NCBI GenBank assembly: GCA_023623175.1
Contig: JAMNXU010000001.1
Span: forward strand, 1 to 64,000
Direction: 5' to 3'
Origin: Bacillota bacterium
Lineage (GTDB): Bacteria > Bacillota > Clostridia > Acetivibrionales > JAMNXU01
Length of the DNA stretch: 64,000 nucleotides
The translations under genes and the position numbers were made by a program. Positions 1 through 64,000 of the stretch are shown here, piece by piece; positions within the stretch are counted from its first letter, which is position 1, and every line of letters begins with the position of its first letter. The notes below the pieces were generated by a model, which had not been told where the DNA came from, did no database searches, and saw only the letters and a list, made by a program, of their open reading frames with translations.

Positions 1-71
1 TCACAAGAGATCCTCCTTTTCAATGGTTTTTTATGGTGATTACATCGTATCAAAAAGTGAGGATCTCTTGT
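1..71 (-). promoter_or_regulatory. SD and start of an off-window minus-strand gene, inside a hairpin
   Basis: Read on the minus strand, a strong Shine-Dalgarno (GGAGG, positions 16 to 12) stands 7 nt before a GTG at 4 to 2, so a leftward gene probably begins here and leaves the window. The SD is one arm of a perfect 12-bp inverted repeat (4-15 with 59-70), extended by CTTTT/AAAAG (16-20 with 53-57) after a one-base bulge. In the leftward mRNA this hairpin would hide the SD. On the plus strand the same hairpin is followed by a T-rich stretch at 71-79, so it could also end rightward transcription. The gene itself cannot be identified. Confidence 0.5.
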
Positions 72-102
72 TATTTTTTATCCTGAAAATGTCCTACAAT
101 TA

Positions 103-151
103 TTTTACACTATGAAGAATCAGGTAACATAAACATTTTTATAGTGTAAAA
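103..151. promoter_or_regulatory. 11-bp inverted repeat, possible operator
   Basis: TTTTACACTAT at 103-113 is repeated in inverse orientation at 141-151 with 27 bp between. It lies upstream of the leftward gene at the window edge and no coding function explains it. An operator or a transcript stem are both possible. Confidence 0.35.
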
Positions 152-287
152 AATTCTACCAACGGCGGAAAAATTATATCCGAACCCGGATCCGGCTGAA
201 ACACAGCGAATCAACAAGATGCGTGAACTTCAGTACGAGCAACTCCTCAAGCCCGATTATAACGAGAAGCTGCAAAATTATACGTAA
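150..287 (+). pseudogene. Possible relic C-terminal coding fragment
   Basis: An open frame of 45 codons with protein-like composition (PNPDPAETQRINKMRELQYE and onward, charged and helical) ends at TAA 285-287 but has no start with a ribosome-binding site, being closed upstream by TAA at 147-149. An internal ATG at 219 would give 22 residues. It reads like the tail of a decayed gene. I do not recognise the family, and it may be chance. Confidence 0.2.
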
Positions 288-372
288 CGGATAAACAGTG
301 AAGACAAGAGGCCGTTTATTTCCGGAAGCTTTTGTTTGTGCCGGTGCCGGAGCCGGGTTGTCAATGAGGAAT

Positions 373-428
373 AATAAATATAGCAGAATTAAACCTGCAT
401 AATAAATATGGTAAAATAAAACCTGCAT
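373..428 (+). repeat. Two 28-nt tandem repeat units
   Basis: Units 373-400 and 401-428 both begin AATAAATAT and end AAACCTGCAT, differing at a few central positions. They lie in the non-coding stretch 288-485 upstream of the nitroreductase gene, in which I see no gene. Confidence 0.7.
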
Positions 429-485
429 GGAAAGAACGTATTGAAGATAGAGCGCATTAAAACTAAAAGGTGGGAGGAAGTGCCG

Positions 486-1067
486 ATGAGTGTCTATGAA
501 CTTATACTAAAAAGGCGTACAATAAGGAAATTCAGGCAGGACAGGATAGACCGAAAGATACTTGAAAAACTCGTCAATGCTGCGCGGTTCGCACCGTCGG
601 GCGCAAACCTGCAGCCGCTGAAATATGTCATCGTGGACGAGCCTGAAAAAGTCGATGCAGTATTTAAACATGTAAGGTGGGCCGGGTACATAGCTCCTGA
701 AGGTAATCCCAGGGAGGGAGAGACTCCCGTGGCTTACATCATAATACTGAATGATCCTGATATAAGGAAAACAGGATACGAGCTGGACGCCGGCGCAGCC
801 GCCCAGAATATCATGCTCACTGCGCTCGAGGAAGGAATCGGTTCGTGCTGGCTTGGTTCCATTGACAGGGATGATATCAGGAGAATACTCAACATCCCGG
901 AAAAATACGTTATCAACACGGCCATAGCGCTGGGATATCCCGCTGAATCTCCCGTCGCTGAGGAGGAAAACGGCTCGATTAAATATTACAAGGATGAGAA
1001 CGGCACGCTCCATGTGCCAAAAAGAAAGCTCGAGGATATCATTTTGAAAACGGACGCACAGGAGTAA
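486..1067 (+). CDS. Nitroreductase family protein
   Basis: FMN-dependent NAD(P)H oxidoreductase of the nitroreductase superfamily, 193 aa, cytoplasmic; the natural substrate cannot be read from sequence. The family signature RRTIRKF occurs near residue 10, followed by the FMN-phosphate region ARFAPSGANLQP and the GIGSCWLGSI segment near residue 120. I chose the ATG at 486 because GGGAGG (472-477) stands 8 nt upstream; an in-frame start at 441 lacks such a site. The gene is monocistronic: a 28-nt tandem duplication lies upstream and a strong terminator follows at 1131. Length and motifs are normal for the family. Confidence 0.9.
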   Translation: MSVYELILKRRTIRKFRQDRIDRKILEKLVNAARFAPSGANLQPLKYVIVDEPEKVDAVFKHVRWAGYIAPEGNPREGETPVAYIIILNDPDIRKTGYELDAGAAAQNIMLTALEEGIGSCWLGSIDRDDIRRILNIPEKYVINTAIALGYPAESPVAEEENGSIKYYKDENGTLHVPKRKLEDIILKTDAQE

Positions 1068-1130
1068 CGGGTTATCAGCCGTCTGGAATTACCTGTATTG
1101 GTGTTAATGTACCTTAAAATAATATTTAAA

Positions 1131-1162
1131 AAAAAGGAGCATGACAGGATGCTCCTTTTTTA
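1131..1162 (+). terminator. Intrinsic terminator after the nitroreductase gene
   Basis: Perfect 12-bp stem (1131-1142 with 1149-1160) around a 6-nt loop, A-run on the left and T-run on the right, so it could work in both directions. Confidence 0.85.
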
Positions 1163-1279
1163 TTGTTCTTAATAAGGCTGATATATATTGTTCAGCACAA
1201 TGCCGTTTTTTATCGGTCAGTACAAGACCGGTTTCTACGGTCTTGTTCCGGTACCCTGCGAATATTGACGAAATATACC

Positions 1280-1308
1280 TTGTATACAATAAACATTTTG
1301 TATATAAT
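1280..1308 (+). promoter_or_regulatory. Candidate sigma-A promoter of pta-ackA
   Basis: -35 TTGTAT (1280-1285), 17-bp spacer, -10 TATAAT (1303-1308). The -35 lies in a perfect 10-bp palindrome TTGTATACAA (1280-1289), which may be an operator. The start predicted from it leaves a leader of about 250 nt. Confidence 0.6.
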
Positions 1309-1314
1309 TGTATG

Positions 1315-2563
<1,249 letters not shown>

Positions 2564-2628
2564 ACGCGTTCAGGCTTTGAGCAAGGCAATTTAAATAACC
2601 ATCTACAGGTTTGCGGAGGTGTCGACGG

Positions 2629-3831
2629 ATGAAGATTCTGGTAATTAATTCGGGCAGTTCGTCTTTAAAATACCAGCTTATTGATATCGCTTCAAGAACA
2701 GTGCTGGCAAAGGGAGTATGCGACCGCATAGGTCTCGAGCATTCTTTTATCAAGCATACCAAGGCCGGATCGGATCCCGTTGTGATTGACAGAAATTTAT
2801 GTGACCACAGGGTGGCCCTCAAAGAAGTCATAAATGCGCTGACCGACAAAAATATCGGAGTTATTTCGGATGTTTCGGAAATAGACGCCGTAGGACACAG
2901 AATTGTGCATGGAGGAGAGAAGTTCAGGGAAGCCGTGCTGATTGACGACAACGTTATCCAGGCCATTAAGGACTGCGTTGATCTCGCCCCGCTGCATAAT
3001 CCTCCGAATATCACGGGAATTGAAGCATGTATGCATATAATGCCCGATACTCCCATGGTTGCAGTTTTTGACACTGCTTTCCACCAGACAATGCCGAAGC
3101 ATGCATACATTTACGCGCTGCCTTACAATTTATACGAAAAATACGGGCTCAGGAAATACGGTTTTCACGGAACTTCCCACAAGTACGTTTCCGAAAGGGC
3201 GGCAGCCATGCTGAATCGTCCGCTGAGCGAGCTTAAACTGATCACGTGCCACCTGGGCAACGGTTCAAGCATATGCGCGGTGGACCGCGGAAAATCCGTT
3301 GACACGAGCATGGGGTTCACTCCGCTGGACGGCCTGCCGATGGGAACACGAAGTGGTTCAATAGATCCCGCCGTGATTACTTTCCTTATGGAAAAGGAAA
3401 ATATGTCCGAAAAGGATATAAATGACCTGCTGAACAAGAAATCCGGCGTCCTGGGATTGTCCGAAGTCAGCAGCGATTTCAGGGATCTCGAGCAGGCTAT
3501 TGAAGAAGGAAACGAAAAGGCCTCGCTTGCCGTGGATGTATTCTGTTATTGTGTGAAAAAATATATAGGAGCCTATGCAGCAGTCCTCGGCGGCGTGGAC
3601 GCGGTGGTATTTACCGCGGGAATAGGGGAAAATAATGATTTTGTTAGATCCAAGGCCGTATCAGGTCTTGAATTCATGGGAATAAGGATTGACGAAGCAA
3701 AGAATAAGACCAGGGGCGTGGAAATTGACATCAGCGCGCCTGATGCAAAGGTGAGAACGCTCGTGATCCCGACGAACGAGGAACTGGCCATAGCCAGGGA
3801 AGTAAAGGAAATACTTGAGAAAAGAAAATAG
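2629..3831 (+). CDS. ackA: Acetate kinase
   Basis: Transfers phosphate from acetyl-phosphate to ADP, giving acetate and ATP; the second half of the Pta-AckA pathway. The product has 400 aa, the usual size. Visible ASKHA-fold motifs are [11 protein letters not shown] at the N-terminus, [10 protein letters not shown] near residue 178, HLGNGSSI near 205, [10 protein letters not shown] near 240 and AGIGEN near 325. The ATG at 2629 follows GGAGG (2615-2619); the in-frame codons before it add only six residues. Its C-terminus is followed at once by the promoter of the DUF177-rpmF unit. Confidence 0.97.
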
Positions 3832-3847
3832 GCGCCCTCATTTTTTA

Positions 3848-3876
3848 TTGACAAAGCCTTCATATGTTAGTATAAT
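3848..3876 (+). promoter_or_regulatory. Consensus sigma-A promoter for DUF177-rpmF
   Basis: -35 TTGACA (3848-3853), 17-bp spacer, -10 TATAAT (3871-3876): a perfect match to the housekeeping consensus, giving a leader of only about 20 nt. Such strength fits a ribosomal-protein gene. Confidence 0.9.
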
Positions 3877-3904
3877 ATCATCTGTCGGTTTGCGAGGGAG
3901 CACT

Positions 3905-4402
3905 ATGAAAATAGATATTTCAGACATTATAAAGACGGAAGGCGCATTCCTGCAACTTGATTGCAGCGAGAAAGTGGACGGGATCGATCAGTTCGAGGAT
4001 ATATCCTTCGACGCTCCTGTCACGCTGAAAGCCACGCTGACGAATACCGGGGGCTTGCTTAAGCTCGACGGAATCCTTGAGACCCACTATAAGGGCAAGT
4101 GTTCCAAGTGCCTTAAAGAAGTGGAAGCCGACCTGAAACTTAAGATCCGTGAAACGATAGTAAACGGAGAAAAGTTTCATGAAGACATAGAAGCATATAC
4201 ATACGAAGGCAAATTTGTTGACCTTGACAGGGTTATTAAGGACAATATCATACTGAGCCTTCCGATGAGGCTTCTTTGTCGGGAAAACTGCAAAGGTGTA
4301 TGCCCTGTTTGCGGCCGCGACAGGAATATTGAAGACTGCGGCTGCAGCCAGGATGATTTAAATCCGAAAATGGAAGTGCTGAAAAAGCTATTGGACAATT
4401 AA
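3905..4402 (+). CDS. DUF177 (YceD) family protein
   Basis: 165-aa protein of the DUF177/YceD family, regularly encoded just before rpmF in bacteria; in plants a homologue is linked to 23S rRNA accumulation, so a role in large-subunit biogenesis is plausible but unproven here. It contains CSKCLKE near residue 65 and a Cys-rich C-terminal stretch (CRENCKGVCPVCGRD, then DCGC) that looks metal-binding, as often seen in Gram-positive members. The start at 3905 follows GAGGGAG. An in-frame codon at 3815 would overlap ackA and the promoter and is rejected. rpmF follows after 33 bp. Confidence 0.9.
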   Translation: MKIDISDIIKTEGAFLQLDCSEKVDGIDQFEDISFDAPVTLKATLTNTGGLLKLDGILETHYKGKCSKCLKEVEADLKLKIRETIVNGEKFHEDIEAYTYEGKFVDLDRVIKDNIILSLPMRLLCRENCKGVCPVCGRDRNIEDCGCSQDDLNPKMEVLKKLLDN

Positions 4403-4435
4403 CAGTTAAGGGCTTGTGGTAGGGAGGTGTAATTG

Positions 4436-4618
4436 ATGGCAAACCCAAAACGCAGATGGTCAAAAGCCAGGACAGGGAAAAGAAGGTCCCAGTGGAAGCT
4501 TTCCGTTCCCGAACTCGTGAGCTGTCCGCAGTGCCACAGCCTGAAGATGCCCCACAGGGTGTGCAAGGAATGTGGTTACTATAAAGGCAAGGAAGTTCTG
4601 AAGGTGGAAGCGAATTAA
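4436..4618 (+). CDS. rpmF: 50S ribosomal protein L32
   Basis: 60-aa ribosomal protein L32, with the typical [13 protein letters not shown] start and a zinc-ribbon pattern formed by C30, C33, C43 and C46 (the C+ form of L32). It is preceded by GGGAGGTG and an ATG at 4436. It ends the DUF177-rpmF unit, with an intrinsic terminator right behind. Confidence 0.97.
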
Positions 4619-4633
4619 AGATCAAATAAAAAG

Positions 4634-4662
4634 GCAGCAGTTGACAACACTGCTGCTTTTTT
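4634..4662 (+). terminator. Intrinsic terminator after rpmF
   Basis: Stem GCAGCAGT 4634-4641 with ACTGCTGC 4649-4656, 7-nt loop, followed by six Ts. Confidence 0.9.
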
Positions 4663-4753
4663 AATACGGAGTGCCGTGCTGATATAAAGGAAATGCAGGG
4701 GTAATTTGCTGACTGGCATACGCATTTTATGCATTAAATGAAAGTATAAACGC

Positions 4754-4950
4754 AAATTATTGTAAAGATCATTTATAAGTTAAAATTGTTATAAAGACGA
4801 TTTATAAATCCAAATTGTTGTAAAGGCGATTCAAAAACCGGTCGACTTAAAGCAAAATTTATGCTAAAGCAATTATTATAAACATTTTATAAGTAAGCAA
4901 TTATTATAAACACTGTTTATTTTGGAAACGTATTATAAAAACATTTATTC
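4754..4950 (+). repeat. Two families of 28-29-nt degenerate tandem repeats
   Basis: Family A: three adjacent 29-nt units at 4754-4782, 4783-4811 and 4812-4840, each beginning AAATT and carrying TTRTAAAG. Family B: TATTATAAA cores at about 4874, 4902 and 4931 (spacing 28 and 29), the first two inside AAGCAATTATTATAAACA units starting at 4867 and 4895. The array fills most of the gap 4663-4965; I see no gene or clear promoter in it. Confidence 0.8.
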
Positions 4951-4965
4951 GGAAACGGGGCGTCA

Positions 4966-6300
4966 ATGAGCGCAATGAAAAATAAAACGGCCGTTGTTGC
5001 CAACGTCCTGCCAGGCAGCATTGCCGAAGAGGCAGGAATAGAAAAGGGCGACCGCATATTGTCCATAAACGGTGAAAAAATACGGGATATATTTGATTAC
5101 AGGTTTCTCACCGTAAACGAGGAACTGAATATTGAAATACTCAAGCCCGACGGCGAGATCTGGGAAGTGGAAATTGAAAAGGAAGAGTATGAGGACCTCG
5201 GAATTGAGTTTGACAGCTTCATGATGGATGAAGCATCAAGCTGTACCAACAAGTGCATTTTCTGCTTCATAGACCAGCTTCCCCGGGGCATGAGAAAAAC
5301 GCTGTACTTTAAGGACGACGATTCAAGGCTTTCGTTTCTGACGGGGAATTATGTGACACTGACAAACATGAAGGACGAGGAGATTGACAGGATTATCCGA
5401 TACCGCATGTCGCCGATAAACATATCGGTTCATACCACGAACCCGGAACTCAGGGTAAAAATGCTCAACAACCGGTTTGCGGGCAGGATTCTGGACACCA
5501 TGAAAAAGCTCGTGGACGGCGGCATAACGCTAAACTGCCAAATCGTGCTGTGCAGGAACATAAATGACGGGAGCGAACTTGAAAGGACCCTCGCGGACCT
5601 GACCTGGCTTTATCCCGGCGTCAACAGCGTATCGGTCGTGCCCGTGGGTCTGACAAAGCACAGGCAGGGACTTTATCCGCTGGTGCCTTACGACAGGGCT
5701 TCGGCGGAAGAAGTGCTGGAGACGGTGGAGAAGTTCCAGGACGAGGTGCTGAAAAAGCACAAATCGAGGGTGGTTTACCCTTCCGATGAATTTTTCATTT
5801 TGGCCGGACGCGAAATACCTTCCCATGAATATTACGAGGATTTCCCGCAGATAGAAAACGGCGTCGGAATGATAGCACTGATGCGCCATGAATTTGACGT
5901 AGCGCTGAAAGACATGGCAGGAACATGCTCCGTTCCTGCCCGCGGCAGGGATGTAAGCATTGCCACGGGCGTACTGGCTGCGCCCTTTATCCGTCAGCTG
6001 GCTGAGCGCCTGGAACAGCGTTTCAATGGACTGAAGGTAAATGTTTACGCCGTTGAAAACAATTTTTTCGGTCCATTGGTTACCGTCACGGGCCTTTTAA
6101 CGGGAAGCGACATTGTTTCGCAGCTCAAGGGTAAAGAATTAGGGAAAGAGCTCCTGCTTTCAGTTTCCGTGCTCAAGGCCGGGGAAAGGATTTTGCTCGA
6201 TGATTACACCGTTGATGACCTGGAATCGGCCCTCGGAGTAAAAATACGCATTGTTGAGAATAACGGGAGGGATTTCATCGGCGCGGTGCTGGGTCTGTAA
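4966..6300 (+). CDS. PDZ and radical-SAM DUF512 family protein
   Basis: 444-aa protein of unknown reaction, common in Clostridia beside der. An N-terminal PDZ-like region (residues 8-70, with PGSIAEEAGIEKGDRI) is followed by a radical-SAM type iron-sulfur motif CX3CX2C at C93, C97 and C100, and then the DUF512 domain (FPQIENGVGM region). It presumably binds a [4Fe-4S] cluster and S-adenosylmethionine. The ATG at 4966 has a modest upstream GGGGCG; a second ATG three codons on is possible. Der follows 27 bp downstream. The upstream spacer is an AT-rich tandem-repeat array. Confidence 0.88.
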   Translation: MSAMKNKTAVVANVLPGSIAEEAGIEKGDRILSINGEKIRDIFDYRFLTVNEELNIEILKPDGEIWEVEIEKEEYEDLGIEFDSFMMDEASSCTNKCIFCFIDQLPRGMRKTLYFKDDDSRLSFLTGNYVTLTNMKDEEIDRIIRYRMSPINISVHTTNPELRVKMLNNRFAGRILDTMKKLVDGGITLNCQIVLCRNINDGSELERTLADLTWLYPGVNSVSVVPVGLTKHRQGLYPLVPYDRASAEEVLETVEKFQDEVLKKHKSRVVYPSDEFFILAGREIPSHEYYEDFPQIENGVGMIALMRHEFDVALKDMAGTCSVPARGRDVSIATGVLAAPFIRQLAERLEQRFNGLKVNVYAVENNFFGPLVTVTGLLTGSDIVSQLKGKELGKELLLSVSVLKAGERILLDDYTVDDLESALGVKIRIVENNGRDFIGAVLGL

Positions 6301-6327
6301 AATACAGCTTGTCAGGAGGTGTATGCT

Positions 6328-7653
6328 TTGGCCAAACCGATAGTTGCAATAGTTGGAAGGCCCAATGTGGGAAAGTCCACGTTCTTTAATTACCTCACAG
6401 GTAAAAGGATATCCATCGTGGAGGATACGCCGGGAATTACGCGCGACAGGATTTATGCCGACGTGGAATGGAGGAACAGGAAATTTACATTAATTGATAC
6501 GGGCGGAATAGAACCGAGTACTGAAAACATTATAATGCAGCAGGTTAAAAAGCAGGCGGAGCTGGCCATTGATACTGCCGACGTCATTGTTTTCATGGTG
6601 GACGCCAAAACCGGTCTGACGGCCCAGGACGAGGAAGTTGCGACAATGCTGCGTATCGCCGGAAAACCCGTCGTCCTGGTTGCAAACAAGGTGGACAATA
6701 TCGGCGACCCTCCCCCGGAAATATACGAATTTTACAATCTGGGCATCGGCGATGTAATTCCCGTTTCATCGGCCCACGGGCTCGGAATGGGAGATCTTCT
6801 CGACGAAATATATAAATATTTTCCCGAAGAAGGAGAAGAAGACAGCGACGATGAATTTATAAAAGTGGCCGTTGTTGGCAAACCCAACGTGGGCAAATCC
6901 TCGCTCGTCAATACCATCCTCGGGGAGGAGCGCGTCATAGTAAGCGACATCCCGGGAACAACGAGGGATGCCGTTGATACATACGTGGAAATAGGCGAGA
7001 ATAAATTTGTTATTATAGACACCGCGGGTTTGCGCCGCAAAAGCAGGATCAGCGAGAATATTGAAAGATACAGCACGGTGCGTTCCTGGGCGGCCATTGA
7101 CCGAAGCGACGTATGCCTGATCCTGATAGACGCGCAGGACGGGGTGACGGAACAGGACACGAAAATAGCGGGATATGTCCACGAACGGGGAAAGGCGTCC
7201 ATTATTGTCATTAACAAATGGGACCTCATTGAAAAGACGACGGGAACTCTAGAAGAATACAGGAAAGATGTCCTTGAGAAGCTTTCGTTCATGACCTATG
7301 CCCCCGTTGTGTTCATTTCGGCCAAAACGGGGCAGAGGGTTTCAAGGCTGCCGGAACTCATAACATATGTCCACAACCAGGCGACCCAGAGAATTTCCAC
7401 CGGCATGCTGAACGACGTCCTGGCTGAAGCGACGGCCGTCGTGCAGCCCCCGTCCGACAAGGGAAAAAGGCTGAAAATCTATTATATCACCCAGACGGGA
7501 ATAAAACCGCCCACCTTTTTGCTCTTTGTCAACAGCGCGGAGCTGATGCATTATTCCTATGAAAGATACCTTGAGAACTACCTGAGAAAAAGCTTCGGAT
7601 TTGAAGGCACGCCCGTCAAGTTTGTTCTGAGGGAGAAGAAAAACAAGGAGTGA
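6328..7653 (+). CDS. der: Ribosome biogenesis GTPase Der (EngA)
   Basis: Essential double-domain GTPase for 50S subunit assembly. The 441-aa protein has two Walker A motifs (GRPNVGKST near residue 10, GKPNVGKSS near 184), two DTxG switch II motifs (DTGG and DTAG), two NKxD-type motifs (NKVD and NKWD) and the C-terminal KH-like domain. I chose TTG 6328 because AGGAGGT (6314-6320) stands 7 nt before it and the product then starts MAKPIVAIVG; a GTG at 6319 overlaps the SD. plsY follows after 7 bp. Confidence 0.96.
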   Translation: MAKPIVAIVGRPNVGKSTFFNYLTGKRISIVEDTPGITRDRIYADVEWRNRKFTLIDTGGIEPSTENIIMQQVKKQAELAIDTADVIVFMVDAKTGLTAQDEEVATMLRIAGKPVVLVANKVDNIGDPPPEIYEFYNLGIGDVIPVSSAHGLGMGDLLDEIYKYFPEEGEEDSDDEFIKVAVVGKPNVGKSSLVNTILGEERVIVSDIPGTTRDAVDTYVEIGENKFVIIDTAGLRRKSRISENIERYSTVRSWAAIDRSDVCLILIDAQDGVTEQDTKIAGYVHERGKASIIVINKWDLIEKTTGTLEEYRKDVLEKLSFMTYAPVVFISAKTGQRVSRLPELITYVHNQATQRISTGMLNDVLAEATAVVQPPSDKGKRLKIYYITQTGIKPPTFLLFVNSAELMHYSYERYLENYLRKSFGFEGTPVKFVLREKKNKE

Positions 7654-7660
7654 GGCACGA

Positions 7661-8290
7661 GTGGACCCAATTACAATTTTTAAAACCCTTTTGGCAGGTA
7701 TCGCGGGATACCTTCTGGGGAGCCTGAATTCCTCTCTTATTGTGGGAAAATTCTACGGGATCGACGTAAGAAAGCACGGAAGCGGCAATGCCGGAGCCAC
7801 GAACACGCTCCGGACTATAGGCAAAAAGGCAACAGCATTCGTTGTGCTGGGCGACCTGCTGAAAGGCATCGTTTCGTGCCTTATCGGACGGCTTGTCGTA
7901 GGGCATGTAGAAGGCATCGGCGAGCTCGGGCTCATGACGGCAGGGCTGGCCGCCGTCATTGGGCACAACTGGCCGTTATATTTCGGCTTCAGGGGCGGCA
8001 AGGGAGTGCTTGCATCCTTTTCCGTGGTGCTTATGATGGACTGGAAAATCGGGTTGATACTTCTGGGCATATTCCTTGTTGTAGTGGCAGTAACGCGATA
8101 TATCTCCCTCGGCTCGATTACGAGCGCGGTGTTGTTCCCGCTTGTGAGCCTGGTGCCTGCTTTCGGACTTTCCCTTACCTTCACGGTTTATGCGGCAGTT
8201 CTCGCCGTTTTGGTTGTTTACAGGCACAGGTCCAACATCTCCAGGATACTGAAGGGAACTGAATCCAGGTTCGGGCAAAAATCCACATAG
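7661..8290 (+). CDS. plsY: Acyl-phosphate:glycerol-3-phosphate acyltransferase
   Basis: Integral membrane enzyme that moves the acyl chain from acyl-phosphate to glycerol-3-phosphate, the first acylation of phospholipid synthesis. 209 aa with several hydrophobic segments and the conserved PlsY loops GSGNAGATNTLR (residues 41-52), GHNWPLYFGFRGGKGV and a C-terminal YRHRSNI segment. It begins with GTG at 7661 after AAGGAGTGAGG, which overlaps the end of der. Its last codons form the first unit of a short triple repeat that runs into the spacer before gpsA, whose product supplies its acceptor substrate. Confidence 0.95.
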   Translation: MDPITIFKTLLAGIAGYLLGSLNSSLIVGKFYGIDVRKHGSGNAGATNTLRTIGKKATAFVVLGDLLKGIVSCLIGRLVVGHVEGIGELGLMTAGLAAVIGHNWPLYFGFRGGKGVLASFSVVLMMDWKIGLILLGIFLVVVAVTRYISLGSITSAVLFPLVSLVPAFGLSLTFTVYAAVLAVLVVYRHRSNISRILKGTESRFGQKST

Positions 8291-8319
8291 TATAAAATCC
8301 ATATAACGGATGAAATCCA
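8277..8319 (+). repeat. Three short direct repeats between plsY and gpsA
   Basis: The word AAATCCA recurs in units starting at 8277, 8294 and 8312 (spacing 17 and 18). The first copy overlaps the last sense codons of plsY. Confidence 0.55.
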
Positions 8320-8370
8320 TACAGATGTATTGTGAATGATAAATGCAAAAAACAGTCGGAGGTAACGGTC

Positions 8371-9393
8371 ATGGGCAAAAAAATCATGGTTATAGGGGCG
8401 GGCGGCATGAGTACCGCGGTTTCGCTGCTGCTGCATTCCAACGGGCACAGCGTAAAAATGTGGACGCCGTTCCGGGAAGAGGCAGATATGATTAACACCC
8501 TTCATGAACAGGTTCAGCGGCTTCCGGGCGTAAAAATACCTGAAGCGATAGTTTGTACAACGGATTTTGAAGAGGCGGCCCGGGATTGCGATGCCATCGT
8601 CATGGCACCTCCGGCCCAGAAGACAAGGGAAAACGCAAGACGCATAGCGGAGTACAAAAAGGATGTCAAACTGGTTATAACATGCTCAAAAGGAATTGAA
8701 GAGGGCACGAGAATGATACTGTCGGAAGTGATCCGGCAGGAACTGCCGGATACGAGGGTGGCGGTGCTTTCGGGACCCAGCCATGCAGAAGAAATGGCCA
8801 GGGGTATACCCACCGTGGTCGTAGCAGCTTCGGAGGACAAGGATGCCGCGCTGTTCGCCCAGGACCTGTTCATGTCCCCGAATTTCCGGGTGTATACAAA
8901 TACGGATATTGTCGGAGTTGAACTGGGGGGCGCGCTGAAAAACATAATAGCCCTTTGCGCGGGCATTTCCGACGGCCTTGGATTCGGTGACAACACCAAG
9001 GCTGCTCTCATGACAAGGGGAATGCTTGAAATATCCAGGCTGGGAATTGCCATGGGCGCAAGGCCTGAAACCTTTGCCGGGCTCACGGGCATAGGAGACC
9101 TGATAGTCACATGCACAAGCATGCACAGCAGAAACAGGAGAGCCGGAATCCTGATCGGCAAGGGCAAAAGCGTAGAAGAAGCCCTTGAGGAAGTGGGCAT
9201 GGTAGTCGAAGGCGTCAGCACGGTAAAACCGGCCTATGAACTTTCAAAGGAAAAATCCGTTTCAATGCCCATAACCGAGGAAGCGTACAATGTGCTGTTC
9301 AGGGGCAAGGATCCCAGGCAGGCGGTGACCGACCTGATGCTCAGGGACAGGAAAAGCGAAACCGGCATTGACGACAGGGAAGGCTGGTTTTAA
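8371..9393 (+). CDS. gpsA: NAD(P)-dependent glycerol-3-phosphate dehydrogenase
   Basis: Reduces dihydroxyacetone phosphate to sn-glycerol-3-phosphate for phospholipids, feeding PlsY encoded just upstream. 340 aa, normal length. It shows the family segment SGPSHAEEMARG, the catalytic-lysine region GVELGGALKNIIALCAG and DGLGFGDNTKAALMTRG. The ATG at 8371 follows CGGAGGT; the in-frame ATG at 8332 has no SD. The N-terminal dinucleotide loop reads GAGGMSTA rather than the usual GAGSWGTA, so the third glycine is replaced by serine; all other motifs are intact, so activity is expected. Confidence 0.94.
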   Translation: MGKKIMVIGAGGMSTAVSLLLHSNGHSVKMWTPFREEADMINTLHEQVQRLPGVKIPEAIVCTTDFEEAARDCDAIVMAPPAQKTRENARRIAEYKKDVKLVITCSKGIEEGTRMILSEVIRQELPDTRVAVLSGPSHAEEMARGIPTVVVAASEDKDAALFAQDLFMSPNFRVYTNTDIVGVELGGALKNIIALCAGISDGLGFGDNTKAALMTRGMLEISRLGIAMGARPETFAGLTGIGDLIVTCTSMHSRNRRAGILIGKGKSVEEALEEVGMVVEGVSTVKPAYELSKEKSVSMPITEEAYNVLFRGKDPRQAVTDLMLRDRKSETGIDDREGWF

Positions 9394-9423
9394 AAATAAA
9401 CGGGTTATTTAGGAATATTGAAA

Positions 9424-9488
9424 GTTATGTAAACCCTAAAAAAGTGTTTATTTAGTTACGCAAACCCAATAAAATGTTTATTTAAAAG
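9424..9488 (+). repeat. Two 31-nt degenerate tandem units after gpsA
   Basis: Units starting at 9424 and 9455 share GTTAYGYAAACCC and TGTTTATTTA. They lie between the gpsA stop and its terminator. Confidence 0.6.
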
Positions 9489-9515
9489 CAAATAAAGTTT
9501 GGCCGGAAGATGTAT

Positions 9516-9562
9516 AAAAAGGTTGCCCGGAAGGTTCATGGCCTTGAAGGGCAGCCTTTTTT
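9516..9562 (+). terminator. Intrinsic terminator between gpsA and spoIVA
   Basis: A 13-bp stem with one G-U pair (9516-9528 with 9549-9561) around a 20-nt loop that can itself pair AAGG/CCTT, flanked by A- and T-runs. The remainder of the 9394-9717 gap shows no gene; a sporulation promoter for spoIVA must lie in 9563-9700, but I could not fix one. Confidence 0.8.
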
Positions 9563-9717
9563 CATTGTTTGTCTTTGCCCTGTTACATGCCATATCTGAC
9601 GGTGCCCGTTCAATTTTTTCTGTAATAATAAGCAAATCCAAACATATATTTATTACTGATAAAAAGTACGGGCATTCAGGACCTGAAAGCTTGAAATCCA
9701 ATAAGGGAGGGTTGCGG

Positions 9718-11196
9718 GTGGAAAAATACGATATATACAGGCAAATATCCGAGAGAACCCAGGGAGATATTTATATAGGCGTAGTAGGACCCGTAAGAAC
9801 AGGCAAATCGACGTTTATAAAGCGGTTCATGGATTTACTGGTGATACCCAATATAGAAAACGTATACAAGAAGGAAAGAGCGCGCGATGAGATGCCCCAG
9901 AGCGCCGCGGGCAGGACCATCATGACAACGGAACCCAAGTTTGTTCCCAATGAAGCAGTGGAAATTACTGTTGATGAAAACGTCGTGATGAAGGTCCGGC
10001 TTGTCGACTGCGTCGGATACCTCGTAAAGGGCGCGCTGGGCCATATTGAGAACAATGCTCCGAGAATGGTTTCCACTCCGTGGTTTGACTACCAGATTCC
10101 TTTTGAGGAAGCTGCCGAGATCGGCACAAGGAAAGTCATCAACGAGCATTCCACCATTGGCCTTGTTGTTACCACTGACGGCAGCATTACCGACATTCCA
10201 AGGGAGGATTACGTGGAAGCCGAAAAAAGGGTTATAGACGAGATGAAGGCTACGAACAAGCCGTTCATCGTCATCCTTAATTCGACCAACCCGTCAGGCG
10301 CAGAAACACAGCGTTTGAGGGAAGAGCTCGAAGAAACCTACGGAGTTCCCGTGGTCGCTCTTGACTGCATGCAAATGAGGACCGAGGACATTGACATGCT
10401 CATGGAAAGGCTGCTGTATGAATTCCCGATTACGGAAATAGGCATTGGAATACCGGGTTGGGTTGAAGCTCTTGATGACGACTACCATCTGAAGGTTGAT
10501 ATGATCAATGCCGTTCGCGAAGCCTTCAGGGGAATTTCCAAGCTGAGGGAGGTCAAACCTTCGGTAGGAAAGCTTGCAGAATACGACTTTATCAAGAAAG
10601 CTTACATAGACAGGATCAATCTCGGAGAGGGGAACGTTCTCATAGATATAAGCACTCCCGACGGCTTGCTTTACAGGGTTTTGAGCGAAACCACGGGTCT
10701 TGATATCGAAGGGGAGCAGCAGTTGGTAAAGCAGCTTAAAAACCTTGCCAGGATCAAGCGCGAATACGAGAGGGTGGAATATGCGCTCCATGAAGTAAAG
10801 GTAAAAGGCTACGGCATTGTGACTCCTCGCATCGATGAGCTTACTCTTGACGAGCCGGAGATTATCAGGCAGGGGAACCGCTTCGGAGTCAGGCTCCGCG
10901 CAAGCGCTCCGTCGATTCACATGATCCGCGCCGATATCGAAACCGAAATTGCGCCTCTTGTAGGTACCGAAAAACAGTCGGAGGAACTCGTGAACTACCT
11001 GCTTAAAGAGTTCGAAAACGATCCGACCAAGATCTGGGATTCGAATATCTTCGGAAAATCACTGCACGAGCTTGTGAGCGAAGGGCTGCAGAACAAGCTG
11101 TACCGGATGCCCGAGGATGCGCAGCTCAAGCTCCAGGAAACCCTGCAGAAAATAATTAATGAAGGTAACAGGGGACTGATTTGTATAATATTATAA
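9718..11196 (+). CDS. spoIVA: Stage IV sporulation protein A, spore coat morphogenetic ATPase
   Basis: Self-assembling ATPase that forms the basement layer of the spore coat around the forespore. With the GTG at 9718 (after GGGAGGG, 9705-9711) the protein is 492 aa, the same length as the Bacillus subtilis protein, and starts MEKYDIYRQISERTQGD like other SpoIVA. The Walker A motif GPVRTGKST covers residues 24-32. An in-frame ATG at 9499 would add 73 unrelated residues and span the upstream terminator, so it is rejected. Expression should depend on a mother-cell sigma factor. Its presence marks the organism as an endospore former. Confidence 0.97.
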   Translation: MEKYDIYRQISERTQGDIYIGVVGPVRTGKSTFIKRFMDLLVIPNIENVYKKERARDEMPQSAAGRTIMTTEPKFVPNEAVEITVDENVVMKVRLVDCVGYLVKGALGHIENNAPRMVSTPWFDYQIPFEEAAEIGTRKVINEHSTIGLVVTTDGSITDIPREDYVEAEKRVIDEMKATNKPFIVILNSTNPSGAETQRLREELEETYGVPVVALDCMQMRTEDIDMLMERLLYEFPITEIGIGIPGWVEALDDDYHLKVDMINAVREAFRGISKLREVKPSVGKLAEYDFIKKAYIDRINLGEGNVLIDISTPDGLLYRVLSETTGLDIEGEQQLVKQLKNLARIKREYERVEYALHEVKVKGYGIVTPRIDELTLDEPEIIRQGNRFGVRLRASAPSIHMIRADIETEIAPLVGTEKQSEELVNYLLKEFENDPTKIWDSNIFGKSLHELVSEGLQNKLYRMPEDAQLKLQETLQKIINEGNRGLICIIL

Positions 11197-11269
11197 TAGT
11201 AAAGTAAAAAAATATTGTATATTATAAATTATCCTGTACATACTGCACCCCAGTTGTTTATGCGTATAG

Positions 11270-11303
11270 AAGGTACTGTCTTTCGCGACAGTATCTTTAT
11301 TTT
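11270..11303 (+). terminator. Intrinsic terminator after spoIVA
   Basis: 11-bp stem with one G-U pair (11270-11280 with 11287-11297), 6-nt loop, followed by a T-rich run. Confidence 0.75.
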
Positions 11304-11483
11304 AGACAGCGCATTTTTTTGAGCATTTTTAAGACAGGATTTCTTTATTTTTTTATTTATTGTTTATTTTCACCTGTTATGTGCAAAATAATATTTCAGA
11401 CCGGAAGACTTTGTGTTATCATTATTTCCGGGAAATATTCGCTTTATATTTTTTGGGTATATAACGCTTCGGGAGGAATCAGA

Positions 11484-13256
11484 TTGAACGCGTTTGACAG
11501 ATACCAAAGCTGGCTGAATGATGTATATTTCGATGAAGATACGAAACGCGAACTGCTTGAAATCAGGGATAATCCAAGGGAAATAGAAGAAAGGTTTTAC
11601 AAGGACCTGGAGTTTGGCACCGGAGGCCTTCGCGGCATTATCGGTGCGGGAACCAACAGGATGAATATATATACCGTGAGAAAGGCTTCCCAGGGAGTAG
11701 CCCGCTGCATTCTCAAGGGGTATTTTGACGGCGGCCGGGCTGACAGTGCGCGCGTTGAACGCGGAGTCGTCATAGCATACGATTCGAGGCACAAGTCGGA
11801 CGTATTTGCGCTGGAAGCCGCAAAGGTTTTTGCCGCCAACGGCATTAAAGCCTGGTTGTTCGACGACATAAGGCCTACACCCGAGCTTTCCTTTGCCGTA
11901 AGGTACCTTAATGCCGCGGCGGGCATTGTCATTACGGCAAGCCATAATCCAAAGGAATACAACGGTTACAAGGTCTATGGCAGCGACGGTGGACAGATAA
12001 CGCTGCAAACCGCCGAAGCCGTCCTGGCGGAAATCAACGATGTCAGGGATTTTGCCGATGTCAGGACGATGCCTGAAAACGAAGCCAGGGAAAAAGGTCT
12101 CCTGGTAATAATAGGCGAAGAGATTGATGACGCATATATTTCCGAACTGAAAAAACTGAGCGTTTATCCGGAAATTGTGCGGGAAGCGGCAAAAGATCTC
12201 AGGATAGTGTACACTCCGATTCACGGAACCGGAAACCGGCTTGTAAGGAGAATACTTAAAGAAATCGGAGTGGAAAATGTGACGGTGGTGCCGGAGCAGG
12301 AACTGCCCGATCCTGATTTTTCAACGGTAAAGTCCCCGAATCCTGAAGAAAGGGAAGCATTTACGCTTGCCATCAGGCTTGCGGAAAAGGAAAATGCGGA
12401 CCTGATCATCGGCACAGACCCGGATTGCGACAGGGTCGGAGTCGTTGTGCGCAATGCTTCCGGCGAGTACGTGGCTTTAACCGGAAATCAGACCGGATGC
12501 CTTTTGCTTGAATATATATTGTCAGGCAAAAAGAGACAAAACACTATGCCTGAAAAGCCTTTTGCCGTGAAAACAATTGTGACCACGGAACTTGCGCGCA
12601 GGATAGCTGCAAGGTACAACGTGGAACTCGTGGACGTCCTTACGGGCTTTAAATTTATCGGTGAACAGATAAAGCTGCAGGATGAGCTCGGGGATAAGCA
12701 TTTCCTTTTCGGGTTCGAGGAGAGTTATGGTTACCTTGCAGGGACTGCGGTGAGGGATAAGGATGGAGTCGTCGCCTCGATGCTGATCGCTGAAATGGCC
12801 GCCTGGTACAAGACAAGAGGTATGACGCTGTACGACGGACTCCAGGAGCTTTACCGCAATTACGGTTATGCCCTCGAGGGATTGAAGTCCTTTACGCTGG
12901 TAGGGAAAGAAGGCATTGCAAAAATAAAGAAGCTGATGGAAGTATTGAGGGAAGACAGGCCCGCATCCATCGGAAGTTTCGGTGTATTGGCCGTGAGGGA
13001 CTATCTGAAGGGCGTACGGTACGATCTCAGGGACGGACATGAAGAGGCGCTGGACCTGCCGGAGTCAGACGTTCTCTATTTTGAGCTTGAAGGTGACTGC
13101 TGGCTATGCATAAGGCCTTCGGGTACCGAACCGAAGCTGAAAATATATTACGGAGTTTCGGGCAACAGTTACGAAACGGCGAGCACCAAATATGACGAAA
13201 TAGAACAGGCCGTGGCGGAAAAAGTGGAAAACCTGTTAAACATGAACGGCCATTAA
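11484..13256 (+). CDS. pgcA: Phosphoglucomutase (alpha-D-phosphohexomutase family)
   Basis: Interconverts glucose-1-phosphate and glucose-6-phosphate, linking glycogen or cellodextrin phosphorolysis and sugar-nucleotide synthesis to glycolysis. 590 aa with four domains in order: active-site phosphoserine loop TASHNPKEYNGYK (Ser153), metal loop DPDCDR, sugar loop GFEESYGYL and phosphate-binding loop RPSGTEPKLKIYY. The TTG at 11484 is 7 nt after GGGAGGA (11471-11476); the longer frame back to 11319 gives a hydrophobic stretch alien to the family. The gene stands alone between the spoIVA terminator and the HD-GYP gene. Confidence 0.93.
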   Translation: MNAFDRYQSWLNDVYFDEDTKRELLEIRDNPREIEERFYKDLEFGTGGLRGIIGAGTNRMNIYTVRKASQGVARCILKGYFDGGRADSARVERGVVIAYDSRHKSDVFALEAAKVFAANGIKAWLFDDIRPTPELSFAVRYLNAAAGIVITASHNPKEYNGYKVYGSDGGQITLQTAEAVLAEINDVRDFADVRTMPENEAREKGLLVIIGEEIDDAYISELKKLSVYPEIVREAAKDLRIVYTPIHGTGNRLVRRILKEIGVENVTVVPEQELPDPDFSTVKSPNPEEREAFTLAIRLAEKENADLIIGTDPDCDRVGVVVRNASGEYVALTGNQTGCLLLEYILSGKKRQNTMPEKPFAVKTIVTTELARRIAARYNVELVDVLTGFKFIGEQIKLQDELGDKHFLFGFEESYGYLAGTAVRDKDGVVASMLIAEMAAWYKTRGMTLYDGLQELYRNYGYALEGLKSFTLVGKEGIAKIKKLMEVLREDRPASIGSFGVLAVRDYLKGVRYDLRDGHEEALDLPESDVLYFELEGDCWLCIRPSGTEPKLKIYYGVSGNSYETASTKYDEIEQAVAEKVENLLNMNGH

Positions 13257-13446
13257 CCAATTTTTCCTTTTTTTATCGGGAATTATTGTTTCAAATGAAG
13301 GAATTTAATAACTTCCGTCGAAAAGTATAAAAGGCGGTGTCTTTGAGACAAGTACAGATATTGCAAAATTCGCGGCATTGGAAAATCTCATTGATGGGAC
13401 TACAGGGGAAAATATAAAGCAACGGAAGAAGTACGGAGGATAAAAA

Positions 13447-14511
13447 ATGCGCAAAGTTCATGTGGACAAAGTTGAACCGGGTACGAGACTTGCGAAAGCG
13501 GTTTTTACCGCTGACGGCAGAATTTTGCTTACGACGGGTATGAAACTGCGCGCAAATTTCATCGAAAAACTGAAAATGTTCGGAATAACCGAAGTGTACA
13601 TAGATGATGAAATATCCCGGGGAATTAACGTAAGAGATGTTATAAATGAACAAACAAGGCTTGAAACCAAGATACTGATCAAGCAGTCAATGGAAGAAGG
13701 CATTCTGAAGAAATCCATCAATACCGCGAAGATTATAGACACCATCGAAAGAATCATAAACGAGTTGTTATCCAATGAAGAAATTATAATAAACATGCTT
13801 GACATCAAAACAGTGGACGACTACACCTTTGAACATTCGGTCAACGTTTGCGTTCTCTCGCTGATCATGGGTCTTGCCATCGGATTCAACATGGCACGGC
13901 TCATGGACCTGGGCATAGGAGCCCTTCTCCACGACATAGGAAAACTCAGGGTATCCGAGGAGCTATTGAAAAAGCCCTCAACGCTGACCGATGAAGAATT
14001 TGACGAGATAAAGAAACACACTGTTTACGGTTACGAAATATTGAAAGACAATCCCAACGTAAGCTCCGTTTCGGCCTTTATTGCTTTCAGTCACCATGAA
14101 AGGATTGACGGAAGCGGCTATCCGCTGGGACTGAGAAATGAAAGCATTCACCAGTGCGCGAGGATTGTGGCCGTTGCCGACGTATACGATGCGCTTACGT
14201 CCGACAGGGTTTACAGGAGCAAGCTCAAGCCTCATGAAGCGGTTGAATACATAACTTCGCTTGCAGGTAAGGATTTTGACAGGGAAATAGTGCATTGCTT
14301 CAGGAAATATGTCGCGCTCTACCCCGTCGGAACCGGGGTGCTGCTCAACATGGGCTATCGCGGGATTGTTACGGCGGTCAACGCCGATATGCCCGAAAGA
14401 CCAGTAATCAGGGTTATTTATGACGAAAACGGGCGCAAGATGAAACATTATTACGAGATTGACCTTTCGAAACGCAAGGACATATCCATAAAAGATGTCT
14501 GTGAGTTATAA
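13447..14511 (+). CDS. HD-GYP domain protein, probable c-di-GMP phosphodiesterase
   Basis: 354-aa cytoplasmic protein. Residues 1-60 form a small domain that often precedes HD-GYP (VEPGTRLAKAVFTADGRILL); the HD-GYP domain follows with HDIGK (H162, D163), HHERIDGSGYP (H216, H217, GYP near 224) and VADVYDALTSDRVYR. These residues are those expected for a metal-dependent phosphodiesterase of cyclic-di-GMP. The C-terminal 60 residues (VGTGVLLNMGYRGIVTAV) look like a small beta domain. ATG 13447 has GGAGG 7-11 nt upstream. dnaE lies 41 bp downstream, perhaps cotranscribed. Confidence 0.9.
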   Translation: MRKVHVDKVEPGTRLAKAVFTADGRILLTTGMKLRANFIEKLKMFGITEVYIDDEISRGINVRDVINEQTRLETKILIKQSMEEGILKKSINTAKIIDTIERIINELLSNEEIIINMLDIKTVDDYTFEHSVNVCVLSLIMGLAIGFNMARLMDLGIGALLHDIGKLRVSEELLKKPSTLTDEEFDEIKKHTVYGYEILKDNPNVSSVSAFIAFSHHERIDGSGYPLGLRNESIHQCARIVAVADVYDALTSDRVYRSKLKPHEAVEYITSLAGKDFDREIVHCFRKYVALYPVGTGVLLNMGYRGIVTAVNADMPERPVIRVIYDENGRKMKHYYEIDLSKRKDISIKDVCEL

Positions 14512-14552
14512 TATTCCTTCTTTTCAATAATATTGTCGCCAGGGAGCATAAG

Positions 14553-17500
14553 ATGCGGGATTTTGTTCATCTGCACGTCCATACCGAATACAGTCTCCTG
14601 GACGGAGCAAACAGAATAAAGGACCTTGTAAAACATGTGGCGGATCTTGGAATGAAAAGCGTCGCTATTACCGATCACGGCGCAATGTACGGCGTAATAG
14701 AATTTTACAAGGAAGCGGTCAGCGCGGGCATCAAGCCTATTCTCGGCTGCGAAGTTTATACCGCCGAAAACATGAGAGACAAATCCTCCGGAAGGGATTC
14801 CGACTACGGGCACCTCGTGCTTCTTGCAAAGAACCTGGCAGGATACAAAAATCTCATGAAGATTGTTTCGATCGGATTCATAGATGGGTTCTACTACAAG
14901 CCGCGGATAGACTACGATGTACTGCGCGCCCACAGCGAAGGACTCATTGCCCTCAGCGCATGCCTGTCGGGCGACGTGCCGCGCGCGCTGCTGCAGAATG
15001 ATTATGACAGGGCCAAAAGGAAAGCATTGGAACTCAATGATATCTTCGGGCAGGACAATTTCTACCTTGAGCTGCAGATAAACGGAATCCAGGAGCAGAA
15101 CCTCGTAAACCAGGGACTCATTAAACTGAGCAGGGAAACCGGCATTCCCCTTGTCGCCACCAATGATGCCCACTATCTCAGGCGAGAAAACGCCAGGGCC
15201 CATGAAATACTGCTCTGCATACAGACGGGCAAAAGCATCAACGATGAAGACAGGATGAGATTCCCGACGGACGAATTTTATGTCAAGAGCCCGGAAGAAA
15301 TGTGGGCGCTGTTCTCAGGCATTCCCGAAGCCGTTGAAAATACCGTTAAAATTGCGGAAAGGTGTAATGTGGGGCTTGAATTCGGCAAACTCCATCTTCC
15401 CGAATACCACGTGCCGGAAACGACAACGCCGTTCGAATACCTCAAAAACCTGTGCTATGAAGGTCTGAAAAAAAGATACGGCGAAAACCCTTCGCCGACC
15501 GCCATGGAGCGCCTGGAATACGAGCTCGGCGTAATAAGGCAAATGGGGTTTGTCGATTATTTTCTTATTGTCTGGGATTTTATAAAATTTGCGAAAGACA
15601 ACGGTATTATGGTAGGGCCCGGAAGGGGATCGGGCGCCGGAAGCATAACGGCTTACTGCCTCGGCATTACCAATATTGACCCCCTGAAATACAACCTGCT
15701 GTTTGAGCGATTCCTCAATCCTGAGAGAATAAGCATGCCCGATATTGATATAGATTTCTGCTATGAACGCCGGCAGGAAGTGATTGATTATGTAATAAAC
15801 AAGTACGGAAAGGATCACGTCGCCCAGATCATCACCTTTGGAACGATGGCGGCGCGCGCCGTTATACGCGACGTGGGAAGGGCGCTGGATATTCCTTACA
15901 ACGAAGTGGATTCCATTGCGAAAATGATTCCGTTCAGGATAGGGATGACCATCGACCAGGCCCTGGAACTGAATCCAGAGCTCAGGAAGAGGTGCGCGGA
16001 GGACGGCAGGATAAAAGAACTCATCGAAACCGCAAGGTTGCTCGAAGGAATGCCGAGACACGCGTCAACCCATGCCGCCGGCGTTGTCATTTCAAAAGAT
16101 CCGGTCTATGAATATGTACCGCTCCAGAGAAATGAGGACAGCGTCACCACGCAGTTCACGATGGATCTTTTGGAAGAGCTTGGTCTGCTGAAAATTGACT
16201 TCCTCGGACTCAGGACGCTGACAGTCATACGCGATGCGATTGACATGGTCAGGCAGAACAGGGGAACGGACATTGACATTGACAGCATTCCTCTTGATGA
16301 TAAAAACGTGTACAGGATGATCGGCGAGGGAAAGACCGCCGGGGTGTTCCAGCTGGAAAGCGCCGGGATGACACAGTTTATGAAAGAACTGCAGCCAGCG
16401 TCCCTCGAGGAAATAATCGCGGGGATTTCGCTGTACCGCCCCGGACCCATGGATTCAATTCCGAAATACCTGCACGGTAAAAACAACCCCGAAGATGTGC
16501 GCTATGATCATCCGCTTCTCGAAAAAATCCTTAATGTCACTTACGGATGCATGGTCTACCAGGAACAGGTAATGCAGATAGTCAGGGAACTTGCCGGTTA
16601 TTCGCTTGGAAGGGCTGACCTCGTGCGCAGGGCGATGGCCAAGAAGAAGCACGATGTAATGATGAAGGAGCGGCAGAATTTTGTCTACGGAATAGTGGAT
16701 GAAAACGGCAATGTCGTAGTAAAGGGCGCAGTGAGGAACGGGGTCGACGAAAAAACCGCGAACAAGATATTTGACGATATGATGGATTTTGCGAGCTACG
16801 CGTTCAATAAGTCCCATGCCGCCGCCTACGCGCTCGTCGCTTACCAGACCGCATGGCTCAAGTATTATTATCCCGTGGAGTTCATGGCGGCGCTGCTCAA
16901 CAGTTTTCTCGGAAACAACGACAAGATCGCCCATTATATACATGAGTGCAGAAAAATGAAGATAGAAGTGCTGCCGCCTGACATCAACGAAAGCGATGTC
17001 CGGTTTACTACGGTAAACGGTAAAATCCGCTTCGGCCTGACTGCAGTAAAAAATGTTGGTTTCAACATGGTAAAGGCAATTATATCCGAACGCAACAGGA
17101 AAGGTCCGTACAGGAGTTTTGTAGACTTTTGCGAAAGGCTGGATTCAAGGGATATAAACAAACGCAGCGTCGAGAGCCTCATTAAGTGCGGCGCATTTGA
17201 CAGCATGGGGGTTTTCAGGTCAAGGCTCATGGCCGTTTACGACAAAATCCTCGACAGCGTGCACAACGACCGCAAGAGGAACATGGACGGGCAGATGTCC
17301 ATATTTGACATGGACGATAACCTCGACAGCGCGGTGGAAATTGAATTCCCGGACATCAAGGAGTTTCCGCCCAAAATGCTTCTGTCCATGGAGAAGGAAA
17401 TGCTGGGACTTTATATTTCTGGCCACCCGCTGAAAGAATATGAAAGGGAGATTGAAGACCAGGTGACGCTGTACAGTTCCGATATTTCTTCCGGGGAAGA

Positions 17501-18029
17501 ACAGGAGGCGGAAATAGGGACGAATTCGGAGACTGAGCTTTATGACGGCATGAAGGTTGTCGTGGGCGGAATAGTGACTGCCAAGACGCTGAAGACTACG
17601 AAAAACAACAGCCTTATGGCTTTTGTCACGCTGGAGGACATGTACGGCTCAATGGAAATCATAGTATTCCCCAGGATACTCGAAAGGTACGGCACTCTTC
17701 TCGAGGAAGAAAACATTGTTTTCGTGGAAGGACGCATTAGCGTGAAGGAAGAAGAGCAGCCCAAGATAATATGCGACGAAGTAAGGCCGATAACGAAGAT
17801 GAAAATACAAAAGCTCTACCTGAAACTGGCGCAGAACGGGGAGGATGAAAAATTCAGGGCACTGATGGCGTTGCTTAAGTATTTCCATGGCAATACCCCC
17901 GTGTGCATCTATAATGAAAAGGAAAACAGGACCTTTGTTGTCCAGAAGGATTACTGGGTCCGCCTGAACGACTGCCTTATAGCGGAACTGAAGGAAAGGC
18001 TCGGTGAAGACAGCGTAAAGATAGTTTAG
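14553..18029 (+). CDS. dnaE: DNA polymerase III subunit alpha
   Basis: Replicative polymerase of the DnaE type, 1158 aa. In order: PHP domain (HLHVHTEYSLLDGA at the N-terminus), palm with GPGRGSGAGS near residue 356 and the catalytic PDIDIDF near 396-402, fingers, tandem helix-hairpin-helix region, and a C-terminal OB-fold (MKVVVGGIVTAKTLKTTKNN) near residue 1000. Length and order fit the DnaE family, in contrast to PolC, which carries an inserted exonuclease domain. ATG 14553 follows AGGGAG. A strong terminator follows. Confidence 0.96.
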   Translation: MRDFVHLHVHTEYSLLDGANRIKDLVKHVADLGMKSVAITDHGAMYGVIEFYKEAVSAGIKPILGCEVYTAENMRDKSSGRDSDYGHLVLLAKNLAGYKNLMKIVSIGFIDGFYYKPRIDYDVLRAHSEGLIALSACLSGDVPRALLQNDYDRAKRKALELNDIFGQDNFYLELQINGIQEQNLVNQGLIKLSRETGIPLVATNDAHYLRRENARAHEILLCIQTGKSINDEDRMRFPTDEFYVKSPEEMWALFSGIPEAVENTVKIAERCNVGLEFGKLHLPEYHVPETTTPFEYLKNLCYEGLKKRYGENPSPTAMERLEYELGVIRQMGFVDYFLIVWDFIKFAKDNGIMVGPGRGSGAGSITAYCLGITNIDPLKYNLLFERFLNPERISMPDIDIDFCYERRQEVIDYVINKYGKDHVAQIITFGTMAARAVIRDVGRALDIPYNEVDSIAKMIPFRIGMTIDQALELNPELRKRCAEDGRIKELIETARLLEGMPRHASTHAAGVVISKDPVYEYVPLQRNEDSVTTQFTMDLLEELGLLKIDFLGLRTLTVIRDAIDMVRQNRGTDIDIDSIPLDDKNVYRMIGEGKTAGVFQLESAGMTQFMKELQPASLEEIIAGISLYRPGPMDSIPKYLHGKNNPEDVRYDHPLLEKILNVTYGCMVYQEQVMQIVRELAGYSLGRADLVRRAMAKKKHDVMMKERQNFVYGIVDENGNVVVKGAVRNGVDEKTANKIFDDMMDFASYAFNKSHAAAYALVAYQTAWLKYYYPVEFMAALLNSFLGNNDKIAHYIHECRKMKIEVLPPDINESDVRFTTVNGKIRFGLTAVKNVGFNMVKAIISERNRKGPYRSFVDFCERLDSRDINKRSVESLIKCGAFDSMGVFRSRLMAVYDKILDSVHNDRKRNMDGQMSIFDMDDNLDSAVEIEFPDIKEFPPKMLLSMEKEMLGLYISGHPLKEYEREIEDQVTLYSSDISSGEEQEAEIGTNSETELYDGMKVVVGGIVTAKTLKTTKNNSLMAFVTLEDMYGSMEIIVFPRILERYGTLLEEENIVFVEGRISVKEEEQPKIICDEVRPITKMKIQKLYLKLAQNGEDEKFRALMALLKYFHGNTPVCIYNEKENRTFVVQKDYWVRLNDCLIAELKERLGEDSVKIV

Positions 18030-18094
18030 AAGCTTTTACGGTTCTTCACCGCGTGAATACCGGGTTGCAGGAAAGAAATAAAATATAAACTTGT

Positions 18095-18131
18095 AACGGC
18101 TGTGATATACCGTGTCACAGCCGTTTATTAT
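18095..18131 (+). terminator. Intrinsic terminator after dnaE
   Basis: Perfect 11-bp stem (18095-18105 with 18115-18125) with a 9-nt loop and a T-rich tail. Confidence 0.85.
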
Positions 18132-18214
18132 TTTGATTTCGGGTTTCCCAAATTCCAACGAGTCTATTCAAACGAGTTTTTGCAGAAAAATCATATACAC
18201 ATTTTTCAGAAGAA

Positions 18215-18287
18215 TTGACGCTTAAGTTCTTATGTGATAATTTATAATTAAATTAATGATTAAGTTTTAAGTATAATTTAACACTTA
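18215..18287 (+). promoter_or_regulatory. Promoter and TTAAGT sites before the XRE-cupin gene
   Basis: TTGACG (18215-18220) can pair with an extended -10 TGTGATAAT (18233-18241), and TATAAT boxes also occur at 18243 and 18272. TTAAGT is present three times (18222, 18260, 18267), with an inverted ACTTA at 18283. The same words form dyads at the transporter promoter near 22510-22587, which suggests autoregulation by the protein encoded here. Confidence 0.45.
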
Positions 18288-18308
18288 TTTTCGTGGAGGA
18301 AATTATTT

Positions 18309-18857
18309 ATGCTGGGCGACAGGATACGGGAAATAAGAAATGCAAAAGGCATGACAATCAAGGCTTTGGCAGAAAAAGTCGATGTCACTCCAAGCTATAT
18401 TTCACAGGTCGAAAGAAATCTTATCGAACCTTCGCTCTCATCCCTCAGAAAGATCGCAAAAGCTCTTTCAGTACCGATTTACCATTTTCTCGCCGATGAT
18501 AACAAGCAGTTTACAGTCATCAGGAGCGATGAACGCAGGAAGCTGGAACTGGCCAACAGTATGACCACATATCATTTTTTGTCTCCGTTTACGCTGAATG
18601 ATAACATGACTCCCAACATGGTCGCAATCTATTTCAAAATGAAGCCGGATGAGAGTTGCGAGGAATCCTTTGTACACAATGCGGAGGAGTTTTTATTTAT
18701 CCTGAGCGGCAAATTAAAAGTTACCATAGGCAATGATGAATATATTCTCTGTCCCGGTGACAGCGCCTATATAGAAAAGAATATCCCTCATACATTTTCA
18801 TTGCCTGAACCGCACCCGGTAGAAGCAATAAGCGTACTTTCACCGAGTATATATTGA
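18309..18857 (+). CDS. XRE-family regulator with C-terminal cupin
   Basis: 182-aa transcription factor: an N-terminal Cro/C1-type helix-turn-helix (residues 5-62, IREIRNAKGMTIKALAEKVD with SYISQVERN), and a cupin_2 domain (about 100-175, including EEFLFILSGKLKVTIG and HTFSLPEPHPVEAIS) that probably senses a small ligand. The architecture is that of PuuR-like regulators of catabolic clusters. ATG 18309 follows GTGGAGGA. It heads the peptide island, and its promoter shares TTAAGT elements with the ABC transporter promoter, so control of that operon is a reasonable inference. Confidence 0.9.
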   Translation: MLGDRIREIRNAKGMTIKALAEKVDVTPSYISQVERNLIEPSLSSLRKIAKALSVPIYHFLADDNKQFTVIRSDERRKLELANSMTTYHFLSPFTLNDNMTPNMVAIYFKMKPDESCEESFVHNAEEFLFILSGKLKVTIGNDEYILCPGDSAYIEKNIPHTFSLPEPHPVEAISVLSPSIY

Positions 18858-18887
18858 AGCTTAAAATTAATACTTACGGAGGTCAGC

Positions 18888-19979
18888 ATGATTTTGGGAG
18901 CATTGAACAACATTCATCTTGAAAGGAGCGGCCGCAGAAAAAGGTCTTCAAGTTACGATGAGACCGGCGGCAACAGGGACTATAAAAGGATTGAGCCCGG
19001 AGCGAAATGTTTGCTGCTGGATGTTGAAGGTCCGGGAATTATAACACATATATGGTGTACGCTGGCATCCTATAAGCCTGATGAAAAGTACCTGTACAGA
19101 AGGATTGTCATCCGCATGTTCTGGGACGGGGAAGACGAGCCCAGCGTGGAAGTCCCTATCGGAGACTTTTTCGGCATGGGCCATGGCATAGTGAAAAATT
19201 TCGTATCGGCTCCGCTTCAGATGAGCCCTGCGGAAGGAAAGGCTCTCAACTGCTTTTTCCCGATGCCTTTTGCAAGGGGAGCCAGGATAGAGGTCGAAAA
19301 TCAATCAGAGAACAGGATTAATCTCTACTACTACGTCGATTATGAAGAACACGATGCGCCTCCGGAAACAAGGCTGAGGTTCCATGCCTTCTGGAACAGG
19401 GAGATAACGGACGGCATAGATGATTCAACAGTAAGCAATGCCATTTACCAGTTCGGAGGGAAGAATACCACCGGCGAAGGCAATTATGTAATTCTTGAAG
19501 CCGAGGGAAAAGGTCATTATGTGGGCTGCAACGTCAACATTCACAATCTTAGGTTCACCCGCGAATCCAACTGGTACGGCGAAGGGGACGACATGATATT
19601 TATCGATGGTGAACCATGGCCGCCGTCCCTTCACGGCACGGGCACCGAAGACTATTTCAATACCGCATGGTGCCCGCAGGAGGAATACAATGCCCCATAC
19701 CACGGCATTATCCTTGGCGGGGGTCCTAACTGGTCCGGAAAAGTGACTTTTTACAGGTATCACATCCAGGATCCCGTTATGTTTGAAAAATCTATTAAAG
19801 TGACGATAGAGCACGGCCATAACAATCACAGGAGCGATGACTGGTCCAGTACGGCATACTGGTACCAGACAGAGCCCCACAAGCCAATGAGAAGACTGCC
19901 GGCGGTGGAGGAAAGGCTGCCACTCGACGACATTTTGCCTTTTAACCGCGAAGATCTGCTGAAGTGCTTCGATTATTAA
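18888..19979 (+). CDS. DUF2961 / glycoside hydrolase family 172 protein
   Basis: 363-aa protein of the DUF2961 family, now CAZy GH172, whose characterised members act on difructose anhydrides, alpha-D-fructofuranosides or alpha-D-arabinofuranosides. The hallmark GTGTEDYFN is at residues 250-258, with candidate acidic residues E254 and D255; the N-terminal GPGIITHIWCT and the YRYHIQDPVMFEKSI region also fit. No signal peptide is visible, so it acts inside the cell. ATG 18888 follows CGGAGGT, 30 bp after the regulator. A glycosidase-type enzyme in a peptide-uptake operon is unusual. Its exact substrate cannot be read from sequence. Confidence 0.85.
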   Translation: MILGALNNIHLERSGRRKRSSSYDETGGNRDYKRIEPGAKCLLLDVEGPGIITHIWCTLASYKPDEKYLYRRIVIRMFWDGEDEPSVEVPIGDFFGMGHGIVKNFVSAPLQMSPAEGKALNCFFPMPFARGARIEVENQSENRINLYYYVDYEEHDAPPETRLRFHAFWNREITDGIDDSTVSNAIYQFGGKNTTGEGNYVILEAEGKGHYVGCNVNIHNLRFTRESNWYGEGDDMIFIDGEPWPPSLHGTGTEDYFNTAWCPQEEYNAPYHGIILGGGPNWSGKVTFYRYHIQDPVMFEKSIKVTIEHGHNNHRSDDWSSTAYWYQTEPHKPMRRLPAVEERLPLDDILPFNREDLLKCFDY

Positions 19980-19994
19980 ACATTATTTAAATAT

Positions 19995-20204
19995 GATTTT
20001 CCTGTAAAATTCAATTTGCAAAGATGTCGTTGAAATCAGCAACGTCTCGCCTCGCGTCTCAAACGAACGGACCACATACGCGCATCCTGCGCTAGGAGTG
20101 GTCCGTTCGGAGGCATCCGACCTCCGAATCGTTTTCGACGCTGCGGCTCGACGGCTGATTTTGACAACTCATCTTTAAGCAAATTTCGTTTTTACAGGAA
20201 AATC
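19995..20204. repeat. 210-nt imperfect palindromic element with internal hairpins
   Basis: Outer arms are perfect over 15 bp (19995-20009 with 20190-20204). Pairing continues with gaps through AAATCAGC 20033-20040 / GCTGATTT 20154-20161 to a perfect 12-bp stem 20064-20075 / 20098-20109. Two apical hairpins are GCGCA/TGCGC (20080-20084, 20088-20092) and CGGAGG/CCTCCG (20108-20113, 20121-20126). It has no coding potential, fills the gap between the GH172 and aminopeptidase genes and is more GC-rich inside than its flanks. A MITE-like element or a large RNA fold are the main options. Confidence 0.75.
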
Positions 20205-20233
20205 AAACATTAAAAAGTGGAGGGTATATTCTT

Positions 20234-21343
20234 ATGGATCCGCGGATACTGACGTTTGCCGACATACTGGTCAATTATTCAAGTGGAGTAAAAGCCGGCG
20301 ACAAGGTGCTTATCCAGTGTTACGGCCTGTCGGCAAAACCTCTTGTAAAGGCGCTCGTACGAAAGGTATATGAAGCCGGCGGTTATCCCATGGTGGATTT
20401 GAGGGATACGTCCATAACCAGGGAAATCAACATGGGAGCGTCCGAAGAATCCCTGGAGTATACCCTGCGGCATGAATTGAACGTGATGAAAGACACCAAT
20501 ATTTTTATAGGCATCAATGCCTCGGACAATATCTATGAACTGTCGGATGTGCCGCTGGAAAAAAGTAACCTTATTGCAAAAAAGTCTGCCCCGCTGTCAA
20601 GGGAAAGGATTGAAAATACAAAGTGGGTCGTTCTCAGGTATCCCAATGAGTCAATGGCGCAGGCCTGCGAGATGAGCCTTGACAGCTTTGAAGATTTTTA
20701 TTTCAGAGTTTGCTGCATTGACTACGAAAAAATGTCGAGGGCTCAGGACCGGCTGGTCAAATACATGCAGAATACTGACAGGGTGCATATAAAGGGGCCG
20801 GGGACGGATATATCCTTTTCTATAAAGGACATCACCGTAATAAAAGATGACGGGCGTTATAACATGCCGGGAGGGGAAGTGGCCACCGCGCCGGTGAAGG
20901 ATTCCGTACAGGGCATTGTCTCCTTTAATACGCCCGCAGTATTTAAAGGAATCGTCTTTGAAAACATCGTTCTTGAATTTGAAAATGGAAAAATTGTAAA
21001 AGCCACCTCAAATTACACCGAAAAACTCAACAAAATCCTGGACATTGATGAAGGCGCAAGATACATCGGTGAATTTGCGCTGGGTCTGCATCCTCACATC
21101 AGGAAACCAATGAAAGATGTCCTTTTTGATGAAAAAATCTCCGGAAGTTTTCACATGGCTCTAGGAAATCCCTATGCAATAGCTGACAATTCCAACCGTT
21201 CCGCTATCCACTGGGATATTGTCTGCATACAGACGCCCGAGTACGGCGGAGGGGAGATATATTTTGACGATGTCCTTGTGCGCAGTGACGGCCTGTTCGT
21301 ACCGGAGGAACTTCAATTGCTCAATCCGGAAAACCTGGCGTAA
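20234..21343 (+). CDS. M29-family aminopeptidase (first copy)
   Basis: 369-aa metallo-aminopeptidase of the AmpS/aminopeptidase T family (MEROPS M29), removing N-terminal residues from peptides in the cytoplasm with two metal ions. Family regions are visible: the N-terminal LIQCYGLSAKPLVKALVRKV domain, GEFALG (E280), GSFHMALG and the C-terminal HWDIV, which carry the expected Glu, His and Asp ligands. ATG 20234 follows GTGGAGGG. It is followed 34 bp later by a paralogue, so the pair arose by tandem duplication. It probably digests peptides imported by the downstream ABC system. Confidence 0.9.
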   Translation: MDPRILTFADILVNYSSGVKAGDKVLIQCYGLSAKPLVKALVRKVYEAGGYPMVDLRDTSITREINMGASEESLEYTLRHELNVMKDTNIFIGINASDNIYELSDVPLEKSNLIAKKSAPLSRERIENTKWVVLRYPNESMAQACEMSLDSFEDFYFRVCCIDYEKMSRAQDRLVKYMQNTDRVHIKGPGTDISFSIKDITVIKDDGRYNMPGGEVATAPVKDSVQGIVSFNTPAVFKGIVFENIVLEFENGKIVKATSNYTEKLNKILDIDEGARYIGEFALGLHPHIRKPMKDVLFDEKISGSFHMALGNPYAIADNSNRSAIHWDIVCIQTPEYGGGEIYFDDVLVRSDGLFVPEELQLLNPENLA

Positions 21344-21377
21344 CCTTTGCGCAGGGGTCTTACAAGGAGTGTCTTTA

Positions 21378-22481
21378 ATGGATCAGCAAATACATCAGCT
21401 TGCCAGGATCATCACGCATCATTCCATACGGCTGAATGAAGGCGAAAAAGTGATATTGGAAGTCTTCGGCAGTGCGGCCGTGCCTCTTGCAAAGTCGGTT
21501 ATTAAAGAAATATACTGCTGCGGAGGCCAGCCCTTAGTCAGCTATGTCGAAAATGAACTGATGCAGGAATGGATGAGAGGGATATCCCCGGACCAGATGG
21601 ACTGCTTTGCCGAAATTGAAATGCTGAAAATGAAAAAAGCCCAGGCCCATATTTGCATCAGGAGCTTCGATAATACCAGCATTTACGACTCAGTGCCGGA
21701 AGAGAAGATCGTACTTTACAGGCAGAAAATGATGCCCGTGGCCCTCGAAAAAACCAATAACAAAAAGTGGCTTTTTACCATGTTTCCCGCCGAATCCACG
21801 GCTGAACGGCTGGGAATGAGCTATCCGGAACTGATGGAATATTACTGCTCAATGTGCAATATTGATTATGCCGCGGTTTCCGCTGCAATGGAAGAACTGG
21901 CCGATATGATGAGAAATACCGATGAGGTAAAAATCATCGGCGAAGGCACTGATTTGACTTTCTCGGTAAAAGGGATGCACGTTTCTGCGGATTGCGGATA
22001 CTACAACCTGCCCGACGGAGAAGTAAGGACAGCCCCCGTAAGGGAATCGGTGAACGGAAGGGTTTTCATAAACCTGCCGGTGAAACATGACGGGAAAGTA
22101 TACAGGGACTTCACGCTTCATTTCAGGGACGGCAGGATTGTTGAAGTAACGGGAAACGACAGTGAAGCCATAAACCGGATCCTGGATACGGATGAGGGTT
22201 CCAGGTATACGGGAGAGTTTGCGCTGGGGACAAACCCGAATGCAAACAGGCCTTTGGGAGAGATCCTGTTTGATGAAAAGCTGTGCGGAAGTTTCCACAT
22301 AACACCGGGGCAATGCTACAAGGATGCAGATAACGGGAATCATTCGCTGATACACTGGGACCTGGTCTGCATGCAGACCCCGGAATATGGCGGCGGGGAA
22401 ATATATTTTGACGGCCGGCTTGTCAGAAAAAACGGAAAATTTATCAAGGAAAGCCTTTCCGTGCTGAACGGCGGCGCATAA
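21378..22481 (+). CDS. M29-family aminopeptidase (second copy)
   Basis: 367-aa paralogue of the preceding protein with the same M29 regions (ILEVFGSAAVPLAKSVIKEI, GEFALGTNPNANRP, GSFHITPGQ, HWDLVCMQTPEYGGGEIYFDG). The two copies are clearly similar over their full length but well diverged, so they may differ in peptide preference. I chose ATG 21378, 7 nt after AAGGAG (21364-21369); the in-frame start at 21219 lies inside the first copy. The gene ends before the promoter and operator of the transporter operon. Confidence 0.9.
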   Translation: MDQQIHQLARIITHHSIRLNEGEKVILEVFGSAAVPLAKSVIKEIYCCGGQPLVSYVENELMQEWMRGISPDQMDCFAEIEMLKMKKAQAHICIRSFDNTSIYDSVPEEKIVLYRQKMMPVALEKTNNKKWLFTMFPAESTAERLGMSYPELMEYYCSMCNIDYAAVSAAMEELADMMRNTDEVKIIGEGTDLTFSVKGMHVSADCGYYNLPDGEVRTAPVRESVNGRVFINLPVKHDGKVYRDFTLHFRDGRIVEVTGNDSEAINRILDTDEGSRYTGEFALGTNPNANRPLGEILFDEKLCGSFHITPGQCYKDADNGNHSLIHWDLVCMQTPEYGGGEIYFDGRLVRKNGKFIKESLSVLNGGA

Positions 22482-22506
22482 ATCCCGCAATATGCTTCAT
22501 GTCTCG

Positions 22507-22535
22507 TTGACTTAAAAAATAAGTGGTGATATATT
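22507..22535 (+). promoter_or_regulatory. Sigma-A promoter of the oligopeptide transporter operon
   Basis: -35 TTGACT (22507-22512), 17-bp spacer, -10 TATATT (22530-22535). An ACTTA/TAAGT dyad (22510-22514 with 22520-22524) overlaps the -35 element. Confidence 0.7.
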
Positions 22536-22554
22536 AAAAGCGGAGTTAATAAAT

Positions 22555-22587
22555 ACTTAAATTTTTACTTAAGAATTAAGTAAAAAT
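22555..22587. promoter_or_regulatory. Perfect 12-bp operator-like dyad
   Basis: ATTTTTACTTAA (22561-22572) and its reverse complement (22576-22587) flank a 3-bp centre; a further ACTTAA lies at 22555-22560. The position just downstream of the promoter fits a repressor site. The ACTTA/TAAGT words recur before the XRE-cupin gene. Confidence 0.6.
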
Positions 22588-22603
22588 AAAGGGAGGGAAA
22601 TGT

Positions 22604-24187
22604 ATGAAAAGGTTAAGAATGGCTATCGCGCTGCTTTTGATATTTGCCCTGGCGGCAATGACTGCATGCGGCGGAGCCGGTAAAAAGGAAGGGACGAAAA
22701 AAACAGGAGGAACTGTTACTTTTGGTACTGCCATGGATCAATTTGGCAATATGGACATTCACTATACAACGGCTGCAGCTCCATTCCAGGCGGCGATGCA
22801 GATGACAGAGCCCCTGATAGGCAAAGATCCTGACGGTAACCTGTTTCCTCTTCTTCTTGACGAGATGCCTGAAGTTTCCGAAGATGGACTCACCTATTCA
22901 TTCAAGCTGAAAAGCGGTGTCAAATTTCATGACGGATCGCTTCTCGACTCCGGCGACGTAAAAGCTACGTTTGAAAAAATGCTCAATCCGAAAAATCTGA
23001 GCGTTCATGCAGGCTCTATCACAACCCTTATCAAGGGCGCTGCCGAGTATGCTGACGGAAAAGCTGACAGTATTTCGGGTATCGAAGTAAAAGACGATCA
23101 GAATTTCACCATTACCCTTGTAAGTCCGAATGCGAGCTTTTTGAATTTCCTTTCCGCATGGCAAATGTCAATTTATCCTGCCGAAGCTGCCACGATGGAC
23201 GGTTGGGGAACCAAGGTATTTATCGGAACCGGACCTTACAAGCTCAAGGAATTTGAGCCTAATTCAAAGATAGTCATGGAAAGGTTTGACGACTACCATG
23301 GAGGAGCCAAGAAGCTTGACAGCATTGTTTTCCAGAACATGACACAGAATACCGCGCTGATGGAATTTGAGGCCGGTAATATCGACCTGACCGAGGTTAA
23401 GGATACGGCGATCATTTCCTCTTACCTGGAAAACGAGGAGTTCAAGGACAACATAGTCATGATCGAGCAGCTGGGAACCATTGCCCTCAGCTTCAATATG
23501 AAAATGAAACCCTTCGACAATCCGAAGGTCAGGGAGGCAATCAGTATTGCAATTGACAGGGAAACAATCGTCAACAAGCTCCTTAAAGGACTTGGCACGC
23601 CCGCCAAGAGTTTCCTGCCCAAGGGTGTGCTGGGATATGATGAAGACCTGGAGGAATTCAAATACGATCCTGAACGCGCGAAACAGCTGCTTAAAGAGGC
23701 AGGCTACCCGGATGGAATAGACGTGGAGGCTATCACCACGGATACGGCGGCAACGACATTTATCCTCCAGTACCTCGCAGAAGCATTCAAGGAAGCAAAT
23801 ATCAGGATGACCATTCAAACCTATGATGCGGCAGGGTTTACGGATATAAGGAATAACGGAAAGATCCCGATGTTTATCCTGACATGGGTCAGTGACGTAG
23901 GAGATCCCAATGACTTCATGAGCCTTTATTCAACACCCATGAGCCAGTTTATTTCCAACTTCTACGAGAACAGCGAATATGACGCACAGCTTCAGAAAGG
24001 TCTGACCGAAACTGACCTTGAAAAGAGAGCAGAGCTGTACAGGCAGTTGGATTACAAACTGACGAGAACTGACTATGCATGCGCGCCGATATACCATCCC
24101 AATGCATTCATGCTGGTGTCCAAAAAGATCAAGAATCTTAGGATGGAGAACTGCTTCAGACTATTTGACGCTGAATTGAGCGAATAA
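22604..24187 (+). CDS. Oligopeptide ABC transporter substrate-binding lipoprotein
   Basis: 527-aa extracytoplasmic solute-binding protein of family 5 (DppA/OppA type). A signal sequence of about 21 residues ends in the lipobox MTAC, so lipidation at Cys22 is expected. The mature part shows the family pattern, with GLTYSFKLKSGVKFHDG near residue 95 and DNPKVREAISIAIDRETIV near residue 305. ATG 22604 follows GGGAGGG. It is the first gene of a complete importer operon, behind its own promoter and operator; a GC-rich hairpin separates it from the permease genes, which would allow higher expression of the binding protein. Confidence 0.94.
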   Translation: MKRLRMAIALLLIFALAAMTACGGAGKKEGTKKTGGTVTFGTAMDQFGNMDIHYTTAAAPFQAAMQMTEPLIGKDPDGNLFPLLLDEMPEVSEDGLTYSFKLKSGVKFHDGSLLDSGDVKATFEKMLNPKNLSVHAGSITTLIKGAAEYADGKADSISGIEVKDDQNFTITLVSPNASFLNFLSAWQMSIYPAEAATMDGWGTKVFIGTGPYKLKEFEPNSKIVMERFDDYHGGAKKLDSIVFQNMTQNTALMEFEAGNIDLTEVKDTAIISSYLENEEFKDNIVMIEQLGTIALSFNMKMKPFDNPKVREAISIAIDRETIVNKLLKGLGTPAKSFLPKGVLGYDEDLEEFKYDPERAKQLLKEAGYPDGIDVEAITTDTAATTFILQYLAEAFKEANIRMTIQTYDAAGFTDIRNNGKIPMFILTWVSDVGDPNDFMSLYSTPMSQFISNFYENSEYDAQLQKGLTETDLEKRAELYRQLDYKLTRTDYACAPIYHPNAFMLVSKKIKNLRMENCFRLFDAELSE

Positions 24188-24195
24188 CACGGGAA

Positions 24196-24217
24196 GGCGG
24201 GGCTTGCCGGCCCCGCC
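24196..24217 (+). promoter_or_regulatory. GC-rich intra-operon hairpin
   Basis: Perfect 8-bp GC stem (24196-24203 with 24210-24217) and a 6-nt loop, with no T-run behind. Probably a transcript-stabilising or attenuating hairpin that favours the binding-protein message. Confidence 0.6.
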
Positions 24218-24267
24218 CCCCGGATATTAACCTTTCTGGACGACAAAGTTTATTTTGGTGAAATCAA

Positions 24268-25200
24268 ATGATGATTAAATATATTATTTCAAGAATCATG
24301 CAATCCATTATCGTGTTGATCGGGGTCACTCTTGTGACCTTTATCCTTGTCAATGTAGTCCCCGGCGATGCTGTTTCGCTTATGCTCGCGAAGCGCACGG
24401 ACCAGGCGACGATGGACAGGATCCGCCATGAACTTGGGTTTGACAGGCCGTATACCGAGCAGTATTTAAGATTTCTCGGAAATGCGGTAAGGGGCGATTT
24501 CGGCAATTCATATTTTGAAAAAACGCCCGTTACCGAAATGATATTGCGGGGATTGAAATATACAGTCAGGATTGCGCTTTGGGCGCTGCTGCTCGCGCTG
24601 GCGCTGGGACTTGGAGCCGGGATTGTTTCTGCGTATTTTCATAATAGCCTGCTTGACAGGGTTATCATGTTTTTCAGCACCCTGGGGATCTCTGCGCCCG
24701 TATTCTGGCTCGCGCTGCTGTTCCAGATTTTTTTCGGACTGAAGCTGAAAGTTCTTCCCATCTCCGGGGTTGACAAGCCGGGAAGCTTTATTTTGCCTGT
24801 TTTAACCCTTGGCATCACGAATGCCGCTTCCATCGCCAGGATTTCCAGGACCAGCCTGCTTGAAATCATATCCCAGGATTATATAAGAACCGCAAAGGCT
24901 AAAGGAGCAGGGGAATTAAGGGTGGTATTCAAGCATGTATTAAAAAATGCTGCAATTCCCATTGTAACCTTTGCAGGACTGGTTGTGAGAGGTCTGCTGG
25001 GCGGTTCAATGCTCGTGGAGACGGTATTTTCGATACCAGGGTTCGGAAGCCTCATGGTATCGTCGATTTTGACCCGTGACATCCCCCTGATGCAGGGATG
25101 CGTGGTTTACGGGGCAACCATTTTTGTTCTTATCAATCTGCTGGTGGATCTGGCTTACAGTGCACTGGACCCGAGGGTCAGACTGGTAAAGGAGACATGA
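24268..25200 (+). CDS. Oligopeptide ABC transporter permease (DppB type)
   Basis: 310-aa inner-membrane subunit of the DppB/OppB class with about six membrane segments. The N-terminus (IISRIMQSIIVLIGVTLVTF) and the EAA-type loop facing the ATPase (DYIRTAKAKGAGELRVVFKH, about residues 205-225) are characteristic. The first codons are ATG-ATG, so the start may be 24268 or 24271; the upstream SD is weak (GGTGA), which suggests translation depends on the upstream message. The stop overlaps the leader of the second permease gene by only a few bases. Confidence 0.93.
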   Translation: MMIKYIISRIMQSIIVLIGVTLVTFILVNVVPGDAVSLMLAKRTDQATMDRIRHELGFDRPYTEQYLRFLGNAVRGDFGNSYFEKTPVTEMILRGLKYTVRIALWALLLALALGLGAGIVSAYFHNSLLDRVIMFFSTLGISAPVFWLALLFQIFFGLKLKVLPISGVDKPGSFILPVLTLGITNAASIARISRTSLLEIISQDYIRTAKAKGAGELRVVFKHVLKNAAIPIVTFAGLVVRGLLGGSMLVETVFSIPGFGSLMVSSILTRDIPLMQGCVVYGATIFVLINLLVDLAYSALDPRVRLVKET

Positions 25201-25204
25201 TCTT

Positions 25205-26122
25205 ATGCGCTTTCCTGGATTGTTTAACAAAAAAGAACAGTCAATTGCAGAATTGAAAATGCCACCTGCCAGCAAGGGGTTTTACAGGACGGCTTTTAAA
25301 AGGCTGAGAAAAAACAGGGCAGCGATGGCAAGCCTTGCAGTTATCACAATACTGGTTATTGCAGCTGTTTTTGCCCCGGTTTTTGCACCCTATGATCCCC
25401 TGTACCAGGATCTTGACAACATTCTATCTCCTTCGAGCCCGCAGCATCTGCTCGGTACGGATGATCTCGGAAGGGATATATTGTCGCGTATCATTTACGG
25501 TGCGAGAGTTTCACTGACCGTAGGCCTTGTGGCAGAAACCATCGCAATTTTCCTCGGGGTAATCATAGGCACTGTGGCAGGTTATTACGGCGGAAAAATA
25601 GACGCGTTTATTTCGAGGGTCATGGAAATATTTGCTTCTTTCCCGCAAATACTGTTTGCCATGGGCATTATGTTCGCTCTGGGACCGGGAATCATCAACG
25701 TATTCATGGCGATCGGCTTCGTAGGCTGGACGGGTGTGGCCAGAATCATAAGGGGACAGATAATGCAGCTCAAGGAAATGGAATATGTGCAGGCGGCAAA
25801 GGTCGCGGGCTGTTCCAATTTCAGAATTATATTCAAACATATGATTCCAAACTGTCTCTCAACAATCATTGTTATTGCGGCAATGAACATACCGTCCGAT
25901 ATTATGGTGGAAGCGAGCCTTAGTTTTATAGGGCTTGGCGTTCAGTTTCCCAATCCCAGCTGGGGTTCAATGGTCAACATTGCCAGCAGATATATAAGGA
26001 TTGCACCTACTTTCAGTATATATCCGGGCCTGGCAATCATTATTACCGTTCTGGCATTCAATACCCTGGGCGACGGCATGAGGGACGCCCTGGATCCCAG
26101 GATGAAGAGCGGAAAAAGGTAA
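25205..26122 (+). CDS. Oligopeptide ABC transporter permease (DppC type)
   Basis: 305-aa inner-membrane subunit of the DppC/OppC class. It has the usual cytoplasmic N-terminus ending in FKRLRKNRAAMASL, the first membrane helix, the periplasmic-side segment LLGTDDLGRDILSRIIYGAR, and the EAA loop MEYVQAAKVAGCSNFRIIFK. The start at 25205 follows AAAGGAG at the end of the DppB-type gene. It pairs with that subunit to form the channel. Confidence 0.94.
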   Translation: MRFPGLFNKKEQSIAELKMPPASKGFYRTAFKRLRKNRAAMASLAVITILVIAAVFAPVFAPYDPLYQDLDNILSPSSPQHLLGTDDLGRDILSRIIYGARVSLTVGLVAETIAIFLGVIIGTVAGYYGGKIDAFISRVMEIFASFPQILFAMGIMFALGPGIINVFMAIGFVGWTGVARIIRGQIMQLKEMEYVQAAKVAGCSNFRIIFKHMIPNCLSTIIVIAAMNIPSDIMVEASLSFIGLGVQFPNPSWGSMVNIASRYIRIAPTFSIYPGLAIIITVLAFNTLGDGMRDALDPRMKSGKR

Positions 26123-26131
26123 GGAGGCCGT

Positions 26132-27121
26132 ATGGGAAGTCCACTGCTTGAAGTAAAAAATCTGAAAACATATTTCCGAACGGAAGACGGCCTGGTGAAA
26201 GCCGTAGACGGGGTGAGCTTCAGCCTTGAGAAAGGAGAAATCCTTGGAATCGTCGGGGAATCCGGCAGCGGGAAGAGCATTACCGCCCTTACCATCATGG
26301 GCCTTGTTCAAATTCCTCCCGGCGAAATCCACGGCGGAGAAATACTGTTTAAGGGAAGGAACATCCTCGCCTTAAGGAAAAGCGAGATGAGAAAGCTGAG
26401 GGGCAATGAGATCGGCATGGTATTCCAGGAACCCATGACAGCGCTGAATCCCGTATACACGATAGGAAATCAGATTGCTGAAGCCGTCATGCTCCACAGC
26501 GATGTCGACCGTAAAACCGCGATGAAGAGAGCTGTTGAAATGCTTGAAAGGGTTCAGATCCCCATGGCGAAGGATGTTTTCAAAAGGTATCCCCATGAGC
26601 TTTCAGGCGGGATGCGGCAAAGGGCGATGATTGCCATGGCGCTGTGCTGCAATCCCGAGCTTCTTATTTGCGATGAGCCCACTACCGCGCTGGATGTCAC
26701 GGTGCAGGCACAGATACTGAAACTGATCGACAGCCTCCGCAAGGAAACCGGCATGTCCGTCATTATGATTACCCATGATCTCGCGGTTGTTTCGGAAATT
26801 GCGGAAAGGGTCATTGTCATGTATGCGGGAAAGGTGCTGGAGGAAGGACCGTCTTCGGTGATTTTTGACCATCCGCTCCATCCGTATACCGAAGCCCTGA
26901 TGAAATCGAAACCCGTTTTGGGCCAGAAGAAGGAAAGGCTTTATTCCATAAGGGGTATGGTCCCGTCGCCGTACAACCGGCCTCCGGGATGCCTTTTTGA
27001 ACCAAGATGTGACTGCAGCATGAAGGAATGCTCCCAGGCAGAACCTGCCGATGTCATTATCGGAAACAGAAGGGTCAAATGCATAAAGTACTGTGACAGT
27101 AAGGATGGAAACAGGCCATGA
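26132..27121 (+). CDS. Oligopeptide ABC transporter ATPase (DppD type)
   Basis: 329-aa ATPase with Walker A GESGSGKS near residue 44, Q-loop VFQEPMTALNPV, signature LSGGMRQR and Walker B LLICDEPTTALD. The C-terminal oligopeptide-transporter extension carries a four-cysteine stretch (CLFEPRCDCSMKEC), which in DppD-type subunits binds an iron-sulfur cluster. ATG 26132 follows AAGGAGG. Its stop overlaps the start of the next ATPase gene (ATGA), so the two are translationally coupled. Confidence 0.95.
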   Translation: MGSPLLEVKNLKTYFRTEDGLVKAVDGVSFSLEKGEILGIVGESGSGKSITALTIMGLVQIPPGEIHGGEILFKGRNILALRKSEMRKLRGNEIGMVFQEPMTALNPVYTIGNQIAEAVMLHSDVDRKTAMKRAVEMLERVQIPMAKDVFKRYPHELSGGMRQRAMIAMALCCNPELLICDEPTTALDVTVQAQILKLIDSLRKETGMSVIMITHDLAVVSEIAERVIVMYAGKVLEEGPSSVIFDHPLHPYTEALMKSKPVLGQKKERLYSIRGMVPSPYNRPPGCLFEPRCDCSMKECSQAEPADVIIGNRRVKCIKYCDSKDGNRP

Positions 27122-28137
27122 GTAACAATGCGACGCCCAATAAAGAACCTGTGATTCAGGTAAGGAATTTAAAAAAATGGTTTCCCAGGAACAAGAATAT
27201 TTTCGGCGTGCCGGAATACTATGTCAGGGCCGTGGACGACGTAAGCTTTGAAGTGTACAAAGGCGAAATATTCAGTATCGTCGGCGAATCCGGCTGCGGT
27301 AAGTCAACCTTGTGCAAGTTGATAGTAAGGCTGATGGAGCCCGACGCAGGCGATATTATTTATAAAGGTGTCAATATCAGCAAAATGAAGGAAAAGGAGA
27401 TGCGCAGGCTCAGGAAAAATCTGCAGATGATTTTCCAGGATCCTTTTGCGTCTCTCGATCCCAGGATGACGGTAGGAGATATTATTATCGAACCCCTGGA
27501 TGTACAAAAGCCTTTGCGCGGAAAAGAACGGTATGAAAAAATCACGGAGCTCCTGCAGCTGTGCGGACTGGATCCCGCGTATGCAAACCGTTACCCGCAT
27601 GAGTTCTCTGGAGGACAGAGACAAAGAATAGGGATAGCAAGAGCATTGTCCGTGTCTCCTGAAATCATCCTTTGCGACGAACCTCTTTCTGCCCTGGATG
27701 TATCAATCCAGTCGCAGATTATAAATTTGCTTACAGATCTTCAGAAGAAACTGGGTCTGACGCTGATATTCGTTTCTCACGATTTGAACGTTGTATACCA
27801 GATTTCGGACAGGATCATGGTAATGTATCTCGGAAAAGTTGTAGAGCTCGGAACCTGTGATGATATCTACAGGAATACACTGCATCCCTATACAAAAGCG
27901 TTGATTGACGCAATACCCGCTTTCCATGGCGGACTCCTCGAAAAGGAAATTATACAGGGAGATATAACGAGCCATGGGGAGCTCACCGAAGGTTGTCCCT
28001 TCAGTAAAAGGTGCCGCTATTGCCAGGACATCTGCAGAAAAACCTCACCCAAACTTGTGGATTATGGCGGCGGTCATTTTGCAGCATGCCATTTCGCAGA
28101 CAAACTAAATCTTCTGGAGGGAAAAAATGAGGATTAA
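27118..28137 (+). CDS. Oligopeptide ABC transporter ATPase (DppF type)
   Basis: 339-aa ATPase, partner of the preceding subunit: Walker A GESGCGKST near residue 60, Q-loop IFQDPFASLDPRMTV, signature FSGGQRQR and Walker B ILCDEPLSALD, then the C-terminal Cys cluster CPFSKRCRYCQDIC. An insert after the first strand (RNKNIFGVPEYYVRAV) is usual in DppF. It overlaps the gene before by 4 nt and the epimerase gene after by 11 nt, so the whole set is one transcription unit. Confidence 0.95.
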   Translation: MSNNATPNKEPVIQVRNLKKWFPRNKNIFGVPEYYVRAVDDVSFEVYKGEIFSIVGESGCGKSTLCKLIVRLMEPDAGDIIYKGVNISKMKEKEMRRLRKNLQMIFQDPFASLDPRMTVGDIIIEPLDVQKPLRGKERYEKITELLQLCGLDPAYANRYPHEFSGGQRQRIGIARALSVSPEIILCDEPLSALDVSIQSQIINLLTDLQKKLGLTLIFVSHDLNVVYQISDRIMVMYLGKVVELGTCDDIYRNTLHPYTKALIDAIPAFHGGLLEKEIIQGDITSHGELTEGCPFSKRCRYCQDICRKTSPKLVDYGGGHFAACHFADKLNLLEGKNED

Positions 28138-29191
28138 GGACGTAAAAATAGAAAAGCATAAAATTAAGCTTGTAAAGCCTTTCAGGATATCGATCGGGGT
28201 CATTGAAGATTTCTGGACCATGCTGATAAAAGTAGAAACCGACGAAGGCATTTATGGCATCGGCGAAGGTTCGCCCCTTGAAATCATTACGGGTGAAACT
28301 ATTGAAGCTACTTTATCTGCAGCGGCGGCTATCAGGGATATGGTCCTGGGAAGAGATCCTTCGGATATAGAGAATATCAATTCAGAGATGGAGAAGCTGT
28401 TTCCCGGTAATCCATCTGCCAGGGCAGCCTATGACATAGCACTCCATGACATTTGCGCCAAAAAGGCAGGTCTTCCCCTTTACAAATATCTTGGGGGCAC
28501 CAGGAATACCGTCACCAATGATATAACCATAGCCATAGACACATTGGAGCAAATGGTGGCAAAAACAAGGGAGTATGTAGATAGCGGATACAAAATACTG
28601 AAAATAAAAGTGGGCAGAAACATCGATGAGGATTTGAATGTTGTAGCGGCCATAAGGGAAGCGGCAGGAAAATCCACAATCATATTCATTGATGCAAACC
28701 AGGGCTGGGATCTGGAGAGCGCTCCGTCAATCATCAACAGGCTTTCTGAATATGATTTGCTCCTCGTGGAACAGCCGTTGCCCAAAAATGATATAGAAGG
28801 ATTTGTCAAGATAAAGGAAAAAGTAAAGGTGCCTTTAATGGCCGATGAAAGTGTCTTTACCCCTGAAGATGCGAAAAAAATTGCACAGCTGGGCGCAGCT
28901 GATTTCATTAATATAAAGCTTATGAAATGCGGCGGGATTTTCAACGCTTCCAGGATCAACTCCATTTCCGAAAATGCAGGAATCCGATGCATAATAGGGT
29001 GTATGATAGATTCTCCCGTGGCAATAACGGCGGCTGCCAGCTTTGCCTCTGTGGCGGACAATGTTTTATTTTGCGACCTCGACAGTTTATTACACATCAA
29101 GGAATGCGGAATAAGAGGCGGCGTGCTGCAGAAGCCCGGAAGCATTACTCTGCTTGATGAGCCCGGGCTGGGTATTGACATAGACTTTTAG
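28127..29191 (+). CDS. Dipeptide epimerase, enolase superfamily (YkfB-like)
   Basis: 354-aa muconate-lactonising-enzyme/mandelate-racemase type protein. The L-Ala-D/L-Glu epimerase pattern is present: KxK acid-base (K159, K161, in LKIKVG), metal ligands D189 (DANQGW), E215 (EQPL) and D240 (ADES), and the opposing lysine K264 (INIKLMKCGG). Such enzymes change the configuration of one residue in a dipeptide, often from murein. ATG 28127 follows GGAGGG and lies inside the end of the ATPase gene. As in Bacillus ykfABCD-dpp, it sits beside a peptide importer, which supports a dipeptide substrate. Confidence 0.9.
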   Translation: MRIKDVKIEKHKIKLVKPFRISIGVIEDFWTMLIKVETDEGIYGIGEGSPLEIITGETIEATLSAAAAIRDMVLGRDPSDIENINSEMEKLFPGNPSARAAYDIALHDICAKKAGLPLYKYLGGTRNTVTNDITIAIDTLEQMVAKTREYVDSGYKILKIKVGRNIDEDLNVVAAIREAAGKSTIIFIDANQGWDLESAPSIINRLSEYDLLLVEQPLPKNDIEGFVKIKEKVKVPLMADESVFTPEDAKKIAQLGAADFINIKLMKCGGIFNASRINSISENAGIRCIIGCMIDSPVAITAAASFASVADNVLFCDLDSLLHIKECGIRGGVLQKPGSITLLDEPGLGIDIDF

Positions 29192-29235
29192 AAAAGGGAA
29201 TTGTGCAAAAACTTTAATGTTGCGGGTGTTGACCT

Positions 29236-31302
29236 GTGAAGAAAACGTATTGCGCTTACAAATCAGGAATTCTCGTATCCAGGGTAGTTGCAGAGAACGG
29301 ACGCATCAGTTTTTATAACGTGGATCCATTTACAGGCCGAATTGGCGATCAGCCGGAAGACAGCCTGAAGACGTGGGGAAGCTTCCAGTTGAATGTCAAA
29401 AAATGCCTGGACATGAAAAAGAAACTGGAAGCTGCCTATGAGCGCTGCAAAGGTCTAATTGAACTGGAGGGAGATGTTTTTGAACGGTATGCCGATCCGC
29501 GTTATCCCGGGCTGGATTTTCTCGTGCAGCGGAAAGTAAAGCATCCCGTGGATGCCATGATATACAGGGGCAAAGTCATAGGTTTTTTGCAGCAGCATCG
29601 TGAACACACGCTGATCCTTGCGGAGGAAGGTTATGAGATGCTGACACCCCTGGCGCAGTGGCATGATGGAGACATCTCAAGGGCCGAGTTCAGCGTTTGC
29701 TTCGCCGGTGAGCATATGGTTGCAATGAAGGACGGGGTCCGGCTCGCTACCAGCGTATGGCTTCCACAGGGCAGTCCCGGGCAGAGATGGCCGGTCATAC
29801 TGATAAGGACGCCTTACGGAAGAAAAGGGCTTGCGGCGGAGGAAATGCGGTATGTCCAGAGAGGTTATGCCCTGGTCGCGCAGGATGTAAGGGGAAGGGA
29901 AGATTCGGAGGGAGAGTGGCTTCCCTTTGCCCATGAGGCCGCTGATGGCGCTGCAACACTGGAGTGGATTGCTTCCCGGGACTGGTGCGACGGGAACATC
30001 GGGATGACCGGCGCTTCTTATGGAGGATTTGTGCAGTGGGCGGCGGCAACTTCCCAAAATCCGTGCCTTAAGGCCCTGGTCAGTATTGTGACGGCAGGAA
30101 GCCCGTTCGGCGATGTTCCCAGGAAAGGGGGAACATATCCGGCGGGAATGCTTGCCTGGTGCTTTGCAATGGCGGACAGAAAAGTCAACAGGGCGGCAAT
30201 GGAACGGTCCGACTGGGCGGAAGTGTTGAGAATTCGTCCCATAAAGGATATACCTCGCAGGGCTCTGGGAAGGGATGTGCCCTTCTGGGACCGGTGGATG
30301 GAAAACCCGGATTATAACAGCTTTTGGAAGGCCTGCGACTGGACAGTTCACGCGGAAAAAATCAATGTGCCGTCGCTGATCATAACGGGCTGGTACGATG
30401 ATGATTTTACGGGTTCCATGGAAGCATGGCAAATCATGAATCGACCCGGGAAACAAGCTTCAAGGCTTCTCATTGGACCATGGGCCCACGATGTAAACAC
30501 TTCCCGGGATATTCACAATGTGGCGGCAGGAAGCAACAGCCTTTATTATAATATCGACCTGCTGCACCTGAGGTGGTTTGACAGATTCCTCAGGGGCATT
30601 AAAAACGGGGTTGAAAACACCAGGGTCGAGTATTATTCGCTGGGCTCGAACACGTGGCACAGGGCCGGAACCTGGCCGCCTGAGGCGTCAGGCTGCCGGA
30701 AGTTTTATTTGTCGGAAGGCGGTTTACTGTCAGATACCGGCAGTTCCGTGGAAGCTTTTGAGAAATATGTATACGATCCTTTAAACCCGGCGCCTCAAAT
30801 AATGGATATATCCGAAAATGAAATGAATGTTCCCGGCAATTACCGGGACTTGGAAAAAAGGAATGATTTTGTAACATTTACAACCCCGCCGCTAAAGGAG
30901 AGAATAAGCGTTGCGGGCCATGTAAAAGTTGTATTTTATGCGTCCTCGGATGCCAGGGATACCGATTGGGTGGTCAGACTGCTGGACGTTGACCCGGAAG
31001 GCAATTCCATAAAGCTTTCCCAGGGTATTTTGCGCGCAAGGTACCGGAAAAGTTATGAAAAACCTGAATTGCTGGAGCCCGGCAGGATTGAGCGATATGA
31101 AATTTGCATGGACGATATTGCCAGTGTGTTTGAAAAGGGGCATCGTATAAGGTTATCCTTTACTTCTGCGGCATTTGAATACGCCCTTGTGAACCACAAT
31201 ACGGGAAATGACCCGGCTTCTGATGTTGAATTTAAAAAGGCCTGCCAGAGAATTTATTACGGAGGGCAATATGACAGCCATTTATTAGTTTCCACTGTTT
31301 AA
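29236..31302 (+). CDS. S15/CocE-type hydrolase with N-terminal extension
   Basis: 688-aa alpha/beta hydrolase of the CocE/NonD and Xaa-Pro dipeptidyl-peptidase (S15) group. Catalytic triad candidates are Ser261 (GASYGG), Asp388 (GWYDD) and His418 (GPWAHD); the C-terminal jelly-roll domain (from about residue 540) is also typical. About 150 residues before the hydrolase core do not match the usual family start and are of unknown role. No signal peptide is seen, so it acts inside the cell, on a peptide or an ester. The GTG start has only a weak SD, and the nearest better candidates would shorten the N-terminus. It ends the peptide island. Confidence 0.85.
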   Translation: MKKTYCAYKSGILVSRVVAENGRISFYNVDPFTGRIGDQPEDSLKTWGSFQLNVKKCLDMKKKLEAAYERCKGLIELEGDVFERYADPRYPGLDFLVQRKVKHPVDAMIYRGKVIGFLQQHREHTLILAEEGYEMLTPLAQWHDGDISRAEFSVCFAGEHMVAMKDGVRLATSVWLPQGSPGQRWPVILIRTPYGRKGLAAEEMRYVQRGYALVAQDVRGREDSEGEWLPFAHEAADGAATLEWIASRDWCDGNIGMTGASYGGFVQWAAATSQNPCLKALVSIVTAGSPFGDVPRKGGTYPAGMLAWCFAMADRKVNRAAMERSDWAEVLRIRPIKDIPRRALGRDVPFWDRWMENPDYNSFWKACDWTVHAEKINVPSLIITGWYDDDFTGSMEAWQIMNRPGKQASRLLIGPWAHDVNTSRDIHNVAAGSNSLYYNIDLLHLRWFDRFLRGIKNGVENTRVEYYSLGSNTWHRAGTWPPEASGCRKFYLSEGGLLSDTGSSVEAFEKYVYDPLNPAPQIMDISENEMNVPGNYRDLEKRNDFVTFTTPPLKERISVAGHVKVVFYASSDARDTDWVVRLLDVDPEGNSIKLSQGILRARYRKSYEKPELLEPGRIERYEICMDDIASVFEKGHRIRLSFTSAAFEYALVNHNTGNDPASDVEFKKACQRIYYGGQYDSHLLVSTV

Positions 31303-31688
31303 AAACCTGTTTTGGAGACTGAAAATGCATACCAACCCGAGCCTTGGAAGTTAACCCCCCCAGGTTAAACGATCGGCCCTCCTTTTTTTTAATATTATCA
31401 ATAAAACCTTCAGCCTTTTTTGCATGGACATGAAGTTGCAAATCCGATACTTCGTTTACTCATGGGCACCGCATTGCCGATGGCGTCAGCATGGCTGATT
31501 ACCGCCTTTCTCATTTCTGCCGGTTTGTATACATAAATTCTGCTGTATTTGCGAAACTAAATTCCGCTGTGAGTGAATTCGAAATGAAAATTGTTATACA
31601 ATTGAGGGAATACAATTAAATGGCTGGTTTTGGAACTTTTTTATTGATTTTTAAAGTGAAATAATATATATTAGTACGGGGTGGTTCT
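31303..31688 (+). other. Gap with weak hairpin, small relic frame and TRAP promoter
   Basis: After the hydrolase gene a 6-bp stem (31351-31356 with 31363-31368) precedes a T-run at 31383 at some distance, a poor terminator. A 24-codon frame at 31462-31536 (MGTALPMASAWLITAFLISA and four more residues) resembles the end of a membrane protein but has no SD. A promoter for the next gene lies at 31644-31672. No other gene is seen. Confidence 0.4.
31644..31672 (+). promoter_or_regulatory. Candidate promoter of mtrB
   Basis: -35 TTGATT (31644-31649), 17-bp spacer, -10 TATATT (31667-31672), 17 nt before the start codon. Confidence 0.6.
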
Positions 31689-31922
31689 ATGGGATGGGAA
31701 ATGGACAAGGTTTTTGGGGATTATGTCGCAATCAGGGCAGAAGACAACGGAGTCAGCATTATAGGGCTGACAAGGGGGAAGGATACAAAATTCCATCATA
31801 CTGAGAAGCTGGATAAAGGCGAAGTCCTGCTGGCCCAGTTCACAGAAAACACTTCTGCAATAAAGGTCAGGGGCAAGGCAACGATTTATTGCCGTTACGG
31901 AGTAATAGAGAGCGGCGTGTAG
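31689..31922 (+). CDS. mtrB: Trp RNA-binding attenuation protein TRAP
   Basis: 77-aa protein strongly similar to MtrB/TRAP, the ring-forming protein that, with bound tryptophan, wraps (G/U)AG-repeat RNA to stop transcription or translation of trp genes. The hallmark segments are GLTRGKDTKFHHTEKLDKGE and LAQFTENTSAIKVRG; the RNA-contacting residues correspond to K40, K59 and R61, all kept. ATG 31689 follows GGGGTGG. No trp gene or evident NAG-repeat target is near, and no mtrA (folE) lies upstream as in Bacillus. The gene may be alone or head the short following genes. Confidence 0.93.
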   Translation: MGWEMDKVFGDYVAIRAEDNGVSIIGLTRGKDTKFHHTEKLDKGEVLLAQFTENTSAIKVRGKATIYCRYGVIESGV

Positions 31923-32028
31923 TTTTGAAACGCCGGGTGCTGCTGGTTTTGCTCCAGGGTTTCCGGGCTTCGCTTGCAAGTAAAACAGCCTTGTATTTCG
32001 CGTTGATAACAGGGGAGTGTTAAGTTTT

Positions 32029-32226
32029 ATGTGGACTGTAGTATATATGGCACAGAGTAAGGATATAGCCACCAGGCTCCAGGAAATGCTGACGTCGGAA
32101 GGAATCCTTGTAAAAATAAGGCCGATCAGCAAGAACCATGAGAACAATGATAATTACTACGAGGTTCTTGTTCCTGAAGCGGAAGTGGAAGAAGCCCACA
32201 GTGTCATTATAGAAAAAGGTTTTTGA
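32029..32226 (+). CDS. Small DUF2007-like protein
   Basis: 65-aa cytoplasmic protein (MWTVVYMAQSKDIATRLQEM start, alpha/beta pattern, YYEVLVPEAEVEEAHSVI end) resembling small 'putative signal transducing' proteins of the DUF2007 type that are common in Clostridia. The function is unknown. AGGGGAG (32011-32017) stands 11 nt before ATG 32029; a GTG at 32017 overlaps that site. It lies between mtrB and the thioesterase gene. Confidence 0.7.
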   Translation: MWTVVYMAQSKDIATRLQEMLTSEGILVKIRPISKNHENNDNYYEVLVPEAEVEEAHSVIIEKGF

Positions 32227-32351
32227 TTCCAGGTGATGATTGTATCCCGTGCCGGTATGCCCGCGCGGGTTTGATAATTTTATAGGCATTTTATTTTACC
32301 TGTTTTTTATTGTTCTTCTGATACCAATAATTTTTGCAGGGAGCATGCACG

Positions 32352-32777
32352 ATGTACTCCGAATCGATTATAACGGTAAGATATGCTGAAACGGATCGAA
32401 TGGGAATAGTTCACCATTCCAATTATCCCGTCTGGTTTGAAGTCGGGAGAACGGAATTTATTAAGAAATTGGGCATAAGTTATTCTGAAATCGAGAAAAG
32501 GGGAATTATGCTTCCGCTTATCAGGCTTGAGTGCAGCTACCGGGGATCGGCCACGTATGAAGACAGGATAATCGTGAGAACAAGCGTCCGGGAGCTGAAG
32601 CCGACAAGGATCACGTTTTATTATGAAGTGGTAAAAGAGGGAGAAGAAAAACCCATAACCACCGGAACGACCGAGCATGCGTGGACCAACAGGGACCTCA
32701 GGCCAATCAACCTTAAAAAAGTCGCTCCTGATATTTTGGAACTTATCAGCAAATCGACTGGCAGTCCTGCAAAATAG
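32352..32777 (+). CDS. Acyl-CoA thioesterase, YbgC/4HBT family
   Basis: 141-aa hot-dog-fold thioesterase. The N-terminal signature VRYAETDRMGIVHHSNYPVW contains the catalytic Asp and the following Gly-His region of the 4-hydroxybenzoyl-CoA thioesterase group. It hydrolyses an acyl-CoA or acyl-ACP; the substrate is unknown. ATG 32352 follows CAGGGAGC; an in-frame start at 32334 has no SD. Confidence 0.88.
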   Translation: MYSESIITVRYAETDRMGIVHHSNYPVWFEVGRTEFIKKLGISYSEIEKRGIMLPLIRLECSYRGSATYEDRIIVRTSVRELKPTRITFYYEVVKEGEEKPITTGTTEHAWTNRDLRPINLKKVAPDILELISKSTGSPAK

Positions 32778-32853
32778 TATATTTTTAGCCTGCATTGAAA
32801 GAAAACCGTATTGTATGATACACTAATTTTAAAAGTACGCTGGTGGTGAGCTG

Positions 32854-33378
32854 GTGAACATACCTAATATTCTGACAGTTATAAGATTTATTCTCATACC
32901 TGTCTTTGGATATCATATGTACCAAAAACAATATATTGCCGCTGTTGTTGTTTTTCTGATTGCCGGCCTGACCGATATTCTTGACGGATATATTGCGAGA
33001 AAGTACAACATGGTCACGTCGTGGGGAAAGATAGCCGATCCGCTGGCCGACAAGCTCATGCAGATTACCGCGCTTGCTTTTTTGACTTTTTTTGAGAAAA
33101 TACAACTGATTGTGCTGGTAATTGTTATTATAAAAGAAGCTTTTATGGGCGCAGGCACCATTTTTTTATACAGGCGGAAGCATGTGGTTGTTTCCGCGAA
33201 CTGGTACGGCAAACTGGCCACCGTCATATTTTACATAGCGATTATACTGTCCATTTTCAACCAGAAATACCAGGACGTGCTGATTTGGATAGCAGTCCTG
33301 TCCACGCTGTTTGCACTCGTCATGTATACAATTTCCTTTACCAAAATTAAAAAAAGCGAAGACAATAAATCGGTTTGA
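32854..33378 (+). CDS. pgsA: CDP-diacylglycerol--glycerol-3-phosphate 3-phosphatidyltransferase
   Basis: 174-aa membrane enzyme making phosphatidylglycerol phosphate. The CDP-alcohol phosphatidyltransferase motif D-G-x2-A-R-x8-G-x3-D-x3-D is complete (DGYIARKYNMVTSWGKIADP with the final D of LADK). Four or more hydrophobic helices are visible. The GTG at 32854 follows GGTGGTGAG. The DUF5685 gene starts 4 bp after its stop, so they are cotranscribed. Confidence 0.94.
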   Translation: MNIPNILTVIRFILIPVFGYHMYQKQYIAAVVVFLIAGLTDILDGYIARKYNMVTSWGKIADPLADKLMQITALAFLTFFEKIQLIVLVIVIIKEAFMGAGTIFLYRRKHVVVSANWYGKLATVIFYIAIILSIFNQKYQDVLIWIAVLSTLFALVMYTISFTKIKKSEDNKSV

Positions 33379-33381
33379 TCG

Positions 33382-34269
33382 ATGTTTGGATATGTTATAC
33401 CCGAGAAACCTGAATTAAAAATACGCGAGTATGAAATTTTCCGCGCATATTACTGCAGCGTCTGCAAGGCCATTTCAAAGAGATACGGGCAGCTGCCCAG
33501 GCTTGCGCTTAATTATGACGCTACTTTTCTGGCTCTTTTGCTGTCTTCTCTTCAAAATGAGGCCGATAGCGTTGCAGGGCACAGATGTCCCGTCCATCCC
33601 CTGAAAAAGAGGCGCGTTGTCGCCGCCAATGAAGCGATAAATTATGCAGCAGACATTAATGTCATTCTCGCGTATTATAATTTTGAAGACAACTGGAGGG
33701 ACGAAAAGTCCCCGCTGTCAGCAGCAGGGAAGATGGCGCTTCGTGCGGCGTTTAAAAAAGCCTGCGCCAGGCTGCCGGAGAAAAGCCGGATGATCGGAGA
33801 ACGCCTTGCCGAACTGTCCGCGCTCGAGAAACGAAACTGCGCGTCGCTGGATGAAGCCGCGGAACCTTTTGCGGCGCTGGTGGGAGAGATAGCCGCTTTC
33901 AGTCCCCTGTGCGGTGGCGATGACCGGGAAAGAGTATTGAGATGGATAGGATATAACCTGGGCAAATGGATTTATATTCTTGACGCGTTCAATGACCTGG
34001 AAGAAGACATAAGGGACGGTAACTACAACCCGATAGTTTCACAGCACAGGCTCGCCCAGGAGAGTCCCTCCGAGCTCAGGGAGCGCATAGCTGAAAGGAT
34101 AAGGTTTGCGGTCACGTGCTCGCTGAATGAAATAGCAAAGGCTTTTGAGCTGCTTGATATAAAAAAGAATCGCGGGCTGCTTGAAAACATAATTTACCTG
34201 GGCATGCTCAGAAAAAGCGAGCGGATTCTTTCTACAAGGAGTTGTGAGAAAATTGAAAAATCCGTATGA
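33382..34269 (+). CDS. DUF5685 family protein
   Basis: 295-aa, mainly helical cytoplasmic protein of the DUF5685 family known from Clostridia; function unknown. The conserved start [20 protein letters not shown], a CSVC pair near residue 27, a Cys-His segment ([11 protein letters not shown]) and the [15 protein letters not shown] segment are visible; the last contains acidic runs reminiscent of prenyl-synthase-like folds, but I draw no conclusion. It begins just after pgsA and overlaps the DnaJ-domain gene at its end, a pairing that suggests a joint role. Confidence 0.75.
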
Positions 34270-34894
34270 GGTACTTGGAGTGCGCGAAGGCGCAAGCGTG
34301 GAGGAAATAAAAAAGGCATACCGGGAACTGGTCAAAAAGTACCATCCTGACCAGTACAAGGACAATCCTCTTTCCGATCTTGCCGAGGCAAAGCTGAAAG
34401 AGATCAATGAAGCCTATGAGTACCTGATGAAAAACCGTGGAAATTCTGAGAGCGGAGGATATTCGAACGGAAGGTCCCAATGGGGGAACAGCGGCAGGAC
34501 CGGCTGGGAAAGCGGTTCAAACAGCGCAGACGCCTTCCGCCAGGTCAGAATTCATATAGACCGTGGAGACCTGGAAACCGCGGAAAATTTGCTGGGCCGC
34601 ATTTCACTCAGGACAGCCGAGTGGTATTTTCTGAAAGGCCTTGTTTTTCTGCGCCGCGGGTGGTACGATGAAGCGCGCTACCACATCCAGACCGCGGTAA
34701 ACATGGACCCGGGCAATTATGAATACAGGGAAACGCTTAATCGCATACGGTCATCCGGCCAGGATTACATGAGGAGAGCTTATGACAGGGGCTACAGGAA
34801 TGATGTCGACGATTTTTGCACGCTGTGCCAGTGCCTCATATGTTCCGACTGCTGCTGTGAGTGCCTGGGCGGAGACTTGATTACATGCTGCTGA
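34253..34894 (+). CDS. DnaJ-domain protein with Cys-rich tail
   Basis: 213-aa protein: an N-terminal J domain (residues 3-62) with the HPD motif (KYHPDQYKD) that stimulates Hsp70, a Gly/Ser-rich linker, a TPR-like helical region (about 95-165) and a C-terminal cluster of nine cysteines ([19 protein letters not shown] and two last Cys) that probably binds metal. AAGGAG (34236-34241) is 11 nt before TTG 34253, but only 2 nt before the GTG at 34244; either start is possible. The gene overlaps the end of the DUF5685 gene. Confidence 0.8.
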
Positions 34895-34966
34895 TTACTT
34901 TATTCATGCAGCTGGTTTTTTTGAGGATTTGCAGATTTTATCAGGATTATCCGGGAGGAGATATGA

Positions 34967-35545
34967 TTGCGCGCTGAAGGCAGGAAGGGTACGGGAGACA
35001 GCATAAACCCGCGCGGTACGCAAAACTTGCCTGGAAACACCCGAAAACTCGCACTGGGAGCCGTTAGTGCTGCTTTTGTCGTGGCGACGCTTTACCTTAT
35101 TCCTGTAGTACCAACAAATACAATTTCCCTTTATGCGCTGAGTTCTTTCTTTGTTGCGGTCATGATCATCGAGGTCGGCCTTTTTTACGGGTGGGCCTTT
35201 TATGCAGCCACCTCGCTGCTGGCGCTGCTGGTTGTGCCGGATAAAATGTCTGTATTGCCGTATATCGCATTTTTCGGTTTTTACGGGCTGATAAAATATT
35301 ATATTGAAAAGATCAAATACCTGCCGGCGCAGTACCTGGTCAAATTCGCATGTTTCAATATTGCGCTGGCGGCGGCATATTTCGTTGCGCGGCAGCTTTT
35401 TGAACAGGCGGTAAGCTCCAGGCTGCCCGTCGCTGCAATAGCTGCCGTGCTGCAGGCAATATTTCTTGTATATGATTATGTTTACACCCTGTTTATCAGG
35501 TATTACATGCAAAAGCTCAGGAGATTCCTGAAAACGGGAAGGTGA
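34967..35545 (+). CDS. Conserved polytopic membrane protein
   Basis: 192-aa protein with a basic, polar N-terminus of about 28 residues and then four to five hydrophobic helices. The pattern (FFGFYGLIKYYIEKIKYLP) resembles small clostridial integral membrane proteins of unknown role; I cannot name a family. The start TTG 34967 follows GGGAGGA by 8 nt; the ATG at 34962 is out of frame and stops after four codons. Confidence 0.65.
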   Translation: MRAEGRKGTGDSINPRGTQNLPGNTRKLALGAVSAAFVVATLYLIPVVPTNTISLYALSSFFVAVMIIEVGLFYGWAFYAATSLLALLVVPDKMSVLPYIAFFGFYGLIKYYIEKIKYLPAQYLVKFACFNIALAAAYFVARQLFEQAVSSRLPVAAIAAVLQAIFLVYDYVYTLFIRYYMQKLRRFLKTGR

Positions 35546-35579
35546 CAAAGGGAAATCATAATAAAAACATGAGAAATAT

Positions 35580-35608
35580 TTGAAAACAAGCCGGCTATGT
35601 AATACAAT
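35580..35608 (+). promoter_or_regulatory. Sigma-A promoter
   Basis: -35 TTGAAA (35580-35585), 17-bp spacer, -10 TACAAT (35603-35608), just upstream of the small membrane protein gene at 35640. Confidence 0.65.
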
Positions 35609-35639
35609 AAATGGATAACAGTGAAGGAGGAAAGGGTCC

Positions 35640-35936
35640 ATGCCTCCGTCACCGGCTTTTTTCAATTATATAATTGCCATGTTTTTTATAGTGTTTATTG
35701 CAGCCTGTGCCCTGAACCTTCTGAAGCAGCATTACATTTACCAGCTTGTCGGAATAGCCTTTTTCTTTGTTTTTTTCACTTTTCGGTTGCTCAGCTCGCT
35801 GAAAAAAGGGATTATATCCCTGGAATACATAATTTCCCTGTCCCTGGTTGCCCTTTCAGGGATTTCTGCGTGCCTTGCCGCGATGGCACTGGGTTTTTGG
35901 ATTTTTCCGCTCGTAAGAAACCGGTTCCGCGATTGA
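35640..35936 (+). CDS. Small membrane protein of unknown function
   Basis: 98-aa protein with three predicted hydrophobic helices (starting near residues 8, 35 and 65) and a basic C-terminal end (RNRFRD). ATG 35640 follows a strong SD (GGAGGAAAG) and a good promoter, so it is probably real although I recognise no family. mutS2 follows. Confidence 0.6.
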   Translation: MPPSPAFFNYIIAMFFIVFIAACALNLLKQHYIYQLVGIAFFFVFFTFRLLSSLKKGIISLEYIISLSLVALSGISACLAAMALGFWIFPLVRNRFRD

Positions 35937-35985
35937 GGAATAAATGATTAAAATTGACTTTGGTAATCAACATGAATTCTGTATA

Positions 35986-35994
35986 TGCTATAAT
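35986..35994 (+). promoter_or_regulatory. Extended -10 promoter of mutS2
   Basis: TGCTATAAT (TG at 35986-35987, TATAAT 35989-35994) lies 37 nt before the mutS2 start; no good -35 is seen. Confidence 0.45.
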
Positions 35995-36031
35995 TGATGC
36001 TGCCGCAGAATTTTTTCAAGGGGTTAATTCA

Positions 36032-38407
36032 ATGGACGACAGAACTTTAAGGGTGCTTGAATATAACGTAATAATAGACAGGCTGGTTTCGTGCGCGCAG
36101 TCGGAACTGGGAAAGGAGCTGTGCGCGGGACTGAAACCGTCGACGCAGCCCGATGAAATAAAAGCCATGCTGAAGGAAACCAGCGACGGAGTCGGGCTTA
36201 TTATGCGCATGGGAAATCCTCCGCTGTCGGGAATCCATGATATAAGGGGTTCGCTGAAAAGGGCCGCGCTTGGATCGATGCTGAGTCCCGCAGAACTGCT
36301 GAAAACGGCCGACGTACTAAGGGCCGCAAGGAGACTAAAGGCTTATGTAAGCGACGACAAGAACGACGACGGAGGAAATGTTGTAAAAGAGCTTATTTCG
36401 CGCCTGCAGACAAACAAAAGGCTTGAAGACAGGATAAACCTGTCGATTATAAGCGAAGAGGAAATTGCCGATGAAGCGAGCCGCGAACTTGCATCCATAA
36501 GAAGAAAAATAAAGGATTTGCAGAATTCCATAAGGGACAGGCTCAACGAAATAATAAAGTCGCCGAAATACCGGAAATTCATGCAGGACGCCATTGTAAC
36601 CATCAGGGGCGACCGTTACGTCATACCCGTGCGGCAGGAATACAGAAACGAAGTGCCCGGTCTTGTCCATGATTATTCATCCAGCGGACAGACACTGTTT
36701 ATAGAGCCCATGGCGGTGGTAGAAGCTAATAACAGCATTAAGCAGCTGAAAATACGGGAGCAGGCGGAAATAGAAAGGATTTTGCTTGAACTGACCGCCG
36801 AGGTTGCCCAGATGAACGAAGGCCTGACGGTCAATGTTGAAGTACTCGGCAGGCTTGATTTCATTTTTGCAAAAGCCCGGTTGAGTATTGACTTAAACTG
36901 CGTATGTCCCGCGGTAAACACTGAAAAGCGGATAATCATAAAAAAGGGCAGGCACCCGCTGATAAATCCTGAAGTGGTCGTGCCGATTGATTTCCGGATA
37001 GGTATGGGATCCAATACCCTGATTGTCACAGGACCGAATACCGGCGGAAAAACCGTTACGCTGAAAACGGCCGGTCTTTTCACGTTAATGATGCAGTCGG
37101 GACTGCACGTTCCCGCCAACGAAGGCACAGACCTGGCGATTTTTTCGAAAGTTTACGCGGACATAGGGGATGAGCAGAGTATAGAACAGAGCCTCAGCAC
37201 ATTCTCGTCCCATATGAAAAACATCGTGCACCTGCTGAAAAACTCTGACAGCAATACGCTTGTGTTGCTGGACGAACTGGGCGCTGGCACCGACCCGTCG
37301 GAGGGCGCCGCGCTGGCCATGGCGATATTGGATAAGCTGCGCGACATTGGCGCGATTACGGTAGCGACAACCCATTACAGCGAATTGAAGGTATACGGCG
37401 TTACCACTGCGGGAGTGGAAAATGCCAGTTGCGAGTTTGATGTGGAAACGCTCAAACCCACTTACAGGCTGCTGATCGGAATACCGGGAAAAAGCAACGC
37501 CTTTGCCATTTCCAGGAGGCTCGGCCTCGGCAACGATGTGCTTGGCAGGGCGCAGGAATACCTTACCCGCGAACACATAGAATTTGAAGATGTGCTGCTT
37601 TCCATAGAAAAAAACCGCAGCGAAGCCGAAAAGGAACGCATGAAGGCTGCGAGCCTGCGCATGGAGATAGAGAATCTCAAGAAAGAACTTGAAAGCCAGA
37701 AAAAGAAATTTCTCGAACAGAAGGACAGGATGCTGCGCGAGGCCCGGGAAAATGCGAGGAAAATCCTCCTCGAAGCCAGGGCAGAGGCCGATGAACTGAT
37801 CGCTGAAATCAGGCGGATTCAGCAGCAGCAACAGGAAATTGAACGGACAAAAGCCGCCGAGGAAATAAGGGCAAGGCTCAGGTCCAAAATTAGCGAGATT
37901 GAAGAAGACCTCGTGGAAGCGGTCCTGCCGCGCCAGGGTCTCGCTGAGCCGCCCAAAAACCTGAAGCCCGGCGACAGTGTGCTGATCCTGAACCTGAACC
38001 AGAAAGGCACCGTTCTTGCACCTCCGGATAAAAATGACGAAGCCCTGGTGCAGGCGGGAATACTTAAAATTAATGTGCATATTTCAAACCTGAGACTCCT
38101 GGATGAACAGCAGCAGGAGATTCAAAAAACGGGCCTTGGAAGGATAGGCATGGACAAGGCGCGGAATATAAGCACGGAAATCGATTTGAGAGGCATGACG
38201 CTTGACGAGGCCATCGAGCAACTGGACAAGTACCTCGATGACGCCGCGCTGTCCGGGCTGCACGAAGTCTCGGTAATCCACGGAAAGGGTACCGGCGTTT
38301 TAAGAAGCGGCATTCACAAGTATCTAAAATCAAACAAGCGCGTAAAATCCTTCAGGCTCGGCAGTTACGGCGAGGGCGACACGGGAGTTACGTTTATTGA
38401 ATTATAA
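36032..38407 (+). CDS. mutS2: Endonuclease MutS2
   Basis: 791-aa MutS2 protein, which acts on branched recombination intermediates and, in Bacillus, on collided ribosomes. In order: N-terminal core and lever helices, ATPase domain with Walker A GPNTGGKT near residue 334 and Walker B LVLLDELGAGTDPSEG, a long coiled coil (about 520-640) and a C-terminal Smr nuclease domain with DLRGMTLDEA and HGKGTGVLR. The start ATG 36032 follows AAGGGGT; the in-frame codon at 35954 would lie upstream of the -10 box. Confidence 0.95.
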   Translation: MDDRTLRVLEYNVIIDRLVSCAQSELGKELCAGLKPSTQPDEIKAMLKETSDGVGLIMRMGNPPLSGIHDIRGSLKRAALGSMLSPAELLKTADVLRAARRLKAYVSDDKNDDGGNVVKELISRLQTNKRLEDRINLSIISEEEIADEASRELASIRRKIKDLQNSIRDRLNEIIKSPKYRKFMQDAIVTIRGDRYVIPVRQEYRNEVPGLVHDYSSSGQTLFIEPMAVVEANNSIKQLKIREQAEIERILLELTAEVAQMNEGLTVNVEVLGRLDFIFAKARLSIDLNCVCPAVNTEKRIIIKKGRHPLINPEVVVPIDFRIGMGSNTLIVTGPNTGGKTVTLKTAGLFTLMMQSGLHVPANEGTDLAIFSKVYADIGDEQSIEQSLSTFSSHMKNIVHLLKNSDSNTLVLLDELGAGTDPSEGAALAMAILDKLRDIGAITVATTHYSELKVYGVTTAGVENASCEFDVETLKPTYRLLIGIPGKSNAFAISRRLGLGNDVLGRAQEYLTREHIEFEDVLLSIEKNRSEAEKERMKAASLRMEIENLKKELESQKKKFLEQKDRMLREARENARKILLEARAEADELIAEIRRIQQQQQEIERTKAAEEIRARLRSKISEIEEDLVEAVLPRQGLAEPPKNLKPGDSVLILNLNQKGTVLAPPDKNDEALVQAGILKINVHISNLRLLDEQQQEIQKTGLGRIGMDKARNISTEIDLRGMTLDEAIEQLDKYLDDAALSGLHEVSVIHGKGTGVLRSGIHKYLKSNKRVKSFRLGSYGEGDTGVTFIEL

Positions 38408-38421
38408 TGATATAATAGGCT

Positions 38422-38460
38422 GGGGCAGGAGAACTGTCCCCAGGGACGGCGAAACCGTCC
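38422..38460 (+). repeat. Two adjacent GC hairpins, possible dispersed repeat
   Basis: Hairpin one: GGGGCAG 38422-38428 with CTG(T)CCCC 38434-38441. Hairpin two: GGACGG 38444-38449 with CCGTCC 38455-38460. Words such as AGAACTGTCCCC resemble short palindromic repeats I have met in clostridial genomes. No T-run follows, so it is not a standard terminator for mutS2. Confidence 0.45.
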
Positions 38461-38490
38461 TCGAAGATTGGAATAGGTGGGGGAATATTG

Positions 38491-39816
38491 ATGTTGGAGA
38501 GACTTGCTCCGTACAGGCGCGAAATTATCATGGTCTCGGTTTCAGCGGTGATGCTGATTGTAGGGTTGATTCTGTCAGGAGCCGTTGTGACGGGCCTTTT
38601 GTTTTTTTTATTCAGCGGAAAGAGTTTCGTGGAATGGAAATGGGATTATGACAGCATCCTGAAGTATTTTATCGGGGCTTTTCTGCTGATTGTGGGCATT
38701 ATAGGCATCATGGCCGCGCTTATAAAAAAACCGAGAGCACTGAAAATTTCGCTTGCTTCTTTTTTGGCGGTAGTTTTTGTGCTTTGCGGTATCATATCAT
38801 ACAGGCTCGCGATTGACAGGGCCGGTTCGCAGGGCGCCCGGAAACCCGCTGAAATAAAGCCCGGAGAGGAAATTTACGTGGATATTCCGATGAATTCCAC
38901 GGCTACGGATATTGCTGAAATTTTAAAAGAAAAAGGGCTCATCAAATCGACATTCATTTTCAGGGTGCTGACAAGGCTGAACGGATACGGAGCGAAGTAT
39001 CAGTCGGGAACCCACATACTTGCAAAGGGATTGGGTTACGAGGAAATAATGGATATCCTTGTAATGCCGCCCGAAAGCGTAAAGGTGACCATCCCGGAAG
39101 GATACACATACAAGCAGGTGGTAGAGCTTCTTAAGCAAAAAATGGGCATAAACGGGGATGAATTTGAAAGGGTTGCGATCAAGCTGGCACCTTCGTACAG
39201 GTTCCTCCAGGGACTGGAGCAAAAGCCAGGGATGCTGGAAGGCTACCTGTTCCCCGACACCTACTATTTCGGCCTGAAAGACAATGAAGAGCAGATTCTT
39301 AAGACCATACTGGACAATTTCGACAGAAAATTCAAGCCGGAATATTACAGCCGCGCCGAGGAACTGGGCATGACGGTCCATGAAATTGTTACGCTTGCTT
39401 CAATTGTGGAAAAGGAAGCCCAGGCTGCCAATGAACGCAAAACGATTGCGGGAGTTTTCTACAACAGGCTGAGGGGCAGGTACGGAGCCCCGAGAAGGCT
39501 CGAATCCTGCGCGACAATTCAGTACGTGTTTCTGAACCGCCTTGAGAATGTGCCCGAAGAAACGCGCAACAGGATTCAGAAAGGTATAATATACGTCGAA
39601 GATACGAAGGTCGATGATGAATACAACACCTACAAGTATGAGAAGCTTCCGCCCGGACCCATAAGCAATCCCGGGCTTGCATGCCTCGAAGCCGCGCTGT
39701 ATCCCGAGGACACAAAATATATTTATTTTGTGGCGCGGGGCGACGGGACCAATGATTTTTCCCTCACCAACGAGGAGCATGTTTCCAAGATGCGCAAATA
39801 TGGTTTGCTTTATTAA
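38491..39816 (+). CDS. mltG: Endolytic murein transglycosylase MltG
   Basis: 441-aa YceG-like protein that cuts nascent peptidoglycan strands and ends their elongation. Three hydrophobic stretches occupy the first 115 residues, more than the single anchor of the Escherichia coli protein; the catalytic domain follows with the conserved LEGYLFPDTYYF and the Glu-containing SIVEKEAQ. ATG 38491 stands 7 nt after GGTGGGGGA. It is followed by trmR and trhP, the same order as yrrL-yrrM-yrrN/O in Bacillus. Confidence 0.92.
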   Translation: MLERLAPYRREIIMVSVSAVMLIVGLILSGAVVTGLLFFLFSGKSFVEWKWDYDSILKYFIGAFLLIVGIIGIMAALIKKPRALKISLASFLAVVFVLCGIISYRLAIDRAGSQGARKPAEIKPGEEIYVDIPMNSTATDIAEILKEKGLIKSTFIFRVLTRLNGYGAKYQSGTHILAKGLGYEEIMDILVMPPESVKVTIPEGYTYKQVVELLKQKMGINGDEFERVAIKLAPSYRFLQGLEQKPGMLEGYLFPDTYYFGLKDNEEQILKTILDNFDRKFKPEYYSRAEELGMTVHEIVTLASIVEKEAQAANERKTIAGVFYNRLRGRYGAPRRLESCATIQYVFLNRLENVPEETRNRIQKGIIYVEDTKVDDEYNTYKYEKLPPGPISNPGLACLEAALYPEDTKYIYFVARGDGTNDFSLTNEEHVSKMRKYGLLY

Positions 39817-39930
39817 ATTGGAGGGTAATTTATATACCGGGTGATACCGTGGAAGTTTAAGTTACAAGCTTCTGCGCAATAATTCGGGCAATACGGATTT
39901 TAAGCCGGCATTTACCGGGGGCTGAGCATT

Positions 39931-40587
39931 TTGCTGGACGCTGCAATGATTTGCAATGAATATGTTATTTCATATATAAGGAACACTATTAGAAAAAACG
40001 AAGGCATTCTTGCCGAGATGGAAAAATACGCCGCGGAAAACTACGTGCCCATAGTGGAGCCTGAAGTGGCAAGGCTGCTGTGCGTTCTCTGCAGGCTGGC
40101 AAAGCCGTTGCGCGTCCTCGAAGTGGGCACGGCAATAGGATATTCGGCCATAATGATAGCCCGGTCCATCGGGCCTGACGGCAGAGTTGATACCATAGAA
40201 CGTTCGGACTCAATGGCGGATAAGGCCCTTGAATACATCAGGGCGGCGGGACAGGAAGAAAAGATAAGGATAATAAGGGGAGAAGCCGCCGATGTACTGA
40301 ATTTCCTCGACAAGAGCTATGACATGATTTTTCTCGATGCAGCCAAGGGCCAGTATAACGAATTTTTCCCCGAGTGCCGCCGGCTGCTGAAACCGGGCGG
40401 GCTGCTTATATCGGACAACGTGCTGTACAAGGGCATGGTTGCTTCCGAGGACCTCGTGAAGAAGAAGCACAAAACCCTCGTGTACAAAATGAGGGAATAC
40501 CTCGAAACAATCTGCAACAGCGACGAATTTGACACGTCAATCCTCCCGGTCGGCGACGGCGTGGCTTTGAGTTACAGGTTAAAATAG
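39931..40587 (+). CDS. trmR: tRNA 5-hydroxyuridine methyltransferase (O-methyltransferase family)
   Basis: 218-aa SAM-dependent O-methyltransferase: LEVGTAIGYSA binds S-adenosylmethionine, DAAKGQY and SDNVLYKGM are family motifs. The setting between mltG and a U32-peptidase-like gene matches Bacillus yrrL-yrrM-yrrN/O, where TrmR methylates 5-hydroxyuridine at tRNA position 34 to 5-methoxyuridine; this assignment rests on context. The start is TTG 39931 or ATG 39946 (which would give MICNEYVISYIR, the more usual beginning); neither has a strong SD. Confidence 0.83.
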   Translation: MLDAAMICNEYVISYIRNTIRKNEGILAEMEKYAAENYVPIVEPEVARLLCVLCRLAKPLRVLEVGTAIGYSAIMIARSIGPDGRVDTIERSDSMADKALEYIRAAGQEEKIRIIRGEAADVLNFLDKSYDMIFLDAAKGQYNEFFPECRRLLKPGGLLISDNVLYKGMVASEDLVKKKHKTLVYKMREYLETICNSDEFDTSILPVGDGVALSYRLK

Positions 40588-40636
40588 GAGCAGCATATAA
40601 GAGACCGGAATCAGCATAAAAGAGGTTGAAGGCAAA

Positions 40637-41866
40637 ATGAAGAAACCCGAACTGCTTGCACCCGCAGGCAATCTCGAAAAACTGAAGATGGCGGTTCTTT
40701 ATGGCGCCGACGCGGTTTATATAGGAGGAGAGAGATACGGTCTCAGGGCCAACGCAGGCAACTTCGATCCCGGGCAGATGAGGGAAGGGATTGATTTTGC
40801 CCACCGGCACGGGCGAAAAGTTTACCTTACGATGAATATCATACCCCATAATGAAGATTTTGAAGGTATGCCCGGCTTTATAGAGCAGGTGTCGCGCCTT
40901 GGCGTTGATGCGATTATTCTTTCCGATCCCGGAGTTTTTTCCGTGGTGAGGGAAGTTAATCCCTCGATGGAGATACACCTGAGCACCCAGGCCAACAACA
41001 CGAACTGGAAAAGCGCGGAATTCTGGTACAGGCACGGAGTAAAGAGAATTATCCTTGCAAGGGAGCTTTCCCTCGGGGAAATTGCCGAAATAAGAAAAAG
41101 GCTTCCCGAGGATCTCGAACTGGAGATTTTCGTTCACGGCGCCATGTGCATCTCCTATTCGGGCCGTTGCCTTCTCAGCAATTACATGGCTGGACGCGAC
41201 TCCAACAGGGGGGACTGCGCACATCCGTGCCGCTGGAAATACCACCTCGTTGAAGAGAAGAGGCCCGGGGAGTACATGCCGGTGTTTGAAGATGAAAGGG
41301 GAACCTATATATTTAACTCAAAAGATCTCTGCATGATCGAGCACATTCCCGAAATCGTCAAAACCGGCGTTTCAAGCCTGAAGATTGAAGGCCGCATGAA
41401 GAGCTCCTACTACGTGGCGACGGTGGTCAAGGTTTACAGGGAGGCCCTTGACCGGTATTTTGAAAATCCCGAAAAATATGTGTTTGATCCCCAATGGCTC
41501 GAAGAAATATCGAAAGCCAGTCACAGGGAATATACCACGGGATTTTATTTCGGTAAACCTGCGGGCAGTGACCAGATATACACCCACAGTTCCTACGTAA
41601 GGGGATATGATTTTGTAGGGCTCGTAATGGATTATGACAGGAACACGGGGATAGCCACCGTGGAACAGAGAAACAGGATGCACAGGGGCGACGAGATTGA
41701 AGTGGTCAACCCCACGGGAGAATGGTTTGTGCAAACCATAAAAAGCATGAAAAATGCCGACCTTGAGGAAATCGACGTGGCGCCCCATCCGCAGATGACC
41801 GTTTACATGCCCATGGACAGGGAAGTACAGCCCTATGCCATGTTAAGAAGAAAAGCAGAAAGGTGA
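40637..41866 (+). CDS. trhP: U32-family tRNA hydroxylation protein
   Basis: 409-aa protein of peptidase family U32 (YrrO/YegQ type), now known as TrhP, needed for 5-hydroxyuridine formation in tRNA. The family shows as ELLAPAGNLEKLKMAV at the N-terminus, the MCISYSGRCLLSNYMAGRDS signature and following Cys residues (GDCAHPCRW) that belong to the iron-sulfur ligand set. It lies 49 bp after trmR, whose enzyme would use its product. Bacillus has two such genes here; only one is present. The dehydrogenase gene starts at its stop. Confidence 0.9.
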   Translation: MKKPELLAPAGNLEKLKMAVLYGADAVYIGGERYGLRANAGNFDPGQMREGIDFAHRHGRKVYLTMNIIPHNEDFEGMPGFIEQVSRLGVDAIILSDPGVFSVVREVNPSMEIHLSTQANNTNWKSAEFWYRHGVKRIILARELSLGEIAEIRKRLPEDLELEIFVHGAMCISYSGRCLLSNYMAGRDSNRGDCAHPCRWKYHLVEEKRPGEYMPVFEDERGTYIFNSKDLCMIEHIPEIVKTGVSSLKIEGRMKSSYYVATVVKVYREALDRYFENPEKYVFDPQWLEEISKASHREYTTGFYFGKPAGSDQIYTHSSYVRGYDFVGLVMDYDRNTGIATVEQRNRMHRGDEIEVVNPTGEWFVQTIKSMKNADLEEIDVAPHPQMTVYMPMDREVQPYAMLRRKAER

Positions 41867-41874
41867 TGACTAGC

Positions 41875-42831
41875 ATGAAAATTGTCGTTCTCGACGGATA
41901 TGCTTTAAACCCCGGCGATTTAAGCTGGGAGAGGATACAGAGGCTTGGCGAGACTGTCATATATGACCGCACGCCGGCGGAGCTTACGGTTGAGCGCGCC
42001 AGGGGAGCTGAAGCTATCCTGACCAACAAGACGGTGATCGGGGAAGCCGAGCTGTCGCAGTTGGACGGCCTCAGGTACATAGGAGTGCTTGCGACGGGCT
42101 ATAACGTCATTGATGTTGAAGCGGCCAGGAAACGCAACATAATTGTGACCAATGTTCCTGCGTACAGCACGGGGTCCGTTGCCCAGATGACATTCGCGCT
42201 GATCCTGGAACTCACGCTTCATGTGCAGCGCCACAGTGACGCAGTTTTTGCGGGAGAATGGACAGCAAGTCGTGATTTTTGCTTCTGGAAATATCCCCTC
42301 ATGGAGCTCGAAGGGAAAACCCTGGGCATAATCGGATTCGGGCGTATCGGGCAGGCCGTGGCCGATGTCGCCGAAGCTTTCGGAATGAATGTCCTGGGCT
42401 ACAGCCGCCGGCAGACCGACCAGTCTCACAGGAAAAAATTCCGCTGGGCGGAAATGGATGAAATATTCAGGGAGTCTGACATAGTCAGCCTTCACTGTCC
42501 CCTGACTCCCGAGACTAAGGGGCTTATTAACAGGGATAACCTGGCGAAAATGAAAAAAACAGCTTTGCTGATAAACACTTCAAGGGGCCAGGTCATAGTG
42601 GAAGAGGACCTTGCAGAAGCATTAAACTCAGGCATGATTGCAGGAGCCGGCCTCGACGTGCTGTCGGAGGAACCCCCGAAGGCGAACAATCCGCTGCTCA
42701 GTGCAAAAAACTGCGTGATAACGCCGCACATCGCATGGGCTACAAAAGAGGCAAGGGTAAGACTGATGAATATCGCTGCGGACAACCTCGAAGCCTTTAT
42801 AGCCGGACATCCCATAAATGTAGTCACCTGA
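41875..42831 (+). CDS. D-2-hydroxyacid dehydrogenase, glycerate dehydrogenase type
   Basis: 318-aa NAD-dependent dehydrogenase. It has the Rossmann motif GFGRIGQA near residue 150, catalytic Arg in NTSRG, Glu in LSEEPP and His in TPHIAW. The start MKIVVLDGYALNPGDLSW is that of hydroxypyruvate reductase/glycerate dehydrogenase-like enzymes. Hydroxypyruvate reduction would fit the serine/glycine genes that follow, although a riboswitch promoter separates them. ATG 41875 stands 8-9 nt after AAAGGTGA; earlier in-frame GTG/ATG codons overlap that site and the trhP stop. Confidence 0.85.
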   Translation: MKIVVLDGYALNPGDLSWERIQRLGETVIYDRTPAELTVERARGAEAILTNKTVIGEAELSQLDGLRYIGVLATGYNVIDVEAARKRNIIVTNVPAYSTGSVAQMTFALILELTLHVQRHSDAVFAGEWTASRDFCFWKYPLMELEGKTLGIIGFGRIGQAVADVAEAFGMNVLGYSRRQTDQSHRKKFRWAEMDEIFRESDIVSLHCPLTPETKGLINRDNLAKMKKTALLINTSRGQVIVEEDLAEALNSGMIAGAGLDVLSEEPPKANNPLLSAKNCVITPHIAWATKEARVRLMNIAADNLEAFIAGHPINVVT

Positions 42832-42892
42832 CGGAACGATTAAGAATTTATTTTTTTGCATGAAATCAGTGGAATTTTCGTGCGGCAGGATA

Positions 42893-42898
42893 TATAAT
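42893..42898 (+). promoter_or_regulatory. Probable -10 box of the glycine riboswitch transcript
   Basis: TATAAT at 42893-42898, with only a weak -35 (TGGAAT, 42870-42875, spacing 17). It precedes the first aptamer by about 40 nt. Confidence 0.5.
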
Positions 42899-42936
42899 TT
42901 AACTGGGAGCATAAAAAATGAAAAAAGCTGGATGAT

Positions 42937-43122
42937 GGATACGGGAGATACCCGTTTTCAGCGGGAGCCGAAGAGGTAAGCTGCTGCTTTGTCAGGGCGG
43001 CGGTGATTCTTTCAGGCAAAAGGACCGTATCCGGACAAGACTCCGGAAAGTCGGAAGACCGGCACCGAAGGGGCAATAGTACGGAATTTTCCGTGCTAGA
43101 ATCTCTCAGGTTGAAAACGGAG
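42937..43122 (+). ncRNA. Tandem glycine riboswitch (two aptamers)
   Basis: Aptamer one is closed by P1 GGATACGG 42937-42944 / CCGTATCC 43025-43032 and carries the conserved GCCGAAGAGGTAA and TTTCAGGCAAAAGGAC. Aptamer two has P1 CTCCG 43041-43045 / CGGAG 43118-43122, CACCGAAGGGGCAA and TCTCAGGTTGAAAACGG. This is the classic two-aptamer gcvT element; glycine binding should turn on the glycine cleavage genes downstream. The 3' strand of the second P1 touches the 5' base of the terminator stem. Confidence 0.95.
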
Positions 43123-43158
43123 GAAGATGACATGTGTTTATTGTCGTCTTCCTTTTTT
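43122..43158 (+). terminator. Riboswitch-controlled intrinsic terminator
   Basis: Stem 43122-43132 with 43142-43152 (11 bp, one G-U), loop of 9 nt, six Ts. It forms the expression platform of the glycine riboswitch. Confidence 0.85.
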
Positions 43159-43238
43159 ATTTGCCAAAACGAGCTCCATAACCGGCATGAATGGCATCCA
43201 GACTTGAAAATCAGCGCTGCATGGGAACGGAAACCGGT

Positions 43239-43333
43239 CTGGGTTTATATAACAAGGCCTGGGTTTATAAGACAATACCTGTGTTTACAATGTTTGTATT
43301 ATAAAGGTTCAAAATGTTTGTATTATTAAACAG
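43239..43333 (+). repeat. Degenerate tandem repeats between riboswitch and gcvT
   Basis: CTGKGTTTAYA occurs at 43239, 43259 and 43279 (unit 20 nt), then AATGTTTGTATTAT at 43289 and 43313 (unit 24 nt). The array ends just before the gcvT ribosome-binding site. Confidence 0.75.
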
Positions 43334-43349
43334 TCAGGGGGAGAAAAAT

Positions 43350-44447
43350 ATGCTTAAAAGGACGCCGTTGTACGACAAGCATCTGCAGCTTGGCGGCAAA
43401 ATGACCAATTTCGGCGGTTGGGAGCTGCCCGTTCAATACACCGGCATAATCGATGAGCACCTGAAGGTCAGGAGTGACGCAGGGTTGTTCGATGTGTCCC
43501 ACATGGGCGAGATATGGGTGACCGGGGCCGGGGCTGAAGCTTTTTTACAGAAACTTGTTACGAACGACATTTCCAGGGCGGCTCCGGGCAAAGCGGTGTA
43601 CTCACCGGTTTGTTATCCCGACGGTGGAACGGTGGACGATCTCATTGTTTACAAATACGCGCAGGACAGGTTTTTGCTCGTCGTAAACGCTTCAAATACT
43701 GACAAGGACTTCGACTGGATTTTGAAAAATTTGCCCGATGACTGCACCGCGGAAAACAAATCGGACGAATACGCGCAGCTTGCGCTGCAGGGTCCCAGGG
43801 CTGAGCGGATACTTCAGAAACTCACCGATGTACCGCTCAATACAATAAGGTTTTTCAATTTTGTGCCCGAAGCCGTCGTGGGAGGAGTGAAAGTGATGAT
43901 TTCGAGATCGGGCTATACGGGCGAAGACGGGTTTGAGCTCTATTTTGACCGCGACCGGGCAGTGGAGCTGTGGGACAAGATTATGGACGCCGGTTCCGAA
44001 GAAGGGCTTGTACCTGCGGGGCTGGGGGCAAGGGATACCCTTCGCTTTGAAGCGGCGCTGCCGCTGTACGGCCATGAACTGTCGGAGGAAATAACTCCGC
44101 TGGAAGCCGGTCTCGGACGGTTTGTCAAGCTGGACAAACCGGATTTCATAGGCAAAACCGCGCTTGAAAAGCAAAAATCCGAGGGAGTTCCGAGGCTTCT
44201 TGCGGGCTTTGAAATGATTGACAAGGGAGTGCCGAGGTCCCAGTACACGGTGGAAGTCGGAGGAGAAACGGTGGGCTATGTCACCTCCGGTTCCTATGCG
44301 CCTTCGCTTGGCAAGAATTTCGGCCTTGCCATTCTGAAAGCCGAATATGCGGTGGAAGGACAGGAAATTGATGTTGTTATCCGCGGAAGAAGGATGAAGG
44401 CACGTGTCGTGAGGCTTCCGTTTTATTCGAAAAAGTATGCGAAGTAG
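43350..44447 (+). CDS. gcvT: Glycine cleavage system T protein (aminomethyltransferase)
   Basis: 365-aa T protein, moving the methylene group from the H-protein arm to tetrahydrofolate and releasing ammonia. The start KRTPLYDKHLQLGGKMTNFG, DVSHMGEI and GYTGEDGFELY near residue 195 are typical. ATG 43350 follows AGGGGGAG; an in-frame start at 43314 lies in the repeat array. Expression is under the glycine riboswitch. A 243-bp spacer with repeats separates it from gcvH. Confidence 0.96.
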   Translation: MLKRTPLYDKHLQLGGKMTNFGGWELPVQYTGIIDEHLKVRSDAGLFDVSHMGEIWVTGAGAEAFLQKLVTNDISRAAPGKAVYSPVCYPDGGTVDDLIVYKYAQDRFLLVVNASNTDKDFDWILKNLPDDCTAENKSDEYAQLALQGPRAERILQKLTDVPLNTIRFFNFVPEAVVGGVKVMISRSGYTGEDGFELYFDRDRAVELWDKIMDAGSEEGLVPAGLGARDTLRFEAALPLYGHELSEEITPLEAGLGRFVKLDKPDFIGKTALEKQKSEGVPRLLAGFEMIDKGVPRSQYTVEVGGETVGYVTSGSYAPSLGKNFGLAILKAEYAVEGQEIDVVIRGRRMKARVVRLPFYSKKYAK

Positions 44448-44531
44448 GCATTGCCGGCCGTCAGCCGCCGGTGGCATTTGGACGGTGGTGTGCATAGAGA
44501 GGATAATCCGCATTCATTATTTTGGATCTAA

Positions 44532-44650
44532 GTGCACGAATTAATGATTTATAAATATGTGCACGAACTGTTGGTTATATAAAACTGAATGTTTAGTTGT
44601 ATTGATTTATAAAACTGAATGTAAAATTTCTTGGTTTTATAATAATTCGC
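44532..44650 (+). repeat. Degenerate 27-30-nt tandem repeats between gcvT and gcvH
   Basis: GTGCACGAA occurs at 44532 and 44559 (spacing 27); TATAAAACTGAATGT occurs at 44578 and 44608 (spacing 30), and a third, decayed TTTATAATAATTC copy follows 30 nt later. No terminator with a T-run is seen in 44448-44690, so gcvH may be read through from gcvT. Confidence 0.75.
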
Positions 44651-44690
44651 TAACTTTAATCAATTTAATGAAATCAGGAGGTTGTGAAAA

Positions 44691-45074
44691 ATGAGCGATT
44701 TAAAGGAATTCAAGTTTACTAGGGAACATGAGTGGGTTAAGGTCGAGGGCGACATGGCGTACGTGGGAATAACCGATTATGCCCAGGAAGCCCTTGGAGA
44801 CATCGTATTTGTGGAATTGCCGGAAGTGGGCGCTCAGATTGGCAGCGGTGATGTACTGGGAGTCGTTGAGTCGGTCAAGGCTGCGTCGGATATTTACTGT
44901 CCCGTCAGCGGAACCGTGGAGCAGGTGAATGAAGAACTCCAGGATTCACCGGAAAAGCTCAACGAAGCTCCCTATGAAACATGGATAGCCGTTTTGAAAA
45001 TGGATGATCCCGCGGAACTGGACAGCCTCATGGATTATGACGAATATGAAAAATTCTGCGCCGAGGGGGATTAA
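44691..45074 (+). CDS. gcvH: Glycine cleavage system H protein
   Basis: 127-aa lipoyl carrier that shuttles the aminomethyl group between P, T and L proteins. The lipoylated lysine is K63 in ESVKAASDIY. ATG 44691 follows CAGGAGG. The P-protein alpha gene starts 2 bp after its stop. Confidence 0.96.
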   Translation: MSDLKEFKFTREHEWVKVEGDMAYVGITDYAQEALGDIVFVELPEVGAQIGSGDVLGVVESVKAASDIYCPVSGTVEQVNEELQDSPEKLNEAPYETWIAVLKMDDPAELDSLMDYDEYEKFCAEGD

Positions 45075-45076
45075 TT

Positions 45077-46420
45077 ATGTTCAGATACCTGCCCAATACC
45101 ACTGAACAGCAAAAGCAGATGCTGGCCGATATCGGCCTTGCGTCGACGGAGGACCTGTTCAGGGATATACCTGCAGAGGTGAGGCTGCAACGGCCTCTCA
45201 ACCTGCCGGCTCCCCTTTCGGAAATGGAACTGGCGGACCACATGAAGGAGATTGCAGGGAAAAACGCTTCCGTTGATGAATATGCATGTTTTCTAGGAGC
45301 GGGGGCCTATGACCATTTTATTCCGAGCGTGGTCAACCACCTGATTTCCCGCCAGGAATTCTACACGGCCTATACCCCGTACCAGCCGGAAATAAGCCAG
45401 GGAACGCTGCAGGCCATATTTGAGTACCAGACCATGATCTGTGAACTCACGGGCATGGATGTCAGCAACGCATCCATGTACGACGGCGCCACGGCCCTGG
45501 CAGAAGCGGTGTTTATGGCCTGCCAGGCGAAAAAGCGCAACGAGGTCCTGGTGGCGCGCACGGTCCATCCCGAATACAGGACAGTACTGGATACATATAC
45601 TCGTTTCAGGGGTATAAAAGTCCTGGAAATAGGATACGAAAACGGTGTTTTGAATTTAGACGATCTTGAATCCAGGATAAGCGAACAGACGGCAGCCGTC
45701 GTCGTTCAAAACCCCAATTTCCTCGGGGCCGTCGAGGATTTGGACCGCATTTCAGAAATTGCATCCGCGAACAAAATAATGTTCATAACCGTAACCGATC
45801 CGATTTCTCTTGCCCTGCTCAAATCACCGGGGGAAGCAGGGGCGGATATTGCAGTGGGAGAAGGCCAGCCCCTTGGCAATGCCCTCGGATTCGGAGGACC
45901 CCACCTGGGCTTCATGGCTGTCAAGAAGGATCTGCTGCGCAGGATGCCGGGCAGGATAGCCGGCGAGACCACCGATACCCGGGGAAGGAGGGGCTTTCTG
46001 CTCACGGTCCAGGCAAGGGAGCAGCATATCAGGAGGGAAAAAGCCACTTCAAATATCTGTTCGAACCAGGCCCTGAACGCCCTCGCCGCCGTTATATACC
46101 TTACGGTGATGGGCAGGGAAGGCCTCAAGCAGGTGGCCAACCTCTGCATTCAGAAGGCGCGTTATGCCTGTGAGAGCCTGCTGAAGACCGGCAAGTTTGA
46201 AAGGATTTACACCGGCCCGTATTTCAGGGAATTTGCGTTAAAAAGCAAAAGGCCTGTTGCTGAACTTAATGATGTTCTCCTGAAGAATAAAATCATAGGC
46301 GGTTATGACCTGTCCCGCGACTATCCGGAACTTGACGGAGGATGGCTGCTGGCGGTTACCGAGAAAAGGACGAGGAAGCAGATTGACCGCCTCGTGGAAA
46401 TTGCGGGAGGTGAAGAATAA
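45077..46420 (+). CDS. gcvPA: Glycine dehydrogenase (decarboxylating) subunit 1
   Basis: 447-aa N-terminal half of the P protein, which in Gram-positive bacteria is split into two chains; together they decarboxylate glycine with pyridoxal phosphate and load the aminomethyl group on Gcv[16 protein letters not shown] near residue 70 and [17 protein letters not shown] near 100 are family landmarks. The stop shares one base with the gcvPB start, so expression of the two halves is coupled. Confidence 0.96.
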
Positions 46421-47892
46421 TGTACGACAAGCTGATATTTGAAATCAGCAGGCCGGGACGCACGGCTTATTCGCTCCCGGAGTGCGACGTGCCTGAGGTC
46501 CCTGCTTCAGATTTTCTGCCTGAAAACCTGAGAAGGAAATGCGACGCGAGACTGCCGGAAGTTTCCGAGGTTGATGTGGTGAGGCATTTCACGAACCTTT
46601 CGCGCAAGAATTACGGCGTTGACAACGGGTTCTATCCACTGGGATCATGCACCATGAAATACAACCCCAAGATAAATGAGGACTTGGCCAAACTTCCCGG
46701 ATTTTCCGGTGTCCATCCGCTGCAGCCGGTGGAAACGGCGCAGGGATGCCTTGAAATCATATACCGACTTGAAAGACTGCTGTGCGAGATAACCGGCATG
46801 GATGGATTTACGCTGCAGCCCGCTGCAGGCGCCCACGGAGAAATGACCGGGCTTATGATTATTAAAGCTTGGCACGAAAGCCGAGGCGAAACAAAAAGAA
46901 GGAAAATCATTGTCCCGGATTCCGCCCACGGCACCAATCCGGCATCGGCAGCCGTAGTCGGTTTCGACATTGTGGAGGTCAAATCCAATGAACGCGGCGG
47001 CGTTGACATCGAAAGCCTGAAAAGCGTACTCGACGATGAGACTGCCGGCCTGATGCTGACCAATCCGAACACTCTGGGATTGTTTGATGAAAATATAAAA
47101 ACCATAGCCGATCTCGTCCATGAAGCCGGGGGACTTCTGTACTATGACGGCGCGAACGCCAATGCTATCATGGGCATTTCGCGGCCGGGCGATATGGGTT
47201 TTGACGTGGTGCACCTCAATCTTCACAAGACTTTCAGTACTCCCCACGGCGGAGGCGGACCCGGCGCCGGACCTGTGGGTGTGAAGGATTTCCTTGTTCC
47301 TTTCCTGCCGGTGCCCGTTGTCACGGAAAAGGACGGCGCTTACAGCCTCGATTATGACCGGCCGCAGTCCATCGGGAAAGTGAAGGCTTTTTATGGCAAT
47401 TTCCTTGTGGCGGTAAGGGCCTATGCCTATATCATGACCATGGGGCCCGAAGGCCTGAGGAGAGCTTCTGAATCTGCGGTGCTCAATGCCAATTACGTAA
47501 TGCACAAGCTGAAGGATTATTTCATGCTGCCCTACGACAGGACCTGCATGCACGAGTTTGTGCTTTCCGGGCAGAGGCAGAAGGAGAAGGGCATTTCGAC
47601 GCTCGATATGGCAAAACGCCTGCTTGATTATGGTTTCCATCCGCCGACAGTATATTTCCCGCTGATTGTCAGGGAAGCCATAATGATAGAGCCTACCGAC
47701 ACCGAAAGCAGGGAGACTCTCGACAGCTTCATAGAAGCAATGATATCCATTGCGAAAGAAGCGGAAGAATGCCCTGAAAAAGTTAAGAGCGCGCCCCACA
47801 GCACGGTTGTGTCAAGGCTTGATGAAGTAAAGGCTGCAAGAAATATTGTTGTAAGGTACGATTTCGACCAGGCAGGAAGGAAGTCAAAATGA
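46420..47892 (+). CDS. gcvPB: Glycine dehydrogenase (decarboxylating) subunit 2
   Basis: 490-aa C-terminal half of the P protein. It holds the pyridoxal-phosphate lysine K270 in [18 protein letters not shown] and the [14 protein letters not shown] signature near residue 70. ATG 46420 overlaps the last base of gcvPA. The dihydrolipoyl dehydrogenase gene lies 19 bp downstream. Confidence 0.96.
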
Positions 47893-47911
47893 TGTTTGTG
47901 GAGGACGACAG

Positions 47912-49312
47912 ATGCAGAAAAGTGTTTTAGTTATCGGAGGAGGTCCCGGCGGGTATGTGGCTGCCATCAGGGCAGCCCAGCTGGGAGCCCGGGTTACCCT
48001 CGTTGAAGAGAACAAGCTCGGCGGCACATGCCTGAACCGTGGCTGCATTCCCACCAAGGCCCTGTACAGGAGCGCGGAGCTTGTTGATACGTTATGCCGC
48101 ATTGATGAGTTTGGAATGCAGCTAAAAGGTTTTTCCTATGATTACAGTGCCCTGAAACTCAGGAAAGACAGCATAGTGGCCGGACTTGTCAAGGGAATAG
48201 AACAGCTGATGAAAGCCAACGGGATTGAAGTGCTATACGGAAGGGCGCGCTTTACGGGCAAAAAAACTGTAACTGTCGCATTTCCGTCGGGAAATGCAAC
48301 GGAAATAACGGCCGACGCCATAGTTGTGGCCACGGGTTCCGTTCCCGCGGAGCCCCCGGTAAAGGGTCTTGACCTTCCGGGGGTGATTGGCAGCGACGAG
48401 TTGCTCGAGGCAGGCTCGCTGCCGAAAAGCATGATCATAATAGGCGGAGGCGTCATCGGAATTGAATTTGCCGGGATCTACGGAACCCTGGGAACGGACG
48501 TGACGGTGCTGGAATACATGCCTTCCATACTTCCCGGAGTAGATTCCGAAATTGCCAGGAGACTGGCGACATCGCTGAAGAGACGCGGCATAAAAATCGA
48601 AACCGGCGTCAGGGTTACCGAGATCCGGAGAGAACGCGACTCTTTGAAGGTTTGCGCTGAAAGCGGCAAGGGAGAGATGTGCCATGAAGCCGCCACGGTG
48701 CTCGTTGCCACGGGCAGAAAGCCCAATATTGACGGACTAGGCCTTGAAGAAGCGGGAATTGAACACAGCGTAAAAGGCATCAGGACGGACGGCAGGTTTA
48801 TGACAAGCAGTCCCGATGTCTATGCTATCGGAGATGTCACGGGCGGAATAATGCTTGCCCATGTGGCGTCGGAACAGGGCAAGGCGGTTGCAGAAATAAT
48901 AATGGGCCTGGAAGCCCCTGAAGAAAAGGTTATTCCGTCGTGCATTTTCACTTTTCCCGAAATCGCCACGGCGGGGATTACCGAGGAAGAAGCAAAAGCT
49001 GCGAAAATACAGTATAGGACGGGCAAATTCATGTTTGGAGCCAACGGAAAGGCAATGGCCATGGGCGAGACCGAGGGATTCGTCAAAACCATTGTTGACG
49101 CCCAAAGCAACAAGATTTTGGGCGTCCACATCATGGGTCCCCATGCCAGCGACCTGATCCATGAAGGCGTTCTTGCCATGCAGTGCGGGCTGACAGCCAA
49201 CGACCTGGAACGCACCGTACATGCGCATCCCACGCTTTCCGAGGCTTTTTATGAATCGGTGCTCGGGGCTTACGGCAGAGCGCTGCACATTATTCCTCCC
49301 CGGAGGCCATAA
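47912..49312 (+). CDS. lpdA: Dihydrolipoyl dehydrogenase (L protein)
   Basis: 466-aa flavoprotein that reoxidises the dihydrolipoyl arm of GcvH with NAD. Features in order: FAD motif GGGPGGYVAAIRAAQLG, redox disulfide GGTCLNRGC, NAD motif GGGVIGIEFAG near residue 180, FAD segment YAIGDV near 310 and the C-terminal HAHPTLSEAF with the catalytic His. ATG 47912 follows TGGAGG. Its place in the gcv operon implies a dedicated L protein. Confidence 0.96.
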   Translation: MQKSVLVIGGGPGGYVAAIRAAQLGARVTLVEENKLGGTCLNRGCIPTKALYRSAELVDTLCRIDEFGMQLKGFSYDYSALKLRKDSIVAGLVKGIEQLMKANGIEVLYGRARFTGKKTVTVAFPSGNATEITADAIVVATGSVPAEPPVKGLDLPGVIGSDELLEAGSLPKSMIIIGGGVIGIEFAGIYGTLGTDVTVLEYMPSILPGVDSEIARRLATSLKRRGIKIETGVRVTEIRRERDSLKVCAESGKGEMCHEAATVLVATGRKPNIDGLGLEEAGIEHSVKGIRTDGRFMTSSPDVYAIGDVTGGIMLAHVASEQGKAVAEIIMGLEAPEEKVIPSCIFTFPEIATAGITEEEAKAAKIQYRTGKFMFGANGKAMAMGETEGFVKTIVDAQSNKILGVHIMGPHASDLIHEGVLAMQCGLTANDLERTVHAHPTLSEAFYESVLGAYGRALHIIPPRRP

Positions 49313-49352
49313 AGAATCCCGAAGGCATTTCAACGCTATTACCGGTAATTAA

Positions 49353-49452
49353 GCATTCAAACACCATTAATAGCAGTTTGAAAACTAAAAGAGGCAGTTT
49401 GAATACTAAAAGAGGCAATTTGAACACTAATAAATGCAATTTGAACACACAG
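49353..49452 (+). repeat. Five 20-21-nt tandem repeat units before sdaAB
   Basis: GCARTTTGAA occurs at 49373, 49394, 49415 and 49436, exactly 21 nt apart, after a decayed copy at 49353. Because 21 is a multiple of three, the array produces repetitive spurious peptides on the minus strand. It ends 30 nt before the sdaAB start. Confidence 0.85.
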
Positions 49453-49486
49453 TAAACAAATAATGAATAAAACAGCAGGTGGAACA

Positions 49487-50152
49487 ATGGATGTATTTGA
49501 CATAATCGGCCCCATAATGGTGGGGCCTTCCAGTTCACATACGGCGGGCGCTGCCAGGATTGGACATATCGCGAGGGAATTGCTCCAGGAACGCCCGGTC
49601 AGGGCCCATATAAAGTTCCACGGGTCTTTTGCGCGGACGTACAGGGGACATGGTACCGACAGGGCCGTCGTGGGCGGTTTATTGGGCATGTTTCCTGACG
49701 ATGTGAGGATCAGGGACTCCCTGGCGATTGCAGAAAGGGAAGGTCTCAAAGTAACATTTGAGACTGTTTCGCTCAGGGACGCCCATCCCAACACCGTGGT
49801 CATTGAGGCAACCGGCGAATCAGGCCGCACTCTGACGGTGGAGGGCGCGTCCGTAGGCGGAGGGAACATTGTGATCAGGCGCATTAATGAACTCAAGGTT
49901 GAATTCACGGGCGAGTACAATACGCTCGTTATTCCCCACAGGGACATGCCCGGCGCGGTGGCTTCCGTAACCAATATCCTCGCGTATTACAACATCAACA
50001 TAGCGAACATGAAGGTATACAGGCCTGACAGGCGCGGCGAAGCCATGATGGTGATAGAAACTGACCAGGAAATCAGCAGGGAACTTGTTGAGATGCTGGC
50101 GAAACTGCCGCTTGTAATAAAAGCAATGAATATTGAAAAATGCCGGAGGTAG
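49487..50152 (+). CDS. sdaAB: L-serine dehydratase beta subunit
   Basis: 221-aa beta chain of the iron-sulfur L-serine dehydratase, which makes pyruvate and ammonia from serine. The start MDVFDIIGPIMVGPSSSHTA and a C-terminal ACT domain (about 145-215, NTLVIPHRDMPGAVASVTNI) are typical. ATG 49487 follows AGCAGGTGG; an in-frame ATG at 49463 would add eight residues. The alpha gene follows 5 bp later. It is probably part of a glycine-to-pyruvate route with the gcv genes upstream. Confidence 0.95.
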   Translation: MDVFDIIGPIMVGPSSSHTAGAARIGHIARELLQERPVRAHIKFHGSFARTYRGHGTDRAVVGGLLGMFPDDVRIRDSLAIAEREGLKVTFETVSLRDAHPNTVVIEATGESGRTLTVEGASVGGGNIVIRRINELKVEFTGEYNTLVIPHRDMPGAVASVTNILAYYNINIANMKVYRPDRRGEAMMVIETDQEISRELVEMLAKLPLVIKAMNIEKCRR

Positions 50153-50157
50153 GAAGC

Positions 50158-51063
50158 ATGTTTGGATATGATTCGGTGCAGGAGCTCGTTGAAGCCGCTG
50201 AAAAACAGCAAAAAAGAATTTCGGACCTCGTGATTGAAGACCAGATGATAGAGCTCGGCATGACCCGGGATGAACTGACGGGAAAAATGATTGATAACCT
50301 GCAGGTTATGAAGGAAGCAGTCAATGAAGGACTTGTTTCCGGGAGAAAGTCTTTCAGCGGCTTGAGCGGCGGAGACGCTTTCAGGCTGAATGAAGCCCTG
50401 AAAGGGGACAGGATGCTTGGAGGAACACTGTTCGGAAAGGCTCTTGTCAAGGCAATCGCCATTGCGGAAGTAAATGCCACGATGGGAAGGATATGCGCTT
50501 CGCCTACCGCCGGTTCGTGCGGAATACTGCCAGCTGTTGTCCTTGCTGCTGCGGAAGAGTTGGGCCTTTCAGATGAGGAGGCCGCTGCCGGCCTTTTTAC
50601 TGCAGGAGGCATCGGCATGATAATCGCCGCAAAAGCGAGCATTTCAGGGGCCGAAGGCGGTTGCCAGGCAGAATGCGGCAGCGCTTCAGCCATGGCGGCC
50701 GCGGCGCTCGTTGAGTTGGCCGGAGGGACTCCGCGAATGGCGGCCAATGCGTGCGCCATTGCACTGAAAGGCGTACTGGGCCTTGTTTGCGACCCGGTGG
50801 CCGGCCTTGTGGAAGTGCCCTGTGTCAAGAGGAATGCAATGGGTGCAGCCAATGCCCTCGCAGCGGCTGACATGGCGCTGGCGGGAATTGAAAGCAAGAT
50901 ACCCGTTGACGAGGTTATTTCCGCGATGAAAGCCATTGGCGACGCAATGAGCCCGAAGTTCAAGGAAACCGCCGAAGGCGGGCTTGCCGACACGCCAACG
51001 GGCAGAAGACTTGCGGAGAAGATATTCGGAAACGAAAACAAGAAGAACAAGCAGCAAAATTAA
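50158..51063 (+). CDS. sdaAA: L-serine dehydratase alpha subunit
   Basis: 301-aa catalytic chain holding the [4Fe-4S] cluster; cysteines in CASPTAGSCGILPAV, GGCQAECGSA and CDPVAGLVEVPCVKRN are the expected ligands and active-site loops. ATG 50158 follows CGGAGGT. A terminator hairpin behind the gene also covers the ribosome-binding site of the next gene. Confidence 0.95.
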   Translation: MFGYDSVQELVEAAEKQQKRISDLVIEDQMIELGMTRDELTGKMIDNLQVMKEAVNEGLVSGRKSFSGLSGGDAFRLNEALKGDRMLGGTLFGKALVKAIAIAEVNATMGRICASPTAGSCGILPAVVLAAAEELGLSDEEAAAGLFTAGGIGMIIAAKASISGAEGGCQAECGSASAMAAAALVELAGGTPRMAANACAIALKGVLGLVCDPVAGLVEVPCVKRNAMGAANALAAADMALAGIESKIPVDEVISAMKAIGDAMSPKFKETAEGGLADTPTGRRLAEKIFGNENKKNKQQN

Positions 51064-51084
51064 TTGCCGGAGAACGAATACAAA

Positions 51085-51122
51085 CCCCTCTTTTTGGAAA
51101 GATTCAGAAAGAGGGGATTTTT
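51085..51122 (+). terminator. Terminator hairpin overlapping the SD of the PBP gene
   Basis: Perfect 9-bp stem CCCCTCTTT 51085-51093 / AAAGAGGGG 51108-51116, 14-nt loop, then A and five Ts. The 3' arm (GAGGGG) is also the Shine-Dalgarno of the PBP gene starting at 51124, so read-through transcripts would have that site hidden. Confidence 0.8.
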
Positions 51123-51123
51123 C

Positions 51124-52782
51124 ATGGAAACAAAAAGATGCGGCATTGTTTTCAGGATATTTTTATTTGTGATGATTCTGCTATCTCTAAGGATTGCCTA
51201 TATACAGTTTTTCATGGGTGACAGGCTGGCGAGGGCCGCTTCCCTGCAGAGAATGATCCAGTCCGTGGTTGAAAGGCCCAGGGGCGGGATCCTTGACAGG
51301 AATCTTATTCCCTTTACCGACAGGACGGAGAAGACGTGCATTGTGCTAATGCCTGATTCACTGAGGAATCGTGAAGACGACGTGCGAAAAATATGCAATA
51401 TCTTAAATTTAAGTTATGAAGATATTATAAAAAGGATTCACCGGCAAAGGGAGGCTATCCTGGCTGAAACTGACCAGGTCAGGAAAAACCGTGTATTAAG
51501 CCTTGGCATTAAGGGAGTTTCGGCGATAAACTCGCTGAAACGGTATGACCAGAACACCCTTGCCAAGCATATCCTCGGCTATCTCAACCGGCACGACGGC
51601 GTCGGAGAAGCCGGTATTGAAAAATTTTATGAAGAGACCCTGTCATTAAACAGCGACAGCCGCGTGGCGGTTATAACCGACGCAAACAAGAATCCGTTGG
51701 AAGGCCTTGGATACCGTATTATTTCAGCTTTCGGCAGGAATGAAGAGTTAAACGTAAAACTCACCCTGGACTACCGTATACAGAAAACGGTAGAGGAAGT
51801 AATGGAGAAAAACGGCGTAAGGGGAGCCGTTGTGGTGGAAGACGTGATAAACGGCGATATAGTGGCGATTGCAAGCAAACCGGATTTTAACCCGCTGAGG
51901 GTGGGAGATTATTTAAACAGTCCTGCTAAAGAGCTTTTCAACCGGGCAGTCGCTTCTTACAACCTGGGTTCCATTTTCAAGATAATAGTCACCGCGGCAG
52001 CGCTGGAAAACGGCGTAGAATTAAAGGAAGACTTTTATTGCCCAGGGTACATAAAGGTGGGCGACAAGACCTTTGCCTGCGACAACAGTTCCGGCCACGG
52101 GCTTATCGGATACAGGGAGGCTTTTGCCTGGTCATGCAATCCGTATTTTATTGAGCTTGGTATAAGGGTCGGGCATAAGAAAATCCTTGAAATGGCGTCG
52201 CGATTCGGCCTTGGCATGCCGACGGGCGTATACCGGCAGGGAGTTGAGGAATCGTCGGGAAACCTCCCTTCTCCGGGCGAATATTTTACTTACGGCGATA
52301 TAGCCAATATTTCAATAGGGCAGGGCGCAATAATGGCGACGCCACTGCAGATAGCGGATGTTGCAGCCACCGTTGCCAACGGCGGCATAAAGAATGCCGT
52401 TAACATAGTGGATTCCGTTGTTGACAATGACGGTAACAAGATTCGCGAAATAAAAGTAAAGCAGGGTCACAGGGTCATTTCGAGGGACATTGCCGATACA
52501 TTAAAGGAACTCATGGAAGCAGTAACATCGGAGATCGGCACGGGATACAGCGCAAACCTCGACATGTACGGAGGAGCGGGCGGCAAAACAGGCAGCGCGG
52601 AAACGGGTCAGATTGAGGACGGGAAAAGAGTGACCCATGCATGGTTTACCGGTTATTTTCCCAGGAAAGACCCGAGATACTCCATATGCGTTTTTGTAGA
52701 AAACGGGAAACGCGGCGGAACAACGGCAGCGCCGGTTTTTGCCGAGATAGCGGAACAGATCATGAAAAAGAAGCTTTTTTAA
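51124..52782 (+). CDS. Class B penicillin-binding protein, SpoVD/FtsI-like
   Basis: 552-aa peptidoglycan transpeptidase. An N-terminal membrane helix (residues 7-27) is followed by the dimerisation segment with RGGILDRN and the transpeptidase domain with catalytic S283xxK286 (GSIFKI), S337-C-N339 and K488TGS. No PASTA domain follows, unlike SpoVD, so it is closer to a minimal PBP2-type or sporulation-specific enzyme. ATG 51124 has AGAGGGGA; an in-frame TTG at 51064 would place the hairpin inside the gene and is less likely. It stands outside any mur/fts cluster. Confidence 0.88.
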   Translation: METKRCGIVFRIFLFVMILLSLRIAYIQFFMGDRLARAASLQRMIQSVVERPRGGILDRNLIPFTDRTEKTCIVLMPDSLRNREDDVRKICNILNLSYEDIIKRIHRQREAILAETDQVRKNRVLSLGIKGVSAINSLKRYDQNTLAKHILGYLNRHDGVGEAGIEKFYEETLSLNSDSRVAVITDANKNPLEGLGYRIISAFGRNEELNVKLTLDYRIQKTVEEVMEKNGVRGAVVVEDVINGDIVAIASKPDFNPLRVGDYLNSPAKELFNRAVASYNLGSIFKIIVTAAALENGVELKEDFYCPGYIKVGDKTFACDNSSGHGLIGYREAFAWSCNPYFIELGIRVGHKKILEMASRFGLGMPTGVYRQGVEESSGNLPSPGEYFTYGDIANISIGQGAIMATPLQIADVAATVANGGIKNAVNIVDSVVDNDGNKIREIKVKQGHRVISRDIADTLKELMEAVTSEIGTGYSANLDMYGGAGGKTGSAETGQIEDGKRVTHAWFTGYFPRKDPRYSICVFVENGKRGGTTAAPVFAEIAEQIMKKKLF

Positions 52783-52819
52783 TTAAATTAAGGAAAATTA
52801 AGAAGTTAACGGTTTAATT

Positions 52820-52828
52820 TGGTATAAT
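52820..52828 (+). promoter_or_regulatory. Extended -10 promoter of the lipoprotein gene
   Basis: TGGTATAAT at 52820-52828, without a good -35; the leader to the start codon at 52961 would be about 125 nt. Confidence 0.5.
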
Positions 52829-52960
52829 ATAATTAATATGGGTGATGATTTTCTGCTGTTGCGAATATTATAACGTTGTCGGGAGAATGTCAGAGAGTGT
52901 TTGGCAGTGCGTAACGGTTTGTATCCCGGAAGATCAATTAAAGTGAAAGGGGTAGTCAAA

Positions 52961-54223
52961 ATGGGTTTTAAGAGGCCTTTTGCGTTAGTGTTGTCCTTAT
53001 TGCTGCTGGCAGGGCTTCTGAGTGGATGCAACCTGTTGTCCGGCAGGAAGAGCGATGCTGAAGATGCCGTTTCTATTACATGGAAAGTTCATAACGAGGC
53101 GATAAAGGATGAAGACGGCACCAAGCTGCTGGATATGAAAATAACCTATCCCGAAATCGACAATCCCGAAAACAAGGAAGGCATTGCAAAGATCAACGAG
53201 TATTTCAAAAACCAGTTTGATGATTTTCTCTCCAGGATAATGTCCGAAGGTGTAAAAACTGCAAAGGAAGACAGGAAAGCAAAGGAAAGCGCCGGGTATG
53301 ATTTCTATCCCCACTGGTACTATCTTTCCTCCACCGTGGAATACAATGCGAACGGCCTTTTGTCCGTGCTCAGCGAATACCAGGAGTACACCGGCGGAGC
53401 CCATCCAACTACCACATGGACTGCAGGCACCTTTAACGTAAGCGACGGAAGAAAGCTGGAGCTTACTGACGTCCTGGGCGGCACGGAGGAAGAAGCTCTG
53501 CAGAAAGTGTACAGTGTGGTGAAAGAGCAAATAAAGGCAGTGGAAGGAACGAATGATTTTGTTTATTTTGACGACTGGGAAGAAGGCATTGTGAAATATT
53601 ATAACAAAAATGATTTCTTCCTGAGTCCCAAATCAATCAAGTTCTTCTACCAGCTTTACACAATAGCACCGTATGCCGCAGGTATACGCATTTTTGAGCT
53701 GCCTTACGACAAGGCGGGCAAACTGCCCATCGATGTGCGTGAAATTAAGGTCAGCGAATACGAAAAAGAAGTGTATGAGGCTGTAGGCAGGCTAATAGAC
53801 AATAATCTGAAGGCATTCCGCGATATTTTCGGGCTTCACATGCTGCCGATGGACATACCCGAAAACCGTCCTGAAGACCAGGTGTTTTTCCCGGTAGTTG
53901 ATGATGAATTCGTTTCATTTGTCCAGCTTGAACAATTTGTAAGAAACACCTATGTTAAGAAGGAAGCCGATTCTCTGCTTGGCAGCGGAAAATACAAGGA
54001 CGTGGACGGCAAGCTGCACGGAGACATTACGAAGGACGGTGGCATGGGGTATTACGTCAATTGGAATGATTATCGGTATGAAATAAAGAATATCAGGAAA
54101 GATTCCGCCGATCTCGTCATATACGTGGTTGATGATTCGCCGGCAGGCAAGGAAGACGTGACTATCGAGGTCAAACTGCTGAAAGAAAACGACAAATGGC
54201 TGCTGGAAAGAATGTTTATGTAA
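52961..54223 (+). CDS. DUF4163/DUF3298 lipoprotein (RsiV/PdaC-like)
   Basis: 420-aa secreted lipoprotein. The signal sequence ends in the lipobox LLSGC, so Cys23 should be lipidated. The next part (about 40-150) resembles DUF4163 and is followed by DUF3298 (EYQEYTGGAHPTTTW near 145, DGRKLELTDVLGG near 170). These domains form the extracellular part of RsiV, which binds lysozyme, and occur in PdaC. The C-terminal 150 residues are not recognised. ATG 52961 follows AAAGGGGT. A cell-envelope sensing or binding role is an inference. Confidence 0.8.
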   Translation: MGFKRPFALVLSLLLLAGLLSGCNLLSGRKSDAEDAVSITWKVHNEAIKDEDGTKLLDMKITYPEIDNPENKEGIAKINEYFKNQFDDFLSRIMSEGVKTAKEDRKAKESAGYDFYPHWYYLSSTVEYNANGLLSVLSEYQEYTGGAHPTTTWTAGTFNVSDGRKLELTDVLGGTEEEALQKVYSVVKEQIKAVEGTNDFVYFDDWEEGIVKYYNKNDFFLSPKSIKFFYQLYTIAPYAAGIRIFELPYDKAGKLPIDVREIKVSEYEKEVYEAVGRLIDNNLKAFRDIFGLHMLPMDIPENRPEDQVFFPVVDDEFVSFVQLEQFVRNTYVKKEADSLLGSGKYKDVDGKLHGDITKDGGMGYYVNWNDYRYEIKNIRKDSADLVIYVVDDSPAGKEDVTIEVKLLKENDKWLLERMFM

Positions 54224-54248
54224 CAGGATAGAATTTTTTACGGCAGAA

Positions 54249-54291
54249 AGAAATTTCGTAAAAAACTAAAGTAATTTCGATAAAACCTTAA
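54249..54291 (+). repeat. Two 21-nt degenerate direct repeats
   Basis: AATTTCGnTAAAA-type units at about 54249 and 54270 (the TTTCG core repeats 21 nt apart), upstream of the terminator. Confidence 0.5.
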
Positions 54292-54316
54292 TAAATTGTT
54301 TTGGCCGGTGTTAAGC

Positions 54317-54357
54317 ATACCGGGCCGGGGGTTCGCCCTTTGGCCCGGTATTTTTTT
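54317..54357 (+). terminator. Intrinsic terminator before the Pel-like cluster
   Basis: Perfect 10-bp stem ATACCGGGCC 54317-54326 / GGCCCGGTAT 54342-54351 followed by six Ts. Confidence 0.9.
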
Positions 54358-54582
54358 GACCAAAAACGCACTAAACTTTATTTTCCGGGCAATAAACCTA
54401 ATCCTGGGGGTGAGGACAAACCCTGTGTCGGGCTTGTCCTCCGGGTTGCAAAATTCTGTACGGGACGACTGAAAAAGTTTGCTAAAAAATATGAATAAAC
54501 AAAAATGACGCGCAATAGATTTATACCACAGACAAAAAGACGCGCAGATTTGAAGACAGCGTGGGAATTGGAGTAAGGTGCT
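54358..54582 (+). other. Leader region of the Pel-like cluster
   Basis: It holds a long hairpin (GAGGACAA 54412-54419 with TTGTCCTC 54434-54441, extended inside by CCC/GGG) without a T-run, and two 33-nt degenerate repeats starting at 54499 and 54532, both with GACGCGCA (54507 and 54539). I tested the c-di-GMP riboswitch consensus by eye and did not find it. No gene is seen. Confidence 0.5.
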
Positions 54583-56076
54583 ATGGAAAGCAGGAAGTTA
54601 AAAATCATGATGTCTACGGAAGGCACATTTCCATTTCACCGCGGCGGCGTCAGCACATGGTGCAACATGCTCGTCAGCCAGCTGAGTGAATTTGATTTTA
54701 TTATATACAGCATAGTTTCAAACCCTTTTCTTTCACTCAAATATGAGATTAATTCGAATACCGCGCTTAAAATGGTGCCGCTGTGGGGTACGGAGGAGCC
54801 GGAAGAGTTTACGGATAAACCTTTTTCCGCTTTTTACAAGGCAAAAAGCGAAACTGGCGAAAAAGTCATAAAAGAAAAATTCATTCCGCTGCTGAACGAT
54901 TTGGTTGACGAAATAATCAGCATTGAAAAAAATCTTGAAAAATTTGGTACAACCCTCCTGGAGCTTTACCGGTATTTCCAGTGCCATGACTATAAAAGCA
55001 GCTTCAAATCGTCGAAAACATGGGAGTTTTATAAAACCAGGCTGAACGCCCTGGCAGCAAACAGGGATCTTGAGATCACGACCCCGGACGTTTATTCCCT
55101 CGTACAGAGCCTCGCATGGCTCTTCAGGTTCCTGCAGATATTGAATATAACCATCCCCGACGCTGATGTAAGCCATTCCTCCGCAGCGGCTTTCTGCGGT
55201 GTTCCCTGTGTGATTGCAAAGCTCGAAAACGGCACGCCATACCTGCTGACGGAACACGGCGTTTACCTCAGGGAGCAGTATCTTTCCATGTCGCTGAGAC
55301 AATACGGATCCTTCCTGAACACTTTTCTTATCAGGTTCATACAGTCGGTATCAACTCTCAGCTACAAATATGCCGACCAGGTATCCCCGGTGTGCGGCTA
55401 CAATACGCGGTGGGAAACAAGGCTGGGTGTGGACCCGCAAAAAATCAAGGTCATATACAACGGGGTCGATGAGCGAAAATTTGCTCCGCCCGAAAGCAGG
55501 CAGAGGAACAAGTATCCCACCGTTGTCACAATGGCCAGGATTGACCCCATAAAAGACATTGTCACGCTTATAAAAGCCGCATCAATAGTAAAAACCAGGA
55601 TACCCGACGTGCGGTTCATTGTTTACGGGGCCGTTTCATCGCCGGCATACATGGAAGAATGCAAGACGCTCAGGGACCAGCTCGTGCTCAAGGAAAATTT
55701 CATTTTTGCGGGACATACGGATGATGTGCCAAAAGCTTTGGCGGGAGGCGACATTGTCGCACTGACGAGCATATCGGAGGGGTTTCCCTATTCACTGATC
55801 GAAGCGATGATGGCCGGAAAAGCCATTATTGCAACGGATGTCGGAGGTGTAAGGGAAGCGCTCGGAGACAGCGGAGTCATAGTAAACCCCAGGAGTCCCG
55901 AGGAGGTAGCGAGGTCGATAATTTATCTTATTCATAACCCGGCCGCCAGGGAGGAACTGGAAAAAAAGGCCAGGGAACGGGCCCTGGAATATTTCACGCT
56001 GGATCGGGGGGTTTCGATGTACAGGGAAAGTTATATTAATCTTGCCCGAAGTTCCGCCGAAAAAATCCAGACATAA
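54583..56076 (+). CDS. PelF-family glycosyltransferase
   Basis: 497-aa GT4 glycosyltransferase of the PelF type, the cytoplasmic polymerase of Pel-like polysaccharides. It begins MESRKLKIMMSTEGTFPFHR with the GGVSTWC loop, has the PelF-specific insert (about 60-170) and ends in the nucleotide-sugar domain with VTMARIDPIKDI near residue 310 and the EX7E motif in ISEGFPYSLIEAMMAGKAI near 405. ATG 54583 follows GGAGTAAGG. It heads a run of exopolysaccharide genes and is itself undamaged. Confidence 0.92.
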   Translation: MESRKLKIMMSTEGTFPFHRGGVSTWCNMLVSQLSEFDFIIYSIVSNPFLSLKYEINSNTALKMVPLWGTEEPEEFTDKPFSAFYKAKSETGEKVIKEKFIPLLNDLVDEIISIEKNLEKFGTTLLELYRYFQCHDYKSSFKSSKTWEFYKTRLNALAANRDLEITTPDVYSLVQSLAWLFRFLQILNITIPDADVSHSSAAAFCGVPCVIAKLENGTPYLLTEHGVYLREQYLSMSLRQYGSFLNTFLIRFIQSVSTLSYKYADQVSPVCGYNTRWETRLGVDPQKIKVIYNGVDERKFAPPESRQRNKYPTVVTMARIDPIKDIVTLIKAASIVKTRIPDVRFIVYGAVSSPAYMEECKTLRDQLVLKENFIFAGHTDDVPKALAGGDIVALTSISEGFPYSLIEAMMAGKAIIATDVGGVREALGDSGVIVNPRSPEEVARSIIYLIHNPAAREELEKKARERALEYFTLDRGVSMYRESYINLARSSAEKIQT

Positions 56077-56225
56077 ACGTTATGCAAAAGGATACAGCTG
56101 TGGGGAGCCAAACCGGCATGTCTCAGGCACAGGCAGGCATGGTGCGGTTCAGGCGGACATGATGAGCGGGATATTAAACCGAAAAAATACAATAACCAGT
56201 GTTAAGAAATCAAGGGATGAGGTTT

Positions 56226-57949
56226 ATGGATTATTTTGACTTTATGAACAATATTGATAATCATGAGCCTTTGGAATATTTTAAGGAGCGAACCGGGACA
56301 GAAGACAGGGGAAAAATATATGACGACCTCCTGACCGTTATTTCCAGCCGGAAAATACAGCCTGAAGACCACCTGGAGATTGCTGCTATACTGGAATCAA
56401 CAGGATGGAATGACGAAAAGGTTATAGAAACCTTCGGCGTTCACGATGTATTCGATTTATCGCAAAACCTTTGGGAAATCATGCAAAGCCATGCCGTGTC
56501 GACATCGTATGTTTCCGAAGACAAACCCCGTTCGCTCACCGTTTTTTACCAGGCAATCCGCAACTTCATTCGCGGAGCGGTTTTTGCACTGCCCATGGCC
56601 ATATCGGTTTTTGCGATGCTTGGAATGGGCTTTTCGCTGTGATCCTATGTGGACCTTTCCGTTGAACTGGCCACATGCATAGCCATAGGAACAATACTCA
56701 GCTTTGTGCTCGTGGGAGGCTTCACCCAGTCAATTGCCCGAAAAGGTTTCTTTTACATGAATCAGCATTTTTACAACGTGGGTGGAAAGATCACTTCCAA
56801 CACGATAAAGACGGGCTTTGCCCTGTGCTTTGTTGTCGCGGTTTCCCTCCTGGTCTTCAATCTTTTGTTTGAAATTTTTACTTTTCCCATGATGCTGATT
56901 ATAAACATATTCTTTGTCCTGCTTATGTCGCTCTGGCTGTCTGTCACCGTGATGTACACGCTCAGGAAGGAGCTTGTATTTACAGGCCTTCTTGCGGTGG
57001 GCATAGCACTTGTCTATGTTTTTTTCAGGCTTTTGAATCTGCATATTATTTTGTCCCAGGCAGTTTCGCTTACAATAGTGTCAACGGCGGGCATTTTAAT
57101 AACGTGCCTGATGTTTCTGTATTACCGCAGGAAGTACGGGGACACCGGTGCAGTGCCGGCGCTTCCGAGATTTTCGTTTCTTGCGTATTCTGTTACCCCG
57201 TACTTTATTTATGGTTTCCTGTATTTCGCATTCCTCTTCATGGACAGGGTAATTGCGTGGTCGGTGAACGTCGATTCAGTTTACTTAATCTGGTTCCGGG
57301 GACCCTACGAACTGGGGCTTGACCTGGCGCTGCTAACGCTGATAATTCCCATGGGTCTGAACGAGGTAATAATCGGAGATTTCATGCTGAATCTCAGGGC
57401 TTCACAAAAAGAATACACCGGAGACCGCACAGCGGAACTCAACGGCAAATACAGGAAAATGTACATTAAAAGATTTGTGCTCGTGCTGATTATTTCTTTT
57501 GCCGTTTCCGTCGCCATATACATATTAATCAGGTACATAGGCATAGACTTCATAATAAAAACCGGGACCGGCCTTGTTTCAAACCCGGTTACGCGGTTCG
57601 TTTCACGGTGGCACTTCCTGCCTATTCGATGCTTTCAGTTTCGCTCATGAATGCCGTTATACTGTTTTCGCTGTCCCAGGCGGATATGGTGAACAAAGCG
57701 TTAACGCCGGCATTGATTACAAATATTGTTGTGGGCTTTGTGCTGAGCCGCTGGATGACGTTTTTGCCCAACAGCTACGTCAGTGAAAAGCTTGCCCCAT
57801 GGCTGATAAGCCTGACAAACACTGCAACAGGCTACGGCTATGCGGTCCTGGGCCTTGCGGCAGGATCCGCAGTATTCCTCGTATTGTCCACGCGCCAGGT
57901 TTTGAGGGTCCTGAAAAATCTTGATTACTACCTGTTTTACATAACCTGA
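56226..57949 (+). pseudogene. PelG-like exporter gene with nonsense codon and frameshift
   Basis: Reads as one PelG-family membrane protein (MOP superfamily, about 574 residues) in three pieces. Residues 1-138 are a soluble N-terminal part and the first helix. An in-frame TGA (56640-56642) follows GMGFSL, where relatives have Trp; the same frame continues with SYVDLSVELATCIAIGT for over 300 residues. At the T-run 57601-57603 the reading frame then moves by one base: the text continues as TVALPAYSMLSVSLMNA in another frame to 57949. One added T would restore RFVFTVALP. The start ATG 56226 follows AAGGGATGAGG. PelG exports the polymer made by PelF, so these lesions would silence the cluster if real. 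Confidence 0.8.
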
Positions 57950-57971
57950 TAACCTTAAAAATTATTTTAAA

Positions 57972-58055
57972 AGGATGCCTCGAAAGGTGGCTGAAATAAC
58001 TAAAAGGATAGCCTGAAAGGATAACCTGGAAGGATAACCTGAAAGGAGAAGCACA
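57972..58055 (+). repeat. Repeated SD-like units before the membrane protein gene
   Basis: AAAGGATRRCCTG-type units recur about every 13-14 nt (near 58001, 58016 and 58030, with decayed copies at 57970 and 57983). The last unit leads into the real SD AAAGGAGAAGC of the gene at 58056, so the array looks like amplified ribosome-binding sites. Confidence 0.75.
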
Positions 58056-60135
58056 ATGGGTGACGCCTTGCAGAATATCATTATGTGCATAAAAGTTCTC
58101 GTGGTCTTCTGGCTGCTGTTCATCTATGTGCCTTCGAAACTTGCAACCTTTGATGAAGAGAGCCGCGGCAAACTTGACAGGATTTTCATAAGCCTTACCC
58201 ACATGACCTTTTTTATAATAGTCATAGTGCACCTGCTCGTTTTTGCCGTGCTCTATGACTCGGTATCGCTAGCAGTGAGCCTTGTGTTCCTGTACATGGC
58301 TATCAGGAGGAAGCGAATATTCAGAAGGGCCCAGGGCCGGGACGGGAGCATACCAGGCTTATTAAAACTGATGGATTCCGTCGACAGCTTTGAAGACTTT
58401 TTCGGGCTGTGCAAATCCAGGTTGAAATCGTTGTTCATTAAAGCAAAAAACAGCTTGCTGCTCGAGTTAAGGTTGTTTTTTACACGGCCGTTCCAGCGCC
58501 TTATTCCTGCAATTGTGATAATGGCCGCATCGGCGCTGAGATTTTATCATGCCTTTAACCATGCAGCCTTTTCCCATATCGACGTCTACGGTTCGCTTAT
58601 AAGGTTAAAAAGGCTGGGGGAGAACGCGATGTATTCGGCAAGCACAGAGATCTACCCGTCAGGAAGTCATGCTGTCATATCAGCACTTTCGAAGCTGTCC
58701 TTTTTAGATTCCTATTGGTTTTGCAGGTTTTTCGGGCCTTTCTGCGGTGTGTTGCTTGTGCTGTCGGTGTACTATTTTGCATTGCGCATAACAGGGAGTT
58801 ATACGTCTTCACTGGTGTCGCTGACAATATACGGACTCATGACGAACGCTTCATTTCCATCGGTGATGTTTCGTCAAACGGCTGCCATGCCGCAGGAATT
58901 CGCAGCGATTTTTATACTGCCGGGCCTTTGGTTTTTCTGGCTGTACCTGAAAACCGGGAGGAAGAATTACCTGCTTCTTTATTGCGAGGCCCTCGCCATA
59001 ACCGTTTTATGCCACCAGTATGCAACGGTGTACCTTGTGTTCTGGGCCGCAATAATGTACCTGTGCAGCTTAATGTTTATAAAGCTTGATTTTAAAAGCT
59101 TTGTCCACTCTGCCGGGTATACTTTCATCACCTGTGTTGCCGGCATGCTGCCAATGGTTATCGGCATGCTGCTCGGAAGCAGTTTTCACAAGTCCTCCTT
59201 TGAAATGGTCGAAAATGTAATGGATTTCAGGGATATATTTACTGAATTTGGAAACTGGCTTGCAAGCGGCGAGATGAGTTTCAACCCTTTCCTTGAGAGT
59301 ATTTTGGCGATAACGGTTTTGCTCCTGGCAGGACTGATTTTATACAGGTCCAGGGAACGACAGGCGCTTCTCTTTTCCACGGCCTGCACGGCAATAGCAA
59401 TGTACCTTATGTACAGGGCTTCTCTCATCCTGCCTGAACAAGTGCCGGAGCTGCTCGGCCCGGCGAGGATCGGCGTTTTTGCGGCGCTGGTATTCGCGGT
59501 GTATTACGCCGTCGGGTTTATGCTTGTAAAGAATGTGATTGTCTGGATTGCACGCGGGCTGAGAATTGAAAAGGCAGGAAAATTCGCGGCAGGTATCGTT
59601 TCGATAGCCGTTTGCTGTGCCGTGGTGTTTTTCTATCCCCCGGGCAAGCCTTACGCGGGAGTTTACGAATACGACTCGGCAGCGGAAAACTATCTCAGGA
59701 TAAAGAAGGAATTTCCACCGCTTGACTGGACGATTGTCGCTCCCCATGAACAGCTTGCCCAGGTGCTGTCCTACGGAAGGCATTACCAGCTGATAACCTT
59801 TATATGGGACTTTTCGCTGGAAGACGCCAAAAATCCGATTTTGACCTGCCCATACCAACCCGCAACATTTTCTTCTACGTGGAAAAAGGCCGCTGCTGTT
59901 CGGGCGCGAAATAACCGTGGAAGACGCAGAAAAGGAACTTGCGCCGCTGACGCCGGATACGGACATATTCATGCAATATTACAGGGATACGGAGCAGCGC
60001 GCCATCCTGATGGCCAAGGCATTGCAGTGGATTGAAGCTTACAGGGCGTCCCATGACGATGTGAGCATTTACTACGAGGACGAAAACCTGATAATTTACA
60101 AAATTTATCACGAGGTAAAGGGAAGTGAGCTTTAG
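58056..60135 (+). pseudogene. Large polytopic membrane protein gene with two C-terminal frameshifts
   Basis: About 690 residues with some 12-14 hydrophobic helices and a large middle region with LYLKTGRKNYLLLY; the arrangement resembles GT-C glycosyltransferases or polymerases, but I name no family. After KNPI the frame shifts at the T-run 59839-59842 to DLPIPTRNIFFYVEK, and again at the A-run 59883-59887 to RPLLFGREITVEDAEKEL, ending at 60135. One extra T and one extra A give a continuous reading. It lies between the PelG-like and ATP-grasp genes and may replace PelD/PelE-type functions. Confidence 0.75.
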
Positions 60136-60138
60136 GGT

Positions 60139-61317
60139 ATGGAAAACACAAACCGGGTACTGCTGACAAATGCACAACTGAGAAAATGCCTTGCCGCGGC
60201 AAGATCCCTCGGCAGAAAAGGCGTTTATGTCATTGCTGCGGAGTATACCCGCTTTAATCCCGTTGTTTTTTCAAAATACTGCCGGAAATTCCTGGTGTCA
60301 CCTGATGCCAGGGATTCGGAAAAGTATTGCGAATGGCTCATTGACACGATCAGGGAAAACAAGTGCACGGTGCTTTTCCCGATGGATGACGATACCATGG
60401 ATGTCGCGATCAAATACCGCGGCCGGCTGGAGCAGTTTTGCCATTTGCCGATACCGCCGACTCAAAGTTACTTTGCAGTATGCGACAAGGCCGGAGCCAC
60501 CCGGCATGCCATGGAATCTGGCGTCAGTTGTCCTAAAACCGTAATGCCCGAAAGCATTGATGAAATTGAAAGGCTCTGTAAAATTACCGCGGACATGAGC
60601 TTTCCGGTGATTATAAAGCCCAGGAGGAGTTCGGGTTCGAGAGGAACGAGGGTGGTTGAGACAAGGGAAGACCTGCCGCGTGTGTATGCTGAAGTACACA
60701 GAAATTATCCCTTCCCGATTATACAGGAATATATGAAAAAAGGAGATATTTACAACGTCTGCCTGCTATACAACCGCAACAGCGAACTGAGGGCCACTTT
60801 TGTGCAAAAAGAAGTCAGGAATTTTCCGATCGACATAGGTCCAAGTACCGTCCAGGAAAGTGTCATTTGTCCCGAAGTCGTTGAACTGGCACTGAAATTT
60901 ATGGAGAAACTGCCATGGTATGGCGTGGCTGAACTTGAATTCATGGTTGACGGCAGGGACGGGAAACTCAAATTCATGGAAATTAACGCCAGATTTTGGA
61001 ATTCGCTGTATACATCAATACTTGCAGGCGTGGATTTCCCATGGATGTTGTACAGAATAGCCGTAGAAGGGGATGTGGAAAGCGTTACGCAATACAGGCC
61101 AGGCGTCTTTGGCCGCTGGCTGTTCGGCGATCTATTGCACTTCATGCTAAACCCCGAAAGGTTGAAGATGGAACCGCGCTGTTTTTTCAGCAAGTTCCCG
61201 AAATTGCATGATGACATACTGTCAAGAGATGACCCATTGCCGTCAGTGGGCCTTTTGCTTGCATGCATCAGGTATTTGCCAAATTTGGATATGTGGAGGT
61301 TTATGTTTAAAAGATGA
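60139..61317 (+). CDS. ATP-grasp enzyme, carbamoyl-phosphate-synthase-like
   Basis: 392-aa ATP-grasp protein. The ATP-binding segment FPVIIKPRRSSGSRGTRVV lies near residue 155 and the metal-binding segment FMEINARFWNSL near 280. Such enzymes join an acyl group to an amine or other nucleophile using ATP; in polysaccharide clusters they may attach an amino acid or make a precursor, but nothing specific can be stated. It starts just after the membrane protein gene and overlaps the deacetylase gene by 4 nt (ATGA). It is intact. Confidence 0.85.
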   Translation: MENTNRVLLTNAQLRKCLAAARSLGRKGVYVIAAEYTRFNPVVFSKYCRKFLVSPDARDSEKYCEWLIDTIRENKCTVLFPMDDDTMDVAIKYRGRLEQFCHLPIPPTQSYFAVCDKAGATRHAMESGVSCPKTVMPESIDEIERLCKITADMSFPVIIKPRRSSGSRGTRVVETREDLPRVYAEVHRNYPFPIIQEYMKKGDIYNVCLLYNRNSELRATFVQKEVRNFPIDIGPSTVQESVICPEVVELALKFMEKLPWYGVAELEFMVDGRDGKLKFMEINARFWNSLYTSILAGVDFPWMLYRIAVEGDVESVTQYRPGVFGRWLFGDLLHFMLNPERLKMEPRCFFSKFPKLHDDILSRDDPLPSVGLLLACIRYLPNLDMWRFMFKR

Positions 61318-62296
61318 AAAGGAAAGCGGCTGTTAAGAACGCTTTAACCGTTGATGTGGAGGACTGGTACCAAACCCATGATTTCGATTTTCAGCCAGGC
61401 CAGTGGGAAAGATTTGAAGACCGCGTCGAATACAGCACCTGCAGGCTCCTGGAGCTCTTTGCAAGGCACAATGTAAGGGCGACTTTTTTTGTGCTGGGGT
61501 ATGTTGCGAAAAAGCATCCCGGGCTGGTCAGGAAAATAGCTTCGGAGGGGCATGAAATAGGCTGCCACGGCTCGCTGCACAGGAAAGTTTCGGAATTGTC
61601 GCGCGGAAGTTTCAGAAAGGATCTTGAATATTCAAAAAAAACATTAGAGGGTGTCGCCGGAAGGAAAGTCGTGATGTACAGGGCGCCGTCATGGTCAATA
61701 GACAATGGTTCACTGTGGGCGCTGGAAGTGCTGGAAGAAGAGGGTTTACCGCTGATTCCAGCATACAGCCATTCAGGACGCCACTGTCGGGAATAAAGGG
61801 AGCTCCCTGCAGACCTTACTACCCGGTGATTAACGGCAGAAAATTGAATATCCTGGAAATACCGCCGACCGTCTTGAAACTTGGTCCGTGCGTCTTTCCC
61901 TTTGCAGGCGGGTTTTACTTCAGGATGGCGCCTTTATGCATGATAAGGCTCGGATTTTTCATTTATAACAGGAAAGGACCGGGACTAGTCTACATCCATC
62001 CCTGGGAGATAGACAGGGATCAGCCGAGGCTCAAGGTATCGCCCGTTATAAAGCTGGTACACTATGCCAACCTTTCCGTTGCTTTTGATAAACTCGAAAG
62101 GCTTTTGAAGGAATTTGAATTCGTTACGCTGGGCGAAGCAGTGAAAGGGCACCGGTTTGAATCCTTTGCGCTGGATGGAACCGGGAGCCGCGAAACTAAG
62201 GAAATGAAAGATACTAAGGAAATGAAAGATATAAAAATACGAAAAGCAGAGGTTAAAGAGCCCGACTATGAAATGTTTTATGAATTGTTCTTTTGA
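61314..62296 (+). pseudogene. Polysaccharide deacetylase gene with one frameshift
   Basis: NodB-type deacetylase of the DUF3473-containing group. TVDVEDWYQ at the N-terminus and HEIGCHGSLHRK near residue 80 carry the metal ligands; YRAPSWS follows near 120. At the G-run 61742-61744 the frame shifts: EVLEEEG must continue as FTADSSIQPFRTPLSGI, one base earlier, through the DUF3473-like part with VYIHPWEIDRDQPRLKV. One added G restores it. The tail (about 25 residues) contains a perfect 18-nt tandem repeat giving KEMKDT-KEMKDI. It probably trims acetyl groups from the polymer. Confidence 0.8.
62195..62230 (+). repeat. Perfect 18-nt tandem duplication inside the deacetylase gene
   Basis: Units 62195-62212 and 62213-62230 are identical (ACTAAGGAAATGAAAGAT), adding six codons without changing frame; part of a third copy follows. 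Confidence 0.9.
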
Positions 62297-63877
62297 AACC
62301 CCGAAATTTAAAAACCCGCAATCACTGATCAAGTCGGTTTTGAGCACCGTCGTCATTGCCAATATCATTCTTGCGGCAGTGTCATTTGCCAAGGACCTCC
62401 TGCTGGCTTCCTACCTGGGGACATCGGGGGAAGCGGACGCGTTTTACATGGCCTTTTTCATACCGGACAACTTTGGAAACAACCTCCTGGCCGCTTCAGC
62501 CGGAGTGGCCTGCGTGCCGTTGTTTTCCGGGCTGTTTGTCGGAGAGGAATTCAACAGGCTGTATGGAAGCCTGAGAAATATAACGCTGGCGTTTATGATT
62601 ATTTCATGCGCGCTAGCCGCCGGAATGCTTATTTTCAGAAACGAGACAGTTGCGTTGGTTGCCGGGGTTTTGACGTAAAAACCGGCGCACTTTGCGCAGC
62701 CTTAATGCTTATACTGCTTCCGGCAATGGCACTGTACCCGGTATCATCCATAGGCGCGTCCATGTTGCAGGTCCATGACAATTTCGCGATTCCTGCTTTC
62801 GCGCCGGTGTTGTTCAACGCAGCTATACTTGCCGGAGCGGCGCTTTCTTACGCAACTGGCATAGGTGTTTCTGCAGGCGTATACATACTGGCTTTTGCAG
62901 TATTTTCAGGCGTCGTGTCATGGGCCGGCTTTATCTGGCTGGCGCGGCCGCGCAGCGGGAGAGCGCTGATTGCCCTGGTCCAAAGGGCAAAAGATAAAAT
63001 AACGTTTAAGCGCATCGTGGGCGATACGGCAGGAATTTCGAAAATGTTCCTGTCCTATTCAGCGGTATTGGCTGCGACGCAGTGCGTCCAGTTTGTGGAA
63101 CGGATGCTGGCATCCCGTATGGGCGCTGGAAGCATTGCGGGGCTGAATTATGCCTGGCGGCTGTCCCAGTTTCCTGTCTGGGTTTTTGCTTCCGCGGTTA
63201 CCATGATAACCTACCCGGTCATGTCAAAACTGAAGGGCGCAGAAAATCTGCCCGAATTGAAAGAGGCATTCAAAAAGTCGCTCAGGACCGTTCTCGTGGT
63301 GGTAGCTCCGCTTGCGGCATTCATATATGTTTTTCGCGTACCCCTGGTGTCGGTGCTGTTCATGCACGGAGCCTTTGACGAAAATTCCGTTGCGATTACA
63401 GCAGATGTTCTCAGGGGATATTCGGCGGCAATAACGGGCCAGAGCATTTCGGCAGTCTGTACCAGGTATTTCATGGCCACGGGCTGCATAAGACCCGTAC
63501 TGGCGGCCACGGGCGCATCGGGCGTTATAAACATAGCTTTTAACATGCTGTTCGCCGAACGCCTTGGCGCCGCGGCGATTGGGTATGGCTCAGCCGCAGG
63601 CTCAGTTGTCAACGCGGTCCTGATGGCGCTTGTGCTGCAAGGGAAGCTCAAGCTTTTTGATAGGGCGGAGTTATCGCGCATGGTGCGTTTTGTGAGCGCG
63701 TGCGCAATATACATTGCGATACTTTTCCCGATTAACTGGTTCCGGGGTTTTCTGCCCCATAATGACAAATTTATGCTGCAGGCCGCATATCTCTTTGTAT
63801 CATTGCTGCTCGGGGCGGCCGTGTATTTTCACAGCCTGAAGAAACTTAAGCTTTGTTTTGCAAATACATTAAGATAA
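62268..63877 (+). pseudogene. MurJ/MviN-like flippase gene with one frameshift
   Basis: Multi-spanning MOP-superfamily protein related to MurJ, a lipid-linked sugar flippase: FAKDLLLASYLGTSGEADAF near residue 40 and AGSIAGLNYAWRLSQFPVWV in the middle are family landmarks. At the G-run 62664-62667 the first frame stops soon (VLT, stop), while GFDVKTGALCAALML continues one base shifted to 63877; a fifth G gives VAGGFDVKT. The start overlaps the deacetylase gene by 29 nt and has a weak SD. It would be the second MOP-type exporter of the cluster besides the PelG-like one. Confidence 0.8.
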
Positions 63878-63883
63878 ATTCAC

Positions 63884-63955
63884 CAGGGTAAACTCATCAA
63901 TGTAGATTCATCAAGATGGGTTCATCATAGATTCATCAAGATAAACACATCAGGG
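63884..63955 (+). repeat. Degenerate tandem repeats upstream of the last gene
   Basis: TAGATTCATCAAGAT occurs at 63903 and 63928 (spacing 25), with related TTCACCAGGGTAAA and TTCATC words around; another member of the spacer-repeat pattern. Confidence 0.7.
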
Positions 63956-63980
63956 AAATACAGTAAAGGGGGTCGGCTTG

Positions 63981-64000
63981 ATGCCGGGAAAAACCTTGGT
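63981..64000 (+). CDS. Start of a gene leaving the right edge
   Basis: AAAGGGGG (63966-63973) stands 7 nt before ATG 63981 (a TTG at 63978 is also possible). Only MPGKTL can be read, so the function is unknown; it may continue the polysaccharide cluster. Confidence 0.5.

Follow-up and report, generated by a model that had tools for sequence, protein, structure and literature searches.

A 210-bp palindromic element, very probably a MITE, with a two-hairpin head and IS1182-like partners in other genomes

The element and its surroundings

The window, a 64,000-nucleotide stretch of DNA, contains an inverted-repeat element of 210 bp (positions 19995-20204, plus strand; GC content, 0.48) between two plus-strand genes: it starts 15 bp past the stop codon of a DUF2961 gene (18888-19979), and 29 bp separate it from the start codon of the next gene, which encodes an M29 peptidase (20234-21343). 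Positions 20234-22481 hold a tandem pair of M29-type peptidase genes, after which comes an operon for an ABC transporter of the peptide type. Upstream of an HTH-cupin regulator gene (18309-18857) lies what is probably a degenerate right end belonging to this family (18150 to 18192 or 18193, plus strand), whose terminal repeat (18176-18192) carries one mismatch.

The element is bounded by perfect 15-bp arms, the left terminal inverted repeat GATTTTCCTGTAAAA (19995-20009, plus strand) pairing with the right one (20190-20204, minus strand); autonomous insertion sequences (ISs) of other genomes end likewise. Inward of the arms, interrupted helices of 7, 7, 12, 4, 3, 1, 5, and 6 bp form a single stalk topped by two adjacent plus-strand hairpins. 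Hairpin 1 (20067-20106) has the loop CATCCTG at 20083-20089, which reads CAGGATG on the minus strand, and hairpin 2 (20107-20127) has the loop CATCCGA at 20114-20120. Folding of positions 19975-20224 gave -108.4 kcal/mol, compared with -56.7 ± 4.2 kcal/mol for 200 shuffled sequences, none of which equaled it (z = -12.3). The initial annotation had described a palindromic 210-nt element with perfect 15-bp arms and further interrupted pairing that ends in two apical hairpins, and all of this is seen in the fold; the 12-bp stem that it reported also exists (20029-20040 with 20154-20165) but sits in the middle of the stalk instead of directly carrying the hairpins. A known structured-RNA family was considered and rejected, as an Rfam search with the window element returned no match near threshold.

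The flanks had been suggested to hold a target duplication, AAACATTA. Both of its occurrences are present (19978-19985 and 20205-20212), but they probably do not represent a real duplication. A likelier one is the pair of 6-bp sequences touching the arms, AAATAT (19989-19994) and AAACAT (20205-20210), which are identical at five of six positions; support for a 6-bp length is statistical and comes from copies in relatives.

Copies, target duplications, and partner insertion sequences

Searched at the DNA level, the 2.85-Mb draft genome to which the window belongs gave 29 matches. These correspond to 26 sites, since two matches are the element paired with its own opposite strand and two others are halves of one site. 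A covariance model identifies ten of these sites as near full length; one is the window copy, and the other nine are 76 to 94% identical to it. They share common borders, bearing out the sharp ends noted in the initial annotation. The remaining sites are truncated or internally deleted, and several of 66 to 120 bp have lost the middle and kept both ends. Shared borders and end-sparing internal deletions are together the footprint of a transposon defined by its ends. None of the 49 copies examined lies within an open reading frame (ORF).

Beyond this genome, a model search of 58 genomes of the order matched only the genome itself and G011, a member of another family of the same order, with 27 model matches, mostly of ∼203 bp. 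Among the 29 G011 copies with enough flanking sequence, nine are bordered by an exact 6-bp repeat; when right flanks were shuffled among copies, the mean was 0.51, and none of 2,000 trials reached nine. Three copies have perfect 7-bp matches, and duplication lengths of 3 to 5 and 8 to 10 bp showed no clear excess among G011 copies. In the window's own genome, an exact 6-bp duplication is found at one of 13 copies (L004), two more, the window copy being one of them, match at five of six positions (L001 and L005), and the other 10 match at no more than two of six. Target sites are AT rich, mostly of the form A....T, and no unoccupied counterpart of an insertion site was encountered. The search for further copies in the genome and its relatives proposed in the initial annotation yielded about 26 sites at home and, in G011, copies with flanking duplications. 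G011 also contains very short forms of ∼54 to 88 bp (L084, L092, L095, and L096) that extend barely beyond the two ends.

Searches for the element in phages and plasmids gave no match, and an exact 23-mer from the right arm was absent from GTDB contigs and IMG/VR. A distant DNA match in another genome (G037, L030) lies within a coding sequence and looks like chance.

A scan for the terminal repeat found at least 112 loci in GTDB contigs and 17 in IMG/VR; among the matches listed, 25 of 129 loci have a second inverted repeat within 4 kb. The paired loci listed are mostly short elements, many of them in SKW22, Syntrophomonadaceae, and other Clostridia. Read by eye, 15 further short repeat pairs outside G011 showed exact duplications of 6 bp in seven cases and of 7 bp in two; folding of 15 other short elements with such ends gave no two-hairpin head of this kind. 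At L256:1481-1726 (G682), a MITE apparently lies inside or beside another short element with like ends, second terminal-repeat pieces flanking it on both sides, and at L204:6389-6516, in a bin labeled Nitrospirae SZUA-224, there is a near-perfect palindrome of 128 bp whose terminal repeat is of this type as well.

Seven ISs carry the terminal repeat on both ends with zero to four mismatches (L175, L232, L230, L231, L243, L257, and L169). L175 is 1,929 bp long and encodes a 547-amino-acid protein with DDE_Tnp_1_6, DDE_Tnp_1, and DUF772 domains. Of 291 genomes of the class, 13 encode relatives of this protein, several of them in ISs with these ends (L232, L230, L231, and L243); the host of L230, G006, belongs to the same order as the window's genome. 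Exact 6-bp duplications flank L231, L243, L169, and L257, and exact 7-bp duplications are found at L236, L244, L248, and L249; those of a more distant set in G297 are of 7 bp. No exact duplication was seen at L175 and L230, and L232 reaches the end of its contig. Two genomes of the same phylum link ISs and MITEs by shared variant ends: in G682, the end CTGCATAAACTC is common to the MITEs and to the single intact IS found, which has the target duplication AAAAAT, and in G577, the MITEs and a broken IS both terminate on the right in GATTAAACTGCAAAAAG. ISs that combine these ends with 6- to 7-bp duplications and an IS1182-like DDE transposase exist in the order, in the class, and in the phylum of the window's genome. 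Seven partner transposases cover nearly the whole NCBIfam model NF033551 but score 128 to 163 bits, below its cutoff of 270, and their 6- to 7-bp duplications are unlike the 4 bp or none given for IS1182 members in the parts of the family descriptions at hand. For these two reasons we call them IS1182-like and not IS1182.

When the window's genome and G011 were compared with two IS1182-like transposases, neither gave a match, and no cognate transposase was found in them. The sole IS1182-type ORF in the window's genome is a relic with four in-frame stops (L228, G000:C34:5263-6306); it lacks these terminal repeats and was rejected as the parent. Terminal-repeat-like sites in the same genome were also considered as transposase sources, and no transposase was found at C17, C26:108437 (a 66-bp mini-element), C22, or C9, nor at C34:36703, which lies within a coding sequence.

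We conclude, with a probability of about 0.9, that the element is a non-autonomous mini-transposon (miniature inverted-repeat transposable element [MITE]), repeated and with precise ends in an inverted terminal repeat. It has features by which a MITE is recognized: it is a short non-coding repeat with terminal inverted repeats, its copies in G011 show target duplications, and autonomous partners with the same ends reside in other genomes. We infer that an IS1182-like transposase would bind the ends of ∼17 bp and act in trans, and that it would insert the element at AT-rich intergenic positions with a 6-bp stagger. The source transposase would have been lost here or be missing from the draft, in which case the copies around the window would be decaying orphans.

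Fold conservation and its possible meaning

Within the window's genome, 15 of 74 stem pairs show changes on both sides, compared with 6.2 in column shuffles. This lineage and G011 were compared by majority letters in a model-made alignment of 43 rows, from which 10 minus-strand reads of own copies were excluded. Of the 74 pairs, 25 showed double changes, compared with 0 to 4 when the partner was slid by one to three columns; of the others, 38 are the same, one changed on one side, nine are broken in one lineage, and one is gapped. Because an alignment made in this way favors the structure, the covariation argument depends on the slid controls and on independent folds of single sequences. A single G011 copy folds alone into the same shape, as do most other copies; in their best fold, two of the 10 own copies and four of the 23 from G011 lack a simple two-hairpin head at the expected places, and the central part is not unusually stable in 2 of the 10 own copies. 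A model based on G011 recovers all 10 own copies with 49 to 89 bits, and one based on the own copies recovers G011.

The two-hairpin shape was also found in G070, of the same class, and in G682 and G577, making five genomes in all. Class- and phylum-wide model searches scored six candidates per genome, so that absence from them is weak evidence; G011 itself was not among the matching genomes in the class-wide search run in this way. TCC loops are present in hairpins 1 and 2 of 9/10 and 9/10 own copies and of 17/25 and 23/25 G011 copies, respectively. The loops of the G682 copies are likewise TCC, as are three of the four from G577, but the G070 loops are without the motif. A stalk with two hairpins is kept in distantly related bacteria despite changed stem letters, unusually for a MITE.

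An RNA read in one sense tolerates G.U mismatches but not A.C mismatches. In three counts made from folds, the two kinds are level (27 G.U to 19 A.C, 20 to 17, and 48 to 50), and a fourth (32 to 54) favors A.C (P = 0.02). Since they are about equal, a one-sense RNA is not indicated. Copies between co-directional genes are read as plus in 17 cases and as minus in 11 (9 and 2 in the window's genome, 6 and 6 in G011, and 2 and 3 elsewhere), which together is not significant. The initial annotation had left the choice between a MITE-like element and a dispersed structured RNA, to be informed by covariation. The first half of that choice is supported by the sharp borders and wide dispersal of the copies, by the 6-bp duplications of relatives, and by the autonomous ISs with these ends. 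For the second half, a role as host RNA is not supported: covarying stems are there, and strongly so, but with G.U and A.C mismatches balanced and no significant orientation bias they do not indicate one. Mismatch balance and insertion in both orientations and outside ORFs fit maintenance at the level of DNA, with single copies drifting after insertion. Template switching inside palindromes can create paired changes in one step, so covariation alone is no proof of selection. What template switching leaves over is the conservation of the loops in four lineages; a plain palindrome would not conserve them. Less certainly than the transposition steps, the stalk and hairpins would be maintained in a lineage that is still moving, perhaps by a hairpin or cruciform that brings both ends together, perhaps by template switching that corrects one arm of the palindrome from the other.

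The surroundings of the window copy bring to mind a cis-acting mRNA element, a processing or stability hairpin read as plus between the DUF2961 and M29 peptidase genes: the gaps of 15 bp to the preceding stop and 29 bp to the next start lie on one strand, and own copies between co-directional genes are oriented nine to two. The even orientation in G011, the many different gene pairs that copies adjoin, and mutations that do not spare G.U over A.C make this explanation unlikely, and any effect of the window copy on mRNA would probably be a by-product of its insertion. An intergenic repeat whose stable hairpins have conserved loops might also recall single-strand elements of the IS200/IS605 or REP type, whose hairpins are recognized by an HUH transposase. 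Such elements are not known to have a terminal inverted repeat or a target duplication; the present element is bounded by true terminal inverted repeats, its relatives duplicate 6 bp of target, and DDE-type ISs carry the same ends, so that we give this reading almost no weight.

Loops retained while stems change also raise the idea of a mobile RNA module, in which minus-strand transcripts show paired CsrB-type loops that serve as dispersed CsrA sites or sponges. Hairpin 1 loops of the form C-N-TCC-T-G, CAGGANG on the minus strand, occur in the window's genome, G011, G682, and G577; two GGA loops are found in six of eight copies compared, and where both are present they lie 26 to 31 nt apart on the minus strand. 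In the accessible part of one account, CsrB hairpin loops carry CAGGA(U/A/C)G, and a CsrA dimer bridges sites 10 to 63 nt apart (PMC7652899). Against such a module stand the balance of G.U and A.C mismatches, the occurrence of both orientations (in the window, the plus strand would be the one transcribed), TCG in place of the motif in 8 of 25 G011 hairpin 1 loops, and its absence from G070; the known antagonist of Firmicute CsrA, as far as the source excerpt goes, is a protein, FliW. A regular-expression search for csrA in the loci at hand gave nothing convincing, which says little. We regard the module as improbable and the CsrB-like reading of the minus strand as speculative. There is a similarly slim chance that the two-hairpin head is a functional module spread by transposition that may scatter hairpins bound by CsrA or another protein across the phylum. 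A MITE, probably moved by an IS1182-like transposase, is the explanation that we retain.

Significance and comparison with known systems

Most descriptions of bacterial MITEs portray them as degraded remnants of ISs with an interior that does not matter. In the present case, the interior has a specific fold with mostly fixed loops, kept in genomes of a single phylum while stem letters are swapped pairwise, which makes the question of whether a MITE interior does anything testable with an identified transposase. The element also illustrates that a deep fold with strong covariation can mislead a search for RNA families, for which the balance of G.U and A.C mismatches offers an easy way of telling RNAs and DNA palindromes apart. 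It resembles CsrA-sequestering RNAs of the CsrB/RsmY type in its CAGGANG loop motif and paired hairpins, on the minus strand only, and differs from them in being a transposable palindrome, read as plus in the window and known here from sequence alone.

Among ISs, the partners stand close to the IS1182 family in matching nearly the full NF033551 model, yet score below its cutoff (128 to 163 versus 270 bits). Their duplications of 6 to 7 bp differ from the 4 bp given for ISPse1 in the part of the report at hand (PMC3281130) and from the palindrome replacement with no duplication described, in a similar excerpt, for IS1272 (PMC5678879). QMITE2 of Coxiella burnetii is likewise a MITE, and its transcript is predicted to fold very stably; it has 7- to 9-bp duplications and another host, and the portion of its description drawn on here does not mention covariation across lineages (PMC10969869).

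The open-license literature yielded IS1182-linked MITEs in Methanosarcina and nothing identifiable as the window element. The MITEs of Methanosarcina acetivorans, of 160 and 169 bp with the IS1182-family partner ISMac2, are a close counterpart according to the available text: they too are short, non-coding, multicopy elements with terminal repeats and an IS1182-type partner (PMC3852290). Their direct repeats are 4 or 0 bp, compared with 6 (7) bp here, and the conserved two-hairpin head of the present element is a feature that the same text does not mention for them (PMC3852290).
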